Assembly: GCF_901686465.1 (NCBI RefSeq)
Contig: NZ_LR594487.1
Span: 1,547,650-1,611,649 of the forward strand
DNA from: Halorubrum sp. DM2
Lineage (GTDB): Archaea > Halobacteriota > Halobacteria > Halobacteriales > Haloferacaceae
Length of the DNA stretch: 64,000 bases
Reading direction: 5' to 3'
Position numbers and translations under genes: made by a program. The notes below the pieces were generated by a model. It was not told where the DNA came from and searched no databases. It saw only the letters and a program-made list of their open reading frames with translations. Below, in pieces: positions 1 through 64,000 of this stretch. Position 1 is the stretch's first letter; every line of letters starts with the position of its first letter.

Positions 1-222
1 GTCGGCCGGGGCGAGGACGGTCTCGTCGCCCTTCGGCGGGTCGCGCTCCGGGTCGCGGTGGAACCAGAGGATTCCGACCGCGAGCGCGACGAGCGCGACC
101 CCGACCGGCGGGAGGAACGGGAGCGCGACCGCGCCCGCGAGCGCCGGGACGAGCGCGAGGTTCCACGCGGCGTCGACCACGGGAAACGGGAGGAGTCGGG
201 AGAGCGGGGGGGTCCGGGTCAC
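1..222 (-). CDS. Archaetidylserine/phosphatidylserine decarboxylase-type enzyme (N-terminal part)
   Basis: Only the first 74 codons are in the window; the gene continues beyond position 1. The N-terminus has a hydrophobic hairpin followed by the WFHRDPER and VLAPAD motifs typical of the Psd family, pyruvoyl enzymes that decarboxylate phosphatidylserine or archaetidylserine at the membrane to give the ethanolamine head group. The start is GTG at 222-220, which overlaps the TGA of the upstream clamp-loader-like gene by four bases (GTGA), so the two are almost certainly co-transcribed. The C-terminal pyruvoyl-forming region lies outside the window and cannot be checked. In an archaeon the substrate is expected to be archaetidylserine (family knowledge, not seen here). 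Confidence 0.85.
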   Translation of the reverse strand, partial: MTRTPPLSRLLPFPVVDAAWNLALVPALAGAVALPFLPPVGVALVALAVGILWFHRDPERDPPKGDETVLAPAD

Positions 223-1268
223 GGCGCGACCTCCGCGTCCCGCAGCGCGGGCGAGAGCCGGGTCCGTCCCGCGGCCCACGCCGCGAGCAGGTGGACGAGG
301 TGGGTCGTGTCGTCGAGGCCGTCGGAGAGGTCGAGGTCGGCCTCGCCGGCGAGCGCGTGGAGCCGCGCGAGGTCGTCGCCGCCGTACTCGGAGCCGGCGC
401 GGGCGACCCGGAGGGTCTCGCGGAGCAGTTCCTGCCCGTCGTAGCCCTCGTCGAGGAGGTCGTCCAGCGTCGACCGCGCGTCCTTCAGGTCGCCGTTACG
501 GGCGTCGGCGAGCGCCTCGCGGAGCGCGTCGTCGTCGCCGACCTCACCGAGCGTCTCGTAGGCCGTCGACATCGTGATCTCGTCGCCCTCGACCGCGGTC
601 GCCTGCGCGGAGAGGATCGCCTCGCGGAGGTCGCCGCCGGCCGCGCTGGCGACGAACTCCAGCCCGTCGCCGTCGTGGTCGACGCCCTCGCGGTCGCAGA
701 TCGTTTCGAGGACGTCGATCGTCTCGTCGGTCGTCGGCGAGCGGACGCGGACCGGGAAGCAGCGCGACCGGATCGGCGCGATGAGCTTCGAGGGCTGGCG
801 GGTGGCGATCACGAACTGCGTGGTCCGGTGGTGTTTCTCCATCACGCGGCGCAACGCCTGCTGGAAGTCCTCGCGGATCGCCTCCGCGTTGTCCAATAGG
901 ACCGTCTTGTACTCGCCGGACATCGGCGCGTACGACGCGGACTCCTTCAGCACGCGGTTTATCATGTCGCGTTTCGCCATGCGGCTCCGGCCTTCGAGGA
1001 ACCCCTCGAACCGCGGGTCGGTCCGGATCTCCTTTTTGGTCCGACCGAAGAAGTCGGCGACGTTGATCTCGATCAGATCGGCCTCGGGGTCGGCGTGGGA
1101 GGCGTCGGCGAGCGCCCGTGCCGCCGCCGTCTTCCCGACCCCCGGCGGTCCCTGAACGACGAGGTTCATCGGCTCGTCGACGGCCCGACGCAGGCGGTCG
1201 CGGGCCTCGTCCTGCCGGATCTCGTCGAGGTCCGGCGCGTGCGTGTCTATCCACAGCGGTCCCTGCAT
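219..1268 (-). CDS. rfcC: Replication factor C small-subunit-like AAA ATPase
   Basis: The 349-residue protein resembles the clamp-loader small subunit that opens and loads PCNA at primer ends. Visible motifs are Walker A GPPGVGKT (residues 40-47) and the SRC arginine-finger motif (168-170). The Walker B region reads VLLDNAE (123-129), where active clamp-loader subunits normally have DEAD, so this copy may hydrolyse ATP poorly or act mainly as a structural subunit; haloarchaea carry more than one small RFC paralogue. It begins with ATG at 1268 and ends in a four-base overlap with the downstream decarboxylase gene. The symbol follows the haloarchaeal rfcC convention and is less certain than the family assignment. 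Confidence 0.85.
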   Translation of the reverse strand: MQGPLWIDTHAPDLDEIRQDEARDRLRRAVDEPMNLVVQGPPGVGKTAAARALADASHADPEADLIEINVADFFGRTKKEIRTDPRFEGFLEGRSRMAKRDMINRVLKESASYAPMSGEYKTVLLDNAEAIREDFQQALRRVMEKHHRTTQFVIATRQPSKLIAPIRSRCFPVRVRSPTTDETIDVLETICDREGVDHDGDGLEFVASAAGGDLREAILSAQATAVEGDEITMSTAYETLGEVGDDDALREALADARNGDLKDARSTLDDLLDEGYDGQELLRETLRVARAGSEYGGDDLARLHALAGEADLDLSDGLDDTTHLVHLLAAWAAGRTRLSPALRDAEVAP

Positions 1269-1320
1269 TACCGGTACCTCGGGACCGCGCGGTCAAGAAT
1301 CGGTCGGTCACGGCGGCCCC

Positions 1321-1989
1321 TCACCGCCGTCTCGCGCGCTCGACGGCCCGCCCCCAGAGGTACGCGGTCACGAGGAGCCCGTAGGCGAGGACGAAGGTGC
1401 CGGCGAGCGGTCCGATCCGAGAGAGCGTGAACAGCGCGCCGCCGACGCCGACCGTGACGACGAGCGCGGTGAACCCGAGCGTCCACCCGAAGAAGTAGGC
1501 GGCGTGGCCGGCTACCGGCCGGAGCGAGTCGGTGGAAAACGCCCGTCGGAGCGATCCCTGCCGGCCGTAGGTCGTCAGTGAGATCGGGACCAGATAGAGC
1601 CCGATGATCCCCATGAACAGGACGGCGGTCGAGCCGGCGAGGATCACGACGACCGGCGCGTCCGCGCCGGGTTCAAGCGTGATGACACCGTAGAGGGTCA
1701 CGAGGAGCGCGGCAAACGGGACGCCGAGGAACGCCAGACAGACGACCAGTCCGCCGAGCGACCGGCGGAGAAGCGTCCGCCCGTCGGCGAGGAACGGCGG
1801 GAGGGAGTCGCCGCGTTCGCTGGCGGCCAACACGCGGACGAGGTAACCGACGACCGGCACCGCCGGAAGGACCGGGACGAGGACCGACAGCGCGAGGAGC
1901 AGCCAGACGGCGAGGAGCGGCCGCTCCGCGGCGTCGCCGGCGACCGGATACGAGACCGCGGCGATCGAGGGGCGCATGGGTGTGCCCAT
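1321..1989 (-). CDS. DUF4013-type multi-pass membrane protein
   Basis: The protein has 222 residues and four to six hydrophobic segments, among them LLLALSVLVPVLPAVPVVGY, a central pair around residues 85-125 and two near the C-terminus. The arrangement, with PPF after the first helix and a central loop rich in small residues, matches the DUF4013 family common in haloarchaea, whose function is unknown. The first ATG (1989) gives MGTPMRPS; a second in-frame ATG at 1977 is equally possible. It is transcribed away from the tandem repeat block at 2023-2160, which therefore lies immediately upstream of its start. It ends 52 bp upstream of the RFC-like gene, in the same direction. Confidence 0.7.
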   Translation of the reverse strand: MGTPMRPSIAAVSYPVAGDAAERPLLAVWLLLALSVLVPVLPAVPVVGYLVRVLAASERGDSLPPFLADGRTLLRRSLGGLVVCLAFLGVPFAALLVTLYGVITLEPGADAPVVVILAGSTAVLFMGIIGLYLVPISLTTYGRQGSLRRAFSTDSLRPVAGHAAYFFGWTLGFTALVVTVGVGGALFTLSRIGPLAGTFVLAYGLLVTAYLWGRAVERARRR

Positions 1990-2022
1990 CCGCCGGACCG
2001 TAGTATGCCCGTCGGTCCGGCA

Positions 2023-2160
2023 TCGGTATCTTTCTCGATCCGGCGTCGGTATCTCTCTCGATCCGGCGTCGGTATCTCTCTCGATCCGGCGTCGGTATCT
2101 CTCTCGATCCGGCGTCGGTATCTCTCTCGATCCGGCGTCGGTATCTCTCTCGATCCGGCG
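2023..2160. repeat. Six tandem 23-bp direct repeats
   Basis: Six head-to-tail copies of a 23-bp unit run at 2023, 2046, 2069, 2092, 2115 and 2138; copies 2-6 are identical and copy 1 has a single T-for-C change. A degenerate partial unit precedes them. The unit reads TCGGTATCTCTCTCGATCC followed by GGCG. Twenty-three is not a multiple of three and every frame is a low-complexity shadow, so the block is not coding. It sits between divergently transcribed genes: the DUF4013 gene to the left and the sugar ABC operon to the right. Confidence 0.97.
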
Positions 2161-2265
2161 TCGATGCCCCCGCAGTCCCGGCGCGTCCGAAAACGGAAAC
2201 CGGAGGAATACAACCGATTCATGGCGGTCGACGGCGTTTTAGAAATTGTTCTAGAGTAATGAGTA

Positions 2266-2275
2266 AGTATATATG
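2266..2275 (+). promoter_or_regulatory. Putative TATA box of the sugar ABC operon
   Basis: AGTATATATG lies about 30 bp upstream of the ATG at 2306, the spacing expected for a nearly leaderless haloarchaeal transcript. The surrounding 60 bp are markedly AT-richer than the flanks. Confidence 0.6.
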
Positions 2276-2305
2276 CCAATCGTCCATTGTCTACCGTGAA
2301 GTACC

Positions 2306-3593
2306 ATGACAGACCAAGACAAGCGGTTATCGCGGCGACACTTCGTCGGAGCGACTGGGGCGGCAACCCTCGCGGGTCTCGCCGGCTGTTCCGGCGGCGG
2401 CGACGGAGGCGACGGGGGAGAAGGTGCGCTTGAGGTTCCTTCACGCGTGGACCGGCGGCGACGGCGCGACGGCTGCGGAAGCGCTCGTGGAGGCCTTCGA
2501 GGAGGAGTATCCCGACATCGAACACGAGTTCAATCCGATCGGGGGCGGCGGCAACCAGAACCTCGACGCGGTCGTCGCGAACCGGCTCCAGAACAACGAG
2601 CCGCCGAGCGCGTTTGCCGGCTGGCCCGGCCCGAACCTCCAGCGCTACGACGGCGTCCTGGGCGACGTCGGTAGCGTCTGGGAGGAGGAAGGCTTCGAGG
2701 ACGTGATGGTTCAGGAGGCCGTCGATCTCCACCAGCGAAACGGCGCGTACCGCGCGGTCCCGCTCGGCTCGCACCGACTGAACTGCCTGTTCTACAACAC
2801 CTCGGTCGTCGAAGAGGCGGGCGTCGACCCCGACTCGCTGACGAGCGTGTCCGCGTTCATCGACGCGCTGGAGACGGTCCAGAACGAGACGGACGCGATT
2901 CCGATGACCCACGGCGCGAGCGGCACCTGGACGACGACCCAGCTGTTCTCCTCGACGATGCTCGGTCAGGAGGGGTACGAGGCGTACATGAACTTCCTCG
3001 ACGGGAGCCCCGACGAGGCCGCGGTCAGCGCGACCTTCGAGTCGCTCGCGGAGATCCTCGAGAACTACATCAACGACGACGCGTCCTCGATCGGACTCAC
3101 GGAGTCCAACCAGAACATCATCGAGGGCAACGCGGCGTTCATCCATCAGGGGAACTGGGCGGCCGGTGCCTACCGGAACGCCGAGGACTTCAACTACGAC
3201 GAGGACTGGGGCTTCAAGACGTATCCCGGCTCGGAGGGCATGTACATGCTCCACTTCGACTCGTTCCTCTACCCGTCCGACAACCCGACGCCGGACACGA
3301 CGGACCAGTTCATGGCGTTCGTCGGCAGCGAGGCGGCGCAGGTCGCGTTCAACCAGTATAAGGGCTCGATCCCGACGCGAACCGACGTCGACATGAGCGA
3401 GTTCGGCCCGTACCTCCAGGAGACGCAGGAGGACTTCGCCAACGCGGAGGAGCGTCCCCCGAACCTCCAGCACGGGCTGGGCGTCCCCTCGGAGACCATG
3501 ACGGCGCTGAACGACGTGATCTCCAGCGAGTTCTCCGGACCGTACAACGTCGACGCCGCCACCGAAGGCTTCGTCGACGCGGTCTCCAACTAA
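2306..3593 (+). pseudogene. Sugar ABC transporter substrate-binding lipoprotein, apparently frameshifted
   Basis: The first reading frame (ATG 2306) encodes a Tat-type lipoprotein signal: KRLSRRHFVG, a hydrophobic stretch, then the lipobox LAGC and a Gly/Asp-rich linker. The mature domain (HAWTGGDGATAAEALVEAF onward, about 385 residues) is in another frame. Reading GTTCCTTCAC near 2435-2444 with one C fewer restores a continuous protein through EVLHAWTGG, so a one-base insertion is the simplest explanation. The body is a typical family 1 extracellular solute-binding protein for sugars. Two permeases and an ATPase follow in the order of a carbohydrate importer. Without the frame join, translation from GTG 2424 would give a cytoplasmic, signal-less protein. 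A sequencing error is as plausible as a true mutation. Confidence 0.85.
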
Positions 3594-3646
3594 CTCCGGT
3601 CCACGATGCGACCGGATTTCGGCGGTTTCGGCACACGACGAACCAT

Positions 3647-4633
3647 ATGACACGGAACACTGACACCGGTGACGACAGTGGCGACGCAGTCACGGACGGC
3701 GGCGTCGCCGAGGACCGGAAGGGCTCGGGATTCAGTCCGATCACCGCGTTGAACGACCGCTTCGGCAGCGACTTCGTCGGGTCGTCGCAGTTCTGGCTCC
3801 CGCCGTTCCTGCTGGTGGGACTGTTCGTCTACGGGGCGATCATCTGGAACTTCCTGATATCGCTAACGGACTTCACCGGCTTTGGGAACCCGAGATACGG
3901 CGACTTGGACCTCGAAATGTACGGCCGCGCGCTGTCGGAGAGCGGCTTCGTCGACGCCGCGGTCAACACCTTCGTCCTCCTCGTCGGGTTCACCTTGGTG
4001 ACGCTCGCGCTCGGGCTCGGGTTGGCGATTCTGGTCGACCGGAATATTCGATTCGAGAACACCTTCCGGACGATCTACCTGCTGCCGATGAGCCTCTCGT
4101 TCGTCGTCACCGCGCAGTTCTGGGCGTGGATGTTCAACTTTAACAACGGCGTCATCAACATCGTCATCACGTCGCTCGGGCTCGGCCGGGTCGACTGGAT
4201 CGGGAACCCGGACATCGTCCTCTGGGCGGTGATGTTCGCGTTGATGTGGCAGTTCGCGGGGTACGCGATGGTCGTGTACCTCGCGGGCCTGCGGGCCATC
4301 CCGAACGAACACTACGAGGCGGCGAAGGTCGACGGCGCGTCGACGATCCGGATGTACTGGCGCGTGATCATCCCCCAGCTGAAGGGGTCGACGATCAGCG
4401 CGTCGGTCGTCCTGATGGTGTTCGCGCTGAAGGCGTTCGACTTCCTGTACTCGCTGGTCGGCGGCTACCGGCCACCGAACGGGGCCGACATCCTCGCGAC
4501 CAAGATGGTCCGTGAGGCGTACGCGAACCTGAACTGGGCGTACGCGTCGGCGATCGCTATCACCCTGTTCCTGATGACGCTCGGTATCGTCGGTCCGTAC
4601 CTCTACTACCAGTACAATCGAGGGAACCTATGA
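3647..4633 (+). CDS. Sugar ABC transporter permease (MalF/UgpA type)
   Basis: This 328-residue inner membrane permease has about six transmembrane helices and a hydrophilic N-terminal extension of roughly 45 residues. The cytoplasmic EAA loop that docks on the ATPase is clear: EAAKVDGASTIRMYWRVIIP (from about residue 224). It is the first of two permeases and overlaps the next gene by ATGA (4630-4633), implying translational coupling. With the upstream binding protein and downstream ATPase it forms a carbohydrate-type (CUT1) importer. The transported sugar cannot be told from sequence. Confidence 0.95.
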   Translation: MTRNTDTGDDSGDAVTDGGVAEDRKGSGFSPITALNDRFGSDFVGSSQFWLPPFLLVGLFVYGAIIWNFLISLTDFTGFGNPRYGDLDLEMYGRALSESGFVDAAVNTFVLLVGFTLVTLALGLGLAILVDRNIRFENTFRTIYLLPMSLSFVVTAQFWAWMFNFNNGVINIVITSLGLGRVDWIGNPDIVLWAVMFALMWQFAGYAMVVYLAGLRAIPNEHYEAAKVDGASTIRMYWRVIIPQLKGSTISASVVLMVFALKAFDFLYSLVGGYRPPNGADILATKMVREAYANLNWAYASAIAITLFLMTLGIVGPYLYYQYNRGNL

Positions 4634-5574
4634 ACGACGACACACGAACCGACGGAGGAGCGGTATCGAAAGCGGACCCAGGAGCGTCCGCGGGGGTGTT
4701 CTCCGGGATCGACGGGTACCGGGCCATGCTGTATCTCGGCCTGCTCGGGATGCTGACGTTTTTCCTGATCCCGATCGAATCGGGCCTCGTCACCTCGTTT
4801 AAGACCCCTAGCGGCGTCAGCGGGTCGCTTCCGTTCACGCCGCCGACGGGGAGTACGTTCACCCTCGAGAAGTGGCAGGCCGCGTTCGACGCGCTCGGCC
4901 GGGGACTGATCAACAGCGCGCTGTACGCGATCCCCGCGACCGTCATCTCGGCGCTGCTCGGGAGCTTCGCGGCCTACGGGCTCACGCAGTCAAATTGGAA
5001 GCCGAGGTACAAAGCGCCGATCCTCGCGCTGTTCGTCGCCGGGGTATTCATCCCGTACCAGGCGGTGCTCGTGCCGCTCTCGCAGTTCTGGTCGATGATC
5101 CCGCTTGAGGAGTCGCTGAGCTTCCTGTGGGGGCTCGGGATCAACGACGACTACACGGGGATCGTCGAGCTTATCATCACTCACGTGGCCTACGGACTGC
5201 CGATCTGTACCGTCCTGTTCAGGTCGTACTACAAGAACATGAACGAGGAGATGATCGAGGCGGCGCGGCTGGACGGCGCGTCCATTCGCCGCATCTACCG
5301 CCGGATCGTCCTCCCGCTCTCGGGACCGATGTTCGCGGTGGTCCTGATCTATCAGTTCACTCAGATCTGGAACGACCTCCTGTTCACGCTCGTGTTGGTC
5401 CAGACGGAGTCCAGCGCGGCCGCGCCGATCGTGTTGATCCTGGCCGGGCTGGGAACGTCGCTCGAAGGGCAGGACTTCGCGCTCCGAATGGCGGGCGCGT
5501 TCATCGCCGCCCTGCCGACGCTCGCGGTGTACATCGCGTTCGGCGAGGAGTTCGCCGAGGGGGTGGCGACGTGA
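4630..5574 (+). CDS. Sugar ABC transporter permease (MalG/UgpE type)
   Basis: The second permease has 314 residues and about six membrane helices. Its EAA loop reads EAARLDGASIRRIYRRIVLP (from about residue 213), followed by the conserved LPLSGP turn. The N-terminal 35 residues are polar. The ATG at 4630 overlaps the stop of the partner permease by four bases. It would pair with that protein to form the membrane channel of the importer. A 102-bp gap with no recognisable gene separates it from the ATPase gene. Confidence 0.95.
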   Translation: MNDDTRTDGGAVSKADPGASAGVFSGIDGYRAMLYLGLLGMLTFFLIPIESGLVTSFKTPSGVSGSLPFTPPTGSTFTLEKWQAAFDALGRGLINSALYAIPATVISALLGSFAAYGLTQSNWKPRYKAPILALFVAGVFIPYQAVLVPLSQFWSMIPLEESLSFLWGLGINDDYTGIVELIITHVAYGLPICTVLFRSYYKNMNEEMIEAARLDGASIRRIYRRIVLPLSGPMFAVVLIYQFTQIWNDLLFTLVLVQTESSAAAPIVLILAGLGTSLEGQDFALRMAGAFIAALPTLAVYIAFGEEFAEGVAT

Positions 5575-5676
5575 TCGCCGCCTCTCGCCAGCAGCAATCC
5601 ATGATTCGACAGCAACCACGTACCCGACCGCACGCATCGATCTCGAACCGCCGCGCCGTTCCACGGGGGCGATAGC

Positions 5677-6795
5677 ATGGGAACGCTCGAACTCGACGGC
5701 GTGACTAAGGTGTTCCCCGACGGCGACGGTGAGATCGTCGCCGTCGACGACGTCGACATCGAGATGCGCGACGGCGAGTTCCTCGTCGTCGTCGGTCCCT
5801 CGGGCTGTGGCAAGTCGACGACGCTCCGGATGGTGGCGGGGTTAGAGACGATCTCCAGCGGGGATATCCGGCTCGCCGGCAAGATCATCAACGACGTGAA
5901 GCCGCAACACCGGGACATCGCGATGGTGTTCCAGTCGTACGCGCTGTACCCCCACATGACGGTTCGGGAGAACATGGCGTTCGGCTTAGAAGAGTCGACG
6001 GACCTCTCCGACGGCGAGATCGACGAGCGCGTCACCGACGCCACGGAGACGATGGGCATCGCCGAACTGTTAGACCGGAAGCCGTCCGACCTCTCCGGCG
6101 GACAGCGCCAGCGGGTCGCGCTCGGGCGGGCGATCGTCCGCGACCCGGAGGTGTTCCTGATGGACGAGCCGCTCAGCAACCTCGACGCGAAGCTCCGGTC
6201 GGAGATGCGGACGGAGCTCCAGCGGCTTCAGGACGACCTCGACGTGACGACGATGTACGTCACGCACGACCAGACGGAGGCGATGACGATGGGCGACCGG
6301 ATCGCGATCCTAGACGCCGGCGAACTCCAGCAGGTGGCGACCCCGCTGGAGTGTTACCACGAGCCGGCGAACCAGTTCGTCGCCGGGTTCATCGGGGACC
6401 CGTCGATGAACTTCTTCGACGTTCAGCGGGACGGCGAGACGCTCGTCAGCCCCCTGTTCGACTACCCGCTCTCGGAGTCGACGCTCGACGACATCGGCGA
6501 CGTGACCGACCTCACCCTCGGGGTCCGCCCCGAGGACATCTCGCTTGCCGGCGACGCCGAGGGCGAGCACACGTTCTCGACGGTCGTCGACGTCGTCGAA
6601 CCGATGGGCGACGAGAACACCGTGTACCTCCGGTTCGAGGACGCGCCGGAGGACCAGACGTTCATCGCCACCGTCGACGGTCTCCAGCAGGTCGCGGCCG
6701 GCGACGAGATCACGATCGAGATCCCGGAAGAGACGATCCACCTCTTCGACGGGAACTCCGGCGAAGCGGTCCACAACCGAGAGATAGACGACTAA
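5677..6795 (+). CDS. Sugar ABC transporter ATP-binding protein (MalK/UgpC type)
   Basis: The 372-residue ATPase energises the importer encoded upstream. It shows Walker A GPSGCGKST (residues 40-48), the Q-loop FQSYALYPHM, the signature LSGGQRQR (139-146), Walker B VFLMDEP (159-165) and the H-loop YVTHDQTEAM. The last 130 residues form the OB-fold/TOBE regulatory domain found in MalK and UgpC, which distinguishes sugar-importer ATPases from other ABC ATPases. It is the last gene of the operon and is followed by a convergent SHOCT-domain gene. Confidence 0.96.
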   Translation: MGTLELDGVTKVFPDGDGEIVAVDDVDIEMRDGEFLVVVGPSGCGKSTTLRMVAGLETISSGDIRLAGKIINDVKPQHRDIAMVFQSYALYPHMTVRENMAFGLEESTDLSDGEIDERVTDATETMGIAELLDRKPSDLSGGQRQRVALGRAIVRDPEVFLMDEPLSNLDAKLRSEMRTELQRLQDDLDVTTMYVTHDQTEAMTMGDRIAILDAGELQQVATPLECYHEPANQFVAGFIGDPSMNFFDVQRDGETLVSPLFDYPLSESTLDDIGDVTDLTLGVRPEDISLAGDAEGEHTFSTVVDVVEPMGDENTVYLRFEDAPEDQTFIATVDGLQQVAAGDEITIEIPEETIHLFDGNSGEAVHNREIDD

Positions 6796-6847
6796 CGGCC
6801 GACGCGGCGCACCGATCGAGTATCGGAAGCGGCCCGGACGGGACGCT

Positions 6848-7261
6848 TCACTCGCGTATCCGTTCCACTTCGCGGCGAAGCCCCTCACGCACCCTGTCAG
6901 CGACGTCGCCGTCCCCCGGATCGACCGTCTCGGCGTCCTCGGTCTCCAGCAGGCGGTCGAGTTTCCGCTCGAACTCGCGCTCGTCGATCTCGCCGTTGGC
7001 GTACCGCTCGCGGAGGGCGTCGAGCGCGGGGTCGCCGGTGGCGTTCTCGGAGTCGTCCGCGTCGTCGTCCGGGATCGGCTTCACCAGCGTGTGGAGGACC
7101 GGGAGCGCGATGACGAGGCCGAAGAACCACACGAGTGGGAGGGTCCACCAGAGGCCGGAGAGGATCGGGGCGGCGACGCCGGAACCGACGACACAGAGGG
7201 CGAACACCCGCCGCCAGCGGTGGCGGAGGTTCCACGCGATCCGGCGAGCGAGTCCGGTCAT
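6848..7261 (-). CDS. SHOCT-domain membrane protein
   Basis: The protein has 137 residues. Two transmembrane helices occupy about residues 17-60 (FALCVVGSGVAAPILSGLWW and LVWFFGLVIALPVLHTLV). A charged linker leads to a SHOCT motif, DALRERYANGEIDEREFERKL (about 81-101), the short C-terminal helix pair seen at the end of many prokaryotic membrane proteins and thought to mediate oligomerisation. The last 25 residues form an acidic amphipathic tail. Its function is unknown. It converges on the sugar operon; the 23-bp tandem repeat at 7316 lies upstream of its ATG. Confidence 0.8.
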   Translation of the reverse strand: MTGLARRIAWNLRHRWRRVFALCVVGSGVAAPILSGLWWTLPLVWFFGLVIALPVLHTLVKPIPDDDADDSENATGDPALDALRERYANGEIDEREFERKLDRLLETEDAETVDPGDGDVADRVREGLRREVERIRE

Positions 7262-7315
7262 GGTCGAGGCGACGGTTGCGACGCTGAAAGCGGTTTCGTC
7301 GGGTGGTCGCGTCGG

Positions 7316-7376
7316 GTCAGACGGCGGCTTTACTCCGGGTCGAACGGCGGCTTTACTCCGGATCGGACGGCGGTCT
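7316..7376. repeat. Two and a half tandem copies of a 23-bp repeat
   Basis: Two copies of a 23-bp unit (7316-7338 and 7339-7361) differ at two or three positions; both contain ACGGCGGCTTTACTCCGG. A third, decaying copy, ATCGGACGGCGGTCTCAC, runs into the stop codon of the DUF192 gene. The unit has the same length as the repeat at 2023-2160 but shows no clear sequence similarity to it. Confidence 0.9.
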
Positions 7377-7855
7377 CACGCCCGGTCGATCACCAGCCGA
7401 TCGCCCGGGTCGACGCCGTGACGGTCGCTCCACCCGCGCGGCACTTCGAGGACGTAGCGGCCGGTCCCCTCGTAGCGCGTGTACGGCCGCGGCTCGGGTT
7501 CGGCCTCGTGGATCCGCGTGACGGTCCCGTTCGCGTCCGCGAAGACGATGTCGATCGGGAAGGCCATGTCGCGCATCACGTAGGCGCGCTCCGCCTCCTC
7601 GCCGTGGACGAACAGCATCCCCTCGCCTTCGGAGAGGTCCGGGGTCGCGGAGAGCCCGACGTACTGCTTCACGACGCCGTCGGCGACGCGGGCGTCGACG
7701 GTCGCGAGCGACTCGCCGGTGTCACCGTCGACGGCCCCGACCGTGGCGGTGTCGTAGCCGGCGATCAGGAGCGTCGGGTTCGTCGCGGCGACGGCGACGC
7801 CGACGAGGACGACGCACGCGAGGACGCCTGCGACCCCGATGAGGCGGCGGTTCAC
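7376..7855 (-). CDS. DUF192 family secreted or membrane-anchored protein
   Basis: The 159-residue protein starts with a single hydrophobic helix (about residues 5-28, VAGVLACVVLVGVAVAA) that could be a signal peptide or anchor. The rest is the small beta-rich DUF192 domain, recognisable by KQYVGLSATPDLSEGEGMLF, the AYVMRDMAFPIDIVFAD core and the closing YVLEVPRGWSDRHGVDPGD. The function of DUF192 is not established. The start ATG is 60 bp from the tRNA-Val gene, which points the other way. The stop codon lies in the last degenerate unit of a 23-bp tandem repeat. Confidence 0.85.
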   Translation of the reverse strand: MNRRLIGVAGVLACVVLVGVAVAATNPTLLIAGYDTATVGAVDGDTGESLATVDARVADGVVKQYVGLSATPDLSEGEGMLFVHGEEAERAYVMRDMAFPIDIVFADANGTVTRIHEAEPEPRPYTRYEGTGRYVLEVPRGWSDRHGVDPGDRLVIDRA

Positions 7856-7915
7856 GGCGGGGGTTCGCGGCGCGGAAGGAAATCGTTTTCCGCTCTCAGG
7901 GGGTTGTTCCGGTGA

Positions 7916-7989
7916 GGGCTCGTGGTCTAGCTGGTTATGACGCGGCCTTTACAAGGCTGAGATCGGCGGTTCGAACCCGCCCGAGCCCA
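7916..7989 (+). tRNA. tRNA-Val (anticodon TAC)
   Basis: A 74-nt cloverleaf can be folded by hand. The acceptor stem pairs GGGCTCG (7916-7922) with CGAGCCC (7982-7988), discriminator A at 7989. The D-arm region is TGGTCTAGCTGGTTATGAC. The anticodon arm is CGGCC-TTTACAA-GGCTG, giving anticodon TAC, which reads GUA/GUN valine codons. The T-arm is GGCGG-TTCGAAC-CCGCC. CCA is not encoded. No intron is seen. The last 22 nt are repeated three more times downstream. Confidence 0.96.
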
Positions 7990-8385
7990 TACCTGTGGCG
8001 AACCGAACGGTGAGCCGCAGGTATGGCGGCGGGTTCGAAGCAGGGAACGGAGCGAGCGCAGCGAGTGGAGTGAGTGAGGTTCGAACCCGCCCGAGCCCAT
8101 TTCTGGGACGAACGAAGTGAGTCACAGAAATGACTCCGAGGGCGTTTCAAGCCCTGAGAGACGCAGCGTCGAGCGAAGCGAGACGACCGTCTTTCTCCGG
8201 TTCGAACCCGCCCGAGCCCACTTCCTGCGGCGAGCAATATCGCGAGCCGCAGGAACGTGCGTGTCTGAGGGCGGGTTCGAATCAGGGAGCGGGAGGTGAG
8301 CGAGCGGAGCGAGCGAACGGGAGCGACCGTGGTTCGAACCCGCCCGAGCCCATTTCTGGGACGAACGAAGTGAGTCACAGGAATG
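7968..8385 (+). repeat. Four copies of the tRNA-Val 3' end, each followed by a hairpin
   Basis: The T-arm-to-discriminator segment GGTTCGAACCCGCCCGAGCC (plus CA) occurs at 7968-7989 (inside the tRNA) and again at 8078-8099, 8199-8220 and 8332-8353, spacing 110, 121 and 133 bp. Each copy is followed at once by an imperfect 12-13-bp hairpin: CATACCTGTGGC...GCCGCAGGTATG, CATTTCTGGGAC...GTCACAGAAATG, CACTTCCTGCGGC...GCCGCAGGAACGTG and CATTTCTGGGAC...GTCACAGGAATG. Inverted fragments (GGCGGGTTCGAA) appear near 8028 and 8270. No gene is recognisable between 7990 and 8419; the remaining sequence is low-complexity GAGCGAGCG-type DNA. Confidence 0.93.
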
Positions 8386-8419
8386 ACTGCGAGCGGCGTC
8401 GCGGCCGAGTCGCGGCCGC

Positions 8420-9238
8420 TCAGAGGTCGTCCGCGTCGAACTTCAGGAGTCCGGCGAGCGGCGGGGCGACGGTCCAGAAGACCAGCATCGCGGCCGCCGA
8501 GAGCTGCCGGTTCGCCTGCTGGCCGCTGAACAGCTGTCCGCCGAGGAACGCGTTCGACAGCACCTCGACCGCGCTCGTGGGGTTCGAGACCTGAAGGAAC
8601 ACGCGTATCTGCGTCGCCGACAGCGGGAGCGCGTTGATGACGGAACCGGGGACGGCTCCGACGAGCCGGCCGGTGAGCACGCTCCACAGGAGGACGAACA
8701 GCACGTAGACGCCGATGCTACCGATGAGCGCGCGCAACTGGGTCGACGAGGCGGCCGAACAGCCGACCGAGATGGAGACGAACACGACGCCGAGCGCGGC
8801 CGCGAACACGGTGTACCCGAGGAACGCGCCGGCGTTGAACGTGACCGGCACGACGATCAGCACGGCCGCCGGCAGCAGGAAGCCGGCGAACACCGCGAGC
8901 GCGAGCGCCGCCCCGCGACCGACGACCTTCCCGAACACCACGTCGGCCCGCGAGTGCGGGAGCGACAGGAGCAGTTTCAGCGACCCCGACTCGCGCTCGC
9001 CGCTGACTGCGCCGTAGCCGACGACGACGCCGACCAGCGGGACGAGGTACGTCACGAGGACCGGGCCGACGAAGAAACTCAACAGCGCCTCCGTGGCGAA
9101 CTGCTCGTTCTGTCCCGTGGGACGAACGATGAACGCGAGCACCGAGACGAGCAGCGAGAACAGCGCGATGAGCGCGATCATCCCGCGCGACTGAACCGTC
9201 TCCCGAAGGTCTTTGCGGGCGACGGCGGGGAGGCTCAT
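8420..9238 (-). CDS. ABC-2 type transporter permease
   Basis: The 272-residue membrane protein has six predicted helices and the layout of ABC-2 exporter permeases: an N-terminal RKDLRETVQSRG amphipathic segment before helix 1, a large extracytoplasmic loop (PTGQNEQFATEALLSFF), and the SGERESGSLKLLLSLPHSRAD motif after helix 2, the element that contacts the ATPase. It overlaps the upstream ATPase gene by ATGA (9235-9238), so the pair is one operon. The exported substrate is unknown; NosY-like or drug/lipid export are possibilities. The gene ends just after the tRNA-Val repeat cluster. Confidence 0.92.
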   Translation of the reverse strand: MSLPAVARKDLRETVQSRGMIALIALFSLLVSVLAFIVRPTGQNEQFATEALLSFFVGPVLVTYLVPLVGVVVGYGAVSGERESGSLKLLLSLPHSRADVVFGKVVGRGAALALAVFAGFLLPAAVLIVVPVTFNAGAFLGYTVFAAALGVVFVSISVGCSAASSTQLRALIGSIGVYVLFVLLWSVLTGRLVGAVPGSVINALPLSATQIRVFLQVSNPTSAVEVLSNAFLGGQLFSGQQANRQLSAAAMLVFWTVAPPLAGLLKFDADDL

Positions 9239-10215
9239 GAGTCCACCTCCTCGGCCGCGGTCTCGTCGTCAGGCCGAGTCGAGTCGGAGGCGTCGGTGTC
9301 GCGCTCCGCAGCGTCTCCCTCCGTGTACGCCAGGAAGAGGTCCTCTAAGGACGCCTCTCGGGTGTGGAAGTCGGCGACCGCGACGCCCGCGTCTTCGAGG
9401 GCGGCGATCACGTCGGTCTTCGCGTCGCTGGCGCAGTTCACCACCAGTTCGTCGCCGTCGCGGGTGACGCCGGAGACGCCGGCGACCGCGCGGACCGCCG
9501 CGACCGCCTCATCGTCCGCGCCCGCGGCCGCGACTTCGAGCGTCTCCTCGCCGCCGACCGCCTCGCGCAGTCCCTCGACGGAGTCCTCGGCGACCAGTTC
9601 GCCGTCGCGCAGGATTCCGACCCGGTCGCAGACGGCGTCGACCTGTTCGAGGAGGTGCGAGGAGAAGAAGACGGTCGCGCCGCGGTCGGCCTCGGTGCGA
9701 ACGATCTCGCGCATCTCCTTCGCGCCGGCCGGGTCGAGACCGGAGGAGGGCTCGTCGAGGATCAGCAGGTCGGGGTCGCCGACGAGTGCCATCGCCAGGG
9801 CGAGCCGCTGGCGCATCCCCTTCGAGTACTCCCCGGCCGGTCGGTCGCCGTCGCCGGCGAGACCCACCCGGTCGAGCAGCGCGTCCGGGTCGTCGTCCAC
9901 TTCCTTCGACTCGACGGCGAACTCGACGTGTCGCCGGCCGGAGAGGCGGTCGTACACAGAGAAGCCGTCCGGGAGCACGCCCGTCTTCCGACGGATCTCG
10001 ACCCCGTCCGTCGCGACGTCCGCGCCGAGGACGCGGACCGTTCCCGCGGTCGGGCGCACGAGGTCGAGGAGCATGTCGATCGTCGTCGACTTGCCCGCGC
10101 CGTTCGGCCCGAGGAACCCGTACACCTCACCGTCGTCGACGGTGAGATCGAGGTCGCGAACGGCCGTGACGTCGGCGAACTCCTTCCGAACGCCGCGCAG
10201 TTCGATCGCGGTCAT
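9235..10215 (-). CDS. ABC transporter ATP-binding protein (CcmA/NatA type)
   Basis: The 326-residue ATPase shows Walker A GPNGAGKST (residues 36-44), the signature in the variant form EYSKGMRQR (129-137), Walker B LLILDEP (150-156) and the switch region SSHLLEQVDAVCDR. The signature SKGMRQR is typical of exporter ATPases paired with ABC-2 permeases. About 100 C-terminal residues form the extra beta-alpha domain of this class, ending in an acidic, Thr-rich tail. Translation is coupled to the downstream permease by a four-base overlap. Confidence 0.95.
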   Translation of the reverse strand: MTAIELRGVRKEFADVTAVRDLDLTVDDGEVYGFLGPNGAGKSTTIDMLLDLVRPTAGTVRVLGADVATDGVEIRRKTGVLPDGFSVYDRLSGRRHVEFAVESKEVDDDPDALLDRVGLAGDGDRPAGEYSKGMRQRLALAMALVGDPDLLILDEPSSGLDPAGAKEMREIVRTEADRGATVFFSSHLLEQVDAVCDRVGILRDGELVAEDSVEGLREAVGGEETLEVAAAGADDEAVAAVRAVAGVSGVTRDGDELVVNCASDAKTDVIAALEDAGVAVADFHTREASLEDLFLAYTEGDAAERDTDASDSTRPDDETAAEEVDS

Positions 10216-10299
10216 GCCTTCCGGTTCCGGCGGTACGGGATAAAGGGTTGTGGGTCGGAACGTGCGGTCGTCGGAGGGAGAGCCGACGGGGGAGCGATA

Positions 10300-12579
<2,280 letters not shown>

Positions 12580-12592
12580 TTATAAATGAACG

Positions 12593-12918
12593 CGCGGTGC
12601 GGTCGGCGCGCCGGTGAGCGGCCGCCACCGGCGGCCGCGAACCGCCCGCGAGGGAGTCAGTCGGCCGGAGCGACGCGGAGGCCGACCGACGAGGCTGGGG
12701 AGGTGTGAGGTGCGGGGCGGTTGCGGTCGGGTGGGACTCGAAGGGGCAGTCGCGAGGCGGGCGCAGGCGTTCACGAGAGCGAAGCTCTCGTGAGCCAATC
12801 AGAACGCAGGGCGTTCTGATGACGATGGAAGCACCGCAACGAGGGAGCGAACGCAGTGAGCGACCGAGTGAGGCGCGCAGCGAGCGTGCGCCCGCCTCGC
12901 GACTGGGGCTTCGGTGGT
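12593..12918 (+). ncRNA. Candidate structured RNA, copy A of a four-copy intergenic element
   Basis: No protein-like frame is credible. In order: hairpin GCGGCCGCC-ACC-GGCGGCCGC (12618-12638); hairpin GTCGGCC...GGCCGAC (12660-12686); the conserved block GACGAGGCTGGGGAGGTGTG (12688 on); CGAAG-GGG-CAG; a 19-bp stem pairing CAGTCGCGAGGCGGGCGCA (12747-12765) with TGCGCCCGCCTCGCGACTG (12887-12905); and GGGGCTTCGGTGGT at the end. Inside the long stem are two perfect 10-bp hairpins, TCACGAGAGC-GAA-GCTCTCGTGA (12771-12793) and ATCAGAACGC-AGG-GCGTTCTGAT (12798-12820). CGAAG and CTTCG also pair across a symmetric GGG/GGG internal loop. A TTTATAAAT box (12579-12587) is placed to start a transcript near 12605. 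Conserved sequence plus compensated stems in all four copies suggest RNA; a DNA-level element is the alternative. Confidence 0.55.
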
Positions 12919-12950
12919 GTTCGTGCCAATCGGTCGTTTATAAGAACCCA
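12903..12950 (+). promoter_or_regulatory. CTGGGGCTTCGGTGGT motif, 18-bp spacer, TTTATAAG box
   Basis: The 3' end of the structured element (CTGGGGCTTCGGTGGT) is followed after exactly 18 nt by TTTATAAG. The same motif-to-TTATAA spacing occurs twice at the third-base-pair-rich copy near 19.7-19.8 kb on the other strand. A second motif copy lies at 12972-12987 without a TATA-like follower. The fixed spacing suggests a promoter with an upstream activator site, or a conserved processing region. Confidence 0.5.
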
Positions 12951-13148
12951 TTACATCGTACAGCCGAGCGGCTGGGGCTTCGGTGGTATTCTCCGTCAGT
13001 CCAGTGACAACGATGCGCGACAGAATCGCCGAGACGTTGGGGCGGTCACCGCACCGCAACTAGCTTTTGACAGAAGAGCGGCTGGTCCTTCCAAAGCGTT
13101 CACCGCAGAATCGTCGTTCAGGTATAAACGCCCGACTGCGACGCCACT

Positions 13149-13166
13149 GGATCTCTTATAAGATCC
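13149..13166 (-). terminator. Possible hairpin downstream of the amidohydrolase gene
   Basis: GGATCT-CTTATA-AGATCC forms a 6-bp stem with a six-base loop 18 bp beyond the end of the minus-strand amidohydrolase gene. It has no T-tract, so a role in termination is only suggestive. The rest of 12990-13184 contains no credible gene. Confidence 0.3.
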
Positions 13167-13184
13167 CCAACGGAACCGGATCCA

Positions 13185-14369
13185 CTATTCTACGCGCTCG
13201 CCGCGCGCGAACACCGCGTCGGGGTCCCGCCACGCCTCGGCGTCGGCGTTGGGGTCGGAACCGAGGACGACCAGATCCGCCCGATATCCCTCGGCGACGC
13301 GCCCCACGTCGTCGAGTCCGAGCAGGTCGGCGGCGTTGACGGTGGCGGCTTCGAGGGCCGCGTCGGGGGCGAGACCGTACTCGACCATGTGCGCCATCTC
13401 CTCGGGAATGTCACCGAAGAAGTTGAACGGCGTGCCCGCGTCGGTCCCCATCGCGATGGGGACGCCGGCCTCCAGCGCGTGGTCCCAGGCGTCGTCGAAG
13501 CGGTCCGCGGCGTCCTCGGCCTTCGCGACGGCGTCTTCGGGGATGCCGGCCTCGACGCCGTTCTCGACGATGCCGCGGAGCGCGCTCGCGGTCGGCACCC
13601 AGTAGGTGCCGCGCTCGGCCATCATCTCGGCCGCCTCCCGGTCCATGAACGTCCCGTGTTCGACGCTGGAGATGCCGGCCTCGACCGCGTTCTTGATCCC
13701 CTCCTCGCCGTGGGCGTGGGCCGCGGTCGGGGTGTTCGTGGGGGCGGCCGCGTCGGTGAACGCCGCGAGTTCCTCGGGTGTGAGTTCCGGTGCGCCCGTC
13801 ACCGCGCCCTCGGTGAGGACGCCGCCGGTGGCCATACACTTGAGCACGTCAGCGCCCGCCTTCAGCTGCTCGCGGGCCGCCTTCCGCACCTCCGCGGGAC
13901 CGTCGGCCTCGCGCCCGAACCAGTTGCCGTGGCCGCCGGTCATGATCACGTTGCGGCCGCACGCGAGCACGCGCGGCCCGGGGATGTCGCCGGCGACGAC
14001 CGCCTCGCCGGCGTCGAGCGCGAGCGTCCCCCGGCTCCCGAGGTCACGGACGGTCGTGACGCCGGCCTCGACCGCCGCCGCCAGATTGCTCGCGGTCCGG
14101 TAGCTCGCCGTGTAGTCGCTGTCGGAGACCGCGGTCGCGACGTCCGGGCGTCCGTCCATCATCACGTGGACGTGGGCGTCGATCAGCCCGGGCGCGACCA
14201 CCCGGCCGCTCGCGTCGATCCGCGTGAGGTCCGCGTCCGACCCGTCGTCGATCGCCTCCGCGACCGTTTCCGGGTCGCCGACCGCGACGACCTCGCCGTC
14301 CGCGACCGCGACGTCCGCCTCACGAGTCCCGTCCGCGTCCGCCACGCGACCGCCTTCGAACACGTACAT
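13185..14369 (-). CDS. Metal-dependent amidohydrolase (imidazolonepropionase/prolidase-like)
   Basis: The 394-residue protein belongs to the amidohydrolase superfamily. The beta-sandwich start (MYVFEGGRVADADG) is followed by DAHVHV (H66 and H68), a probable carboxylated or metal-bridging lysine in LKCMATGG, metal histidines in AHAHG and EHGTF, and the catalytic aspartate in MGTDAGTP. This set is typical of the subgroup that includes Xaa-Pro dipeptidases and imidazolonepropionase-like enzymes; the true substrate is not evident. I chose ATG 14369 because it begins exactly at the conserved N-terminal strand; the frame is open 28 codons further upstream without conserved features. Confidence 0.9.
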   Translation of the reverse strand: MYVFEGGRVADADGTREADVAVADGEVVAVGDPETVAEAIDDGSDADLTRIDASGRVVAPGLIDAHVHVMMDGRPDVATAVSDSDYTASYRTASNLAAAVEAGVTTVRDLGSRGTLALDAGEAVVAGDIPGPRVLACGRNVIMTGGHGNWFGREADGPAEVRKAAREQLKAGADVLKCMATGGVLTEGAVTGAPELTPEELAAFTDAAAPTNTPTAAHAHGEEGIKNAVEAGISSVEHGTFMDREAAEMMAERGTYWVPTASALRGIVENGVEAGIPEDAVAKAEDAADRFDDAWDHALEAGVPIAMGTDAGTPFNFFGDIPEEMAHMVEYGLAPDAALEAATVNAADLLGLDDVGRVAEGYRADLVVLGSDPNADAEAWRDPDAVFARGERVE

Positions 14370-14450
14370 ACGTCCCAACAGGGACCGTTCGACGGGTAAA
14401 CGCTCGGGTCGCGGTAGTCCGCGCTCGTCGCACACGTCCCGGACGCCCGA

Positions 14451-14460
14451 CAAGTATAAC
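14451..14460 (+). promoter_or_regulatory. Putative TATA box for the DUF1508-repeat gene
   Basis: CAAGTATAACAGG sits about 28 bp upstream of the ATG at 14485, the standard archaeal spacing for a leaderless transcript. Confidence 0.5.
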
Positions 14461-14484
14461 AGGACTGCCGGAGTTCACTCGCGC

Positions 14485-16170
14485 ATGGCAAGTGACAACG
14501 AATCAAAACCGTCCGGCGGACTGTACGAGCGCCGCATCGGCACGCCGACGACGAACGACGAGGTGAACGGCTACTGGCTGTTCGGGTTCGGCGTGTTGCT
14601 CGGACTGGCCGGCGTCGTGCTGTTCTTCTTCACCGAGGCTGCGACGACGACCCGGGGAATCGGGTACGCGCTGGCGGCGTTGGCACCGATATTCGTGATG
14701 CTCGGGGCGGTGATCCGATTCCCGCTGCGGAAGGCGGGCACCACTCTCGGGTACCTCGGCACGGCGGTCAGCGTTCTCGGCGTCGTCTGGTTCGTGAGCA
14801 TCTTCCCGGAGGGCTGGTCCACCTCCTCCGGCGATTCGACCGTGATCGTGCTGTACGGCCTCGGACTGGGGCTCATCGGACTGGCGGGAACGGTCGTCCC
14901 GCTGCTCTCCGACCCCGTCTACGAGGACTACGAGCGGATGCGGAGCGAGACCGCGAGCGCGACGGCCGAGCGCGACGAGACGAGCGCGGAGCTGGACGCG
15001 ACCCGAGAGGAACTGGACGAAACCCGAGGGGAACTGGACGCGGCCGAGTCCGAACTCGCCGCGACCACGGAGAAGCTGTCGGAGACCGAGTCGGCGCTCG
15101 GATCGGTCCGAGCGGAGACCGCGGCGTTACGCGAGAGCAAGGCCCGGTTCGAGCTGTTCGAGGACGCCGGTGGCAAGCCGCGCTGGCGGCTCCGCCACCG
15201 CAACGGCAACGTCATCGCGACCGCCGGACAGGGGTACAGCAGCCGCGGGAAGGCCCAGCAGGGACTCCACAGCGTGCGGCGGAACGCGCTCGGCGCGGGT
15301 CTCCTCCGGATCGAGACGCCGGTCGCGGAGGCCGAGGCGGTCGCCGACGACGACGGCCCGGAGCCGGAAGACGCCGCGGAGCCGGACGTCGCCATCCCGG
15401 ACGAGGACGCCGCGCCGGAGAGTCAGGCGACCTTCGAGCTGTACGCCGACAGCGCCGACGAGTGGCGCTTCCGGCTCCGCCACGACAACGGCAACGTCGT
15501 CGGCGACTCCGGCGAGGGGTACGCCTCCAAGTCCAACGCGAAGCGCGCGCTCGCGAAGCTGCGCGACCACGTCGCGGCCGCGGACTACCTCCGGATCGAC
15601 CCCGCGGCGTTCGAGGTGTTCCGCGACGCGGCCGGCGAGTACCGCTGGCGGCTCGTCCACGAGAACGGCAACGTCCTCGCCGACTCCGGCGAGGGATACG
15701 CCTCCCGGCAGAAGGCCCAGCAGGGGCTCGACAGCGTCAGGTCGAACGCCGGCGGCGCGGGCCTCGCGTTCCCCGACGACGAGGACGCCGAGGGGCGGGC
15801 GGGCGACGGCGAGAGCAAGGCGACGTTCGAGGCCTACGAGGACAGGGGCGGCAAGTGGCGCTGGCGGCTCGTCCACGACAACGGGAACCTCATCGCCGAC
15901 TCCGGCGAGGGGTACGCCTCCAAGTCCAACGCGACGGACGCGATCGAACGCGTGAGCGAGTACGCGCCCGACGCGACCGCGCTCGCGGCCGGCAGTGCGG
16001 CCTTCGAGATCTACGAGGACGCCGCCGAGGAGTGGCGCTGGCGGCTCCGCCACCGCAACGGCAACGTCCTCTCCGACTCCGGCGAGGGGTACGCCTCCCG
16101 GTCGAACGCCGTCGAGGCCGTGACGAGAGTGAAGGCGAACGCGCCGGGTGCGGAGACGGTCGAGAAGTAG
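14485..16170 (+). CDS. Membrane protein with coiled coil and five DUF1508 (HVO_2922/YegP-type) repeats
   Basis: This 561-residue protein starts at ATG 14485, which fits the TATA box upstream. Residues about 30-140 hold four transmembrane helices. Residues 155-210 are a heptad-like acidic coiled coil (ELDATREELDETRGELDAAE). Then come five repeats of a 50-residue domain, each following the pattern FE-Y-D...WRWRLxHxNGNV...DSGEGYxSxxxA, the DUF1508 fold seen singly or in pairs in small proteins such as HVO_2922 and YegP. Acidic linkers separate repeats 1-2 and 3-4. Function is unknown. The topology would place a string of DUF1508 domains on one face of the membrane. I do not recognise this domain combination as a characterised family. 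Confidence 0.88.
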   Translation: MASDNESKPSGGLYERRIGTPTTNDEVNGYWLFGFGVLLGLAGVVLFFFTEAATTTRGIGYALAALAPIFVMLGAVIRFPLRKAGTTLGYLGTAVSVLGVVWFVSIFPEGWSTSSGDSTVIVLYGLGLGLIGLAGTVVPLLSDPVYEDYERMRSETASATAERDETSAELDATREELDETRGELDAAESELAATTEKLSETESALGSVRAETAALRESKARFELFEDAGGKPRWRLRHRNGNVIATAGQGYSSRGKAQQGLHSVRRNALGAGLLRIETPVAEAEAVADDDGPEPEDAAEPDVAIPDEDAAPESQATFELYADSADEWRFRLRHDNGNVVGDSGEGYASKSNAKRALAKLRDHVAAADYLRIDPAAFEVFRDAAGEYRWRLVHENGNVLADSGEGYASRQKAQQGLDSVRSNAGGAGLAFPDDEDAEGRAGDGESKATFEAYEDRGGKWRWRLVHDNGNLIADSGEGYASKSNATDAIERVSEYAPDATALAAGSAAFEIYEDAAEEWRWRLRHRNGNVLSDSGEGYASRSNAVEAVTRVKANAPGAETVEK

Positions 16171-16214
16171 CGGGGGAGTCGCGGTCGTCGGGGTCAGTCG
16201 CGGTTTTTTCGAAG

Positions 16215-16526
16215 TCAGGTCGCCGCGAGCAGCTTCAAGCGCAGGTCGCGCTCGTCGACCTCGTATTTGAACGCCGGGTGGCCGTCGACCAGCACGTACG
16301 GGACGCGCTCGCCGTACTCCTCGGCCAGTTCGGGATCAGTGTCGACGTCGACCTCGTCGAGGTCGACCGCGACGCCGTCGAGGTCGGCGGCGACCGACTC
16401 GATCGTCTCGCGGGCGACGACACAGAGCGAACAGTCCTCGCGGGTGTAGAGGGTGACCGGAACGGTCGCGTCCGCGCCGTCGTCGGCGTCGCCCTCCCCG
16501 CCGTCGGTCGAGGTCGACTCGCTCAC
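16215..16526 (-). CDS. Glutaredoxin-like (DUF836-type) thiol-redox protein
   Basis: The 103-residue protein begins with an acidic stretch of about 25 residues, then a thioredoxin-fold core: VTLYTREDCSLCVVARETI with a CxxC pair (CSLC), a cis-proline in ERVPYVLVDG and a C-terminal helix. This matches the glutaredoxin-like DUF836 group. It may reduce disulfides of partner proteins. It is the fourth gene of the pyrG-guaAb operon and overlaps the preceding gene by four bases (16523-16526). Confidence 0.85.
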   Translation of the reverse strand: MSESTSTDGGEGDADDGADATVPVTLYTREDCSLCVVARETIESVAADLDGVAVDLDEVDVDTDPELAEEYGERVPYVLVDGHPAFKYEVDERDLRLKLLAAT

Positions 16527-16933
16527 TGGTTCGATTCGTCGTCGCTCGGCTCGCCGTCGTCCGTCTCGTCCTCGCTCGGCTCGCCGTCTTCCGTCTCGTC
16601 GTCCGCCAGCAGTTCCTCGGCCACCGTCTCGGGACCCAGCAGGTCGGGGTCGACCGCGAGGTCGGCGACGGTCGCGACGAACTCCGGCAGCGACCGGCTC
16701 GCGTACGTCACGATCCGGACGTCGGGGTTCAGCTCCTTCGCGATCGGGATTCCGGTCGCCTCCTCGACGTCCGTGAGGACGAACAGGTCGGCGTCGGCGA
16801 TCCCGGCGGCTTCGAGCTTTTCCGCCGTGACCAGCCCGTCGATGCGGGCGATCGCGACGCCCAGCGCCGCCAGCTCCTCGCCGAGACCGCGCTCGTCCGG
16901 GCCGGCGACGACGGCGATTATCTGGTCCGTCAT
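16523..16933 (-). CDS. Small Rossmann-type (TrkA-N-like) protein of unknown function
   Basis: The 136-residue protein has an alpha/beta core: IIAVVAGPDERGLGEELAALG, ADLFVLTDVEEATGIPIAKEL and VRIVTYASRSLPEFVATVADL resemble the strands and helices of a TrkA-N or receiver-like domain. The last 30 residues are a repetitive acidic tail (DDGEPSEDE-type). ATG 16933 shares one base with the stop of guaAb (TGATG), and its own stop overlaps the glutaredoxin gene, so it is translationally coupled within the nucleotide operon. Haloarchaea keep a protein of this kind beside guaAb and pyrG; a role in nucleotide metabolism is an inference from context only. Confidence 0.7.
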   Translation of the reverse strand: MTDQIIAVVAGPDERGLGEELAALGVAIARIDGLVTAEKLEAAGIADADLFVLTDVEEATGIPIAKELNPDVRIVTYASRSLPEFVATVADLAVDPDLLGPETVAEELLADDETEDGEPSEDETDDGEPSDDESNQ

Positions 16934-17850
16934 CACTCGTACTCGATCGTCGCGGGCGGCTTGTGGGTCACGTCGTAGACGACGCGCGCGACATCCTCAT
17001 TCTCGCCGGTGATCCGGCTCTGGATCCGCTGGAGCGTGCTCCAGTCCAGCTCCTGTGCGCGGGCGGTCATCCCGTCGCGGCTCTCGACGGAGCGGACGGC
17101 GACGACCCAGCCGTGGACGCGGTTGTCGCCCTTGACGCCCGTCGCCTTCCCGAGGACCGCGGCGAACGCCTGCCACGGGTCGTACTCCTCGAGTTCCTCC
17201 TCGACGACGTGCGTCGCCTCGCGGGCGACTTCGGCCTTCTCCGGCGTCACCTCGCCGACGATCCGGACGGCGAGCCCGGGACCGGGGAACGGCATCCGCT
17301 CGGAGATGACTTCTTCGAGGCCGAGCGCGCGAGCGACCTCGCGGACCTCGTCCTTGTAGAGGTCGCGCACCGGTTCGACGATCCCCTCGAAGTCGACGAC
17401 GTCGGGGAGCCCGCCGACGTTGTGGTGCGATTTGATGTTCCCCTCGGACTCGATGCGGTCGGGGTAGATCGTCCCCTGAACGAGGTAGTCGGCACCGACG
17501 TTGCGGGCGACCGTCTCGAACTCGTCGATGAACCCCTCGCCGATGACGTGCCGCTTCTCCTCCGGGTCGGTGACGCCGTCGAGGCGGTCGAAGAACCGCT
17601 CTTGCGCCTCGATCACCCGGAGCGATTCCATGAAGGAGAACGTCTCGCGGATCTCCTCGGTCTCGCCCTTGCGCATTAGCCCCGTGTCGACGTAGACGGG
17701 GGTGAGCTGGTCGCCGACCGCCTCGTACGCGAGCGTCGCTGCGACCGAGGAGTCGACGCCGCCGGAGAGGGCGATCACGGCGTTCGCGTCGCCGATCGCC
17801 TCCCGGATCTCCGCTTTCGCCTCCGCGATGAATTCCTCCGTCTCGACCAT
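16933..17850 (-). CDS. guaAb: GMP synthase, ATP pyrophosphatase subunit B
   Basis: The 305-residue protein adenylates XMP and transfers ammonia to make GMP. The N-type ATP pyrophosphatase loop is SGGVDSS (about residues 29-35), followed by [11 protein letters not shown], the XMP-binding region ([15 protein letters not shown]) and the C-terminal dimerisation domain ending KPPATIEYE. As in most archaea the glutaminase (GuaAa) is a separate gene, not present here. The gene starts directly after the stop of pyrG (17851) and shares one base with the next gene. Confidence 0.97.
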
Positions 17851-19506
17851 CTATAGCCTCACGTCCGCGTTCCGCTCGGTTGTGTCCGTCGATTCCAGCG
17901 CCGCCTCGACGAGCGAGACGAACGGCGGGCTCGCACGATCCGGGCGCGACCGGAACTCGGGGTGCGCCTGCGTCCCGAAGAAGAACGGGTGGTCGGGGCG
18001 CTCTAAGATCTCCATCCGGTTGTCGGCGCGGCCGGAGAAGACGAGTCCGTCCGCCTCCAGCGCCTCGATGTACTCGGGGTTCACCTCGTAGCGGTGGCGG
18101 TGGCGCTCGGTACAGGAGTCGGCGTCGTACACCCGCGCCGCGAGCGTGTCGGCCCGAATGTCGGTCTCGTGAGCGCCGAGCCGCATCGTCCCGCCCATGT
18201 CCTCCGTCTCGTACTGGTCGGGGAGCAGGTCGATGACGGGGTGGGGCGTGTCGGGGTCGATCTCGGCGGAGTGAGCGCCGTCCAGTCCGAGGACGTTGCG
18301 CGCGTGTTCGACGACCGCCATCTGGAAGCCTAAGCAGAGCCCGAGGAAGGGCACGTCGTTCTCGCGGGCGTACCGGACCGCCTCGATCTTCCCGTCCGTC
18401 CCGCGGGAGCCGAACCCGCCGGGGACGACGACGGCGTCGGCGGACGCGAGCCGCTCCTCGTGGCGGTCCGTCGTCTCGTCGGCGTCGACCCACAGCACGT
18501 TGACCTCCGTCTCGGTGTGGATACCAGCGTGTTTCAGCGCCTCGTGAATGGACATGTACGCGTCTTCGAGGGCGTACTTACCCACGAGCGCCACGTCGAT
18601 CTCTTTGTCGCGGTCGCGGGTGACCAGGTCCCGCCACTCGGTCGACCGCTCCGCCTTCGGGAGCGCCTCGTCGGCGAGTCCGAGCCGCTCCATCACGTAC
18701 TCGTCTAACCCCTCGTCTTCGACCATCAGGGGGACGTGATAGATGTCCTCGACGTCCGGGTTCGAGAAGACGGCGTCGGTGGGCACGTCACAGAACAGGG
18801 CGATCTTCTCCTTCGTCTCCGGCTCTAACCGGTCCTCGGCGCGACCGACGAGGATGTCCGGCTGAAGCCCGATCGAACGCAGTTCCTTCACGGAGTGTTG
18901 GGTCGGTTTCGTCTTCTGTTCGCCGTTCTTCGAGTAGGGGACGAGCGTGACGTGGGTGAAGAGGATGTCCTCGTCGTCCTCCTCGTGGGCGAACTGGCGG
19001 AGCGCTTCGAGGAACGGCATCGACTCGATGTCGCCGACCGTCCCGCCGATCTCGACGAGACACACGTCGCTGCCCTCGGCCGCCTCGCGGATGCGACGCT
19101 TGATGTCGTCGGTGACGTGCGGGATAATCTGGACGGTCTTGCCGAGGTAGTCGCCGGCGCGCTCGCGCTCGATGACGTGCTGGTACGTCTTCCCCGTGGT
19201 GACGTTGTGGTCGAACGTCATGTCGGTGCCGAGGAAGCGCTCGTAGTTGCCCAGATCGAGGTCGACCTCGCCGCCGTCCTTTAAGACGTACACCTCGCCG
19301 TGTTCGTACGGGTTCATCGTCCCGGCGTCGACGTTGAGGTAGGGGTCCACCTTGACGGCGGTGACGTCGAAGCCCGCGTTGGCGAGAAGACGCCCGGTGC
19401 TGGCGGCGGTGATGCCCTTGCCCAGCCCGGACATCACACCGCCCGTGACGAACACGAACTTCCGACCCATCGAGGGGTCGTACCCCGTGTCGGGATCTGC
19501 TGGCAT
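17851..19506 (-). CDS. pyrG: CTP synthase
   Basis: The 551-residue enzyme aminates UTP to CTP using glutamine. The synthetase domain begins [17 protein letters not shown] (residues 16-32), with the Mg/ATP motif and [11 protein letters not shown] (152-162). The class I glutaminase domain carries the oxyanion strand VPGGFGSRG and the nucleophile in LGLCLGFQM (C391). A 12-residue leader before the conserved start is usual in haloarchaeal homologues, so ATG 19506 is kept. It heads an operon with guaAb, a Rossmann-type protein and a glutaredoxin-like gene. The 680 bp upstream contain copy B of the structured element and a tRNA-Leu gene. Confidence 0.97.
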
Positions 19507-19727
19507 ATCGACCGTCCGTCAGGCCGGGTCAAAACCGTTTCGGACCCCGCATTTCGGGTGGACGTTCGTGTTAATTCGGGACGCGTGGGGTTGTCGTAGA
19601 GGGGCGTGTACCATCGGCGTGACGATGACAGCGGTTCTATCGGGGATCGGTTTATAAGTCGGTGAGCGCGGATTCGGAGAAAACGCCGTCAAAATCCTAG
19701 TCGCTCGATTATACGGAGGAGTAGTTG
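19507..19727. other. Intergenic stretch upstream of pyrG without recognisable genes
   Basis: The interval between the pyrG start and copy B of the element holds short open frames only. A TTTATAAG box occurs at about 19660-19668, but no gene begins downstream of it within the expected distance. I see no hairpin or repeat here. Confidence 0.6.
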
Positions 19728-19777
19728 TTTATAAATAGATTATCGACGCGGAGACCACCGAAGCCCCAGCCGGGAGG
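19728..19777 (-). promoter_or_regulatory. Duplicate of the element's 3' end with TTTATAAAC box
   Basis: On the minus strand GCCTCCCGGCTGGGGCTTCG GTGGT (25 nt, 19753-19777) repeats exactly the 3' end of copy B (19823-19847). Both copies are followed after 18 nt by a TATA-like box: CTTATAAAG for the first and TTTATAAAC for the second. Confidence 0.6.
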
Positions 19778-19821
19778 CTATATGACGCAGTAACTCTTTA
19801 TAAGTCACAGATCGACACGGG

Positions 19822-20086
19822 CACCACCGAAGCCCCAGCCGGGAGGCGGACGCACGCTCGGAGCGGTCCTCACTCGGTCGCTATCGCTCCCTCGCTGCGG
19901 TCCTACCGTCGCCTGCGTCCGCCTCCCGGCTGCCCCTTCGATTCCCGCCCCGCACCGCACAGCACAGCCCCGCACCTCACACCTCCCCAGCCTCGTCAGC
20001 GGCTCCCGTTGGTCGCCGCTGACTCCCTCGCGCGGCGCTCCTCGCGCCCTTAAAAGGGCGCTCGGAGGCGCGCGCCACCGCGGATC
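19822..20086 (-). ncRNA. Candidate structured RNA, copy B
   Basis: Read on the minus strand the element starts GCGGTGGCGCGCGCC, about 20 nt after a TTTATAAT box (near 20089-20098). It then shows hairpin GCGCCCTT-TT-AAGGGCGC (20044-20061), hairpin CAGCGGC...GCCGCTG (19997-20021), the block GACGAGGCTGGGGAGGTGTG, and a perfect 19-bp stem pairing CAGCCGGGAGGCGGACGCA (19914-19932) with TGCGTCCGCCTCCCGGCTG (19836-19854). It ends in GGGGCTTCGGTGGT. Compared with copies A and D, the long stem differs at three positions and every change is compensated on the other arm. The interior of the stem lacks the two hairpins present in copies A and D. Confidence 0.55.
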
Positions 20087-20161
20087 TGATTATAAATAGC
20101 CGCCGCTGGTCACGTTCGAGTGAAGTTTTGCGAGGGAAGAACGCTCCGAGAGCGCCCTTCC

Positions 20162-20189
20162 GCATCACGGGGGTTGACCCCGGCGATGC
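20162..20189 (-). terminator. Hairpin at the 3' end of tRNA-Leu
   Basis: GCATCACGGGGG-TTGA-CCCCGGCGATGC can fold into a stem of about eleven pairs with one or two mismatches. It begins at the last bases of the tRNA and may serve in 3' processing or termination. It resembles in position the hairpins that follow each tRNA-Val 3' copy. Confidence 0.4.
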
Positions 20190-20270
20190 GAGGGGAGGGA
20201 TTTGAACCCACGGACCTCTACAGGAGCGGAGCTTGAATCCGCCGCCGTTTCCGGGCTTGGCTACCCTCGC
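20187..20270 (-). tRNA. tRNA-Leu (anticodon CAA)
   Basis: On the minus strand an 84-nt class II tRNA folds with acceptor stem GCGAGGG/CCCTCGC, D-arm region TAGCCAAGCCCGGAAACGGC, anticodon arm GCGGA-TTCAAGC-TCCGC (anticodon CAA), a long variable arm (TCCTGTAGAGGTCC) and T-arm GTGGG-TTCAAAT-CCCTC. The discriminator is A. The long variable arm and CAA anticodon identify leucine (UUG codon). CCA is not encoded and no intron is seen. Confidence 0.96.
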
Positions 20271-20300
20271 ACGCAGCCGGTCGTTCGATGTCGGTCTCCT

Positions 20301-21353
20301 TTATCTCGTCGGTTCCGCGCCGACCAGCGTCGCTCGGAACCCGCCGTCGGCGGATTCGCCGATCTCCAGGGTCCAGCCGTGCGCGGCCGCGACGCGCTCG
20401 ACGATGGCGAGTCCGATCCCGGTGCCGCCCCCGCGGGAGACACCGAACTCTGTCAGTTCCTCGCGCTCGCGCTCGTCGTCCGGGAGCCCCGGTCCGTCGT
20501 CGGCGACGTACAGCCCGCGGTCGTCGACGCCGATTCGGACCGTCGATGCGTCGCTAGCGTGGTCGAAGGCGTTGCCGATCAGGTTCCCGACCGCGCGCCG
20601 GAGCAGCGTCGGGTCGCCCGTGACCGGCCCCGAGTCTTCGACGACGATCTCGGCGTCGGCCGGTCGATCCCCGAAGTCGCCGGACTCCAGGCAGTCGGCC
20701 GCGAGGTCGTCGAGATCGACGGCGGCGTCTTCGGTGTCGATCTCGGCCGGGTCGCGGGCCATCACGAGCGCCTCGCCGATCATCGACTCGATCCGGTCGA
20801 GCGCCTCCTCGGCGGCCGCCAGCCGCTCCGTGCTGCCCGTCTCGCGCGCGAGGTCGACGTAGCCGCGGGCGACCGACAGCGGGTTCCGCAGGTCGTGCGA
20901 GAGGAACCCGGCGAGGCGTTCGAGCCGCTCGTTGAGCCGCTCTAACTCCCGCTCGCGTTCGACCCGGTCCGTCACGTCGCGGATGACGCCGACCGCGCCG
21001 ACGATCTCGCCGCCGCGCTCGATCGGCGTCAGCCGCGTCTCGGTGGTCACCTCGCTGCCGTCCCCGAGCGTCGTCGTGAGTTGGACCCGCTCGTCGTCGG
21101 TCTCTCCCGAGAGGACGCGGTCGATCGCCGCCCGGTAGCGGTCGCCCGTCTCCTCGCTCCAGTACCCCGCCTCGACGAGCCGCTCCGGGTGTACCCCGTG
21201 GAGGACCGCCTCGTCGAACCCGGTCACCTCGCGGAGGCGGTCGTTGACGAACACGCGGTTCCGGTCGGCGTCGAGGACGTACGCGCCGTCGCCGAGCGCG
21301 TTCACGATCGACTCGGCGTGGTCGATCGGCGTCGACTCCGGCGCGGACTTCAT
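20301..21353 (-). CDS. PAS-domain sensor histidine kinase
   Basis: The 350-residue cytoplasmic protein has no membrane helix. Residues 10-130 are a PAS/PAC domain ([20 protein letters not shown] and the [12 protein letters not shown] closing strand), then a short coiled linker, a HisKA dimerisation helix with the phospho-accepting histidine in [10 protein letters not shown] (H153), and an HATPase domain with N-box [11 protein letters not shown]1 VADDGPGLP and G2 [11 protein letters not shown]. No response regulator is adjacent, as is common in haloarchaea. It likely senses an intracellular or redox cue through PAS, which the sequence does not identify. Confidence 0.95.
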
Positions 21354-21503
21354 ACGATGGAGACGGCCCGAGCGCTCAAGTGTTCGGGGGGTAGCGGCAG
21401 TCGACTCGGGCGGTTTCGCCCGACCGCACCCTCTGGCGGTGCGTCCGCGACCGCCGGGGCGGTCGCGAAACGGTTAGGTCGCTTCCGCGTGAACGCCGCG
21501 TAC

Positions 21504-22043
21504 ATGGACGATCACACCCGCGACCCGGGCGTCGCCCCGCCGCTCGGAGACCCGACCGGGTGGCACGCGGGCGACTCGTCGGCCGCAGCGTCGGACGACG
21601 CGCCCGACGCGCGGGTGGTCGGTGGCTACTGGGAGCACGCGACGCTTCGACGTGCGACCGAACACGGCGTCCGGCTGTTCAACGACGGGGCCTACCACGA
21701 GAGCCACGACTGTTTCGAAGACGAGTGGTACAACTACGGGCGCGGCACCGTCGAGAGCGCCTTCCTCCACGGGATGGTCCAGGTCGCCGCCGGCGCGCAC
21801 AAGCGCGTCGACTTCGAGAGCGACGCCGGGATGCGCTCGCTGTTCGAGACCGCGCTCCAGTACCTCGACGGCGTCCCGGGCGACTTCTACGGCGTCGACG
21901 TCGACGACGTGCGGGAGACGCTCCGGGCCGCGCTCGACGACCCCGCCGCGATCGACGGGTGGCAGATCCGCCTCGACGACGCGCGCCCGCCGGCGTACCC
22001 CGCGGACTACGAGTACGCGGAGCGGGTCGACGAACGGGGGTGA
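21504..22043 (+). CDS. DUF309 domain protein
   Basis: The 179-residue protein starts at ATG 21504. After an acidic, low-complexity 40-residue N-terminus comes the all-helical DUF309 domain: [24 protein letters not shown] and [17 protein letters not shown] carry its conserved HExxE-like pattern ([12 protein letters not shown]). The function of DUF309 is unknown. It lies 77 bp upstream of the aspartoacylase-like gene in the same orientation, so the two may be co-transcribed. Confidence 0.85.
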
Positions 22044-22120
22044 TGGGCCGGAGCTGCGGGCGCTCGGCGCACCCGTCCGCGATCCGAACGCCACTTACCC
22101 GCCGCGCGCCTGTAGGTCGT

Positions 22121-22924
22121 ATGGAAGTTCACGATCTGGGCGACGGGGAGCCTGAGGTCGCCGTCGTCGGCGCGATCCACGGCGACGAGCCCTGCGGCGC
22201 TCGCGCCGTCGAGCGCCTGCTCGACGCCGACCTCGATCCCGAGCGCCCGGTGCGGCTGATCGTCGCCAACGAGGCGGCGCTGTCGGCCGACGAGCGCTAC
22301 CTCGACGCCGACCTCAACCGGTCGTTCCCCGGAAACCCCGATGCGGAGGCCCACGAGGTGCGGCTCGCGGCCGACCTGCTCGACGCGTTAGAGGGTTGTA
22401 CGACCCTCGCGATCCACTCGACGCAGTCGTACGCGGAGCCGTTCGCGGTCATCGACTCGATGGACGAGGTGACCCGCGCCGTCGCGCCGCACCTGCCGGT
22501 CGACGCCGTTATCCAGACCGACGCGTTCACCGAGGGCCGACTCATCGAACACCCGCACACGCTCGAAGTGGAGGCCGGCCTCCAGGGCTCTGAGACCGCC
22601 GCCGACAACGCCTACTGGCTCGCCCGCGCGTTCCTCGCCGCGACCGGGGCAATCTCCGCACCGGGTGCCGACGACGTGCTGGACGCCGGCGGTCGCGAGG
22701 ACGTCTCGGTGTTCCGGCTCCGCGAGCGGATCCCCAAGCCCGCCGCCGACACCTACGAGGTGTTCGCGCACAACTTCGAGCGCGTCGAGTCCGGCGAGCG
22801 GTTCGCGGCCGCCGACGGCGAACCCCTGCTGGCCGACGAGCCGTTCTACCCCGTGTTGCTGTCGCCGAACGGCTACCGCGACCAGTTCGGCTACGTCGCC
22901 GACCGCGTCGGCACGCTGGAGTAG
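22121..22924 (+). CDS. Succinylglutamate desuccinylase/aspartoacylase family zinc hydrolase
   Basis: The 267-residue protein has the zinc-carboxypeptidase-like core of the AstE/AspA family: the first metal motif in GAIHGDEPCGARAV, DADLNRSFPGN with the conserved Asn-Arg pair, and a third metal histidine in AIHSTQSYAEPFAV. The general base is probably the glutamate in HTLEVEAGLQG. The C-terminal 80 residues form a beta-rich domain found in this family. It should remove an acyl group from an N-acyl amino acid, but the substrate is not known. ATG 22121 is preferred because it precedes the first strand; the frame is open further upstream. Confidence 0.9.
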   Translation: MEVHDLGDGEPEVAVVGAIHGDEPCGARAVERLLDADLDPERPVRLIVANEAALSADERYLDADLNRSFPGNPDAEAHEVRLAADLLDALEGCTTLAIHSTQSYAEPFAVIDSMDEVTRAVAPHLPVDAVIQTDAFTEGRLIEHPHTLEVEAGLQGSETAADNAYWLARAFLAATGAISAPGADDVLDAGGREDVSVFRLRERIPKPAADTYEVFAHNFERVESGERFAAADGEPLLADEPFYPVLLSPNGYRDQFGYVADRVGTLE

Positions 22925-23006
22925 TCGACACGCCGGAGTAGCCGCCGCGGCGACGCGCCGGAGGCTCCGGCGGCGACGCGTCCGGTCGTCGACGGCGGAG
23001 GCCCCC

Positions 23007-23387
23007 TCACTCGACGAGTTCGATGGTATCGTCGCCGTTGGGGACGACACAGATGAACGCGCCCGCCTCGTCGCCCTCGTTCCGGTACCAGTGTTCGACG
23101 CCGGCGGGGATCAACAGGGCGTCACCGGGCGAGACCACCCGTTCCTCGTCGCCGATACCGACGACGTACTCGCCGGCGAGGACGTACTGCTCGTGTTCGA
23201 CCGCGTTGGTGTGGCGCGGGACGGCAGCGCCCGGCGCGAGTTCGAACCGCCGCATGGCGAAGTTCGGGGCCCCGTCCGACTCGTCGAGGAGGACGGCCTT
23301 CGAGAGGCCGTCGGCGGCGTCGACGGGTTCGGACGCGACGTCGTCGCCGCGTTTCACGACCGGATCGGGTTCGACTGCGTCGCTCAT
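23007..23387 (-). CDS. Single-domain cupin protein
   Basis: The 126-residue protein has one small beta-barrel. Cupin motif 1 is PRHTNAVEHEQYVLAGEYVV, with metal ligands His, His and Glu, and motif 2 is GDALLIPAGVEHWYRN with a histidine. A 40-residue N-terminal segment precedes the barrel. Such proteins bind metals and small acids and act as isomerases, dioxygenases or sensors; nothing here decides between them. It is convergent with the aspartoacylase-like gene. Confidence 0.88.
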   Translation of the reverse strand: MSDAVEPDPVVKRGDDVASEPVDAADGLSKAVLLDESDGAPNFAMRRFELAPGAAVPRHTNAVEHEQYVLAGEYVVGIGDEERVVSPGDALLIPAGVEHWYRNEGDEAGAFICVVPNGDDTIELVE

Positions 23388-23441
23388 GTCTCGGTCGACG
23401 GCTCCCGGGTATTTAACCGCTCACCGGACTAACGCCGACCC

Positions 23442-24641
23442 ATGCGAGGAATCAAGATCGGGAGCGCCTTCGGCATCCCGATCAGGCTCAACTGGACGTT
23501 TCTGATAGTCTTACCGCTGTTCGCGTACCTCATCGGGCAACAGGTCGGGTCGATCGTCGACGTGATGAACGAGACCGCGGGGCTCGGGATCGACGCGGCC
23601 GTGCTCGCGTCGGGGCCCGCGCCGTGGCTGCTCGGCTTGGCGGCCGCGGTGGGGCTGTTCGTCGGGGTGTTGCTCCACGAGTTCGGGCACTCGCTGGTCG
23701 CGATGCGGTACGGCTACGAGATCGAGTCGATCACCCTGTGGCTGCTCGGCGGGCTGGCCAGCTTCACGGAGTTCCCCGAGGACTGGAAACACGAGTTCTG
23801 GATCGCGATCGCCGGCCCGCTCGTCAGCGTCGCGGTCGGGATCGCGTGTTACGGGGTCGTCTTCGCCCTGCCCGCCGGGGCGGGGGCCTCCGTCGGCGTG
23901 AACGCCGCCCTCTTCGTCTTCGGCTACCTCGCGCTGTTGAACGTCGTCCTCGCCGTCTTCAACATGCTCCCGGCGTTCCCGATGGACGGGGGGCGCGTCC
24001 TCCGGGCGCTCCTCGCGCGGAACCAGCCGCACGCGCAGGCGACCCAGCGGGCCGCCTCCGTGGGGAAGATCTTCGCGTTCCTGATGGGGATCATCGGACT
24101 GTTGACCTTCCAGCTGCTGCTCATCGTCCTCGCCTTCTTCGTCTACGTCGCCGCCTCCGGCGAGGCCCAGCAGACGACGCTGAGGGCCGCGTTCGAGGAC
24201 GTCACCGTCGGCGACGTGATGACGCGCCGCGAAGACCTCCACACGGTGACCGAGGACACCTCCGTGGCCGACCTGATGAGCCGGATGTTCGAGGAGCGAC
24301 ACACCGGCTACCCCGTCCTCGACGGCGACGAACTCGTCGGGATGGTCACCCTCGAAGACGCGCGGTCGGTCCGCGAGGTCGAGCGCGACGCCTACCACGT
24401 CGACGACGTGATGGCGACCGACCTCGTCGCCGCCGCGCCCGAGGCCGACGCGCTGACCGCGCTTCAGACGATGCAAGAGAGCGGGGTGGGTCGGCTCCCC
24501 GTGGTCGACGCCGACGGCGACCTCGTCGGCCTCATCTCGCGGTCCGACCTGATGACCGCGTTCAACATCATCCAGACCGGCGGCACGCCGCGGGTCATCG
24601 GCGGCCGTCGGCGGGTCGACGACGAGCCGGGAATCCTGTAG
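23442..24641 (+). CDS. Site-2 protease-type metalloprotease (M50) with two CBS domains
   Basis: The 399-residue membrane protease has about six helices. The zinc motif HEFGH lies in helix 2 (H79-H83) and the third ligand is in NMLPAFPMDGGRVLRALLA. From residue 245 two CBS domains follow (VGDVMTRREDLHTV and VDDVMATDLVAAAPEADAL), which bind adenosine ligands and may control protease access. This is the archaeal FtsEX-independent S2P type that cleaves membrane-embedded substrates, possibly anti-regulators. The substrate is unknown. It is monocistronic by spacing. Confidence 0.95.
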   Translation: MRGIKIGSAFGIPIRLNWTFLIVLPLFAYLIGQQVGSIVDVMNETAGLGIDAAVLASGPAPWLLGLAAAVGLFVGVLLHEFGHSLVAMRYGYEIESITLWLLGGLASFTEFPEDWKHEFWIAIAGPLVSVAVGIACYGVVFALPAGAGASVGVNAALFVFGYLALLNVVLAVFNMLPAFPMDGGRVLRALLARNQPHAQATQRAASVGKIFAFLMGIIGLLTFQLLLIVLAFFVYVAASGEAQQTTLRAAFEDVTVGDVMTRREDLHTVTEDTSVADLMSRMFEERHTGYPVLDGDELVGMVTLEDARSVREVERDAYHVDDVMATDLVAAAPEADALTALQTMQESGVGRLPVVDADGDLVGLISRSDLMTAFNIIQTGGTPRVIGGRRRVDDEPGIL

Positions 24642-24691
24642 CGCTCCGCTTCCCCCTGGACGCCCGAAAAGGGAGGTCCCGCCCGGCGTGG

Positions 24692-24698
24692 GGTATAT
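24692..24698 (+). promoter_or_regulatory. Putative TATA box that decides the DUF460 start
   Basis: GTATATAC lies 26 bp upstream of GTG 24724. It is inside the open frame that begins at GTG 24688, so a start at 24688 would leave the gene without this promoter. Confidence 0.5.
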
Positions 24699-24723
24699 AC
24701 GCCGCAACGACCTACCTCGGTAC

Positions 24724-26772
24724 GTGACAACCCGGACCATCCGCGCCCGCGACCGGCCGGTGTTCGGCGTCGACGTCCACAGCGGGGACGTCCGCGGCGA
24801 CAGCCCCTCCTACGCGCTCGTGATCTTGGATCCCGTCGACGAGGACGACCCCGACGCCCCGGACGCCGACGTCCCGATGGCCCGGGTCACCCGCGACGTG
24901 GTCTCCTTTCGAAAGCTCTGCCGGCTGATCGACGACCGGGAGCCGCTCTACGTCGCCACCGACAACGCCTACGAGCTGGCGGCGGACAAAGGGGAGCTCG
25001 TCGGCTTCCTCCGGTCGCTGCCCGACGGTACGCGGCTCGTTCAGGTGACCGGCGCGGAGCGCCCGGAGCCGCTCTCGCGGGTCGCCTCCCGGCACGGGAT
25101 CCCCTACGGGAAGGAGCCGATGAAGGAGGCGGAGGCGTCGGCCCGGCTCGCGGCCGCCAACGTCGGCCACGAGGTGACCGCGTTCACCGACGAGACGACG
25201 GTGAAGGTGTCTCGCGGGCGCTCCACCGGAAAGGGCGGGTGGAGTCAGGACCGCTACACCCGTCGGATTCACGGCAACGTGAAAAAGCGGACGCGGCAGG
25301 TCCAGTCGAAGCTGAAGGAGTCGAACCTCGACTTCGAGCGCGACGTGACCGAGAAGTACGGCGGCTACGCGAACGCGACGTTCACGGTCGAGGCGCGCCC
25401 CGAGGACATCCCCGTCTCGAACTCGCGGGCCGGGGACGTGCGCGTCGAGGTCGAGCGCGAGCGCCGCGACGGCATCGAGTACGAACCTCTCGTGAAGCGG
25501 CGCGACCGCGTCATCGTCGGGATCGATCCGGGAACGACGACCGCGGCGGCCGTGGTCGGGCTCGACGGCACCGTCCACGCGCTGTACTCCTCGCGGACCG
25601 CCGACACCGCCGACGTGACGGAGTGGATCGTCGAGCAGGGGCGGCCGATCATCGTCGCCGCCGACGTGGAGCCGATGCCGGAGACCGTCGAGAAGTTCCG
25701 GCGCTCGTTCGACGCCGCCGGCTGGCGGCCCACCACGGACCTCCCGATCGACGAGAAGCTCCACCGGACCCGCGAGGCGAACTACACGAACGACCACGAG
25801 CGCGACGCGCTGGCCGCGGCGCTGTACGCCTACGACGACCACGCCGACCAGTTTGAGCGGATCGCGGCGAAGACCCCGCCGCGGCTCGACCGCGAGGCGG
25901 TGATCGCCGGCGTCGTCGCCGGCGGCGCGTCGGTCGAGTCCGTCATCGAAGACCTGAGCGAGGACGACGGCGGCGACGACGGCGAGGGGGACGACGCCGA
26001 GACCGACCCCACGGAGCCGGAGCGCACCGAGGAAGAGGAGACGATCCGGCGGCTCCGCGAGCGCGTCGACCGGCTGGAGTCGCACGCCGAGTCGCTCGAA
26101 ACCGACCTCGACGAGCGCGACGACCGGATCGCGGAGCTGGAGTCGGAGCTGGAGGAGGCGAAACGCGAAGAGCGGATCGAGGCGCGCACGCGGCGGGCGG
26201 TCTCGCGGCTGGAACGCGAGACGGACCGGTTGGAGCGCGAGCGCGACGAGGCGAAAGAGCGCGTCGCCGACCTCGAACGGAAGGTGGAGACGTTAAAAGA
26301 GCTGTGGCGGCTCGACCACTCGAACTTCGGCGACGTGGCGGCGGGGCAGGGGCTGGTGAGCGTGAAGGTCGTCGAGCAGTTCACGCTCGACGCGCTCGAC
26401 GCCGCCGACGAGGCGTACGGGCTCGTCGCCGGCGACGTCGTCTACCTGCGGGACGCCTCGGGGGCGGGCCGCCGGACCGCGGAGCGGCTCGCCGAGTCGG
26501 AGCCGCGGGCCGTGATCCGCGGCGAGGGGAACCTCTCGGACGTGGCCGACGAGGTGCTGTTCGAGCGGGCGATACCGGTTGTGCCCGCCGACGCGGTGCC
26601 GGTCCGCGAGGTGGACGAGCTGGCGGTCGCGAGCGAGGAGGATCTGGCCGCCGCGGTCGACGACTGGGAGGAGCGCGCCGAACAGCGCCGGCGCGACCAG
26701 AAGGCCGAGCGGATCGATCGGATCATCTCCGAACACCGCGCGGGGCGGACGCTCCCCGAGACGGAGGAGTAG
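24724..26772 (+). CDS. DUF460 family protein with RNase H-fold domains and coiled coil
   Basis: The protein has 682 residues from GTG 24724. Residues 10-110 are a beta-rich region starting FGVDVHSGDV, which resembles an RNase H-fold strand. The central domain (about residues 260-375) begins VIVGIDPGTTTAAAVVGLDG and ends NDHERDALAAALYAY, the pattern of RuvC/RNase H-like nucleases with acidic residues at both ends. Residues 410-520 are a long highly charged coiled coil, and the last 140 residues contain an OB-like or KH-like region. The DUF460 family is archaeal and uncharacterised; a role on nucleic acid is likely from the fold. Start choice follows the TATA box at 24692. Confidence 0.85.
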   Translation: MTTRTIRARDRPVFGVDVHSGDVRGDSPSYALVILDPVDEDDPDAPDADVPMARVTRDVVSFRKLCRLIDDREPLYVATDNAYELAADKGELVGFLRSLPDGTRLVQVTGAERPEPLSRVASRHGIPYGKEPMKEAEASARLAAANVGHEVTAFTDETTVKVSRGRSTGKGGWSQDRYTRRIHGNVKKRTRQVQSKLKESNLDFERDVTEKYGGYANATFTVEARPEDIPVSNSRAGDVRVEVERERRDGIEYEPLVKRRDRVIVGIDPGTTTAAAVVGLDGTVHALYSSRTADTADVTEWIVEQGRPIIVAADVEPMPETVEKFRRSFDAAGWRPTTDLPIDEKLHRTREANYTNDHERDALAAALYAYDDHADQFERIAAKTPPRLDREAVIAGVVAGGASVESVIEDLSEDDGGDDGEGDDAETDPTEPERTEEEETIRRLRERVDRLESHAESLETDLDERDDRIAELESELEEAKREERIEARTRRAVSRLERETDRLERERDEAKERVADLERKVETLKELWRLDHSNFGDVAAGQGLVSVKVVEQFTLDALDAADEAYGLVAGDVVYLRDASGAGRRTAERLAESEPRAVIRGEGNLSDVADEVLFERAIPVVPADAVPVREVDELAVASEEDLAAAVDDWEERAEQRRRDQKAERIDRIISEHRAGRTLPETEE

Positions 26773-26869
26773 CCGCACCCCGCCGAATCGACGCCGTCGC
26801 GCTCGGTCCGCGTGAGCCATCACAACACGCTTCCAGAAGTCATATGTCCGGGAACGCACACTCGGGCGT

Positions 26870-27856
26870 ATGGACGCTCACGAGCTGATCACCCGGAACG
26901 CGGCCGAGGTGGTCACCGAGGCGGAGATCGAGGCGCTGGCCGACGACCCCGAGGGAAAGCGGGCGTACGTCGGCTACGAGCCCTCGGGCGTGCTCCACAT
27001 CGGTCACATGCTCACCGCGAACAAGCTCATCGACCTCCAGGAGGCGGGGTTCGAGGTGACGGTCCTCCTGGCCGACGTACACGCCTACCTCAACGACAAG
27101 GGCTCGTTCGAGGAGATCCGCCACACCGCCGAGCGGATGCGCGACCAGTTCATCGCGTACGGCCTCGACGAGTCGAACACGCAGTTCGTCCTCGGCTCCG
27201 ACTTCCAGCTCGACGACGACTACACCCTCGATCTCCACGCGCTGGAGCTTGAGACGACGCTCGCGCGGGCCGAGCGCGCGATGGCCGAGATCAGCTCGGG
27301 CGACTCGGTGAAGGTGTCGCAGGCCGTCTACCCCCTGATGCAGGCGCTCGACATCCCGTACCTCGGCGTCGACATCGCTGTCGGCGGGATGGAGCAGCGG
27401 AAGGTCCACATGCTCGCGCGCGACGTGCTCCCGAGCATCGACCGCGAGCCGCCGACGAGCCTCCACACGCCGCTCATCGCCGACCTCGGCACCGGCCGCG
27501 GCAAGATGTCCTCCAGCGAGGGAGTCACCATCTCGATGGAGGACTCCCGCGAGGACATCGAGTCGAAGGTGAACGACGCCTACTGCCCGCCGACGGCCGA
27601 CCCCGAGCCGACAGACGACGGAGTCGAGCGCGAGAACCCCGTGCTTCAGGTGTTCGAATATCACGTGTTCCCGCGATTCGATTCGGTCGTCGTCGAGCGC
27701 CCCGAGGAGTACGGCGGCGACCTCGAATACGACGACTACGAGGCCCTCGAAGCGGAGTTGGCGTCCGGCGAACTCCACCCGGCAGACGCGAAGGGCGCGC
27801 TCGCCGAGTACCTCGACCGCCTCATCGCGCCGGGCCGCCAGCAGCTCGCCGAGTAG
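26870..27856 (+). CDS. tyrS: Tyrosyl-tRNA synthetase
   Basis: The 328-residue class I enzyme charges tRNA-Tyr. It has the signature HIGH motif in VLHIGHML (residues 41-48) and KMSSS near residue 212 (GRGKMSSSEG), the tyrosine-binding strand YVGYEPSG and VSQAVYPLMQALDIPYLGVDIAVGG. Length and the lack of a bacterial S4 domain are typical of archaeal and eukaryotic TyrS. It converges on the NucS-N/zinc-ribbon gene with six bases between stops. Confidence 0.97.
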   Translation: MDAHELITRNAAEVVTEAEIEALADDPEGKRAYVGYEPSGVLHIGHMLTANKLIDLQEAGFEVTVLLADVHAYLNDKGSFEEIRHTAERMRDQFIAYGLDESNTQFVLGSDFQLDDDYTLDLHALELETTLARAERAMAEISSGDSVKVSQAVYPLMQALDIPYLGVDIAVGGMEQRKVHMLARDVLPSIDREPPTSLHTPLIADLGTGRGKMSSSEGVTISMEDSREDIESKVNDAYCPPTADPEPTDDGVERENPVLQVFEYHVFPRFDSVVVERPEEYGGDLEYDDYEALEAELASGELHPADAKGALAEYLDRLIAPGRQQLAE

Positions 27857-27862
27857 CCCGAA

Positions 27863-28627
27863 TCACTCGGCGTCCGGGCTTTTCACCGCCGCGTGACCGG
27901 CGAGTTCGCAGCTCCCGTCCAGACAGCTCCGACCGGCCGCCGTCTCGAAGACGGGAAGCCCGCAGTCGCACTCGTCGACGACGACGCCGGCCGGGAACGA
28001 GAGGGTGGTCTCGCAGTCGTCGCGTTCGCAGGCGAGGTAGACGCGGCCGGGCGCGTACCGGACGGCGAGGTCGCCGTCGCAGTCCGGGCAGGGCCACGCG
28101 CGGTCGAAGCGATCGCCGACGGCCTCCTCCAGCGGGTCGCACGCGGGGTCGAGACAGAGATGGAACGGTTCGCCGCGCTCGACGCGAACCTTCGGCAGGC
28201 CGCAGTCGTCGCAGGTGGCGTCCGTGACGCTCGCGCCGGCCGGGAGTCCCCAGCGCGTTTCGCAGTCGAGACAGACCACGTCGCCGCGCGAGCGCACGAG
28301 CGGCCCGCCGTCGTCGGGACACGTCCCGACCGGCACGCCGGCCTCGGTGACGGGGAGCGCCCGGCTCGCGGTCGCCTCCCGGGCGACGACCCGGAGTTCC
28401 CGGGAGCCGTCGCGGGCGGTGACGGTGAACCCGTCGCCGTCGCCCTCGACGACGACGCTCTCGGGCCGGGTGAGCCACGCGACGGGCTGGTAGCCGTCCG
28501 CGTCGTGGACGAGGGTGGTGTCGTCGGGCTTGATGAGAATTACGACGCGCCCGCGGTGGGTTCGGGTCCGGTCGCCGCGGTCGGTCACTTCGCAGTCGCC
28601 GGCCAGCACGCGGAGTCGTTGCGGCAT
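27863..28627 (-). CDS. NucS N-terminal-like domain fused to zinc ribbons
   Basis: The 254-residue protein begins LRVLAGDCEVTDRGDRTRTHRGRVVILIKPDDTTLVHD (shown in part), which matches the N-terminal beta domain of the NucS/EndoMS mismatch endonuclease (DUF91) including the GYQPVAWLTRP strand. The NucS RecB-like nuclease domain is absent. Instead there are four zinc-ribbon-like cysteine groups between residues 125 and 245 (CPDDGG...CLDC, CDDCGLP...CLDPAC, CPDCDGDL...CERDDC, CDCGLP...CLDGSC), reminiscent of topoisomerase I C-terminal ribbons. It may bind DNA without cutting it. Haloarchaeal homologues of this composition exist, but I know of no function. Confidence 0.8.
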   Translation of the reverse strand: MPQRLRVLAGDCEVTDRGDRTRTHRGRVVILIKPDDTTLVHDADGYQPVAWLTRPESVVVEGDGDGFTVTARDGSRELRVVAREATASRALPVTEAGVPVGTCPDDGGPLVRSRGDVVCLDCETRWGLPAGASVTDATCDDCGLPKVRVERGEPFHLCLDPACDPLEEAVGDRFDRAWPCPDCDGDLAVRYAPGRVYLACERDDCETTLSFPAGVVVDECDCGLPVFETAAGRSCLDGSCELAGHAAVKSPDAE

Positions 28628-28707
28628 ATCACGGTGTGGACCCGTGTTCCGGTTTAACGAGTGGGTGGAGAGCGCGACGACGACCGGCCCTCTCCGCGAA
28701 ACCGCTC

Positions 28708-28721
28708 ACATACCGATATGT
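28708..28721. promoter_or_regulatory. Short palindrome in the flavin-protein promoter
   Basis: ACATA-CCGA-TATGT is a perfect 5-4-5 inverted repeat about 27 bp upstream of ATG 28748. It overlaps the region where the TATA box should be, so it could be an operator or simply the core promoter. Confidence 0.35.
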
Positions 28722-28747
28722 AGTTGGCCGACCAACAGGTACGCGGT

Positions 28748-29206
28748 ATGAAACACATCGAGTACGCGTACACGGTCGGGATGGACGACGAGGCGGTCGA
28801 CGAGCGATTACGGACCGCCGGTACGGGCGTTCTCGCGCTGGCGGACGGTAACGACGCGTACGCGGTTCCGCTGGCACACTACTACGACGGGAACGAGCTC
28901 TACTTCCGGCTGGGGACGACCGAGGGGAGTACGAAACGAGACCTCTTGGAGACGACCGAGACGGCGTGTTACGTCTTGTACGGTACTGACCCCGTCGACG
29001 GTCCGAGAGCGTTCGACTCGTGGAGTATCGTCGTCACCGGGCACCTCACCGAACTCTCCGGGGCCGAGCGCGACCGGTTCGATACGGCCGAGGTCAACGA
29101 TCGGTTCTCTCCGATCCGCGTGTTCGGCGAGGCCATCGAGGATATCGAGGTGACCGTCGTCAAACTCGACGTGGAGGGGATCACCGGGCGGACCACGGGG
29201 AACTGA
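28748..29206 (+). CDS. Pyridoxamine 5'-phosphate oxidase-like flavin-binding protein
   Basis: The 152-residue protein shows the split-barrel fold of the PNPOx-like family: GVLALADGNDAYAVPLAHYYDGNELYFRLGTTEGSTKRD (in parts GVLALAD, AVPLAHYY and LYFRLGTTEG), then ETACYVLYG and SWSIVVTGHLTEL. Members bind FMN or F420 and act as oxidoreductases or as nitroreductase-like sensors. ATG 28748 is chosen because it fits the promoter; the frame is open eight codons upstream. Confidence 0.88.
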   Translation: MKHIEYAYTVGMDDEAVDERLRTAGTGVLALADGNDAYAVPLAHYYDGNELYFRLGTTEGSTKRDLLETTETACYVLYGTDPVDGPRAFDSWSIVVTGHLTELSGAERDRFDTAEVNDRFSPIRVFGEAIEDIEVTVVKLDVEGITGRTTGN

Positions 29207-29243
29207 ATCGGTTTCGCGGCATACCCGGCCGAGGATCGGCGAA

Positions 29244-31586
29244 CTACGTCACCCGAACCGTTCTGGTCGCCCGGACGGGAACGAGCGGGAGGTCGGGGAA
29301 GACGACCTCGACGACGAACTCCAGCTCGTCGGCGTCGGGCGGCCCGAACACCCCGACCGGGACCGTCGTCTCGCCGTCGAGGTAGGTCGTCGTCGCGGTC
29401 ATCTCCACGTCGTTGACGGTGACGCGGATTCCCGCGCGAGCGCTCCCGGAGACCGCGGCGACGGCGACCTCACACATCTCGTTTTCGCCGACTGCGATGG
29501 AGTCCGGGAAGTCGCCCCAGTCGATGTCGATCCGGGGACAGTCCCGGGCGGCGTCGACGATCCGCTCGGCGACGGAGTCGCTCAGGCCGGCTCCGGCGAG
29601 CGCCTCCGGGCCGGCGGCGACGACGTCGGCTGGAGAGGTGAGGCCGGCGTCCGCGAGGCGCTCGGCGCGGCCGGAGCCGACCCCCTCGACCGCGGTGAGC
29701 GCGACGGCCTCGCGGGAGACGCCGTGTTCGACGCGCGCCTCCACGCGGCGGGCGAGGTTGGCGGCGCGGGGGCCGGCGAACCGGTCGAGGAACTCCGCGA
29801 GCGCGGCGAGTAGGCGGAGCGCGTTCTGTCGGATCACCCACGCGTCCGAGCGCAGGTCCGAGGGGATCGCGTCGTTCATCCCGGCGAGCAGGATGGCGAA
29901 CACCTTGCGGTGGCCGTCTTCGAGATCGGTGTCGCGGCCGTCGAGGATCCGGTCGATCGCGTCCGACTCGGCCGAGCGCGCGGAGACGGAGTCGAACTCG
30001 CCGGCCGACGCGACGGTCTCTAACACCGAGTCGACCGTCAGCGTCTCACGGTCCGCGAGCCGCCGGAAGCGGCGGGCGGTGTCCAAGCGGAGGTAGTACT
30101 TCGAGGCGAGCCGCCCCAGCCCCGTCGGCTCGATGGCGAGGTCGTCGTCGGCCGCGACGAACCCGTCGTCGACGAGCGATTCGAGCGTGTCGCGGACGCG
30201 GTCGCGAAGCGTGGAGAAGTCGTACGCGTCCGGCTCGGACTGCGCTCGGACGTAGTAGAACGTCGTCTCTAACCACGCCATCACGTCCTCTAACCCGCGG
30301 ATCGTCCCCATCGCGATCTCGGCGTTGAGGTGCGATTCGAGGTCGGCGGCGAGCCGCGACTCGATCTCCTTGCCGTCGCGCAGCAGCTTGCGGTACTTGT
30401 CGGCGTCGGCGCGGTCGCAGACCACCCAGCCGTACCCCACGTCGTCGTACTCCGGGCGGCCGGCGCGCCCGAGCATCTGGAGCACGTCCAACGGCGAGAT
30501 GTCGGTCTCGCCCTCCAGCGGGTCGTGGTACTTCGTGTCGCGGATGACGACGCAGCGGGCGGGGAGGTTCACCCCCCACGCGAGCGTCGACGTCGAGAAG
30601 AGGAACTTGATCTTCCCCCGCTTGAACCACTCCTCGACGCGGTCGCGGTCGTCCTTCCCGAGGCCGGCGTGGTGGAAGCCGACGCCGTCGGTCACCGACT
30701 GGCGGAGCGTGTCGTTCGTGAGTTCCTTCGCCTCGTTGTGGAAGTCGTAGTCGTCCCGCGAGTCGATCGGGATGTCGCGCTCGGTGATCTCGTCGCGCGC
30801 CTTCTTGGCCGCCTGAACCGTGTCCTGTCGCGAGGAGACGAACACGAGCGCCTGCCCGTCCTCGCGGACGTGCGGCTCTGCCAAGTCCAGCGCGCGGTAG
30901 AGCCGGCGGTACTTGTCGGCGAACGCGTTCGACCCGTGCGAGTACGTCTTTACGCCCGTCTCCAGATCGACCGGGCGGTACTCGTCGCCGAACGCGTAGG
31001 TCGTCTCCGCGGGCGCGTCGAGCCACTCGGCGACGTCGTCGATGTTCGGCATCGTCGCGGAGAGCGCGACGATGCGGGGGTCCTGAAGCCGGCGGAGCCG
31101 CGAGACGGTGACCTCCAGCACCGCGCCGCGCTTCTCGGAGTCGAGCAGGTGGACCTCGTCGATGACGACGCAGTCCACGTCGGTGATAAAGGAGTAGCGC
31201 GCGGAGTCGTGTTTCCGCGTCGCGCTGTCGGCCTTCTCCGGGGTCGTCACCAGCACGTCCGCGCGCTCGGCGCGGCGCGGGTTCAGGTCGCGCTCGCCGG
31301 AGACGACGTACACGGAGTAGCCCATGTCCTCGAACCGCTCCCACTCGCTCTCCTTCTCGTTGGTGAGCGCGCGCAGCGGCGCGACAAAGAGGGCCGTTCC
31401 GCCCTCCGAGAGGGTCTTACAGATGGCGAGTTCGGCGAGCGCCGTCTTCCCGGAGGCCGTCGGGGCCGACGCGACGACGTTGCGGTCGGTCTCCAAGACG
31501 CCCGGCAGCGCCTCGCGTTGCATCCGGTTGAACTCCTCGAACCCGAAGGCGTCGGCGAACTCCGGCACCGCGTCCGCGACCTTCAC
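29244..31586 (-). CDS. Ski2-family ATP-dependent DNA helicase (Hel308-like)
   Basis: The 780-residue helicase starts at GTG 31586 (VKVADAVPEFADAFGF), the conserved start of haloarchaeal homologues; the frame is open 26 codons further. It has Walker A APTASGKT (residues 41-48), DEVH in CVVIDEVHLLD, motif III ALSATMPN, motif V/VI in STSTLAWGVNLP and QMLGRAGRPEYD, a winged-helix and ratchet domain, a helix-hairpin-helix (GVGSGRAERLADAGLTSPADV) and a C-terminal beta-sandwich domain of about 80 residues. Hel308 enzymes unwind forked DNA at stalled replication forks. The C-terminal beta domain differs from classical Hel308, so paralogue identity is left open. Confidence 0.92.
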   Translation of the reverse strand: MKVADAVPEFADAFGFEEFNRMQREALPGVLETDRNVVASAPTASGKTALAELAICKTLSEGGTALFVAPLRALTNEKESEWERFEDMGYSVYVVSGERDLNPRRAERADVLVTTPEKADSATRKHDSARYSFITDVDCVVIDEVHLLDSEKRGAVLEVTVSRLRRLQDPRIVALSATMPNIDDVAEWLDAPAETTYAFGDEYRPVDLETGVKTYSHGSNAFADKYRRLYRALDLAEPHVREDGQALVFVSSRQDTVQAAKKARDEITERDIPIDSRDDYDFHNEAKELTNDTLRQSVTDGVGFHHAGLGKDDRDRVEEWFKRGKIKFLFSTSTLAWGVNLPARCVVIRDTKYHDPLEGETDISPLDVLQMLGRAGRPEYDDVGYGWVVCDRADADKYRKLLRDGKEIESRLAADLESHLNAEIAMGTIRGLEDVMAWLETTFYYVRAQSEPDAYDFSTLRDRVRDTLESLVDDGFVAADDDLAIEPTGLGRLASKYYLRLDTARRFRRLADRETLTVDSVLETVASAGEFDSVSARSAESDAIDRILDGRDTDLEDGHRKVFAILLAGMNDAIPSDLRSDAWVIRQNALRLLAALAEFLDRFAGPRAANLARRVEARVEHGVSREAVALTAVEGVGSGRAERLADAGLTSPADVVAAGPEALAGAGLSDSVAERIVDAARDCPRIDIDWGDFPDSIAVGENEMCEVAVAAVSGSARAGIRVTVNDVEMTATTTYLDGETTVPVGVFGPPDADELEFVVEVVFPDLPLVPVRATRTVRVT

Positions 31587-31733
31587 GGCACACCACACCC
31601 GTGCGCGAGTCGTCGGGAACCGCGGCTGTGTCGCATCGGATCGAGAGGGGGGCTTCGAGGGCAAAGGCGTTTCTCATGCGAGCCGTCGCCGCAGACCCAC
31701 ACCGTTTAGGTGACCGCGGTCGACCGCACGGGT

Positions 31734-32096
31734 ATGATCCCCTCGTCGCCGGTCGCCATCGGTGTCGTCGTCGCGGTCGCGCTGCTCGCGCTGTTCGTGC
31801 TCGTCCGCCGCCTCCGCGGGCCGTCCGCCGAGGCGCGCGAATCGAAGCGCGCTCACGAGGCCGCCCAAGAGCGCGACGCGCCCGTCGAGATCGGCGAGAC
31901 GTACGAGTTCGGCGTGACGGAGCTGACCGACCACCACTCCGGCTCGGAGGTCGCCGTCGGGAAGGTCCAAGGGTTCGTCGTGTTCACCGAGGACATTCCC
32001 GGCGGACTCGAACCCGGCGACGTGATCCGAGCGAAGGTGCTCTCGTTCAACGAGGGGCGCACCTCCGCGGACGCGACGTTCGTCGGCCGGGCGTAG
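31734..32096 (+). CDS. Membrane-anchored TRAM-domain protein
   Basis: The 120-residue protein begins with one transmembrane helix (about residues 6-26, VAIGVVVAVALLALFVLVRR). A 25-residue linker leads to a TRAM domain (residues 55-120: PVEIGETYEFGVTELTDHHS, AVGKVQGFVVFTEDI, GDVIRAKVLSFNEGRTSADATFV), a beta-barrel that binds RNA. Soluble single TRAM proteins act as cold-shock-like RNA chaperones in archaea; this membrane-tethered form could hold RNA near the envelope. ATG 31734 is used. Confidence 0.88.
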   Translation: MIPSSPVAIGVVVAVALLALFVLVRRLRGPSAEARESKRAHEAAQERDAPVEIGETYEFGVTELTDHHSGSEVAVGKVQGFVVFTEDIPGGLEPGDVIRAKVLSFNEGRTSADATFVGRA

Positions 32097-32196
32097 TCGA
32101 AGCCCCCCGGCCGCCCCGCCCGTCGGCCGCGCTCCGAGCGACCACGTCCGCTCCGAACCGGAAGTTCATACGTGATGGCGACGAAGGGATGTCCGA

Positions 32197-34299
32197 ATGG
32201 CTCAGGCCGGCACCCAAGACCTCACGGAGCGGTTCATCCAGTTCTATCGGAACTACTACCGCGAGGAGATCGGACAGCTCGCGCAGCGGTACCCCAACGA
32301 GCAGCGCTCGCTGTACGTCTCCTACGACGATCTCTTTCAGTTCGACCGCGACCTCGCCGAAGACTTTCTGAACAAGCCCGAACAGATGCGCGAGTACGCC
32401 GAGGAGGCGCTGCGGCTCTACGACCTCCCCGCCGACGTCAGCCTCGGCCGCGCACACGTGCGGGTCGAAGACCTCCCCGAGAGCGTCGACATCCGCGGCA
32501 TTCGGGTCCACGACGACCACATCGGGAAGCTCGTTTCCGTTCAGGGGATCGTCCGCAAGGCGACCGACGTGCGCCCGAAGGTGACTGAGGCGGCCTTCGA
32601 GTGCCAGCGCTGCGGGACGATGACGTACATCCCGCAGAGCGACGGCGGCTTCCAAGAGCCTCACGAGTGTCAGGGCTGTGAGCGGCAGGGACCGTTCCGC
32701 GTCAACTTCGACCAGTCCGAGTTCGTCGACTCCCAGAAGCTCCGTATTCAGGAGTCGCCTGAGGGCCTTCGCGGCGGCGAGACGCCCCAGTCGCTCGACG
32801 TCGACATCGTCGACGACATCACCGGCGAGGTGAGCCCGGGCGACCACGTCACCTGCGTCGGCGTCCTCCACATCGAGCAGGTCGAACAGGGCAACGAGAA
32901 GTCCGCCATCTTCGATCTCTACATGGACGGCGTCTCCATTGCCATCGAGGACGAGGAGTTCGAGGACATGGACATCACCGAGGCGGACAAACGCGACATC
33001 ATCGAGCTCTCCGAGCGCGACGACATCTACGAGGCGATGGTGGCCTCCATCGCCCCGGCCATCTACGGCTACGAGGAGGAGAAGCTCGCGATGATCCTCC
33101 AGCTATTCTCCGGCGTGACGAAGCACCTCCCCGACGGCTCCCGGATCCGCGGCGACCTCCACATGCTTCTTATCGGGGACCCCGGTACGGGGAAGAGCCA
33201 GATGATATCCTATATCAGACATATCGCGCCGCGGTCGGTTTACACCTCCGGTAAGGGCTCATCGTCGGCGGGGTTGACGGCTGCAGCTGTAAGAGATGAC
33301 TTCGGCGACGGCCAGCAGTGGACGCTCGAAGCCGGCGCGCTGGTACTCGCAGACAAGGGGATCGCCGCGGTCGACGAGCTCGACAAGATGCGATCGGAGG
33401 ATCGGTCGGCCATGCACCAGGCGCTCGAACAGCAGCGGATCAGCGTGAACAAAGCCGGTATCAACGCGACACTGAAGGCGCGCTGCTCCTTGCTCGGCGC
33501 GGCGAACCCCAAGTACGGCCGGTTCGACCAGTACGAGCCGATCGGCGAGCAGATCGACCTCGAACCCGCGCTGATCTCGCGGTTCGATCTGATCTTCACC
33601 GTGACGGACGATCCGGACCCCGAACACGACTCGCGGCTGGCCAAACACATCATCAACACGAACTACGCGGGCGAGCTCAACACCCAGCGCGAGGAGCTGA
33701 CGACCTCGGAGTTCACGTCGGAGCAGGTGGCGGAGGTGACCGAAGAGGTCGCCCCGGAGATCGAGGCCGAGCTGTTACGGAAGTATATCGCCCACGCGAA
33801 ACGAACGTGTTACCCGACGATGACGGAGGAGGCGAAGGAACTCATCGAAGAGTTCTACGTCGATCTCCGCTCGAAGGGGTCCGGCGAGGACGACCCCGTC
33901 CCAGTCACCGCTCGGAAGCTGGAGGCGATGGTACGGCTCGCCGAGGCCAGCGCGCGGGTGCGGCTCTCGGACACCGTCGAGCGCGAGGACGCCGACCGGG
34001 CGACCGACATCGTCGAGTCGTGTCTCAAAGACATCGGCGTCGACCCGGAGACGGGACAGTTCGACGCCGACGTGGTCGAGACGGGCACTTCGAAGAGCCA
34101 GCGCGACCGCATCAAGAACATCAAGGGACTCATCGCCGACATCGAAGAGGAGTACCAGGAGGGCGCGCCCGTCGACGAGGTGCTCGACCGCGCCGGCGAG
34201 ATCGGGATGGACCCGGGGAAGGCCGAGCAGGAGATCGAGAAGCTCCGCACGAAAGGCGAGGTGTACGAGCCCAAGCAGGGCCACCTGCGGACGACGTAG
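32197..34299 (+). CDS. mcm: Replicative DNA helicase MCM
   Basis: The 700-residue protein has the full archaeal MCM plan: N-terminal helical A domain, zinc-binding B domain (CQRCGTM and CQGCERQG, about residues 131-160), OB-fold, then AAA+ core with Walker A GDPGTGKSQ (about 327-335), helix-2 insert, Walker B VDELDKM, sensor AANPKYGRFD, arginine finger LISRFDLIF, and a C-terminal winged helix. It forms the hexamer that unwinds DNA at forks. Codon use between about 33200 and 33300 (ATA, TAT, AGA, CAT, GTA, GCA) departs sharply from the G/C-ending codons elsewhere in the gene, around the Walker A site where inteins insert in other haloarchaeal MCMs. No intein is present here. Five small genes follow closely. 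Confidence 0.97.
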   Translation: MAQAGTQDLTERFIQFYRNYYREEIGQLAQRYPNEQRSLYVSYDDLFQFDRDLAEDFLNKPEQMREYAEEALRLYDLPADVSLGRAHVRVEDLPESVDIRGIRVHDDHIGKLVSVQGIVRKATDVRPKVTEAAFECQRCGTMTYIPQSDGGFQEPHECQGCERQGPFRVNFDQSEFVDSQKLRIQESPEGLRGGETPQSLDVDIVDDITGEVSPGDHVTCVGVLHIEQVEQGNEKSAIFDLYMDGVSIAIEDEEFEDMDITEADKRDIIELSERDDIYEAMVASIAPAIYGYEEEKLAMILQLFSGVTKHLPDGSRIRGDLHMLLIGDPGTGKSQMISYIRHIAPRSVYTSGKGSSSAGLTAAAVRDDFGDGQQWTLEAGALVLADKGIAAVDELDKMRSEDRSAMHQALEQQRISVNKAGINATLKARCSLLGAANPKYGRFDQYEPIGEQIDLEPALISRFDLIFTVTDDPDPEHDSRLAKHIINTNYAGELNTQREELTTSEFTSEQVAEVTEEVAPEIEAELLRKYIAHAKRTCYPTMTEEAKELIEEFYVDLRSKGSGEDDPVPVTARKLEAMVRLAEASARVRLSDTVEREDADRATDIVESCLKDIGVDPETGQFDADVVETGTSKSQRDRIKNIKGLIADIEEEYQEGAPVDEVLDRAGEIGMDPGKAEQEIEKLRTKGEVYEPKQGHLRTT

Positions 34300-34593
34300 A
34301 TGGACCGGATCTCCGCGATACGGAACGTCGAGGACGCGCTCCGCGAGTTCGAGAACGGCGAGGCCGACCTCGCGGCCACGGAGCGACGCGTCGCGGCCGT
34401 GCTTCGAACGTACGCCACCGAGTTCGACGGCGACGACGACGTGTACCGCGCCGTCGGCGACAGTCCGGTCGACGGGACCGTGGTCGTTGCCCCCTCCGAG
34501 CCGGCCGCGCGCGAGCGCGTCCTCGCGGCGAGCGGGATCAGTGAGGACCCTGACGACGGCGATCAGCCCGATTTCGACGTCGAGCGGTTCTGA
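34300..34593 (+). CDS. Small acidic protein encoded directly after mcm
   Basis: The ATG follows the mcm stop without a gap. The 97-residue protein is helical at the N-terminus (ISAIRNVEDALREFENGEADLAATERRVAAVL) and then has an alpha/beta segment (VDGTVVVAPSEPAARERVL). It has no motif I recognise. Tight linkage to mcm suggests co-expression, and homologues in this position occur in other haloarchaea, so a replication-related role is possible but untested. Confidence 0.75.
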   Translation: MDRISAIRNVEDALREFENGEADLAATERRVAAVLRTYATEFDGDDDVYRAVGDSPVDGTVVVAPSEPAARERVLAASGISEDPDDGDQPDFDVERF

Positions 34594-34693
34594 TTATGAA
34601 TCCCGACCGCCCGGAGGCGAATCCCGGTCGTTAGCGGAGACTGAAACCTTCCGGTTCGGAACGGCTAAATTCTGAGATCGATCAGCGGCTGGC

Positions 34694-35032
34694 GTGTTGT
34701 TGGTTGTGACGTATTCGGCGGCCGCCCGAACCGGCCTCCGAAATCTGTGTCGCCGCCACGAGTCGGTCGTCGCCCGGCGGTTCGGGCGAGCCGCGTTGTT
34801 CGACGAGACGGTGTACGCCGCGTTCCTCGCGCTGCGGCTGCGAGAGTCGCACGGTGGGGACGTCCAGATCGAGCGCACCGAGCCGTTCAACGAGTTCGTC
34901 GCCGTCGACGAGCCGGTGCGGGAGGCCGCCGCGGCCTACGCGGACCGGTCGACGAAGGCGACGCCGTACGCCGCCTTCGCGGCGGGGACGGACCACCCGG
35001 ATCCGGACGCCATGCGCGGGCGGGAACTGTGA
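34694..35032 (+). CDS. Small conserved haloarchaeal protein of unknown function
   Basis: The 112-residue protein starts at GTG 34694, or at GTG 34706 (VTYSAAARTGL). It is mostly helical with a basic N-terminal half (RNLCRRHESVVARRFGRAALFDETVYAAF) and an acidic, DP-rich C-terminus. There is no signal peptide or membrane helix. It lies 100 bp after the previous gene; that gap shows nothing notable. It overlaps the next gene by GTGA. Confidence 0.7.
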   Translation: MLLVVTYSAAARTGLRNLCRRHESVVARRFGRAALFDETVYAAFLALRLRESHGGDVQIERTEPFNEFVAVDEPVREAAAAYADRSTKATPYAAFAAGTDHPDPDAMRGREL

Positions 35033-35895
35033 CCGGGGCGAGGTCGACGCCGTCGGGGTCCGACCGCGAAGACGGGCGAGACGGGGAAAACGGGGGAGAC
35101 GGGCCTCCCGGAGCGGGCGGGACGAACGGGTCCGCCACCGTCGAGGAGCGCCCGGAACCGAGCGCGGTGATCGGGCAGGTGCCCACCGACGCCGGGCTTC
35201 GACGCCAGCTCGCGGCGGCTGCGCGGTCGCGGGGGCAGACAGCGTCCGTGGCGGCCGAGATCGACGGGATCGAGTCGGAGCTCGCGTCGATCGAGATCGA
35301 ACCGGTTGACCTGACCGCGGCGCGGCGGCGGGTGGCGGAGACGACGGGCGAGATCGAGCGACTGAAAGAGCGGGTCGCTGCGCTCCGCGGCGACGCCCGA
35401 GCGCGCCGCGCGGTCGACGCCGACGCGGACGCGGCGCTCGACGACTTAGAGACCGCGGCGGCCGAGCTGTCGGCCGCGCAGACCGAGGCGATCGCCGCCG
35501 AGCAGGCCCTCGAACGCGCGCGAGCCGAGGCCGCCCGTGCCCGCGACGAGCGCCGCCGACGGCTCCGGCTCCGCGACCGGCTCCGGAACCGCCGTCGCGC
35601 CGCCCGCCGCGAACTCTCGGAGGCGGTGTACCCGGCGTTCCGGCGGGCGCTCGCGGCCGTTCCGGGCGGCGATCCGGACGCGGCCGGATCGGAGCCGGAC
35701 GCGTACGACGGCGACCCGGTCGCGGCGTCGCTCGCGGCGGTCAGGGTTGCGGCGCTCGACGTCCCGGTCGAACTGCGCGGCGACGCGGCGCGGGCGGTCG
35801 AGGCGGCGGACCGGAGCGCGAGATCGCTGCTCCGAACGGCGGAGGTTCGCGTGGAGGACGCCTCCGGCGGATCGTCGGGCCGTCCCGACGTTTAA
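35029..35895 (+). CDS. Coiled-coil protein of unknown function
   Basis: Starting with GTG 35029 inside the stop of the previous gene (GTGA overlap), this 288-residue protein has a low-complexity Gly/Asp N-terminus of 40 residues, then a coiled coil from about residue 75 to 200 rich in Ala, Glu and Arg (EIERLKERVAALRGDARARR, EQALERARAEAARARDERRR). The C-terminal 90 residues are helical. It resembles SMC- or Spc-like coiled-coil scaffold proteins only in composition. Placement between mcm and a MinD-like ATPase hints at a role in replication or segregation, which is an inference. Confidence 0.72.
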   Translation: MTGARSTPSGSDREDGRDGENGGDGPPGAGGTNGSATVEERPEPSAVIGQVPTDAGLRRQLAAAARSRGQTASVAAEIDGIESELASIEIEPVDLTAARRRVAETTGEIERLKERVAALRGDARARRAVDADADAALDDLETAAAELSAAQTEAIAAEQALERARAEAARARDERRRRLRLRDRLRNRRRAARRELSEAVYPAFRRALAAVPGGDPDAAGSEPDAYDGDPVAASLAAVRVAALDVPVELRGDAARAVEAADRSARSLLRTAEVRVEDASGGSSGRPDV

Positions 35896-35919
35896 GTGCG
35901 ATTCCGCGGGATCCGGCGC

Positions 35920-36681
35920 ATGGAACTGGACTGGTCCGTCGAGCGCGAGGGCGACGCGTCGCTCGTCGGGTTCCGGGTGCGAAACGACGGAGCGGTCCCG
36001 CGGCGGATCCGGATCGAGAGCCGACTGGACGCCCCGGTCCTCCCGCCGCGGCGGGGCGGCGTGGCCGCGGCCGGATGGGACGCGGCGGGGGTGACCGCGG
36101 TGATCGGTCCGGGCGACGAGGAGGCGTTCGGCTTCGCCGCGCTCGCGGACCGGGTCGAGCCGCCGGTCGAGGTCGCCGACGTCGAGTCGGTAGAGGCGGG
36201 CAAATCGGTTGACTGCGCGGCCGACGAGACGGGCGATTCTCCCGTGCGGGCGGCGCTGCGTGATCTCGACGACCATCGACCGCCGCGGCGCGCGGTCGAT
36301 GGAGCCGGCGGAGCCGACGCGCAGCGGGACAACCACGGTCGCGACATCGAGGGCGTCGAACCGACGAGTGAGGAGAGGTCGGGCCGATCGTCGGGAGACG
36401 CAGAAACGACGCCAGACGAGGCGAAGCGCGACGCGGTCGACGCGTGGTTCGCGGCCGCGGAAGCCCGGATCGACCTAGCGGAACAGCTGACCGACGCCGA
36501 CCTCGCGACGGCGACGGACGCCGTCGAGGAGGCCGGCGGCCTCGACGCGGTCGAGGGGCTCGACGAGCGCGTCGCGGCCGACGCCGAGCGCCTGCGGGCG
36601 ATCCGCGACCGGGCCGCGGCGCTGGCGGAACGCGCCGAGGCGACCGATGTCCCGGCAGAGGCCCTGGAGGCTCTCGCGTGA
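35920..36681 (+). CDS. Conserved haloarchaeal protein, beta-domain plus helical region
   Basis: The 253-residue protein (ATG 35920; MELDWSVEREGDASLVGFRV) starts with an immunoglobulin-like beta segment of about 95 residues (RVRNDGAVPRRIRIESRLDAP, GVTAVIGPGDEEAFGFAAL). A disordered acidic linker follows, then a helical C-terminal third. No known catalytic motif is visible. Its stop overlaps the start of the MinD-like gene by GTGA, so the two products are made together. Confidence 0.7.
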   Translation: MELDWSVEREGDASLVGFRVRNDGAVPRRIRIESRLDAPVLPPRRGGVAAAGWDAAGVTAVIGPGDEEAFGFAALADRVEPPVEVADVESVEAGKSVDCAADETGDSPVRAALRDLDDHRPPRRAVDGAGGADAQRDNHGRDIEGVEPTSEERSGRSSGDAETTPDEAKRDAVDAWFAAAEARIDLAEQLTDADLATATDAVEEAGGLDAVEGLDERVAADAERLRAIRDRAAALAERAEATDVPAEALEALA

Positions 36682-37328
36682 TCCTCGCGGTGGCGGGCGG
36701 GAAGGGCGGTGTCGGGAAGACGACGCTCGCGTACAACGTCGCCGCCGGACTCGACGGGGTCGTCGTCGACGCGGACCTCGGGATGGCAGACCTCCCGGAC
36801 GGCCGCGGCCCGGACCTCCATGACGTGCTCGCCGGGGCGGCGGATCCGATCGAGACGGTCCGGTGCGGACCGGTCGACGTCGTCCCGTGCGGGCGGACGC
36901 TGGCCGGCGCGCGGGCGGCCGACCTGAGCCGCCTGTCGGAGGCGGTCGCCGCGGTCGAGCGCGAGTTCGGGACCGTCGTCCTCGACTGTCCCGCAGGGCG
37001 GCGCGCCGACGCCGGAGTGCCGCTGGCGGTCGCGGACGCCTGCCTGCTCGTCGTCTCGTCGCGGGCGTTCGCGCTGGCCGACGCGATCCGGACCCGAGAG
37101 CTTGCGCGCGAACTCGACGCCGGGCTGGTCGGCTGCGCGGTCAACCGCGTGACCGAACCGCCGCCGGTGGAACCGATCGGCGACGCCCTCGGCGCGCCGG
37201 TCGAGGTGGTGCCGGCCGATCCGCGCGTCGGCCGGTCGGTGGAAGCCGAGCGCCCGGTCGTCGACGCCGCGCCCGACAGCGAGGCCGCGGCGGCGGTCCG
37301 GTCGCTCGCGCGGCGCGTCCCGAAGTGA
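36678..37328 (+). CDS. MinD/ParA-like P-loop ATPase
   Basis: The 216-residue protein begins VILAVAGGKGGVGKTTLAYN: the deviant Walker A (GGKGGVGKTT, residues 7-16) with the signature lysine of the MinD/ParA/Mrp group. Further motifs are VVVDADLGMADL, FGTVVLDCPAGRR (Walker B-like) and VGCAVNRV. It is shorter than standard MinD and lacks an obvious C-terminal membrane-targeting helix. Such ATPases dimerise on ATP and position cargo or chromosomes. GTG 36678 overlaps the previous stop by four bases. It closes the cluster that starts at mcm. Confidence 0.88.
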   Translation: MILAVAGGKGGVGKTTLAYNVAAGLDGVVVDADLGMADLPDGRGPDLHDVLAGAADPIETVRCGPVDVVPCGRTLAGARAADLSRLSEAVAAVEREFGTVVLDCPAGRRADAGVPLAVADACLLVVSSRAFALADAIRTRELARELDAGLVGCAVNRVTEPPPVEPIGDALGAPVEVVPADPRVGRSVEAERPVVDAAPDSEAAAAVRSLARRVPK

Positions 37329-37419
37329 GCGGGGACGGGCGTGCGGCCGCGGTGGCGGTCCCCCGAGGCGCACCGCGACACCGGGCCTTTTTACTCCGGT
37401 CATCCCGTCGGCGAGAGCG

Positions 37420-38082
37420 ATGATCAGGGTCGCGCTCGTTTTCGGCGTCGGCGTCGTCGGCGCGCTCGCGGTCGCCGTCGGACCGCTGTACGCGGCCGAC
37501 CGTTACCGCGACCTCCGGGAGCCGACGGACGCGGAGCGCGCGCAGGTCGGGGCGCTGGCGGAGCCGAGCGGACTCGACGTCGACCGGATCGCGATCGAAC
37601 ATGCGGGCGACTCCCCCGGCCCGGCGGAGGTCGCCGTCCGCGGGCCGCCCCGTCGGCGGGTCCTGTTCCTCACCGAGGACGTGCTGGCGGACCTCGACGA
37701 GGACGTCGCGATCGGGCTGTTCGCGGCGGAGGCAGGGCGAGTGACGACGTACTACGCCGAGTTCCGCGCCGTCGCGGTCGGCGCGGTGCTGGGGCTGCTC
37801 GCGGCGGTCGTGACGACGCTCGTCCCGTTCGAATCCGGGTTCGCCGCCGTCATCGCCGTGGGGCTCGTCTCCTTCTGGGCCGGTCGCCGGGTCCAGTACG
37901 CGGCGGACGCGCGCGCGGCGGACGTGGTCGGTGCGGACCGGGTCGCGAACGCCTTCGAGCGCGTCGCGGAGCGCCGCGGGATCGAACCGGAGACCGGCGA
38001 CTGGTCGACGTGGTTCGAGGTCCAGCCGCCGCTGGGCGACCGGATCGCGCGGCTCCGCGAACGCACCGGCGACGAGACGTAG
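37420..38082 (+). CDS. M48-like membrane protein lacking the HExxH zinc motif
   Basis: The 220-residue protein has an N-terminal helix (residues 2-24) and two further helices at about 107-150. Sequence order resembles HtpX/M48 peptidases: PRRRVLFLTEDVLADLDED before the active site, DARAADVVGADRVANAFERV after it (the usual third-ligand region), and PPLGDRIARLRE at the end. The place of HExxH reads GLFAAEAGR, so no zinc site remains. It is therefore probably a pseudo-protease, for example a regulatory partner of an active HtpX. A TTTTTACT box lies 30 bp upstream. Confidence 0.7.
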   Translation: MIRVALVFGVGVVGALAVAVGPLYAADRYRDLREPTDAERAQVGALAEPSGLDVDRIAIEHAGDSPGPAEVAVRGPPRRRVLFLTEDVLADLDEDVAIGLFAAEAGRVTTYYAEFRAVAVGAVLGLLAAVVTTLVPFESGFAAVIAVGLVSFWAGRRVQYAADARAADVVGADRVANAFERVAERRGIEPETGDWSTWFEVQPPLGDRIARLRERTGDET

Positions 38083-38121
38083 CGGGGCGGAAGCGGCTCA
38101 GTTACTGGCGGGGAAAGCGGC

Positions 38122-38427
38122 TCAGTCCCGCGACCGTCGGGCGACGGCGGACTCGGGACCGACGCGGACGTCGTAGCCCGCGACGGTGAGCGAGACGTCG
38201 AGGTCGGCGTCGGACCGATCGGAGACGAGCGCGTTCAGCGCGTCGGGGTCGACGTGTTCGTACAATGCCACGCCCTCGTCGGACAGGTCGGCCGGCTCGA
38301 CGCCGGCGAGGGCGGCGATCGCCTCGACGACGGCGAGACTGGGACTCGGCCCGCTCCCGCCGTGACGGACGCGGGCCGTTTCGGACATCGAACCAGGATC
38401 GTTCGGTTCGGGCGTTACGCTGCTCAT
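38122..38427 (-). CDS. HalOD1 output-domain protein
   Basis: From ATG 38427 this 101-residue protein has the HalOD1 domain, a haloarchaeal output domain: SLAVVEAIAALAGVEPADL, LYEHVDPDALNALV and LTVAGYDVRVGP. HalOD1 often follows response-regulator receivers but also occurs alone, as here. It is assumed to act in signal output; direct evidence is lacking. An 8-bp palindrome GAACGTTC (38459-38466) lies in the shared upstream region of this gene and pheS. Confidence 0.85.
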   Translation of the reverse strand: MSSVTPEPNDPGSMSETARVRHGGSGPSPSLAVVEAIAALAGVEPADLSDEGVALYEHVDPDALNALVSDRSDADLDVSLTVAGYDVRVGPESAVARRSRD

Positions 38428-38549
38428 ACCTGCCCTCTCGGCGAACCGACACATAAAGCGAACGTTCAATTTATCAGAAATGAGTTCGTCTCGGCGGACC
38501 GGTCCCGGAACCGTTACCAACCAGCCGCACGCGTGTAGAGACAACTCGA

Positions 38550-40079
38550 ATGCGACTCACGGAACGACAGCTCGCGGTCCTCGAAGCCGCGAGCGCGACG
38601 GACGAACGAACGGTAGCGGAGATCGGCGAGGAGACCGGCCTGAAACCGGAGACGGTCGCCGGTGCGGCCTTCGATCTCGCCGACGAGGGCCTCGTCGAGG
38701 TCGCGTCGGTGGCCGACGAGACCCTCGAACTCACCGACGAGGGGCGGAAGTACGTCGACGAGGGACTCCCCGAGACCCGGCTCTACCGCGCGGGTCTCGA
38801 CGCGGGTGCCGACGCCGATCCGGTCTCGATGGGCGCGGTCATCGGCGACGCCGAGCTGGACGGTCCCGAGGTCGACATCGCGCTCGCGAACTTCGCGCGC
38901 AAGGGCTTCGGGAGCGTCGACGGCGGCGAACTCTCGATCGCCGCGGACGCCGACCCCGACGCCGACCCGGAGGCGACGGCGCTCGCGGCGCTCGCCGACG
39001 CCGGCGACGAGGGACTCGACGCGGGCGACCTCGGCGTCGAGGAGTCGGTGATTGACCGGCTCGATTCGCGGGGGCTGCTCGCGGTCGCGGAGTCGGTCAC
39101 TCGGACGGTGACGCTCACCGACGACGGCGTCGACGCGCTGATGACCGGCGTGGAGGCGGCCGAGATGGTGGGCGCGCTCACGCCCGAACTGCTCGCCAGC
39201 GGCGAGTGGCGCGACGCCGAGTTCGCCGAGTACAACGTCGAGGCGGAGGCGGAGACGGCCCGCGGCGGCCGCAAACACGTCCTCCGCCGGACCGCGGACC
39301 GCGTGAAGGACGTGCTGGTCGGCATGGGGTTTCAGGAGATGGAGGGCCCCCACGCCGACGCCGACTTCTGGATCAACGACTGCCTGTTCATGCCGCAGGA
39401 CCACCCGGCGCGGACCCACTGGGACCGGTTCGCGCTCGACGTGGACCCGATGGAGTCGATTCCGGACGAGCTGATCCGCCGCGTCGAGTCGGCGCACCGG
39501 GACGGCTGGGGCGAGGACGGCGACGGCTACCACTCACCGTGGTCCGAGGAGTTCGCCCGCGAGGTCGCTCTCCGCGGCCACACCACGTCGCTGTCGATGC
39601 GGTACCTCTCCGGGATTGCGGGCGCAGAACTGGAGCCGCCCCAGCGCTACTTCTCCGTCGAGAAGGTGTACCGCAACGACACGCTCGACCCGACGCATCT
39701 GCTTGAGTTCTTCCAGATCGAGGGGTGGGTGATGGCCGAGGACCTCTCCGTTCGCGACCTGATGGGTACCTTCGAGGAGTTCTACCGGCAGTTCGGGATC
39801 ACGGACATCCGGTTCAAGCCGCACTACAACCCTTACACGGAGCCCTCGTTCGAGCTGTTCGGCGAACACCCGGAGACCGGCGAGGAGATCGAGATCGGTA
39901 ACTCCGGCGTCTTCCGCGAGGAGGTCACCGGACCCCTCGGCGTCGACTGCGACGTGATGGCGTGGGGACTCGCCTTGGAGCGGCTCGCCATGCTCACCAC
40001 CGGCGCGGAGGATATCCGCGACCTCCACGGGACCTTGGCCGATATCGACTTCCTGCGAAACGCGGAGGTGAGCTACTGA
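38550..40079 (+). CDS. pheS: Phenylalanyl-tRNA synthetase alpha subunit
   Basis: The 509-residue protein is the archaeal/eukaryotic form of PheS. The first 230 residues hold winged-helix DNA/RNA-binding modules (MRLTERQLAVLEAASATDER and two related repeats), followed by the class II catalytic core: motif 2 around YRNDTLDPTHLLEFFQIEG, and motif 3 with GWGLALERLAM-type sequence (MAWGLALERLAM). It overlaps pheT by one base (TGATG at 40077-40081). Confidence 0.96.
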   Translation: MRLTERQLAVLEAASATDERTVAEIGEETGLKPETVAGAAFDLADEGLVEVASVADETLELTDEGRKYVDEGLPETRLYRAGLDAGADADPVSMGAVIGDAELDGPEVDIALANFARKGFGSVDGGELSIAADADPDADPEATALAALADAGDEGLDAGDLGVEESVIDRLDSRGLLAVAESVTRTVTLTDDGVDALMTGVEAAEMVGALTPELLASGEWRDAEFAEYNVEAEAETARGGRKHVLRRTADRVKDVLVGMGFQEMEGPHADADFWINDCLFMPQDHPARTHWDRFALDVDPMESIPDELIRRVESAHRDGWGEDGDGYHSPWSEEFAREVALRGHTTSLSMRYLSGIAGAELEPPQRYFSVEKVYRNDTLDPTHLLEFFQIEGWVMAEDLSVRDLMGTFEEFYRQFGITDIRFKPHYNPYTEPSFELFGEHPETGEEIEIGNSGVFREEVTGPLGVDCDVMAWGLALERLAMLTTGAEDIRDLHGTLADIDFLRNAEVSY

Positions 40080-41839
40080 TGCCCGTCGTCGACGTCGATC
40101 CCGACGAGCTCCGCGAACTCACCGGCCACGAGGACAAAGGCGACGAGGAGCTCAAGTCCGACCTGTTCGGACTCGGCTTGGAGTTCGAAGGCGAGACCGA
40201 GGCGGGGCAGTTCCAGTTCGAGTTCGCACCCGATCGGCTCGACCGGCTCTCCGTCGAAGGCGTCGCGCGCTCGCTGCGGTACCACTACGGCGACGCCCGC
40301 GGCGTCTACGTCCCGAGTACCAACGATCCGGAGTGGACCATCGAGGTCGACGAGTCGGTCCCCGACGAGCGCCCGTACGTCACCGGGGCCGTGGTGCGCG
40401 GGCTCGACCTCGACGAGGCGGCGCTGGAGTCGCTGATCCAGCTCCAAGAGAAGCTCCACGCGACGATGGGCCGCGGCCGCGCGAAGGGCGCGATCGGCAT
40501 CCACGACCTCGCGATGGTGAAGGGCGCGCCGCTCCAGGAGGGCGCGGAGCCGTCGGTCACCTACCGCGGCGTCGACCCCGACGGCGACGCGTTCGTCCCG
40601 CTCGACTCCAACGACGAGCTGACCCCGGCTGAGGTCCTGACGGAACATGGCACCGGCGAGACGTACGCCGACCTCGTCACGGATTTGGACCGCTATCCGG
40701 CGATCTACGACGAACTCGGTCTCTTCTCGTTCCCGCCCGTCATCAACGGGAAGCGGACCGAGGTGACGACCGGCTCCCGCGAGCTGTTCGTCGAGCTCAC
40801 CGGGACCGACCAGTGGACGATAGACCGGATGTGCAACATCATCTGTTACGCCCTCTCGGCCCGCGGCGCGACGATCGAGGAGGTCGAGGTGAACTACGCC
40901 GACGGCGCGACGTACCCGGACGAGTACGGCTCCGAGCTGGTCCGCCCGAACCTCGACACCGACGAGAAGACAGTGGGCCACGACCGGATCGAGACGCTCC
41001 TCGGCGTCGACTTCGAGCCGGAGGAGGTCGTCGACTGCTTCGAGCGCGCCGGGCTGGACGCCTCCTACACGCTCGACGAAGACGTGCGCTACGAGGTCGA
41101 GATCCCCCCGTACCGCGTCGACGTACTCCACCCGCTCGACCTGGTCGACGACGTGGGGCGCGCGTACGGCTTCGACAACCTGGAGCCGCGCTACCCCGAC
41201 GTGGGCACCGTCGGCGGGCGTCACGAGCGCTCGCGACTGGAGGATGCGGTCCGGACCAGCCTCGTCGGGCTGGGGTTCGAGGACCTGCTGAACTTCCACA
41301 TGACGAGCGGGACGGAGAACTACGAGCGGATGCGCGTGGAGCCGGGGACCGGCGGCGCGGCGGTCGACGGCACCGGCGTCTTCGGCGGCGGCGACCCGGT
41401 CGAGATCACGGAGCCGTACAGCGAGGAGTACACCCAGCTTCGCACCTGGTCGCTCCCGTCGCTCGTGATGCTGTTGGAGCGGAACACCCACAACGCCTAC
41501 CCGCAGGACGTCGCCGAGGTCGGCTTCGTCGCCGAGCGCGACGACGACGCGGACACGAACGTCGCCGAGTCCCGGCACGTCGCCGGCGCGGTCGCCCGCC
41601 GCGACGCCTCCTACGAGGCCGCGAAGGGCCGCCTTCAGGCGCTCTGTAACGACTTCGACGCCGACTTGGAGACGCCGCGGACCGAACACCCCTCGTTCAT
41701 CGGGGGGCGCGCCGCCGACGTGGTGATCGACGGCGAGCGCGTCGGCGTGATCGGTGAACTCCACCCCGCGGTACTGGTCGAACACGACCTCGAAGTGCCG
41801 GTCGCCGCCTTCGAGTTCGCCCTCGACGCGCTGCGGTAG
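40079..41839 (+). CDS. pheT: Phenylalanyl-tRNA synthetase beta subunit
   Basis: The 586-residue beta subunit starts at ATG 40079 (MPVVDVDPDELRELTG), sharing one base with the pheS stop. It shows the B1/B3-B4 editing region (FSFPPVINGKRTEVTTGSREL), the B5 domain (DFEPEEVVDCFERAGLDAS, YEVEIPPYRVDVLHPLDLVDDVGRAYGF in parts) and the catalytic-like B6-B7 fold (ERNTHNAYPQDVAEVGFV). Length is typical of archaeal PheT, which lacks the bacterial anticodon-binding extension. Confidence 0.96.
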   Translation: MPVVDVDPDELRELTGHEDKGDEELKSDLFGLGLEFEGETEAGQFQFEFAPDRLDRLSVEGVARSLRYHYGDARGVYVPSTNDPEWTIEVDESVPDERPYVTGAVVRGLDLDEAALESLIQLQEKLHATMGRGRAKGAIGIHDLAMVKGAPLQEGAEPSVTYRGVDPDGDAFVPLDSNDELTPAEVLTEHGTGETYADLVTDLDRYPAIYDELGLFSFPPVINGKRTEVTTGSRELFVELTGTDQWTIDRMCNIICYALSARGATIEEVEVNYADGATYPDEYGSELVRPNLDTDEKTVGHDRIETLLGVDFEPEEVVDCFERAGLDASYTLDEDVRYEVEIPPYRVDVLHPLDLVDDVGRAYGFDNLEPRYPDVGTVGGRHERSRLEDAVRTSLVGLGFEDLLNFHMTSGTENYERMRVEPGTGGAAVDGTGVFGGGDPVEITEPYSEEYTQLRTWSLPSLVMLLERNTHNAYPQDVAEVGFVAERDDDADTNVAESRHVAGAVARRDASYEAAKGRLQALCNDFDADLETPRTEHPSFIGGRAADVVIDGERVGVIGELHPAVLVEHDLEVPVAAFEFALDALR

Positions 41840-41928
41840 ACAGCGAAGCGGGCCGTGCGCCCGACCGCGAAACTTCCGATCCGGCGTTTCTGTAACGAAT
41901 TATCACAGATACGGTCGCGAGCAGAAGA

Positions 41929-41937
41929 CCTATATCC
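41929..41937 (+). promoter_or_regulatory. Putative TATA box for the micro zinc finger gene
   Basis: CCTATATCC lies 22-30 bp upstream of ATG 41959, consistent with a leaderless transcript. Confidence 0.5.
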
Positions 41938-41958
41938 GTCTTGGCGTAGTGCCCCGGC

Positions 41959-42114
41959 ATGAACTGTGAGAGATGCGGTGTCGACGCCGCGCTGATCCAC
42001 CGAGACGTCGATGGCTTCGCGTACTACCTGTGTGATGCCTGTGTCAGCGGGTGGGACGCGGTGCGGTCCCCGTCGCTGGACTCCGGCGACGAGACCCGCT
42101 CGACGGCGCGGTAG
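41959..42114 (+). CDS. 51-residue zinc finger micro-protein
   Basis: ATG 41959 to TAG 42112-42114 encodes 51 residues with two CxxC pairs: NCERCG near the start and LCDACV at about residues 26-31, separated by HRDVDGFAYY. This spacing forms a treble-clef or ribbon zinc site. The tail is acidic and Ser-rich. Haloarchaea encode many such small zinc fingers, some affecting motility or stress. A TATA box at normal distance and a codon pattern matching the genome support the gene, although it is very short. Confidence 0.75.
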   Translation: MNCERCGVDAALIHRDVDGFAYYLCDACVSGWDAVRSPSLDSGDETRSTAR

Positions 42115-42228
42115 GCCGGACGGGCTCCGGGACACACCCCGCGGGTCGACTCCGGGGACCGACCCCGGCGAGCCGATCGCTTTGGATGACTCGTCGCGAT
42201 AGTGTCGGGTTCGGCCGCCGCTCTCGCC

Positions 42229-42238
42229 AATATATTTC
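42229..42238 (+). promoter_or_regulatory. Putative TATA box for the 5'-nucleotidase gene
   Basis: AATATATTTC lies about 29 bp upstream of ATG 42263. The local sequence is AT-rich compared with its surroundings. Confidence 0.55.
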
Positions 42239-42262
42239 CGGGTGTAGTTCTAACGAAAATTC

Positions 42263-43957
42263 ATGCCCGATAACAGCCAGTGGTACTCGCGGCGTCGGAC
42301 GCTGAAGGCGATCGGGGCGGGCGGCTTGGCCGTCCCGCTCGCCGGTTGTAACGGTACCGACGACGACGGATCGGCGGACGGCGGCGACGGGGAGGGCGAC
42401 GGCGGTGACGGCGACGCGGACGAGCCGAGCGCGGACGACGCGGCGTCGTCGGCCAGCGGAACGGTGACGATCATCCACGACACGCACCTCCAAGGCCGGT
42501 ACGGGAGCCTCGACGAGCCGGCGAACGTCGCCAACTACGTCGGGCTGATAGACCGGCTCGGCGAGGAGTATCCCGACGCGCTGCGGGTGGGCGTGGGCGA
42601 CGACCTCGCGTCGTCGGTGCTGTCGTCGGTGTTCGACGGCGAACACATCGTCGACGCGCTCAACGCCGCCGACCTGGACTACGACGGCTTCGGCAACCAC
42701 GACTTCGACATGGGACCGGACACGTTCCGCGCGCAGGTCGCGAACAGCGAGTTCCCGTGGCTCTGTGCCAACTGTCTCGACGGTCGGACCGGCGAGGTCT
42801 TCGCCGCCGAGGAGGGGGCGATGCGCTACGCGCTCACCGAGGTCGACGGCGTCACCGTCGGACTCACCGGGATCCTCACCGAGGAGGCACCGAACGTCGC
42901 GTCGATGGGCGAGAACGCCGAGGTGACGGACCCGGCGGCGGCGCTTCAGGAGGTCGTCCCACGGATGCGCGAGGAGGGGGCCGACGCGGTCGTCGTCCTC
43001 TCGCACGTCGCCAGCCCGGTCGTCGAGTCGGAGGTGGCACCGGCCGTCGACGGCGTCGACGCGTACGTCGGCGACCACGCCGCCCGGACGTACGAGACGC
43101 CGAACGTCGTCAACGGGAGTCTCGTCTCCGTCGTCGGCGACGAGTTCGAACACCTCGCCGAACTCCACCTCGAAGTCGAGGCGGGCGAGGTCACCGGCCA
43201 CGAGTTCACCCGTCACGCCACCGCCGAGGCAGTCGGGCGCGGGCTCGAACCGAACGACGAGGTCGTCGGACTCGTCGAGGAGTACCGGAGCCGGCTCGAC
43301 GACGCGGTCGGAGAGGAGATCGGTCGCACGGAGACGACGCTCGACTGCCGGGAGCCGGTCGTTCGCCGCGAGGAGTCGAACATGGGGAACTTCATCGCCG
43401 ACGCGATGCGCGACGACACCGGGGCCGACGTCGCGGTTCAGAACGGCGGGAGCATCCGGACCGATACCCGGTACGAGCCGGGACCGATCACGCGGCGCGA
43501 CGTGGTGAACGTCCTACCCTTCGGCAACGAGGTGACCGTCTTAGAGGTGTCCGGCGAGACGCTGCGGGCCGTCCTCGAAAACGGCGTCAGCGAGGTGGAG
43601 CGTCTCTCTGGACGCTTCCCGCAGGTCTCCGGTCTCCGATACGCCTACGACCCCACCAACGATCGGGGCGAGCGGATCGTCGACGCCAGCCTCGGCGGCG
43701 AGCCGATAGACCCCGAGGCGACGTACACGATGGCGACGAACAACTTCATCGCCGACGGCGGCGACGGCTACGAGATGCTCACCGACGCGCCGCGAGTCCT
43801 GACGCCCGGGAACGGACCGGTGTTGTCGAGCCTGATCGCCCGACGGATCGAGGCGAACTCCCCGATCGCGCCCGAGGTGACGGGCCGGGTCACCGTTCGG
43901 AACCCACCGTGGGAGCCGCTCGTCGAGGCGTCGAGCGCGCTCGTCGGACGACTGTAA
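42263..43957 (+). CDS. Secreted 5'-nucleotidase/metallophosphoesterase lipoprotein
   Basis: The 564-residue protein has a Tat-like lipoprotein signal (SRRRTLKAIGAGGLAVPLAGC) and an acidic linker. The metallophosphoesterase domain shows TIIHDTHLQGRYG (the D-x-H metal motif), GVGDDLASS, GFGNHDFDMG (GNHD) and VVLSHVASPV. The C-terminal 5'-nucleotidase domain is clear: ESNMGNFIADAMR, QNGGSIRTD, VLPFGNEV and TNNFIADGGDGYEM. It likely hydrolyses extracellular nucleotides at the cell surface to supply phosphate or nucleosides. Metal ligands appear intact. It is monocistronic. Confidence 0.94.
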   Translation: MPDNSQWYSRRRTLKAIGAGGLAVPLAGCNGTDDDGSADGGDGEGDGGDGDADEPSADDAASSASGTVTIIHDTHLQGRYGSLDEPANVANYVGLIDRLGEEYPDALRVGVGDDLASSVLSSVFDGEHIVDALNAADLDYDGFGNHDFDMGPDTFRAQVANSEFPWLCANCLDGRTGEVFAAEEGAMRYALTEVDGVTVGLTGILTEEAPNVASMGENAEVTDPAAALQEVVPRMREEGADAVVVLSHVASPVVESEVAPAVDGVDAYVGDHAARTYETPNVVNGSLVSVVGDEFEHLAELHLEVEAGEVTGHEFTRHATAEAVGRGLEPNDEVVGLVEEYRSRLDDAVGEEIGRTETTLDCREPVVRREESNMGNFIADAMRDDTGADVAVQNGGSIRTDTRYEPGPITRRDVVNVLPFGNEVTVLEVSGETLRAVLENGVSEVERLSGRFPQVSGLRYAYDPTNDRGERIVDASLGGEPIDPEATYTMATNNFIADGGDGYEMLTDAPRVLTPGNGPVLSSLIARRIEANSPIAPEVTGRVTVRNPPWEPLVEASSALVGRL

Positions 43958-43990
43958 CAGGCCGAAACGGGGCGTGCGGTCGAGCGCGAC

Positions 43991-44995
43991 TCAGCAGTCG
44001 ACCGGGCCGCCGTCGGCGGCGCTCTCGGCGAGCGCGTCGATGATCCGCGTGTTTGCGATCGCCTCGCTCCCGTCGGTCAGCGGAGCGGTCCCGTCGGCGA
44101 CGCGGTCGGCGAAGTGCTCGATCTGGAGTCGGTACTGGTCGACCGCGGGGAACGTCTCGACGCCGCGTCGGCCGTCGATCTCGTAGGTCAGTTCCACCGC
44201 CTCGTTGGTCGGGGCGTCGAAGGCCCGCTCGACCTCGATCCAGCCGTTCGTCGCGTCGATCCGGTACCGCTGGACGAGCTGCGTGTCGAACCCGCAGGCG
44301 ACCCGCGCCGACCGACCGTCGTCGTACGCCAGCACGCCCGCGAGTTCGGTGTCGACGCCGGCGTCCCGGGTGTCGCCGGTGTGGGCGTACACGTGGTCGG
44401 GGGTGCCGAGTACCGTCCGGGCCAGCGAGACGGGGTAGCAGCCGACGTCCATCAGTGAGCCGCCGGCGAGGTCGGGATTGAGCCGGACGTCGTCCGGGCG
44501 GTCGTACAGCGGGAACCGGAAGGCCGCGGTCACCGTGCGGACGTCGTCGAGTTCGGTCGCCGCGAGCGCGACGGCGCGCTCGGTGCGGGGGTGATACCGG
44601 TACATGAACGCCTCCATCAGGGTGACGCCACGCTCGTCGCAGCGGTCGACGGCCGCCCGCGCCTCGTCGGCGTCGGCGGCCAGCGGCTTCTCACAGAGGA
44701 CGTCCAGCCCGGCGTCCGCGGCGCGTTTCGTCCACTCGGCGTGGCGTCCGTTCGGGAGCGGGACGTACACCGCATCGAGCGCGTCGTCTCCGAGCAAGGC
44801 CTCGTAGGAGCCGTAGCTGCGGGGGATCGCGTTCTCGGCCGCGAACCGCTCCGCGCGGTCGACGTCCCGGGACGCCACCGCGCCGACGGAGTGGTCGCTC
44901 GCGGCGATCGCCGGGATCACCGCGTCGCGGGCGATCCCCGCGGTGCCGAGGACGCCGAATTCGAGTCGGTCTGCCGCAGTCGCCGGAGTGCTCAT
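43991..44995 (-). CDS. Gfo/Idh/MocA family oxidoreductase
   Basis: The 334-residue protein starts at ATG 44995. The Rossmann domain is LEFGVLGTAGIARDAVIPAI; the family EKP motif is VLCEKPLA with the catalytic lysine, and GGSLMDVGCYPVSLAR supplies the substrate-site DVGCY motif. These NAD(P)-dependent enzymes oxidise or reduce sugars and related polyols. The specific substrate is unclear. The gene is divergent from the SDR gene; about 106 bp lie between their starts. Confidence 0.92.
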   Translation of the reverse strand: MSTPATAADRLEFGVLGTAGIARDAVIPAIAASDHSVGAVASRDVDRAERFAAENAIPRSYGSYEALLGDDALDAVYVPLPNGRHAEWTKRAADAGLDVLCEKPLAADADEARAAVDRCDERGVTLMEAFMYRYHPRTERAVALAATELDDVRTVTAAFRFPLYDRPDDVRLNPDLAGGSLMDVGCYPVSLARTVLGTPDHVYAHTGDTRDAGVDTELAGVLAYDDGRSARVACGFDTQLVQRYRIDATNGWIEVERAFDAPTNEAVELTYEIDGRRGVETFPAVDQYRLQIEHFADRVADGTAPLTDGSEAIANTRIIDALAESAADGGPVDC

Positions 44996-45101
44996 GAGCG
45001 GTGCGACGCACCCCCCTGTCAAGTGGTTTGCGCCCGACGGGCGCGTCGCGGGGCCGCGCTCGGACACCGGGAATTATGGTTCGGTCGACCGATCCGAGGG
45101 C

Positions 45102-45953
45102 ATGGCACTCGCAGCGCCCGACCTCTCGGGTTCGACGGCGTTCATCACGGGGACGACTCGCGGCATCGGAAAGCAGATCGCGCTCGCGCTCGCCGACCAC
45201 GGCTGTGACGTCGTCTCGACGGGGAAGACGACCGACGAGGACGACACCGAGCTGGAGGGGTCGATCGAGCAGACGGCCCGCGAGGTGCGCGAGCGCGGGG
45301 CCGAGGCGCTCGCGTGCGAACTCGACCTCCGCGACGAGGACCGCGTGGAGGCGGTCGTCGAGGAGGCGATCGATCACTTCGGAGAGATCGACATCGTGAT
45401 CAACAACGCGAGCGCCATCCAGCTGGCGAACGTCGCCGACCTGCCGGCCGACCGGTTCGACCTGCTGACCGACGTGAACGTCCGCGGCAGCCACCTCGTC
45501 GCGCACGCGTTCGCGGACCACCTCGCGGAGCGCGACGGGGCGTGGCTCCTGTCGAACTCGCCGCCGGTCGTGACCGACCGCTCGCCGGGGAAAGCGCCGT
45601 ACGCGTGGTCGAAGCTCGGGATGTCGTTCATCACGCTCTCGCTCGCCGAGGAGCTGGGTAGCGACGACGTCGGCTGTAACACGTTCTGGCCCGTGACGAC
45701 CATCGACACCCGCGCGACCCGCTACTTCGGACTCGGGACCGAGGACGACTGGCGCACTCCAGAGATCGTCTCCGACGCGGTGCTGGAGATCCTCGCGCGC
45801 GACCCGGCGGAGTGTACGGGCAACAGCTTCTACGACGAGGAGCTGCTCCGCGAGGCGGGCGTGGCCGACTTCGCTGCGTACAACCTCACCGACGGCGACC
45901 CGGCACCGATGTCGGCGCGCATGTTCGACACCGAGTTCGAACGCGAGGCGTGA
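45102..45953 (+). CDS. Short-chain dehydrogenase/reductase (HSDL2-like)
   Basis: The 283-residue protein begins with the NAD(P)-binding motif STAFITGTTRGIGKQIALAL, then NNAS (in IVINNASAIQL), and the catalytic Ser...Tyr-xxx-Lys as NSPPVV...YAWSKLG. The long segment after strand 2 (KTTDEDDTELEGSIEQTAREV) and the FWPVTTIDTRATRYF region resemble the hydroxysteroid dehydrogenase-like 2 subgroup. The physiological substrate is not known. Confidence 0.92.
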   Translation: MALAAPDLSGSTAFITGTTRGIGKQIALALADHGCDVVSTGKTTDEDDTELEGSIEQTAREVRERGAEALACELDLRDEDRVEAVVEEAIDHFGEIDIVINNASAIQLANVADLPADRFDLLTDVNVRGSHLVAHAFADHLAERDGAWLLSNSPPVVTDRSPGKAPYAWSKLGMSFITLSLAEELGSDDVGCNTFWPVTTIDTRATRYFGLGTEDDWRTPEIVSDAVLEILARDPAECTGNSFYDEELLREAGVADFAAYNLTDGDPAPMSARMFDTEFEREA

Positions 45954-46023
45954 GCGTCTCCGTCGAGGTGCGGCCTCGACGCGGTCGGACAGGACTGATA
46001 CGGCCGCACGACCTTCGGGACGT

Positions 46024-46311
46024 ATGGCGACGACGTGCGCGCTCTGTCGTCGTGTCGTTCCGGACGGGCGAATCGACGACCCGCAGGTCGTCCAAGAACA
46101 CCATCTCCGGCCGGAAGAGCGGGCGACCAGCCCTACGGTAATGCTCTGTCGGCCGTGTCACGACCAGGTCCACGCGCTATTCACCAACGCCGAGCTGCGG
46201 GAGACGTACGACACCGTCGAGGCGCTCCGGGGATACCTCGATTGGATCCGCGGAACGGAGAAGCTCGACATCGACGTCACGACGAGCGACCGCGTTCGGG
46301 ACCGACGCTGA
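46024..46311 (+). CDS. HNH-type zinc-binding protein
   Basis: The 95-residue protein has CALCRR at the start, QEHHLRPEE in the middle and MLCRPCHDQVHALF, giving the CxxC...HH...CxxCHxxxH pattern of compact HNH nucleases. The paired histidines in QEHH and the final histidine are the catalytic and metal positions. Haloarchaea carry this as a small stand-alone protein, with no proven nuclease activity. It is followed by two other small genes in the same direction. Confidence 0.82.
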   Translation: MATTCALCRRVVPDGRIDDPQVVQEHHLRPEERATSPTVMLCRPCHDQVHALFTNAELRETYDTVEALRGYLDWIRGTEKLDIDVTTSDRVRDRR

Positions 46312-46422
46312 ATCGGTCGGACGGCCGGGAGCGTCGCGGGCGTCGCGGGCGTCGCGGTTCACGGCGGCGGCGGACCGTCGGGCGAAACGCACTTGATCGC
46401 GCGTCCCGTGGATCGCGTACGA

Positions 46423-46797
46423 ATGCCTTCTCGCAGCGCGGAGCTGGTGATCGAGACGTGGCAGGTCCGCGAGCGTTCCCTCCCCCGCGTGCCGCCGGAC
46501 GGGTGGGAGACGATCGACCGGCTCCGCGAGGCGGTGTGTCTCGCGGTGGCGTGTGCGGTCGAGGGCGTCGAGGACATCGAGCCGTTCGAGGGGCCGGCCG
46601 CGGAACGCGAGCGGTTCGAAGCGACGGTGACCGCGGACTCGATCGGCCACGAACACGTCCGGATCGCGAGCCCGACTTCGGCGGGATCGTCGACGGACGA
46701 CGGGGCTGATCCGTCGGAGCTCTCGGACGCGCGCGGGGAGGGCTTCGACGAGACGACCGAGCAGTTCGACCTCGACGACGCCCTCGACCGGTTGTAG
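46423..46797 (+). CDS. Conserved haloarchaeal protein of unknown function
   Basis: The 124-residue protein starts at ATG 46423. A basic, beta-strand-like opening (AELVIETWQVRERSLPRVPPDGWETIDR) is followed by a helix (LREAVCLAVACAVEGVEDI) and a 50-residue acidic tail. No motif is recognised. It is 45 bp upstream of a zinc-binding protein gene and may be co-transcribed with it. Confidence 0.65.
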   Translation: MPSRSAELVIETWQVRERSLPRVPPDGWETIDRLREAVCLAVACAVEGVEDIEPFEGPAAERERFEATVTADSIGHEHVRIASPTSAGSSTDDGADPSELSDARGEGFDETTEQFDLDDALDRL

Positions 46798-46842
46798 GCA
46801 CCGGCCTCGTCGCCGCGTCGAACCGCGGAGGGCGGCGTTCAA

Positions 46843-47208
46843 ATGGCCGCAGAGCGAAGCGGACGCGTGACGGACGATTCGGCTCCCGACGACAGACCGG
46901 AGGTACCGACCGTCTCGTGTGCTCGCTGTGACCGCGAGTGGGACCTCGACCGCGAGCTCGACGAGATTCCGCCGGGCGGCCACGCGATAGAGCAGTTCGC
47001 GCTCGACCACGAGCGCCACACCGGCCACTACCCGGACGACGTGACGCCGTGGACCGTCCGGTGTCGACGCTGCCCCGACGGCGAGCGGTTCCTCTCGGAG
47101 CGGCCCGCGCGACGCTGGGCGGAGACGCACGCGCGACACACGCGCCACACCGTCGATATCGAAGCGCCGACCGGCGACGACGGCGTCGTCACCGCGTCCG
47201 ACGAGTGA
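46843..47208 (+). CDS. Small zinc-binding protein
   Basis: The 121-residue protein has two CxxC pairs (SCARCDREWDL and RCRRCPDGERF) and histidine clusters (DHERHTGHY, THARHTRHTV), which suggest two zinc sites. The duplicated pattern C-x2-C...H-x2-H is reminiscent of double zinc fingers that bind nucleic acid. The first eight residues may be spurious; GTG at codon 9 (VTDDSAPDD) is an alternative start. Its function is unknown. Confidence 0.7.
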   Translation: MAAERSGRVTDDSAPDDRPEVPTVSCARCDREWDLDRELDEIPPGGHAIEQFALDHERHTGHYPDDVTPWTVRCRRCPDGERFLSERPARRWAETHARHTRHTVDIEAPTGDDGVVTASDE

Positions 47209-47288
47209 CCGCGGGAGGCGTCCGGATCGGCGTCGAATCCGAGACGGGACGGGAGGGTGGGGTGACGGGCGTCGGTCCGATTTTCCCC

Positions 47289-47320
47289 GTTGATATCCGC
47301 GGCAGTAAGTTCATAAAGGG
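47289..47320 (+). promoter_or_regulatory. Promoter of the first pilin gene
   Basis: CGTTGATATCCGCGGCAGTA followed by AGTTCATAAAGG contains a TATA-like box (TTCATAAAGG). The same arrangement, GTTGATATTCACGCCAGTAA then GTACATAAGG, precedes the second pilin gene at 48060-48090. Conservation upstream of the TATA box (GTTGATAT) suggests a shared activator site. Confidence 0.65.
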
Positions 47321-47340
47321 AATCGTCCTCTCCACGAGCA

Positions 47341-47438
47341 ACCAGCAACCGATCTGAACGGGTGCGAGGTTGTCTTCGGCGTCGACGATGCCGGCCGGGT
47401 ATCTCGACATCCCGCTCCTTGGACGCTGGGTTCAAATT
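47341..47438 (+). promoter_or_regulatory. Conserved 5' leader of pilin gene 1
   Basis: From the expected transcription start (ACCAGCAACCGATC, 24 nt after the TATA box) to the ATG there are about 98 nt, unusually long for a haloarchaeal mRNA. Both ends are conserved with the leader of pilin 2 (48112-48212): ACCAGCAACCGATC at the start and GCTGGGTTCAAA-TATGAAACC around the ATG. The middle differs. A regulatory untranslated region is plausible. Confidence 0.5.
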
Positions 47439-47888
47439 ATGAAACCAAGCAACCAGTCGAACGCGGACGACAGGGCAGTGAGTCCCGTTATCGGCGTCAT
47501 CCTCATGGTCGCGATCACCGTCATTCTGGCGGCCGTTATCGGGACGTTCGTGCTCGGACTCGGCGATCAGTTAGGCGACACCGCGCCGCAGGCGAGTTTC
47601 ACCGTGGACGAAGTGACAGTGAACGAGACATCCAACGAGGTAAACGTCAGCATCACGAAGACGGGCGGTCAGGACTTGGATCCGAACCAGATCACGGTTT
47701 CCATTGACGGCACCAGAAGCGGAACCGTCGCAGAGGGGTCCGATGTAACAGACACGTGGCAGAGCGGGACCACAGCGGTCGTGGGACCGATCGGCGAAGG
47801 CTACGAGAGCGATGACACGGTGGAAGTCAGGCTCATCCACGATCCCAGCGGGAACGCGATATTCGAGGATACGGCAACGGTCAGCTGA
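47439..47888 (+). CDS. Type IV pilin-like protein 1
   Basis: ATG 47439 gives a 149-residue protein. The N-terminus is a class III signal peptide: a short charged leader (MKPSNQSNADDR) followed by AVSPVIGVILMVAITVILAA, the haloarchaeal archaeal-type pilin H-domain (Pilin_N), with prepilin peptidase cleavage expected after the DDR segment. The mature part has about 100 residues of beta-rich sequence (VNVSITKTGGQDL, VEVRLIHDPSGNAIF) typical of adhesion pilins. It is a close tandem paralogue of the gene at 48213, sharing about the first 40 residues nearly unchanged. An upstream ATG in the same frame is ignored because the leader is conserved as untranslated sequence. Confidence 0.92.
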   Translation: MKPSNQSNADDRAVSPVIGVILMVAITVILAAVIGTFVLGLGDQLGDTAPQASFTVDEVTVNETSNEVNVSITKTGGQDLDPNQITVSIDGTRSGTVAEGSDVTDTWQSGTTAVVGPIGEGYESDDTVEVRLIHDPSGNAIFEDTATVS

Positions 47889-48212
47889 AGCCCCAAAGTA
47901 GCGTTCAACCGTTCTTTTCGAATTTTTGAATGTGGGTCGACAGCGTTACCGACCCGTCTACTTCGACACACACAATTAATGTTCATGGGAAGGAAAAAGC
48001 CGTAGATACCGTAGATCAGAAGATAAACTAACTATTTTAGTCCTATAGCCAAGTTTCTCCGTTGATATTCACGCCAGTAAGTACATAAGGTAGTCCGGCG
48101 TATACAGTAGTAACCAGCAACCGATCCGAACGGACTCGGGTCGACTCCGGCGTCGATAGCGGCGCCCGAGTCGTCCGGGGTCTCGTTCGGCGGTGGCCGC
48201 TGGGTTCAAACT
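47889..48212. other. Interval between the two pilin genes
   Basis: No gene is recognisable. The first 170 bp are AT-richer than the genome and hold TTTTTGAATG-type sequence that could end transcription. Positions 48060-48090 carry the promoter of pilin 2 and 48112-48212 its 100-nt leader, both similar to those of pilin 1. Confidence 0.7.
48060..48090 (+). promoter_or_regulatory. Promoter of the second pilin gene
   Basis: GTTGATATTCACGCCAGTAA followed by GTACATAAGG matches the promoter of pilin 1 at about 23 of 30 positions. The TATA-like box GTACATAAGG is 25 bp before ACCAGCAACCGATC. Confidence 0.65.
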
Positions 48213-48626
48213 ATGAAACCAAGCAACCAATCCAACGCAGAAGACAGGGCAGTGAGTCCCGTCATCGGCGTTATCCTCATGGTCGCGATTACCGTCATCC
48301 TGGCGGCCGTTATCGGGACGTTCGTTCTCGGACTCGGCGATCAGTTAGGTGACACCGCGCCGCAGGCGAGCTTCACAATCGACGGGAACAACACAGAGTA
48401 CATCAATATAACCAAGACTGGCGGTCAGTCGATTAATGGAGACGATCTCGCGCTGTCCGTAGACGGTGAGAGGGTCAATGAATCCATTGGCGGTAACCCT
48501 TGGCAGACCGGACAACAAAAGCAGATCACTGGGACCGGCGACTGGCCCGATGGCGAAGCAGTAGTTCGGATCATCCACGATCCGAGTGGGAACGCGATCT
48601 TCGAGCAGACCTACGACTTCAGCTAA
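48213..48626 (+). CDS. Type IV pilin-like protein 2
   Basis: The 137-residue protein repeats the class III signal and helix of pilin 1 almost exactly (MKPSNQSNAEDR, then AVSPVIGVILMVAITVILAA), through LGLGDQLGDTAPQASFT. The exposed domain differs (NNTEYINITKTGGQSINGDD and VVRIIHDPSGNAIFEQTY), although it keeps the ITKTGGQ and IHDPSGNAIFE motifs. Conserved anchor plus diverged head domain is the normal pattern among haloarchaeal pilins. It probably arose by tandem duplication including promoter and leader. Confidence 0.92.
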   Translation: MKPSNQSNAEDRAVSPVIGVILMVAITVILAAVIGTFVLGLGDQLGDTAPQASFTIDGNNTEYINITKTGGQSINGDDLALSVDGERVNESIGGNPWQTGQQKQITGTGDWPDGEAVVRIIHDPSGNAIFEQTYDFS

Positions 48627-48743
48627 TCGCGTAGCTGATTCATTTTTACTGCGGTTTTCTTTCCTATTCGCGACCAGAACACAAGGAGATAGCTGTTTAG
48701 CCACCGGATTGTCGTTAGATCTGACTCGCTACGAGCTTCGCAG

Positions 48744-49251
48744 ATGTCTCTTCCGACTGAATTAGGTGGCGAGCGCGACAGAGGTTCTGTCGAGAATTAC
48801 TCGACGAGTGAGATCGCCGCATCGATCAACCGCAACCCAAACGAGAATCGCCGTGAGCTACGACCCGGCGATCGTCGGTCGGTACGGGAAGCTCGTCGAG
48901 CTGTGGCCGACCGACCATTACCCGCTGACGCTCAACTACTCGGTCGTGGACGGGCTGAAGTTCGACGCGACGGACCGCGACGGTCGGCCGTGGGACGTGA
49001 AGGGGTCGATGGTCAATGGCGTCCGGCCGACGTTCAAGTTCTGGGAGGACCAGCACGAGGTTCTCAGTGATTCTAACGGCGGATATGCGCTTGTGTGGTA
49101 TCAAGCAGAGGGACGAAAGATTACGGTAGTGTCGTCACGCACGGTTCTTGCTCGGGATCTGGATATCTCTAACTGGACAAATCCCGGTGAAACGCATTAT
49201 CGGAGTCACTCGCGGGAGGCGCAGATTCTGGCGAACCAACTTCGACAATAG
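48744..49251 (+). pseudogene. Frameshifted gene for a PD-(D/E)XK-nuclease-like protein
   Basis: Two frames form one plausible protein. ATG 48744 begins MSLPTELGGERDRGSVENYS and continues to INRNPNE; the remainder (IAVSYDPAIVGRYGKLVELW onward to 49251) lies one base further. Dropping one A in AACGAGAATCGCC near 48842 joins them as NPNE-IAVSYDP. The joined protein would have about 168 residues. FDATDRDGRPWDVKGSM has the spacing of a PD-(D/E)XK nuclease core (D, then DxK), so a nuclease-like fold is possible but unproven. It sits in an accessory patch beside another broken gene. Either frame alone could be a pseudogene remnant. Confidence 0.6.
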
Positions 49252-49280
49252 AATCAAGTCAAGAGTTTTCAATAAAATAA

Positions 49281-49813
49281 TTACTCAGTGTTTAACTCAT
49301 CAACACTAGTTGTACTACTCTCTTCTTGTTGGATTATAAGTATCGCAGTAAATATAGAAGTAAGAACAGCGATAGCCAATATTATCGCCGAAATCAAATC
49401 TGCTGTCTGAATTATGAACAACAATATTGAGCAGGAGGATATTATTATTCCAGATGATAAACAGGCAAGAGCACGATCCAGCCAGTCTGCTTTCTTCGAT
49501 ATTCTATTCTCATTTATTTTATTCATTTTGTATTCTTTTGAATATAATGCTCGTGATGCTATTTTAGGTTCAATATCAATTCGGCTAGGATATATTGTGG
49601 CACCATAGATCAAAGTTATAGTAGAATACCCAATTACTGACAGTACAATTGATAATAAAATAAAAATATTCCGCCAGCGATCCCGAGAAACGAGAATACA
49701 TCATTCCCAGAAATTATGGATTGAGTTTGCTCAACCAGCAATGAGAGACCAGTTAGTAATACACCAGTAACTATAGTTGAAAATCGTGCGATGTTTATCA
49801 AATTATCATCCAT
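49281..49813 (-). pseudogene. AT-rich gene for a four-helix membrane protein, frameshifted
   Basis: On the minus strand ATG 49813 begins MDDNLINIARFSTIVTGVLL and runs in frame to about 49662 before a stop. The next frame continues with ILLSIVLSVIGYSTITLIYG through two more helices (SCSILLFIIQTADLISAIILAIA) to a stop at 49281. Adding one T to the T5 run (49662-49666) fuses them into a protein of about 177 residues with four or five helices and a short acidic tail. Base composition is far more AT-rich than the genome, indicating recent acquisition. The ATG lies only 8 bp from the IS element, so the true N-terminus may have been cut off. Function is unknown. Confidence 0.55.
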
Positions 49814-49820
49814 CTCCGCG

Positions 49821-50510
49821 GTGTTCAGATAAGGATTGAAAGGTGAGGCGGTGCGTTTTCAAAGTGACTTATGCCCGAAAACGACCGTCTCAGCGGCTGT
49901 TTAGACGAGATCAACTTAGAGTTTGTGGAGCGAGAAGCAACACCGCAGCTGTTGATGAAGCTCAGTATTCAGCTTCACTTGGCTGGATTATCGCTTTCGA
50001 ATACTGTTTCTTTTCTTGAGGTATTCGGTGTTGATCGAGTTCGATCGACCGTTCATAACTGGGTTCACAAAGCCGATCTACAGCCAGAAACTGGTCGGAG
50101 GCCGAATCACGTCGCGGTTGATGAGACTGTGATTCAGCTTGACGATGAACAATATTGGCTGTACGCTGCTGTCGATCCCGAATCAAACGATCTGTTACAT
50201 ACAAAGGTTGAATCGACGAGAAACAATGCTCTCGCAGATCGGTTTTTCGCGGAACTCCGCAAAAAACACGATGTAGATGACGCGATCTTTCTCGTTGATG
50301 GCGCGGCTCCACTTCAGCGAGCCTGTCGCAAACACGACCTCGATTTTAGATACGAACGACACGGAAAGCGGAACAGTGTCGAACGTGTCTTTCGTGAGGT
50401 AAAACGCAGAACTACTAGTTTCTCAAACTGTTTTAGCAACGCCGAAGCAGAAACAGCAAACGAGTGGATCAGATCGTTCGCTTTCGCATGGAATCAGCTT
50501 ATCTGAACAC
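49821..50510 (+). mobile_element. Complete IS6-type insertion sequence
   Basis: The element is 690 bp, bounded by perfect 13-bp terminal inverted repeats: GTGTTCAGATAAG (49821-49833) and CTTATCTGAACAC (50498-50510). It encodes one intact transposase. The 8 bp outside each end (TCTCCGCG and TACCCCCC) do not match, so there is no target-site duplication. That is expected when IS6 elements form replicon fusions that later resolve or recombine. Confidence 0.92.
49871..50506 (+). CDS. IS6 family DDE transposase
   Basis: The 211-residue transposase has an N-terminal helix-turn-helix-like region (LSLSNTVSFLEVFGVDRVRS) and a DDE domain: first D in VAVDETVIQLDDEQYWLYAAVD (in part), second in IFLVDGAAPLQ, and E in GKRNSVERVFREVKRRT. 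The IS6 spacing between these residues is kept and the frame is intact, so the element could be active. It ends four bases before the right terminal repeat boundary. Confidence 0.94.
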   Translation: MPENDRLSGCLDEINLEFVEREATPQLLMKLSIQLHLAGLSLSNTVSFLEVFGVDRVRSTVHNWVHKADLQPETGRRPNHVAVDETVIQLDDEQYWLYAAVDPESNDLLHTKVESTRNNALADRFFAELRKKHDVDDAIFLVDGAAPLQRACRKHDLDFRYERHGKRNSVERVFREVKRRTTSFSNCFSNAEAETANEWIRSFAFAWNQLI

Positions 50511-50560
50511 TACCCCCCGTTCCCCGCAATCCCCTTAAGAGCCGCCCGCGACGGACACGT

Positions 50561-51157
50561 ATGAGCGAGCACGACCGGACCGCGGCGGTCACCCGCGAGA
50601 CCGCGGAGACGACGATCGAGTTGACGCTCGCGGTCGACGGCGACGGCGACAGCGAGGTCGACACGGGGATCGGCTTCTACGACCACATGTTGGAGTCGTT
50701 CGCGAAACACGGCCTGTTCGACCTGACCGTGCGGTGTGACGGCGATCTGGAGATCGACGACCACCACACCGTCGAGGACGTGGCGATCTGCCTCGGTGAG
50801 GCGTTCGACGAGGCGCTCGGCGACAAGCGTGCAATTCGGCGGTACGCCGATCGACGGGTCCCCCTCGACGAGGCGGTCGCGAGCGTCGTCGTCGACGTGG
50901 CGGGACGCCCCTACTACGAGTTCTCCGGCGAGTTCTCACAGGAGTCGGTCGGCGAGTTCACGAGCGTCATGGCGGATCACTTCGCGCTCTCCGTCGCCCA
51001 CAACGCCGGGCTGACGCTCCACGCCGCGGTCGAGCGCGGCGACAACGCCCACCACGAGGTCGAGGCGCTGTTCAAGGCGCTGGCGCGCGCGCTCGACGAC
51101 GCGACCCGAATCGACGAGCGTCGCAGCGACACGCCCAGCACGAAGGGCGAACTGTAG
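50561..51157 (+). CDS. hisB: Imidazoleglycerol-phosphate dehydratase
   Basis: The 198-residue protein dehydrates imidazoleglycerol phosphate in histidine synthesis. Characteristic motifs are [30 protein letters not shown] (metal ligands), [12 protein letters not shown] and [16 protein letters not shown]. It is the stand-alone archaeal form without the HisB phosphatase domain. No other his genes are nearby. Copy C of the structured element begins 20 bp after its stop codon. Confidence 0.97.
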
Positions 51158-51176
51158 AATCGGCCGCCCGACCTCC

Positions 51177-51433
51177 GCGGTGGCGCGTGCCTGCGAGCGG
51201 CCGGAGGCCGCGAGGAGCACGCGCGAGGGAGTCGCTGGCTCCCGGAGCAACGCGGAGGGTGCCAGCGACGAGGCTGGGGAGGCGTGAGGCTGTGCGGTTG
51301 CGGTGCGGGGTGGAAATCGAAGGGGCAGCCGCGAGGACGAAGACGCGCGACGTAAGCACCGCAGCGAGAGAGCAACGCGAGCGAGCGAGGAGCACAGCGA
51401 GCGCATCAAGTCCTCGCGGGTGGGGCTTCGGTG
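51177..51433 (+). ncRNA. Candidate structured RNA, copy C
   Basis: Starts 20 bp after the hisB stop with GCGGTGGCGCGTGCCTGCGAG. It shows an 8-bp stem GCGCGTGC (51183-51190)/GCACGCGC (51217-51224) around hairpin GCGGCC-GGA-GGCCGC (51197-51211), hairpin GTCGCTGGC...GCCAGCGAC (51231-51269), the block GACGAGGCTGGGGAGGCGTG, then CGAAG-GGG-CAGCCGCGAGGAC (51326-51338) pairing with GTCCTCGCGGGTG (51410-51422, one mismatch) and GGGGCTTCGGTGG. The long stem is shorter here than in copies A, B and D, and its interior has no hairpins. No separate promoter is seen; it may be the 3' part of the hisB transcript. Confidence 0.55.
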
Positions 51434-51468
51434 GACGTGTCCGCAGCAGCAACTGCGCCGTATCGAGC

Positions 51469-51532
51469 GGCTGGGGCTTCGGCGGTCTCCGTCACGCTGG
51501 CCGCAACGCAGTTTGCTGCCGAGCATTTATAA
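51469..51532 (+). promoter_or_regulatory. Second 3'-end motif and TATA box before the YkgJ gene
   Basis: GGCTGGGGCTTCGGCGGT (51469-51487) repeats the element's 3' motif about 50 bp downstream of the first. A TTTATAAC box at 51525-51532 follows after a 38-nt spacer and is 25-33 bp upstream of ATG 51558, the normal promoter position for that gene. Confidence 0.55.
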
Positions 51533-51557
51533 CCTCGACAACTGTTCCCACGATCGC

Positions 51558-52445
51558 ATGGACCTCCGCTGTGAGGGGTGCGCCGGCTGCTGTGTCGACT
51601 GGCGACCGCTCGACCCAGTGGCGGCGGGCTCCGACCGTACCGGGCCGCGCCCCCCGCTCGACGACGTCTACGACCTCGCGCCGCTCTCCCGCGACGAGGT
51701 GGCTGGCTTCGTCGACGACGGGCTCGGCGACGCCCTGATCCCCAGACTGTTCGAACCGGCCGAGCGCGACGACAGCGTCCGGATCGACGGCGTCGACCTC
51801 GCCGCGGTCGACGACCGTCCGGTCTTCGTCGTCGGCCTGCGGAAACCCCCCAAGCCGGTCGCGCCGGTCGGCACCGACGAGTCGCGCTGGCTCGACGCCT
51901 GCGTCTTCCTCGACCCGACGACGCTCCAGTGCCGGATCCACGGCGACGAGCGCTACCCCCGAACCTGCGCGACGTACCCCGGACACAACCTCGAACTCGG
52001 CGCGGAAACGGAGTGCGAGCGCGTCGAGGCCGCCGGCGGCGGCGAGCGGCTCCTCGACGACGAACCGCCGAAAGACCTCCCGGCACCCGCGTTCGGGCCG
52101 CAGGCGCTCGGCGCGACCGTGTTCGCGTACCCCGACCCCGACGACCTCGACGGGGTCGTCGCCCGACTCCGCGACGGCGCGGCGACCGCCGACGACCGCG
52201 CCCGCTTCGCCGGTGCCGCGGTCGGCTCCCGCCCCGGATCGCTGTCGGTGGCCCGCGACCGGATGGCCGACGCCCGGGAGCGCGCCCGCGAGGCGGACTC
52301 GTGGGTCGGGAACGCGGTCCGCGAGTGGACCGCGCGGGCCGCCGCCGACGGCGATCCGGTCGACGGGACCGCGGAGTCCCTCGCTGAGCTGGTTCGCGAC
52401 GTGGAAGACGACGCGGGCGCGCCCGGCACGTCGGGATGGGACTGA
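51558..52445 (+). CDS. YkgJ-family cysteine cluster protein
   Basis: ATG 51558 gives 295 residues beginning with LRCEGCAGCCVDW, the CxxCxxCC cluster, and later CVFLDPTTLQCRIHGDERYPRTCATYPGHN (CVFL...CRIH...RPxxC in parts), which completes the metal-binding set of the YkgJ family. These proteins probably bind zinc or an Fe-S cluster and have no settled function. About 120 C-terminal residues (ARDRMADARERAREADSW and onward) extend beyond the usual domain. The frame is open far upstream through the repeated element, but the promoter at 51525 and conserved N-terminus fix this start. Confidence 0.88.
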   Translation: MDLRCEGCAGCCVDWRPLDPVAAGSDRTGPRPPLDDVYDLAPLSRDEVAGFVDDGLGDALIPRLFEPAERDDSVRIDGVDLAAVDDRPVFVVGLRKPPKPVAPVGTDESRWLDACVFLDPTTLQCRIHGDERYPRTCATYPGHNLELGAETECERVEAAGGGERLLDDEPPKDLPAPAFGPQALGATVFAYPDPDDLDGVVARLRDGAATADDRARFAGAAVGSRPGSLSVARDRMADARERAREADSWVGNAVREWTARAAADGDPVDGTAESLAELVRDVEDDAGAPGTSGWD

Positions 52446-52580
52446 CGACGGGATGGGACTGACGGGGCCGCGCCGTCGCCGAACCGGGACGCCCGTCGCC
52501 CCCGCAAATCGCCGTCGACATCGCATGCGTGCGCGCACACGCGCGTGGGGCTTACCCGTGTCCGGACCCTCCGTTACGGT

Positions 52581-54368
52581 ATGAGTGAACGGCAACCGAT
52601 CGACGACGAACCGGTCGAGTACGACCGCGAGGACGTCTCCGTCCTCGTCGTCGGTGCCGGTGCGGCGGGTGCCCGCGCCGCGATCGAACTCGCACAGCGC
52701 GGCGTGGACGACGTGTTAGTGCTCGGGAAGCGGGGCCACGGCGACGCGCACACGACGTGGGCCCGCGGCGGGATCAACGGCGCGCTCGGGACGCACGACC
52801 CCGAGGACTCGCCGGCGATCCACGCGGCCGACACCCTCAACGAGGGCCACTTCGTCAACGATCCGGCGAAGGTCGAGACCGTGACCGGACAGATGCCGGA
52901 GCGCCTCCGCGAGCTCGACGAGTGGGGGATGGCGTACTCGCGCACCGAGGACGGCGAGATCGACCAGCGGTTCTTCGGTGCGCAGTCGTTCCGACGGACG
53001 GCGTTCGCCGGCGACCACACGGGCGAGTCGATGCTGAACGCGCTCGTCGACCGGGCGCGGGAGCTGTCCGTTCCGTACCGCGAGAACGTGATGATCACGA
53101 AGCTCGTCTCAGACGGCGACGCGGTCCACGGGGCCGTCGGCTACGACATGGACACGGGCGAGTTCGTCCTGTTCAACGCCGGGACCGTCGTCCTCGCCGC
53201 CGGCGGTCACGCGGCGATCTACGACCGCCACACCTCCCGCGACGACGAGAACAACGGCGACGGCGCGGCGCTGGCGTACGACGCCGGAGCGTCGCTGATG
53301 GACATGGAGTTCATGCAGTTCCATCCCACCGGGATGGCAGTCGACGAGAGCGACCCCGAGTGGGAGCCGTGGAGCGGCCGCCTCGTGACGGAGGCGGTCC
53401 GCGGCGAGGGAGGCCGCCTGTTCAACGCCGAGGGCGAGCGCTTCATGGAGCGGTACTCGCCGGACCAGATGGAGCTCGACGCCCGCGACGTGGTCGCTCG
53501 GGCGATCGCGCGGGAGGTCGCCGAGGGGCGCGGCACAGAGAACGGCGGCGTCTACCTCGACATCTCCCACCGCGACGCAGAGTTCATCCAAGAGCGCCTC
53601 CCGCGGATGTACGAGCGGTTCCAAGACCTCGGCGTGGACATGGCCGAAGCGCCCGTCGAGGTCGCGCCGACCTCCCACTACGGGATGGGCGGGGTCGCCG
53701 TCGACGACCACGGCGAGACCGACGTGGACGGCCTGTTCGCCATCGGCGAGACGATGGCCGGCGTCCACGGCGCGAACCGACTCGGCGGGAACTCGCTGGC
53801 CGAGACCGTCGCGTACGGCGTCGTCGCCGGCGAGCGGGTCGCCGACCGCGCGGACGGGCCGGGGGCGGTCCCGGACGACCTCCGCGAGTCGCTCGTCGAG
53901 CCGCACCTCCGCGGCCTGCGCGCGATGGCGAACCGCGACGGCGAACACGACGTGGACGCGGCGCTCGCCGACCTGCGGGAGCTGATGTGGGACCACGCGG
54001 GTATCCTCCGCGACGAGGCGTCGCTCCGAGAGGGGCTCGACCGCCTCGCCGACGTGCGCGAGCGCGTCGCCGACCTGCGCGTCGGCCCGGTCACCAGCGA
54101 GTCGTTCGAGTTCGCCGTCGACCTCGGCTTCATGACCGTCGCCGCCGAGGCGGTGCTCCGCGGCGCGCTCGAACGCGAGGAGTCCCGCGGCGCTCACTAC
54201 CGCACCGACTTCCCCGACGTCGACGCCGACTGGCGGCGCAACGTCTACTTCGAGGCGGCCGACGTGGGCGGCATGCGACTCCGGACCGAGCCGGTCGACG
54301 CGCCCAGCGAGGCGGTCCAGGCCGCCCTCGACGAGGGGCACGAGCTCGACTACCACCAGCTGGAGTGA
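52581..54368 (+). CDS. FAD-dependent succinate dehydrogenase/fumarate reductase/L-aspartate oxidase family protein
   Basis: The 595-residue flavoprotein starts at ATG 52581. It has the FAD-binding dinucleotide fold VLVVGAGAAGARAAIELAQRG, the HTTWARGGINGALG loop (covalent-FAD/active-site region of the family), the substrate-binding FMQFHPTGMAV, the catalytic arginine region LDARDVVARAIAREV and TSHYGMGGVAVDDHGETD...HGANRLGGNSLAE. The C-terminal helical domain is present. No SdhB, C or D gene is adjacent, so it acts alone or is an L-aspartate oxidase-like enzyme; at about 595 residues it is longer than typical NadB. Which substrate it uses cannot be decided here. Confidence 0.9.
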   Translation: MSERQPIDDEPVEYDREDVSVLVVGAGAAGARAAIELAQRGVDDVLVLGKRGHGDAHTTWARGGINGALGTHDPEDSPAIHAADTLNEGHFVNDPAKVETVTGQMPERLRELDEWGMAYSRTEDGEIDQRFFGAQSFRRTAFAGDHTGESMLNALVDRARELSVPYRENVMITKLVSDGDAVHGAVGYDMDTGEFVLFNAGTVVLAAGGHAAIYDRHTSRDDENNGDGAALAYDAGASLMDMEFMQFHPTGMAVDESDPEWEPWSGRLVTEAVRGEGGRLFNAEGERFMERYSPDQMELDARDVVARAIAREVAEGRGTENGGVYLDISHRDAEFIQERLPRMYERFQDLGVDMAEAPVEVAPTSHYGMGGVAVDDHGETDVDGLFAIGETMAGVHGANRLGGNSLAETVAYGVVAGERVADRADGPGAVPDDLRESLVEPHLRGLRAMANRDGEHDVDAALADLRELMWDHAGILRDEASLREGLDRLADVRERVADLRVGPVTSESFEFAVDLGFMTVAAEAVLRGALEREESRGAHYRTDFPDVDADWRRNVYFEAADVGGMRLRTEPVDAPSEAVQAALDEGHELDYHQLE

Positions 54369-54399
54369 CCGCGGGTCCGCTCTCGCCCTCCGTTTCCGC

Positions 54400-54693
54400 T
54401 CACCCGCCCCGCTTCCGATACCAGACGCGCTCGCCGACCGGGGACTCGTCGTCCGCGATCGCGAGCCGACCAACGAACAGGTCCCTGACGGCGAACGTGA
54501 TCACGAGTTCGACGGACCGATCGTCGCCTCCGGATCCGGGCTCGGTATCACTCGTCTCGTCTCCTTTCTCCGAGACCGGTCGGACCGTCACGACGCAGTG
54601 GCCGTCGCGCTCGCCGATCGACTCGATCACGCCGACCGACCACCGGTCGACGTGATGCGACGGCTCCCTCGCGTGGATGCGGTCGTGGTTCAC
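54400..54693 (-). CDS. Small hypothetical protein downstream of the GNAT gene
   Basis: From GTG 54693 (VNHDRIHAREPSHHVDRWSV) the frame runs 97 residues. It looks like a small beta-barrel: SVGVIESIGERDGHCVVTVR, VELVITFAVRDLFVGRLAIA and GERVWYRKRGG, with an acidic insert in the middle. The gene starts 28 bp after the GNAT stop in the same direction. No family is recognised. The frame is open upstream through the GNAT gene, so the start is a guess; its beta pattern and codon bias support a real gene. Confidence 0.5.
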   Translation of the reverse strand: MNHDRIHAREPSHHVDRWSVGVIESIGERDGHCVVTVRPVSEKGDETSDTEPGSGGDDRSVELVITFAVRDLFVGRLAIADDESPVGERVWYRKRGG

Positions 54694-54721
54694 GACGGTC
54701 TCTCGCCTCCGCGGCGTCCGG

Positions 54722-55309
54722 TCACGCTCCGTCTCCCTCGACTCGCCGCACCGCGAGCGCGCCCTCGCAGACGCACTCGCCCTCGCATTTGGGGCACTCG
54801 GCCGCGGGCCGGTCGATCGGGTCGCGATGAATCGTCTCGTAGTCGTGTCCGTCGAACAGCTTCTCCGGGGAGTCGTCGCCCCCGTGGTACCACGAGTCCG
54901 CGACGAACAGGTCGACGCCGCGCTCGGCTCCGATCGCGTGGAGCCGTTCGAGCAGCCGGCTCCCGATCCCGCGGCCGGTCGCCGCCTCGCTGACGTACCC
55001 CATTTCGAGGTGACCGTACAGCTCCGCGGCCGGGAGGAGGTCCGGGTCGTCGAAGAAGTACATCTCGTCGGCGACGGCGGCCGCGTCCGAGAGTTCGCGG
55101 AGCGCCATGACGCCGAGGATCGCGTCGTCGCGATCGGTGCTCGCTCCGCCGTCGCTTCCGGCCTCGACCGCGACCAGCACGCGGTACGTCGGGTCGTCGA
55201 GCCCGAGGTCGACGCCGTAGGAACTCCCCTCGCTGAAGTGCGAGGTGATGAGCGCCTCCAGCGGCTCGGCGTCGCCCGGCCGCGGGTCGCGGATCGCGAT
55301 CTCGTCCAT
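54722..55309 (-). CDS. GNAT acetyltransferase with C-terminal cysteine cluster
   Basis: The 195-residue protein starts at ATG 55309. The N-terminal part has the GNAT pattern IRDPRPGDAEPLEALITSHF and the acetyl-CoA loop VSEAATGRGIGSRLLERLHA, with later strand VDLFVADSWYHGG. The C-terminus adds AECPKCEGECVCEG, a four-cysteine group that could bind zinc, which is not part of the GNAT fold. The acceptor substrate is unknown. Confidence 0.85.
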   Translation of the reverse strand: MDEIAIRDPRPGDAEPLEALITSHFSEGSSYGVDLGLDDPTYRVLVAVEAGSDGGASTDRDDAILGVMALRELSDAAAVADEMYFFDDPDLLPAAELYGHLEMGYVSEAATGRGIGSRLLERLHAIGAERGVDLFVADSWYHGGDDSPEKLFDGHDYETIHRDPIDRPAAECPKCEGECVCEGALAVRRVEGDGA

Positions 55310-55384
55310 CGATCGGAGAGACGCCGCCCCCGGCCAAGAGCGGTGCGGTGTCGGAACCCGAGGGGTATCCACTCGACCTTTCCC

Positions 55385-56542
55385 TCACCGAGCGACGCCC
55401 GGACGCCAGACGCCCTGTCGTCGGTCGAGCCACGCGACGACAACGACGTGGGGTAAAGTCATCGCGGCGATGGCGACCAGCGACACGGCCAGCAGGTCGC
55501 CGGGTGCCGCCACGCCGGCGGGCACGCTCGCGCCCACCGCGCCCACTACGAGGAACCCGCCGAGCGTGAGCGGTGCCGCGTCCCGGCCGAAGCGGGCGAG
55601 CGCCCCGACGGCGTCGCCGGCAGACGCGGCGCTCGCGGCCTCGGGATCGACGAGGACGAGGCGTCCGACGTGTCGGAGCGCGTGCCACAGCGCGAAGTAC
55701 ACCCCGATCGCGAACACCGGTGCCGCGAGCAGGAACCACGCCCACAGCACCGCCAGCTCGCCGACATCGCGCCGCCACCCCGCGGGGTCGCGCCTCTCGC
55801 CGTCACCGCCTCTCGCCCGCACCCGACGATAGCCGAGTCCGACCGACGCCAGCGTCGCGGCCGCCATCCCGACGCCGACCCCGACACGGACCGCGGGCGC
55901 GAACAGCGGGTCGACCGCGGTCGCGGCCGCGCCCGGCCCGACGAGGAACAGCCCGACGATCCACTCGGCCACCAGCCGGTACTCCTCGGGGTGCGCGAGG
56001 AGCGGGACGCCCATCGGGAGGCCGCCGCGGACGACGAGCGCGAGCCACCGCTCCGCCGACGTGGGTAGGTGGTCGACGCCCGCGATCGACAGCGTCGCCA
56101 CGTCGCCCTGCCCCCAGTGAAGCCACGTGAGCGCGATGAAGCCGACGAACGCCGCGACCGGCGCGACGAAGAACGCGGCGACGACCGCCCCGCCGAGGAC
56201 CGCGTAGACGACGGAGACGACCGCGATCGACCGCCGCAGCGACACGTTCGGCGCGGCCCGGAGCGGGACGAGGTGGTCGACCGCGCCGTGCGCCATCCCC
56301 ACGACGAGCGTCCCGAGCGCGAACGTCGCGACGCCGACTTCGACCGGAAACAGGGGGGTCACGGCACCGATCGGGACCAGCGCGGCCAGCGCCACCGCGG
56401 GGCGTCGCGCGAACCACCGGTCGACCCGCTCGCTCGCGGACTCGGTTTCGCCCCGCTCGCCCGAGGGCGTCACCTCGGGATCGCGGCCGCCGACCTCGCT
56501 CGGACGGGACTCGGTCGCGCCCGTCGACGCCGCCTCAGTCAT
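55385..56542 (-). CDS. brp: Brp/Blh family beta-carotene 15,15'-dioxygenase
   Basis: The 385-residue membrane enzyme splits beta-carotene to two retinal molecules. It has about eight helices and the conserved histidines: MAHGAVDHLVPL, LTWLHWGQGD, WHALRHVGRL and LPHVVVVAW. An acidic N-terminal extension of about 50 residues precedes helix 1. It overlaps crtY by 8 bp (56535-56542), so the two are co-translated: lycopene is first cyclised, then the product cleaved. No opsin gene is in the window. The symbol could equally be blh. Confidence 0.93.
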   Translation of the reverse strand: MTEAASTGATESRPSEVGGRDPEVTPSGERGETESASERVDRWFARRPAVALAALVPIGAVTPLFPVEVGVATFALGTLVVGMAHGAVDHLVPLRAAPNVSLRRSIAVVSVVYAVLGGAVVAAFFVAPVAAFVGFIALTWLHWGQGDVATLSIAGVDHLPTSAERWLALVVRGGLPMGVPLLAHPEEYRLVAEWIVGLFLVGPGAAATAVDPLFAPAVRVGVGVGMAAATLASVGLGYRRVRARGGDGERRDPAGWRRDVGELAVLWAWFLLAAPVFAIGVYFALWHALRHVGRLVLVDPEAASAASAGDAVGALARFGRDAAPLTLGGFLVVGAVGASVPAGVAAPGDLLAVSLVAIAAMTLPHVVVVAWLDRRQGVWRPGVAR

Positions 56543-57365
56543 CGACCACGTCGGGGTCTGGGTCGGCGGGCGGTTCCGGGCCGGGTACGTCGCGCTCCGC
56601 CCCTCCCGACGGGACCGACTCCGCGACGCTCCCGCGGCGGTCGTTCCAGTCGAGCACCCACTCGAACAGCACCAGCCCGTTGACGGTCATCACTCCGGCG
56701 GCGGCGAAGAACAGCATCTCCTCGATTGGGAGGCCCAACACGGCGACGCCGGTCGTGTACTCGGCGGAGATGCTCCACGTTCCCATCCCGATCGCGATCC
56801 GGTCCGCGACCCAGAAGTAGGCGGCGGGGAGCAGCGTCGCGGCGAGCCACATCCGCGGCGTGCGGACGAGGTAGCCGCCGCCGACCGCCCACTGGAGCGC
56901 GACGACCGGGCCGACCCACGCGACCAGGCCGCCGAGGTAGAGGTACGAGGGGTCGAGCGTCGTCAGCCAGAGCCCTCCGACCACCATCGCGACGCCCGCG
57001 AGGACGCCGGCGACTCTGGGACCGCGGTCGAAGTCTCCCTCGCGGAACGTCGGGTCGAACCCGATCAGGTGGAGCGCGAACGCGGTGACGACGGTCTGAA
57101 TGGTGAAAAAGAGGTACTCGCCGAGGGGGATCGACAGCGCCCGGACGAGTACCGCTCCGTCGGCGTACGACCACGCGCCCTGCCGGATCATGTAGCTGAT
57201 CCACGGCGTCGTGTAGAGGTACGCGATGGCGACGAGGATGGCGATCCCGACCGTCGCCCGCCGCTGGCGGACGGCCTCGTACCGCGGCGCGAGATACCAC
57301 AGCAGCGCCAGCACGGGGAGACTGAAGACGAGGTGGAACTGGAGATACGTCAGCGTCGGTAACAT
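56535..57365 (-). CDS. crtY: Lycopene beta-cyclase (CrtYcd-fusion type)
   Basis: The 276-residue membrane protein has seven or eight helices and two copies of the lycopene cyclase domain motif: SIPLGEYLFFTIQTVVTAF and LPIEEMLFFAAAGVMTV (PIEE is the conserved signature). It is the archaeal fusion of the two small bacterial subunits CrtYc and CrtYd. It converts lycopene to beta-carotene, the substrate of the adjacent Brp/Blh enzyme. The last 35 residues are a Pro/Asp-rich acidic tail. Confidence 0.94.
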   Translation of the reverse strand: MLPTLTYLQFHLVFSLPVLALLWYLAPRYEAVRQRRATVGIAILVAIAYLYTTPWISYMIRQGAWSYADGAVLVRALSIPLGEYLFFTIQTVVTAFALHLIGFDPTFREGDFDRGPRVAGVLAGVAMVVGGLWLTTLDPSYLYLGGLVAWVGPVVALQWAVGGGYLVRTPRMWLAATLLPAAYFWVADRIAIGMGTWSISAEYTTGVAVLGLPIEEMLFFAAAGVMTVNGLVLFEWVLDWNDRRGSVAESVPSGGAERDVPGPEPPADPDPDVVDD

Positions 57366-57460
57366 CGGATCACCCCGGCGAGAGCGCTCATGCGATCACG
57401 TTCGGCTCGTCGTTGATTAAGGCTTGATCCAAACATGGTCAGGTATCGTCCCGGACCGGC

Positions 57461-58108
57461 TTACTCCGCCGCGAGCACGCCGTGCGCCTCCAGCACCTTC
57501 CCGAGCCGGTACATGGAGGCGACGACGGCGTCGCAGACGGGCCGAACCGCGGACTTCGGGACGAAGCCGACGGCGAGGCCCGCGACCTCCAGCATCGGCA
57601 GGTCGTTCGCGCCGTCGCCGACGGCCACCGTGTCGTCCATCGGCACGCCGACCTCGGCCGCCAGGTCCGCCAGCGCGTCGTCTTTCGTCCCCTCGATGAG
57701 CGGTCCCTCGGCCGCGCCGGTGAGCGCCCCGTCCGCCCCGGTCGGCAGGCGGTTCGCGACGATCGTGTCGACGGCGACCCCCTCCCGTTCCAGCGCCGCC
57801 TCGACGCCGCGTTCGAACCCGCCGGTCAACACGGCGACGTGGTGTCCCTCGTCGCGCAGGCGCTCGATGAGCCGCGCCGCGCCGGGCCGGATCCGCACCG
57901 CGTCGAAGGCGTCCGCGACGTCCGCCTCCGAGAGGCCCTCCAGCAGCTCCGCGCGCCGGTAGAGGCTCTCCGCGTAGCTCATCTCGTCGTTCATCGCCCG
58001 CTCGGTGATCTCGGCGACCTCGTCGGTGACGCCCGCCCGCTCGGCGAGCAGCACCGTCATCTCGGAGTCGGAGAGCGTCCCGTCGAAGTCGAACGCGATG
58101 AGACTCAT
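57461..58108 (-). CDS. serB: Phosphoserine phosphatase
   Basis: The 215-residue HAD hydrolase begins MSLIAFDFDGTLSDSEMTVL with nucleophile D7 and acid D9. The small helical cap (EITERAMNDEMSYAESLYRR), motif II VLTGGFE and motif III/IV GTKDDALADLAAEVG, AVGDGANDLPML match SerB. It makes serine from phosphoserine. ATG 58108 is chosen since it directly precedes the HAD strand; 26 more upstream codons are open. HAD enzymes overlap in specificity, so SerB is a family-level call. Confidence 0.88.
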   Translation of the reverse strand: MSLIAFDFDGTLSDSEMTVLLAERAGVTDEVAEITERAMNDEMSYAESLYRRAELLEGLSEADVADAFDAVRIRPGAARLIERLRDEGHHVAVLTGGFERGVEAALEREGVAVDTIVANRLPTGADGALTGAAEGPLIEGTKDDALADLAAEVGVPMDDTVAVGDGANDLPMLEVAGLAVGFVPKSAVRPVCDAVVASMYRLGKVLEAHGVLAAE

Positions 58109-58154
58109 GACACCCGTTCGTCGCGGCGGGACCTTGAAGCGCGCGGTCGCCGGG

Positions 58155-58358
58155 CTACTCGCCGTCCGCGTCGGCGAGGAACTCAACGTCGCCGGCGACG
58201 ACCGCGCTCGCGATGACGCCGACGCCGACGAGAGTGGCGACCCCGAGGGTGGTCAGCGTCACCGAGATCGCGGACCCGCCGACCGCGACGCCGACGAACG
58301 CCCCGACGGCCCCGCCGACCCCGCCGGCGATCACCGCCAGCGTCTGCGCCTCTCGCAT
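58155..58358 (-). CDS. Small two-helix membrane protein
   Basis: The 67-residue protein has two glycine-rich hydrophobic helices (LAVIAGGVGGAVGAFVGVAV and LTTLGVATLVGVGVIASAVV) and an acidic C-terminus. It starts with ATG 58358 and lies 46 bp downstream of nothing in its own strand until serB at 58108, so it may be the first gene of a short unit with serB. Function is unknown; composition alone supports the call. Confidence 0.6.
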   Translation of the reverse strand: MREAQTLAVIAGGVGGAVGAFVGVAVGGSAISVTLTTLGVATLVGVGVIASAVVAGDVEFLADADGE

Positions 58359-58448
58359 AGGTGTCGCTTCACCAACGCGGGTTATAAGCGTTCGTGCCGG
58401 GTTCTCTCCGGTGATAACGGGGCTGTCAGCCGTACGCGCGGCGCAGCC

Positions 58449-58491
58449 GACGCTTCAGCGGGGGTACTGTTGACGCTTCAGCGCGGATACT
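58449..58491. repeat. Two near-identical 21-bp copies at the end of larE
   Basis: CGACGCTTCAGCGGGGGTACT and TGACGCTTCAGCGCGGATACT (58449-58469 and 58471-58491) differ at three positions. The second copy contains the stop codon and last codons of larE; the first lies beyond it. A small tandem duplication of the gene's 3' end is the simplest reading. Confidence 0.75.
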
Positions 58492-59416
58492 GCCGGCCGA
58501 GGTCGACGCCGTCGTCGCTCGTGCCGCTCGACTCGCGGTCGTCGGCCGCGTCGTCCGAACCCTCCTCGTCGCCGCCCGGACTCACGCTCCCCGTCCGGTA
58601 GCCGGCCATGTCGAGCGTGACGTACTCGAAGCCGAGGTCGGTGAGGTGTTCGTGGACGGCGTCGGCGAAGGCGGGGTCGAGCGCGCGCTCCAGTTCGTCG
58701 GGCGCGATCTCGACGCGCGCGAGCCCGTCGTGGTCGCGCACCCGGAACCCCTCGAAGCCCCACTCCCGGAGGACCCGCTCGGCCTTCTCGACGCGGGTCA
58801 GCCGCTCCTCGGTCACCTCCAGCCCGGTCGGGATCCGCGAGGAGAGACACGCCATCGAGGGCTTGTCGGCTACCGACAGGCCGTAGGCGTCGGCGATCGC
58901 GCGGACCTCGTCCTTCGAAATCTCGGCGTCCAGAAGCGGCGAGAACACGTCCAGCTCCTCGACTGCGCGGAGGCCGGGGCGGTGGCCCTCACCGGGGTCG
59001 TCGGCGTTCGTCCCGTCGCAGACCGTGTCGATCCCGAGATCGCGGGCGGTCTCGTACATCCGGCCGAGCCGCATCGTCCGGCAGTGGTAACAGCGGTCGC
59101 CGTCGTTGGCGACGAAGTTCGGGTCGTCCAGCTCGGAGAACGTCACCGTCTCGTGGCGGATCCCGATCTCGTCGGCGACCCGCTCCGCGTCCGCCAGCTC
59201 CGCCGCCGGGAGCGTCTCGCTGCGGGCGGTGCACGCCACGGCGTCGTCGCCGAGCGCGTCCGCCGACAAGGCCGCGACCACCGCGGAGTCGACTCCGCCG
59301 GAGAACGCGACGAGGACGCCGTCGCGCTCGCCGAGCGCGTCGCGGGCGCTCGCCGCCTTCGCCGCCGTCTCGGGCGCGAGCGACCCGTCGCCGACGGCTC
59401 GCGCGTTCTGGCTCAT
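58478..59416 (-). CDS. larE: ATP-dependent sacrificial sulfur transferase LarE
   Basis: From ATG 59416 the protein has 312 residues. The PP-loop SGGVDS (residues 39-44), the DRCYHCRTMRLG segment (C109 and C112) and SMACLSSRIPTGL with C190 match LarE, which gives the sulfur atom of a cysteine to the nickel-pincer cofactor of lactate racemase. C190 aligns with the sacrificial cysteine region of bacterial LarE. LarB and LarC are not in the window. The last 35 residues are an acidic tail typical of halophiles. A small duplication follows the stop. Confidence 0.9.
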   Translation of the reverse strand: MSQNARAVGDGSLAPETAAKAASARDALGERDGVLVAFSGGVDSAVVAALSADALGDDAVACTARSETLPAAELADAERVADEIGIRHETVTFSELDDPNFVANDGDRCYHCRTMRLGRMYETARDLGIDTVCDGTNADDPGEGHRPGLRAVEELDVFSPLLDAEISKDEVRAIADAYGLSVADKPSMACLSSRIPTGLEVTEERLTRVEKAERVLREWGFEGFRVRDHDGLARVEIAPDELERALDPAFADAVHEHLTDLGFEYVTLDMAGYRTGSVSPGGDEEGSDDAADDRESSGTSDDGVDLGRQYPR

Positions 59417-59547
59417 GGCCGGCGTTGGCGACGAGCGCGAAAAAGCCCGTCGCACGCGGATCGCGGCCGTCGACGCGGAACTGCGCGCCCCTCGACCGCG
59501 GGACCGACCCGCACGCTTTAGACCGTTGCCGCGATACCGGCGAGTAG

Positions 59548-61569
59548 ATGGAGCTGGAGGCGATCCCCGGCGTCGGGACCAAGACGGCCGCGGCGCTGCG
59601 CGAACTGGACGACCCGGCCGCGACCGTCGAGTCCGGCGACGTGGCCGCCATCGCCCGCGCGCCGGGCGTCAACGAGGCTCGCGCGGCCCGCATCGCCCGC
59701 GGGGCGATCCGCCGCCGCCACGACGACGAGGGGCGCGTGCTTGCCACCGACCGCGCCCGCGAGCTGTACCGGGAGGCGATCGACCTGCTGCGCGAGCGCA
59801 CCGTCACCGACTACGCCGCGAAGCGGCTGGAGACGTTCTACCCGAGCGCGTCCGCCTCGCGGATCGCGGAGGCGCAGTCGTTCGCGGCCGCGGCGACCGA
59901 GCGCGACCCCGACCCCGCGGTCCGCGAGGCGCTCGCGGACTGCGCGCCGCTCTCGGACCCCCCGACCGTTCGCGTCCGCGACCGCTGTCTCGCGACCGCC
60001 GACGCCGAGACGCTCGCGCGCGCCGAGGCGGCCGTCCCCGAACTCTCCGTCGAGACCGTCGAGGACGCGCGCGACGTCTCCGAACTCGGGCGCTCGTACG
60101 CCTCCGTGATCGTCTTAGACGAGTCGTTCGCGGGCCTCGACGTCGAGGGCGACGTGGCCGTCCGCCCGGACGCCCTCGAAACCCCGGCGGAGACGGTTCC
60201 CGAGCGACTGCTGACCTTCTTCGCGGAGAACCGCGACCGGCTGGAGGCGGCCGCGGCGGTCCACGAGACGGCCGGTATCGCGGCCGACGCACCGGTGGAC
60301 CTCGACCGCCTCCGAGACGCGCTCTCGCGGCTCGACGACGACGGCACCATCGCCGGCGACGCGGAGCTGGACCGACTCACGGCCGCCGTCGACGACCTCG
60401 ACGCCGCGGTGTCGACGGCGGCGTCGGTCGCCGACGACCGCCTGCGCGAGGCGATCCGCGAGCGCGACGTCACCATCGAGGGGACCGACTTCCTCTCCCT
60501 CGTCGAGCAGGGCGCTCGCGTCGACTCCCTGCTCGACCGCGAACTGGCCGACGAGTACGACGAGGCGGTCGACGCCGCCCGCGACCACCTCGCCGACGCG
60601 CTCCGTCTGAAGCCCGAGGAGGCGGAGCTGGCCGAGCGCGTCTTCGGCGGCGACCCCTCGTTCCCGGTCGACCACGACGAGAGCGCGGTCTCGCGGCTTC
60701 GTACCGAGCTTTCCGCGGCCCGCGACCGCCGCGCCGCGAGGCTGAAGGCCGACCTCGCGAGCGACCTCGGCGACCTCCGCGAGCCGGTCGAGACGCTCGT
60801 CCGCGACGCCTTAGAACTCGACGTCGAACTCGCGATCTCTCGGTTCGCTCGCGACTTCGACTGTACGCTGCCGGAGGTGGTCGACCCGGAAGCGGAGAGC
60901 CCGGAGGCAGGCGGCGACGGGGAGGGCACGGGCGGATTCCGCATCGAGGGCGGCCGCTCCCCGCTGCTCGACGTCGACTTCGCCGACGTGGAGCCGGTGG
61001 ACTACACCGTCTCGGGCGCGACGCTTCTCTCCGGGGTCAACTCCGGCGGCAAGACCTCGACGCTCGATCTGGTCGCCCTCGTCGTCGTGCTCGCGCAGAT
61101 GGGGCTGCCCGTCCCCGCCGAGTCCGCCACGGTCGAGCGCTTCGAGGAGATACACTACTACGCGAAGTCGCAGGGGACCCTCGACGCGGGCGCGTTCGAG
61201 GCCACGCTCCGGGACTTCGGCGACCTCGTCGACGGCGCGGACGGCCGCCTCGTCTTGGTCGACGAACTGGAGTCGATCACCGAGCCGGGGGCCTCCGCGA
61301 AGATCATCGCGGGCATCCTCGAAGCGCTCGACGACCAGCACGCGACCGCGGTCTTCGTCTCGCACCTGGCCCGCGAAATCAGGGACGCCGCGGACTTCGA
61401 GATCGCGGTCGACGGCATCGAGGCCGCGGGGCTCGTCGACGGCGAACTCTGGGTGAACCGCTCGCCGAAGAAGGGCCACCTCGCGCGGTCGACGCCGGAG
61501 CTCATCGTCGAGAAGCTCGCGGACGACCGCGGCGGCGAGTTCTACGGCGATCTGCTAGAGAAGTTCTGA
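59548..61569 (+). CDS. MutS-family ATPase with N-terminal helix-hairpin-helix (archaeal HhH-MutS)
   Basis: The 673-residue protein starts with a helix-hairpin-helix (LEAIPGVGTKTAAALRELDD, residues 3-22) and then a helical clamp-like region of about 400 residues. The C-terminal ATPase is MutS domain V: Walker A GVNSGGKTS (about 496-504), the Q-loop, Walker B LVLVDELESITEPGA and the switch TAVFVSHLA. The mismatch-recognition domain I is absent, and there is no Smr nuclease tail. It therefore resembles MutS5/MutS2-type proteins that act in recombination rather than MutS1 mismatch repair. Copy D of the structured element follows 30 bp after its stop. Confidence 0.9.
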   Translation: MELEAIPGVGTKTAAALRELDDPAATVESGDVAAIARAPGVNEARAARIARGAIRRRHDDEGRVLATDRARELYREAIDLLRERTVTDYAAKRLETFYPSASASRIAEAQSFAAAATERDPDPAVREALADCAPLSDPPTVRVRDRCLATADAETLARAEAAVPELSVETVEDARDVSELGRSYASVIVLDESFAGLDVEGDVAVRPDALETPAETVPERLLTFFAENRDRLEAAAAVHETAGIAADAPVDLDRLRDALSRLDDDGTIAGDAELDRLTAAVDDLDAAVSTAASVADDRLREAIRERDVTIEGTDFLSLVEQGARVDSLLDRELADEYDEAVDAARDHLADALRLKPEEAELAERVFGGDPSFPVDHDESAVSRLRTELSAARDRRAARLKADLASDLGDLREPVETLVRDALELDVELAISRFARDFDCTLPEVVDPEAESPEAGGDGEGTGGFRIEGGRSPLLDVDFADVEPVDYTVSGATLLSGVNSGGKTSTLDLVALVVVLAQMGLPVPAESATVERFEEIHYYAKSQGTLDAGAFEATLRDFGDLVDGADGRLVLVDELESITEPGASAKIIAGILEALDDQHATAVFVSHLAREIRDAADFEIAVDGIEAAGLVDGELWVNRSPKKGHLARSTPELIVEKLADDRGGEFYGDLLEKF

Positions 61570-61598
61570 GCCGGGGACCGACCCTTCCCCCGACGACT

Positions 61599-61905
61599 GC
61601 GGTGGCGCGTGCCTGCGAGCGTGCCGCCGAAGGCGGCCGCGAAGCAGCACCGCGCGAGGGACGCCGCGAGCGAAGCGAGCGGCGAGGCTGGGGAGGTGCG
61701 AGGCTGTGCGGTGCTGTTCGGCGGGACTCGAAGGGGCAGCCGGGAGGCGGGCGCAGGCGACGTAAGCACTGGAAGGAGCGAACGAAGTGAGCGACTGAAG
61801 CGCGTGGTTCGAGACGCCAAAGGCGTCTCGTCATCACGAAAGGCGCGGAGCGCCTTTCGAACGACAGCGAGCGTGCGCCCGCCTCCCGGCTGGGGCTTCG
61901 GCGGT
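61599..61905 (+). ncRNA. Candidate structured RNA, copy D
   Basis: Starts 30 bp after the MutS-like stop with GCGGTGGCGCGTGCCTGCGA, almost the same first 20 nt as copy C. It shows hairpin GCCGCC-GAA-GGCGGC (61623-61637), hairpin CGCCGC...GCGGCG (61662-61684), the block GCGAGGCTGGGGAGGTGCG, CGAAG-GGG, and a perfect 19-bp stem CAGCCGGGAGGCGGGCGCA (61737-61755)/TGCGCCCGCCTCCCGGCTG (61874-61892), then GGGGCTTCGGCGGT. Two perfect hairpins sit inside the long stem: CGAGACGCC-AAA-GGCGTCTCG (61810-61830) and CGAAAGGCGC-GGA-GCGCCTTTCG (61837-61859), in the same place as the two in copy A but with different sequence. No TATA box is seen just upstream. Confidence 0.55.
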
Positions 61906-61996
61906 CTCAGTCACGGAGTATCCTGACGGCCGAGACCCTCTCGGTCCCCTCTCGATCACCCGTAGTTTCAGGTGACGACCCCACAAAACGACTTCC

Positions 61997-62242
61997 ATGC
62001 CAGCCGTCACCCCGCTCGGCGTCCTCCTCGGCGCGGTCCAGCTCGTCGTCGGCCATCGAGTCTCGCGGTCGGTCTCCAGCCCGTCGCGCGTCGCCCGCGC
62101 GCTCGTCGCGCTCGCCGTTGCGGCGCTGGGCGTCCTCGCGCTGCTCGGATTCGGCGTCGTCGGGATGGTACTGTTCGACCTGCTCGCGCTCGCCGTCGCC
62201 GCCGTCAGCCGATCGGACGATCGCCGCTCGACTACAGGATGA
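61997..62242 (+). CDS. Small two-helix membrane protein
   Basis: The 81-residue protein has a hydrophobic N-terminal segment (VTPLGVLLGAVQLVVGHRV) and a second long helix region (LVALAVAALGVLALLGFGVV, continuing MVLFDLLALAVAAV), with a charged tail. It has no recognised family. The ATG is about 90 bp past the structured element; it ends 8 bp before the convergent mgtE stop. Amino acid composition and codon use fit a real gene but evidence is thin. Confidence 0.55.
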   Translation: MPAVTPLGVLLGAVQLVVGHRVSRSVSSPSRVARALVALAVAALGVLALLGFGVVGMVLFDLLALAVAAVSRSDDRRSTTG

Positions 62243-62250
62243 CGAGACGG

Positions 62251-63507
62251 CTACAGCAGCACCGCCCGCGCCAGCCCGAGGAAGAAGAGGAAGCCCAGCA
62301 CGTCGGTCGCGGTCGTGATGAATATCGTCGCCGACGTGGCGGGATCGTAGCCGAGCTTGTCCAAGACGAGGGGCGTGAGCGCGCCGAAGAAGCCCGCGAT
62401 GACGAGATTCGCCACCATCGACACGCCGATCACAGCGCCCAATAGGACCCCGAAATCGCCGTACGAGAAGGCGGTCGCGATGACGGCCACGAGCGCGCCG
62501 GTGATGAGCCCGTTGACCGCGCCGGCGATCGCCTCGTTCGCGACGACGCGCTTTCCGGTCGCCAGCGACACCTGTCCGAGCGAGATGCCCCGGACGGTGA
62601 CCGCCATCGACTGCGTGCCCGCGTTGCCGCCCATCCCGGCGACGACCGGCATGTACGCGGCGAGGATCGCGACGGCGGCGATCGTCGACTCGAACAGGCC
62701 GACCACCGCCGCGGCCATGAACGCGGTGCCGAGGTTGAGGATGAGCCACTTGTACCGCCGCCGCACCTTCTCGACCGGCCCGTCGAGGACACTCTCTTCC
62801 TCCGCGACGCCGGTGAACTCGTAGAGCGTCTCGCCCGCCGCCTCGTCGATCAGCCGCAGGAGGTCGTCGGCGTGGATCACGCCGAGGACGTCGTTCTCCT
62901 CGTCGAGCACCGCCACGGTCCGCTCGCTGTTCCGGCGGAACACCTCCAGTACCTCCTCGTCCTCGCGGTCGTACCTGACCGACGGCGTCTCCACGAGGTG
63001 GTCGGTGATCGACTCCGAGGCGTCCGCGACCGAGAGCGCCGCGCCCGGCAGTTCGCCGAGCAGCTCGTCGCCGTTGGTGACGAATATCGTCGGCACCTGC
63101 CCGGTTCGTTCCTCGAAGCGCCGCACCCGCTCCGTCACCGCCTCGAACGACCGGCCGGCGTCGACGGTGACGTAATCGAGGGTCATCACGCCGGCCGCGC
63201 TCTCGGGATCGAACGACAGCAGGAAGTTGACCTTCTCGCGCCGGCTCTCGTCGAGACCGGTGAGGACCGCCTCGCGCGTCTCCTCGTCGACGTAGCCGAG
63301 CACGTCGGTGACTTCGTCCGGGTCGAGCGGGTCGACGAAGGTCTCCAACTGCGACCGGTCCATCCCGGTCGCGACCGCCTCCCTGACGCTCTCGGGGAGC
63401 GCGAAGAAGACGTCGCGCCGCTCGCGCCGCGGCAGCGACGCGAACTCCGTCGCCGGCTCCGGCGACATCGCGATCGCCTCCCGTACGTCGGTCGTCTCGA
63501 TGCTCAT
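62251..63507 (-). CDS. mgtE: MgtE-type magnesium transporter
   Basis: The 418-residue protein has the complete MgtE plan: N-terminal helical domain (EFASLPRRERRDVFFALPES, DPLDPDEVTDVLGYVDEET), two CBS domains (AAGVMTLDYVTVDAGRSFEAV and ITDHLVETPSVRYDREDEEV), the connecting plug helix, and five membrane helices with the selectivity motif PVVAGMGGNAGTQSMAVTVRG. Magnesium binding to the cytoplasmic domains closes the pore. It is transcribed toward uvrA's end region with no shared operon. Confidence 0.95.
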   Translation of the reverse strand: MSIETTDVREAIAMSPEPATEFASLPRRERRDVFFALPESVREAVATGMDRSQLETFVDPLDPDEVTDVLGYVDEETREAVLTGLDESRREKVNFLLSFDPESAAGVMTLDYVTVDAGRSFEAVTERVRRFEERTGQVPTIFVTNGDELLGELPGAALSVADASESITDHLVETPSVRYDREDEEVLEVFRRNSERTVAVLDEENDVLGVIHADDLLRLIDEAAGETLYEFTGVAEEESVLDGPVEKVRRRYKWLILNLGTAFMAAAVVGLFESTIAAVAILAAYMPVVAGMGGNAGTQSMAVTVRGISLGQVSLATGKRVVANEAIAGAVNGLITGALVAVIATAFSYGDFGVLLGAVIGVSMVANLVIAGFFGALTPLVLDKLGYDPATSATIFITTATDVLGFLFFLGLARAVLL

Positions 63508-63585
63508 ACACCGCCGTCACGAGAGCCCCACTAAACGGTGCCGGACGCGGCTACGCGTCTCGCTGTCGCCCCCGAGCGCCGGCCG

Positions 63586-64000
63586 TCAGTCGTCGTCGGC
63601 CACCGCGGGCTTCCGGCGGTCGTCGCGGGGGCCTTCGAGGTCGACCTTCGGGAGCATGTCCCGGAGGTAGCGCCCGGTGTGCGACTCCTCGACGCGAGCG
63701 ACCGCCTCGGGCGTGCCGCTGGCGACGAGTTCGCCGCCGCCGTCGCCGCCCTCGGGGCCGAGGTCGATCACGTGGTCGGCGTTCTTCACGAGGTCGAGTT
63801 CGTGTTCGATGACGACCACGGTGTTGCCCGCGTCGACGAGGCGGTGGAGCACGTCGATCAGCTTGCGCTCGTCCGCCTTGTGGAGGCCCGTCGTCGGCTC
63901 GTCGAGCAGGTACAGCGTGTCGCCGGTCGCGCGCTTGCCCAGCTCCTCGGCGAGTTTCACGCGCTGCGCCTCGCCGCCCGAGAGCGTCGTCGAGGGCTGG
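63586..64000 (-). CDS. uvrA: Excinuclease ABC subunit UvrA (C-terminal part)
   Basis: Only the last 138 codons are in the window. They include the ABC signature region [20 protein letters not shown], Walker [21 protein letters not shown], the H-loop [20 protein letters not shown] and the [14 protein letters not shown] segment, all matching the second ABC module of UvrA. The acidic, Arg/Asp-rich C-terminal tail ([14 protein letters not shown]) is a halophilic extension. The protein recognises DNA lesions with UvrB. The rest of the gene lies beyond 64000. Confidence 0.96.

Follow-up and report, generated by a model that had tools for sequence, protein, structure and literature searches.

Dispersed three-hairpin elements in the intergenic regions of Halorubrum and their relatives across the haloarchaea: a candidate structured-RNA family

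Four unlinked intergenic sites in a 64,000-nucleotide stretch of the Halorubrum sp. DM2 genome (hereafter referred to as the window) share the same ordered layout of hairpins and linear blocks, and a sequence-only reading of the window had proposed that they are copies of an undescribed folded RNA. The locus raises the question whether the stems are maintained by selection, in which molecule they would act and with what probable biological role. The four sites (12593-12918, 19822-20086 reverse, 51177-51433 and 61599-61905) were verified at these positions and strands with the same order of blocks in each, and the arms of hairpin 2 are complementary in every copy despite their differing letters. 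A scan of the window found CGAGGCTGGGGAGGYGYG and TCGAAGGGGCAGYCGSGAGG free of mismatches only at the four sites, with 0.07 occurrences of the latter expected at up to three mismatches. The parts of the four copies are given below.

12605-12913, + strand: body of copy 1 (covariance-model match 12688-12915, 109 bits)
12605-12647, 12656-12690 and 12739-12913, + strand: hairpins 1, 2 and 3 of copy 1
12648-12655, 12691-12712 and 12713-12737, + strand: GCGAGGGA, conserved block and G-rich linker of copy 1
12579-12584, + strand: TATA-like TTATAA of copy 1, about 26 nt 5' of the body
12770-12822, + strand: double-hairpin insert in hairpin 3 of copy 1
12914-13184, + strand: tail of copy 1, with degenerating repeat units, reaching the stop codon of the amidohydrolase gene
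13185-14369, - strand: amidohydrolase gene facing copy 1
19828-20077, - strand: body of copy 2 (predicted RNA fold -159.8 kcal/mol, z -7.05)
20032-20077, 19995-20023 and 19828-19940, - strand: hairpins 1, 2 and 3 of copy 2
20024-20031, 19973-19994 and 19942-19972, - strand: GCGAGGGA, block and linker of copy 2
20091-20096, - strand: TATA-like motif 5' of the body of copy 2
19755-19827, - strand: tail of copy 2, first unit of 69 bp
51181-51430, + strand: body of copy 3 (covariance-model match 51267-51432, 133.6 bits)
51181-51222, 51231-51269 and 51318-51430, + strand: hairpins 1, 2 and 3 of copy 3
51223-51230, 51270-51291 and 51292-51316, + strand: GCGAGGGA, block and linker of copy 3
51431-51485, + strand: tail of copy 3, unit of 51 bp
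61603-61900, + strand: body of copy 4 (covariance-model match 61681-61902, 106.9 bits)
61603-61653, 61662-61683 and 61729-61900, + strand: hairpins 1, 2 and 3 of copy 4
61654-61661, 61684-61705 and 61706-61727, + strand: GCGAGGGA, block and linker of copy 4
61805-61864, + strand: double-hairpin insert in hairpin 3 of copy 4

Read 5' to 3' on its + strand, the element consists, often after a TATA-like box, of hairpin 1 (apical stem perfect, sequence variable), GCGAGGGA, hairpin 2 (variable in both length and sequence), CGAGGCTGGGGAGGYGTGAGG, a variable G-rich linker with GGGYGGGACTC at its 3' end, and hairpin 3. The latter is built from a CRAAG/CTTYG foot, an internal loop GGG/GGG, a 13-20 pair stem and, innermost, a ladder in which tandem G-A separates steps of two pairs each. 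It is followed by TGGGGCTTYGG and then, in Halorubrum genomes, by tail units of 51-69 bp arranged in tandem. The GGGGCTTCGGTGGT that had been taken for the end of the element is in fact the start of this tail of repeat units. The element measures about 250-330 nt, with hairpin 3 alone accounting for 110-175 nt, and copies 1 and 4 appear longer because of the double-hairpin insert in their hairpin 3. Such inserts, composed of two adjoining perfect hairpins of varying sequence, were also observed at differing positions within the bodies of L005, L033, L050, L053, L060, L085 and L088; they resemble double-hairpin elements and may represent a second repeat family. Separately, in L007, L071, L026, L038 and L048 the upstream flank adjoining the 5' edge contains a related sequence around TCGCTCAGTACAGG...GATCTGC, which may be a further small repeat with the element's edge as its target. 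No U-run, as would be expected of an intrinsic terminator, directly follows hairpin 3 at the 3' edges listed, and all-against-all comparison of the upstream flanks returned short matches only, with no longer shared upstream element or autonomous parent. Protein coding within the body was ruled out, as segment lengths take all residues modulo three.

The element is far more abundant than the four copies originally counted. In this Halorubrum genome (G000, one contig of 3,454,955 bases), one block was matched 139 times (70 on the forward and 69 on the reverse strand), whereas its reversed control was matched 6 times. A covariance model built on the 3' part gave 141 matches, a few of which are both strands of a single copy; the genome-wide count is thus about 139-141, at a mean spacing of about 25 kb. 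A region of 356 kb without copies (approximately 1,016,400-1,372,260 of the contig) departs from this spacing and could be an integrated secondary replicon, in keeping with the near-absence of the element from plasmids. In a first screen for exact or one-mismatch occurrences, the block was found in all 34 other Halorubrum genomes (14-177 each) and, at the same stringency, in two of the 24 genomes of the same order outside the genus; the named records that carry it are mostly Halorubrum, together with Haloparvum, Halobellus and Halorussus. A covariance model comprising the linker and hairpin 3 (R1) was searched against haloarchaeal genomes and gave matches class-wide, in 296 of 391 genomes and 71 of 86 genera, absence being weak evidence here as R1 was trained mainly on Halorubrum and few candidates were scored per genome. 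Ten fully examined genomes from several families contain 2-84 copies by this model. In genomes of other genera, hairpin 3 is found by itself, accompanied by hairpins 1 and 2, or in inverted pairs that face outwards. The counts given throughout mix orthologues, and some genomes may enter them twice.

The earlier statement that no named family matches is borne out by Rfam 15, in which the whole window yielded two tRNAs only above the gathering threshold, copies 1 and 3 chance-level matches only at E up to 5, and 20 loci from other genera a tRNA only. Searches of the open-access PMC literature found no description of the element, and the family is absent from the RNA catalogues searched. It resembles the RNA motifs found by comparative genomics (Weinberg 2010) in its covariation, wide distribution and lack of a known function, but differs from them in matching no Rfam 15 family; the main text of that survey makes no mention of haloarchaea (PMC2864571). 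None of the 101 copies contains a called gene, and the window copies are flanked by ordinary host genes (NAD-dependent DNA ligase, amidohydrolase, CTP synthase, histidine kinase, HisB-type dehydratase, DUF7531, MutS domain V protein and MgtE). HEARO/OMEGA RNAs of IscB and TnpB are likewise large and structured, and in some genomes many of them stand alone; the present element differs in its fold, in having no Rfam match and in the lack of a nuclease open reading frame in the copies examined.

Whether the fold is selected was assessed from the pairing of the stems. In hairpin 2, the pairing of most native arms extends for 9-14 bases; when arms of different copies are combined, it is mostly 3-5 bases long. 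The covariation claimed from these stems is weak evidence alone, because template switching in DNA palindromes also yields perfect new stems, and the case for a structured fold is carried by hairpin 3, where covariation proceeds pair by pair, together with its asymmetry between G-T and A-C. Double changes are seen at 34 of 54 predicted pairs in 45 bodies from this genome and other, mostly Halorubrum, species. Across families (52 copies), pairing is kept in 94.0% of the cells and compensatory double changes occur at 35 of 40 pairs, whereas sliding the partners by 1-3 columns reduces pairing to 31-40%. The covariation score of this larger alignment, 0.603 against 0.173 for shuffles (0/500) and 0.046-0.081 for slid partners, comes from an alignment fitted to the model, which favours covariation somewhat. 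Individual pairs of hairpin 3 change singly (one is CG in 35 copies, GC in 17 and TA in 8; another GC in 33, AT in 12, CG in 8 and TA in 4), and hairpin 3 escapes the template-switch objection for this reason.

An origin of the stems and their paired changes in replication, through template switching and palindrome correction and with no structural selection, would accord with the en bloc, nearly perfect change of the hairpin-1 and hairpin-2 stems (about 4% wobble) and with the occurrence of loop and inner-arm inversions. For hairpin 3, however, this reading is largely refuted by the pair-by-pair covariation across genera; the fixed internal loops and the G-A ladder, the inner-arm orientation (kept in 182 copies and inverted in 6, n=195) and the excess of G-T on one strand likewise stand against it, and as a general account it is hardly credible. 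It can be said with near certainty that the stem structure is under selection. The inversions, seen between the arms of inner hairpin 3 in L042, L050 (6031 +), L083, L104, L197 and L230, point to template switching at the palindrome or to recombination there.

The same stems indicate which strand folds. G-T pairs in hairpin 3 outnumber A-C 80 to 15, and 33 to 12 when two columns with a wobble consensus are excluded (p 0.002); the conserved mismatches are tandem G-A on the + strand, that is, C-T on the other, and the rarity of inner-arm inversion (6 of 195 copies) points the same way. Since G-T lies far above A-C and the tandem mismatches are G-A, the + strand is taken as the folding strand. 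RNA would be the natural reading of a folded + strand, with single-stranded DNA as the alternative, and the acting molecule is probably + strand RNA. Class-wide matches, covariation and the want of an Rfam family together lend support to the structured-RNA proposal. The computation shows a conserved fold of three hairpins on one strand, with hairpin 3 as its class-wide core, and the element is read as an ancient dispersed structured-RNA family.

The genomic surroundings were examined with a home-made gene caller based on codon usage, applied to 101 copies, with orientation classes counted for 100. The intergenic placement was confirmed, as 0/101 copies overlap a called gene. Orientations of the upstream and downstream genes are (+,-) for 38 copies, (-,-) for 30, (+,+) for 20 and (-,+) for 12; the convergent class thus makes up 38/100 against 19/231 (8%) of element-free intergenic regions (p 4e-10). 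Placement is thus mostly at gene 3' ends: about 58% of the copies closely follow a gene on their own strand, at a median of 38 nt. A role in 3' untranslated regions would not apply to all copies because the upstream gene points away in 42/100. In the small sample outside Halorubrum (n=37), no 3'-end preference was found (11 divergent, 10 convergent and 16 tandem). TTATAA or TTTATA occurs at -45 to -8 in 25/98 copies against 2/98 in a control window, the TATA-like motif being limited to about a quarter of the copies; a dependence of this motif on the orientation of the upstream gene was ruled out, none having been found.

The tails in Halorubrum are regular in length and phase. Unit lengths are multiples of three in 78/81 cases in this genome and 58/64 elsewhere, and in 99/133 copies the body lies a multiple of three nucleotides from the stop codon of a facing gene (p 6e-22 on the assumption of independence, which orthologues do not satisfy). 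Distances to the start codons of same-strand genes are random in phase (10/11/11), and no phase lock is clear on the 5' side. The stop codons facing the tails are native, with identical C-termini at empty sites. At one locus, tail lengths vary across species through 48, 72, 84, 99, 138 and 156 nt, all multiples of three, and varying in-phase tails are found, for example, in L040, L050 and their relatives L231-L250. Beyond the genus, L263, from another family, has downstream of 1649 a 45-bp unit ending in GGGGCTTTCTG in at least three tandem repeats, so that tails of length 3n exist outside Halorubrum as well. Among the non-Halorubrum loci L251-L280, the stop distance is in phase 2 for 10/16 facing genes, which hints that other genera may have a phase lock of another kind.

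Translation of the tail by stop-codon readthrough, as a C-terminal extension of the convergent gene, would explain the unit lengths, the phase of the stop codons and the G-first codon periodicity past the stops of facing genes, which is absent in controls. Against this, in-frame TAA occurs within the 57-bp units of other species, all three stop codons are in use, and differences by codon position (81/59/52) show no third-position excess. Phase and length are coding-like, but the lack of a third-position excess and the in-frame stops rule out the tail as a translated extension, and readthrough is considered very improbable; no genes fused in frame through a tail were found.

Single loci have persisted for a long time. 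Copy 1 is present in eight genomes (this one and seven others) in the same orientation, its site being empty in other genomes, which have short intergenic regions there; copy 2 occupies the same locus and orientation in seven (this one and six others). Occupied loci differ between species, and some empty sites keep apparent remnants, indicating that losses occur; single copies are thus dispensable. Within this genome (95 copies), no two copies exceed 91% identity and the median identity to the closest other copy is 86%, so that there is no sign of a recent burst.

The element can be compared with REP and BIME sequences of enterobacteria and pseudomonads, which are associated with RAYT Y1 transposases and are likewise dispersed intergenic hairpins in many copies, favouring gene 3' ends, occurring also as inverted pairs and conserving structure while stems vary; the dispersion of multi-copy intergenic hairpins on both strands is shared. 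The differences are its length of about 250-330 nt with three hairpins, the G-A ladder, the archaeal host and the 3' repeat tails, and a REP unit is some 20-40 nt with a GTAG/GGAG foot, as against the 110-175 nt and CRAAG/CTTYG of hairpin 3. The RAYT/Y1 family PF01797 is absent from G002, G004, G005, G016, G019 and G028, which have 71-128 copies, the last five being well assembled with 72-128 copies, and a Y1/REP drive was thus ruled out. Among haloarchaea, the MITEs, PATEs and small mobile repeats (SMRs) of Haloquadratum walsbyi are transposase-free, multi-copy and reported to be mobile, with inverted terminal repeats or near-terminal palindromes (PMC3119063). The present element differs from these in having no near-identical copies (best pair 0.91 over the full length, unlike the near-identical recent copies of MITEs) and in its deep structural covariation across genera. 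The foot of hairpin 3 is self-complementary, and no target duplication was recognised at empty or occupied sites, a comparison limited by a divergence of about 10%.

An ancient non-autonomous mobile element, comparable to REP/BIME sequences or to a SINE-like retroposed RNA, whose fold was recognised by a mobilising enzyme and whose copies spread long ago and now decay slowly, is nevertheless the main rival to the role proposed below. The equal dispersion on both strands, loci occupied in one species and empty in another, and the forms seen (complete elements, hairpin 3 by itself and inverted pairs facing outwards, as in REP and BIME) speak for it, and repeats of this kind usually avoid genes and promoters. 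It is opposed by the divergence of all copies, the absence of Y1 transposase from well-assembled genomes, the want of a recognised target duplication, the lack of an open reading frame in any copy and the pairing of stems kept in long-diverged copies. Mobile repeats also usually reach plasmids, on which only two partial matches were found among 72,556 records; IMG/VR viral contigs gave no exact match, by which a viral origin was ruled out. On balance, this origin is regarded as possible but doubtful.

A further observation concerns the foot of hairpin 3, which in one clade has changed from CAAAG/CTTTG to CGAAG/CTTCG at about 100 copies together, the partner strand changing in step. Counts of TCGAAGGGGCAG to TCAAAGGGGCAG are 127:4 in G000, 88:4 in G016, 91:3 in G021, 71:3 in G022 and 38:2 in G025, as against 24:161 in G065, 6:163 in G015, 14:133 in G029, 4:130 in G003 and 0:84 in G005, and shared loci differ in their foot by clade. 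Since about a hundred otherwise diverged loci changed in a coordinated manner, a shared trans-acting partner is proposed, and the switch suggests it as the simplest explanation; gene conversion limited to the foot motif is an alternative, and under the mobile origin a change of transposase could bring about the same switch.

A partner acting on DNA has also been considered. The element could be a chromosome-organisation site at which a nucleoid, gyrase or SMC-type protein binds the + strand hairpins or the G-rich block, with which its near restriction to the chromosome, the spacing of about 25 kb, the preference for convergent genes and the genome-wide coordination of the motif switch would agree. 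The asymmetric G-T over A-C and the G-A pairs suit a single folded strand and duplex DNA less well, and the copy-free gap of 356 kb also tells against such a site, which is judged unlikely.

The location shared with BIMEs and the coordinated switch of the foot are the grounds on which a 3'-end or gene-boundary RNA element with a dedicated partner is tentatively favoured, though with slightly less than even confidence. Transcription would proceed along the + strand of each copy, which would form the 3' untranslated part of the upstream gene (about 58% of the copies) or be driven by a TATA-like promoter of its own (about a quarter). A conserved protein would bind the folded RNA, chiefly at hairpin 3 with its CRAAG-GGG/GGG-CTTYG foot and its ladder of tandem G-A, and the folded RNA would mark, block or process transcript 3' ends at gene boundaries, especially where convergent transcription meets. 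This explanation leaves the in-phase yet apparently untranslated tails unexplained.

The element, absent from the catalogues searched, accounts for around 1% of a Halorubrum chromosome, with about 140 copies, each 250-330 nt long, in 3.45 Mb, and its fold is conserved across a class of archaea. To our knowledge, the ending, insulation and processing of haloarchaeal transcripts are poorly understood, and a structured element that recurs at convergent boundaries makes this question testable at many loci together, while the clade-wide switch of the foot offers a route to the partner protein through co-variation with its gene. A bolder and rather improbable extension is a class-wide network of tens to more than 100 RNA elements served by one RNA-binding factor, with tails kept in phase by a ribosome-coupled process; if true, the elements would mark gene boundaries and evolve as one unit, and the process acting on their tails would be one not seen elsewhere.
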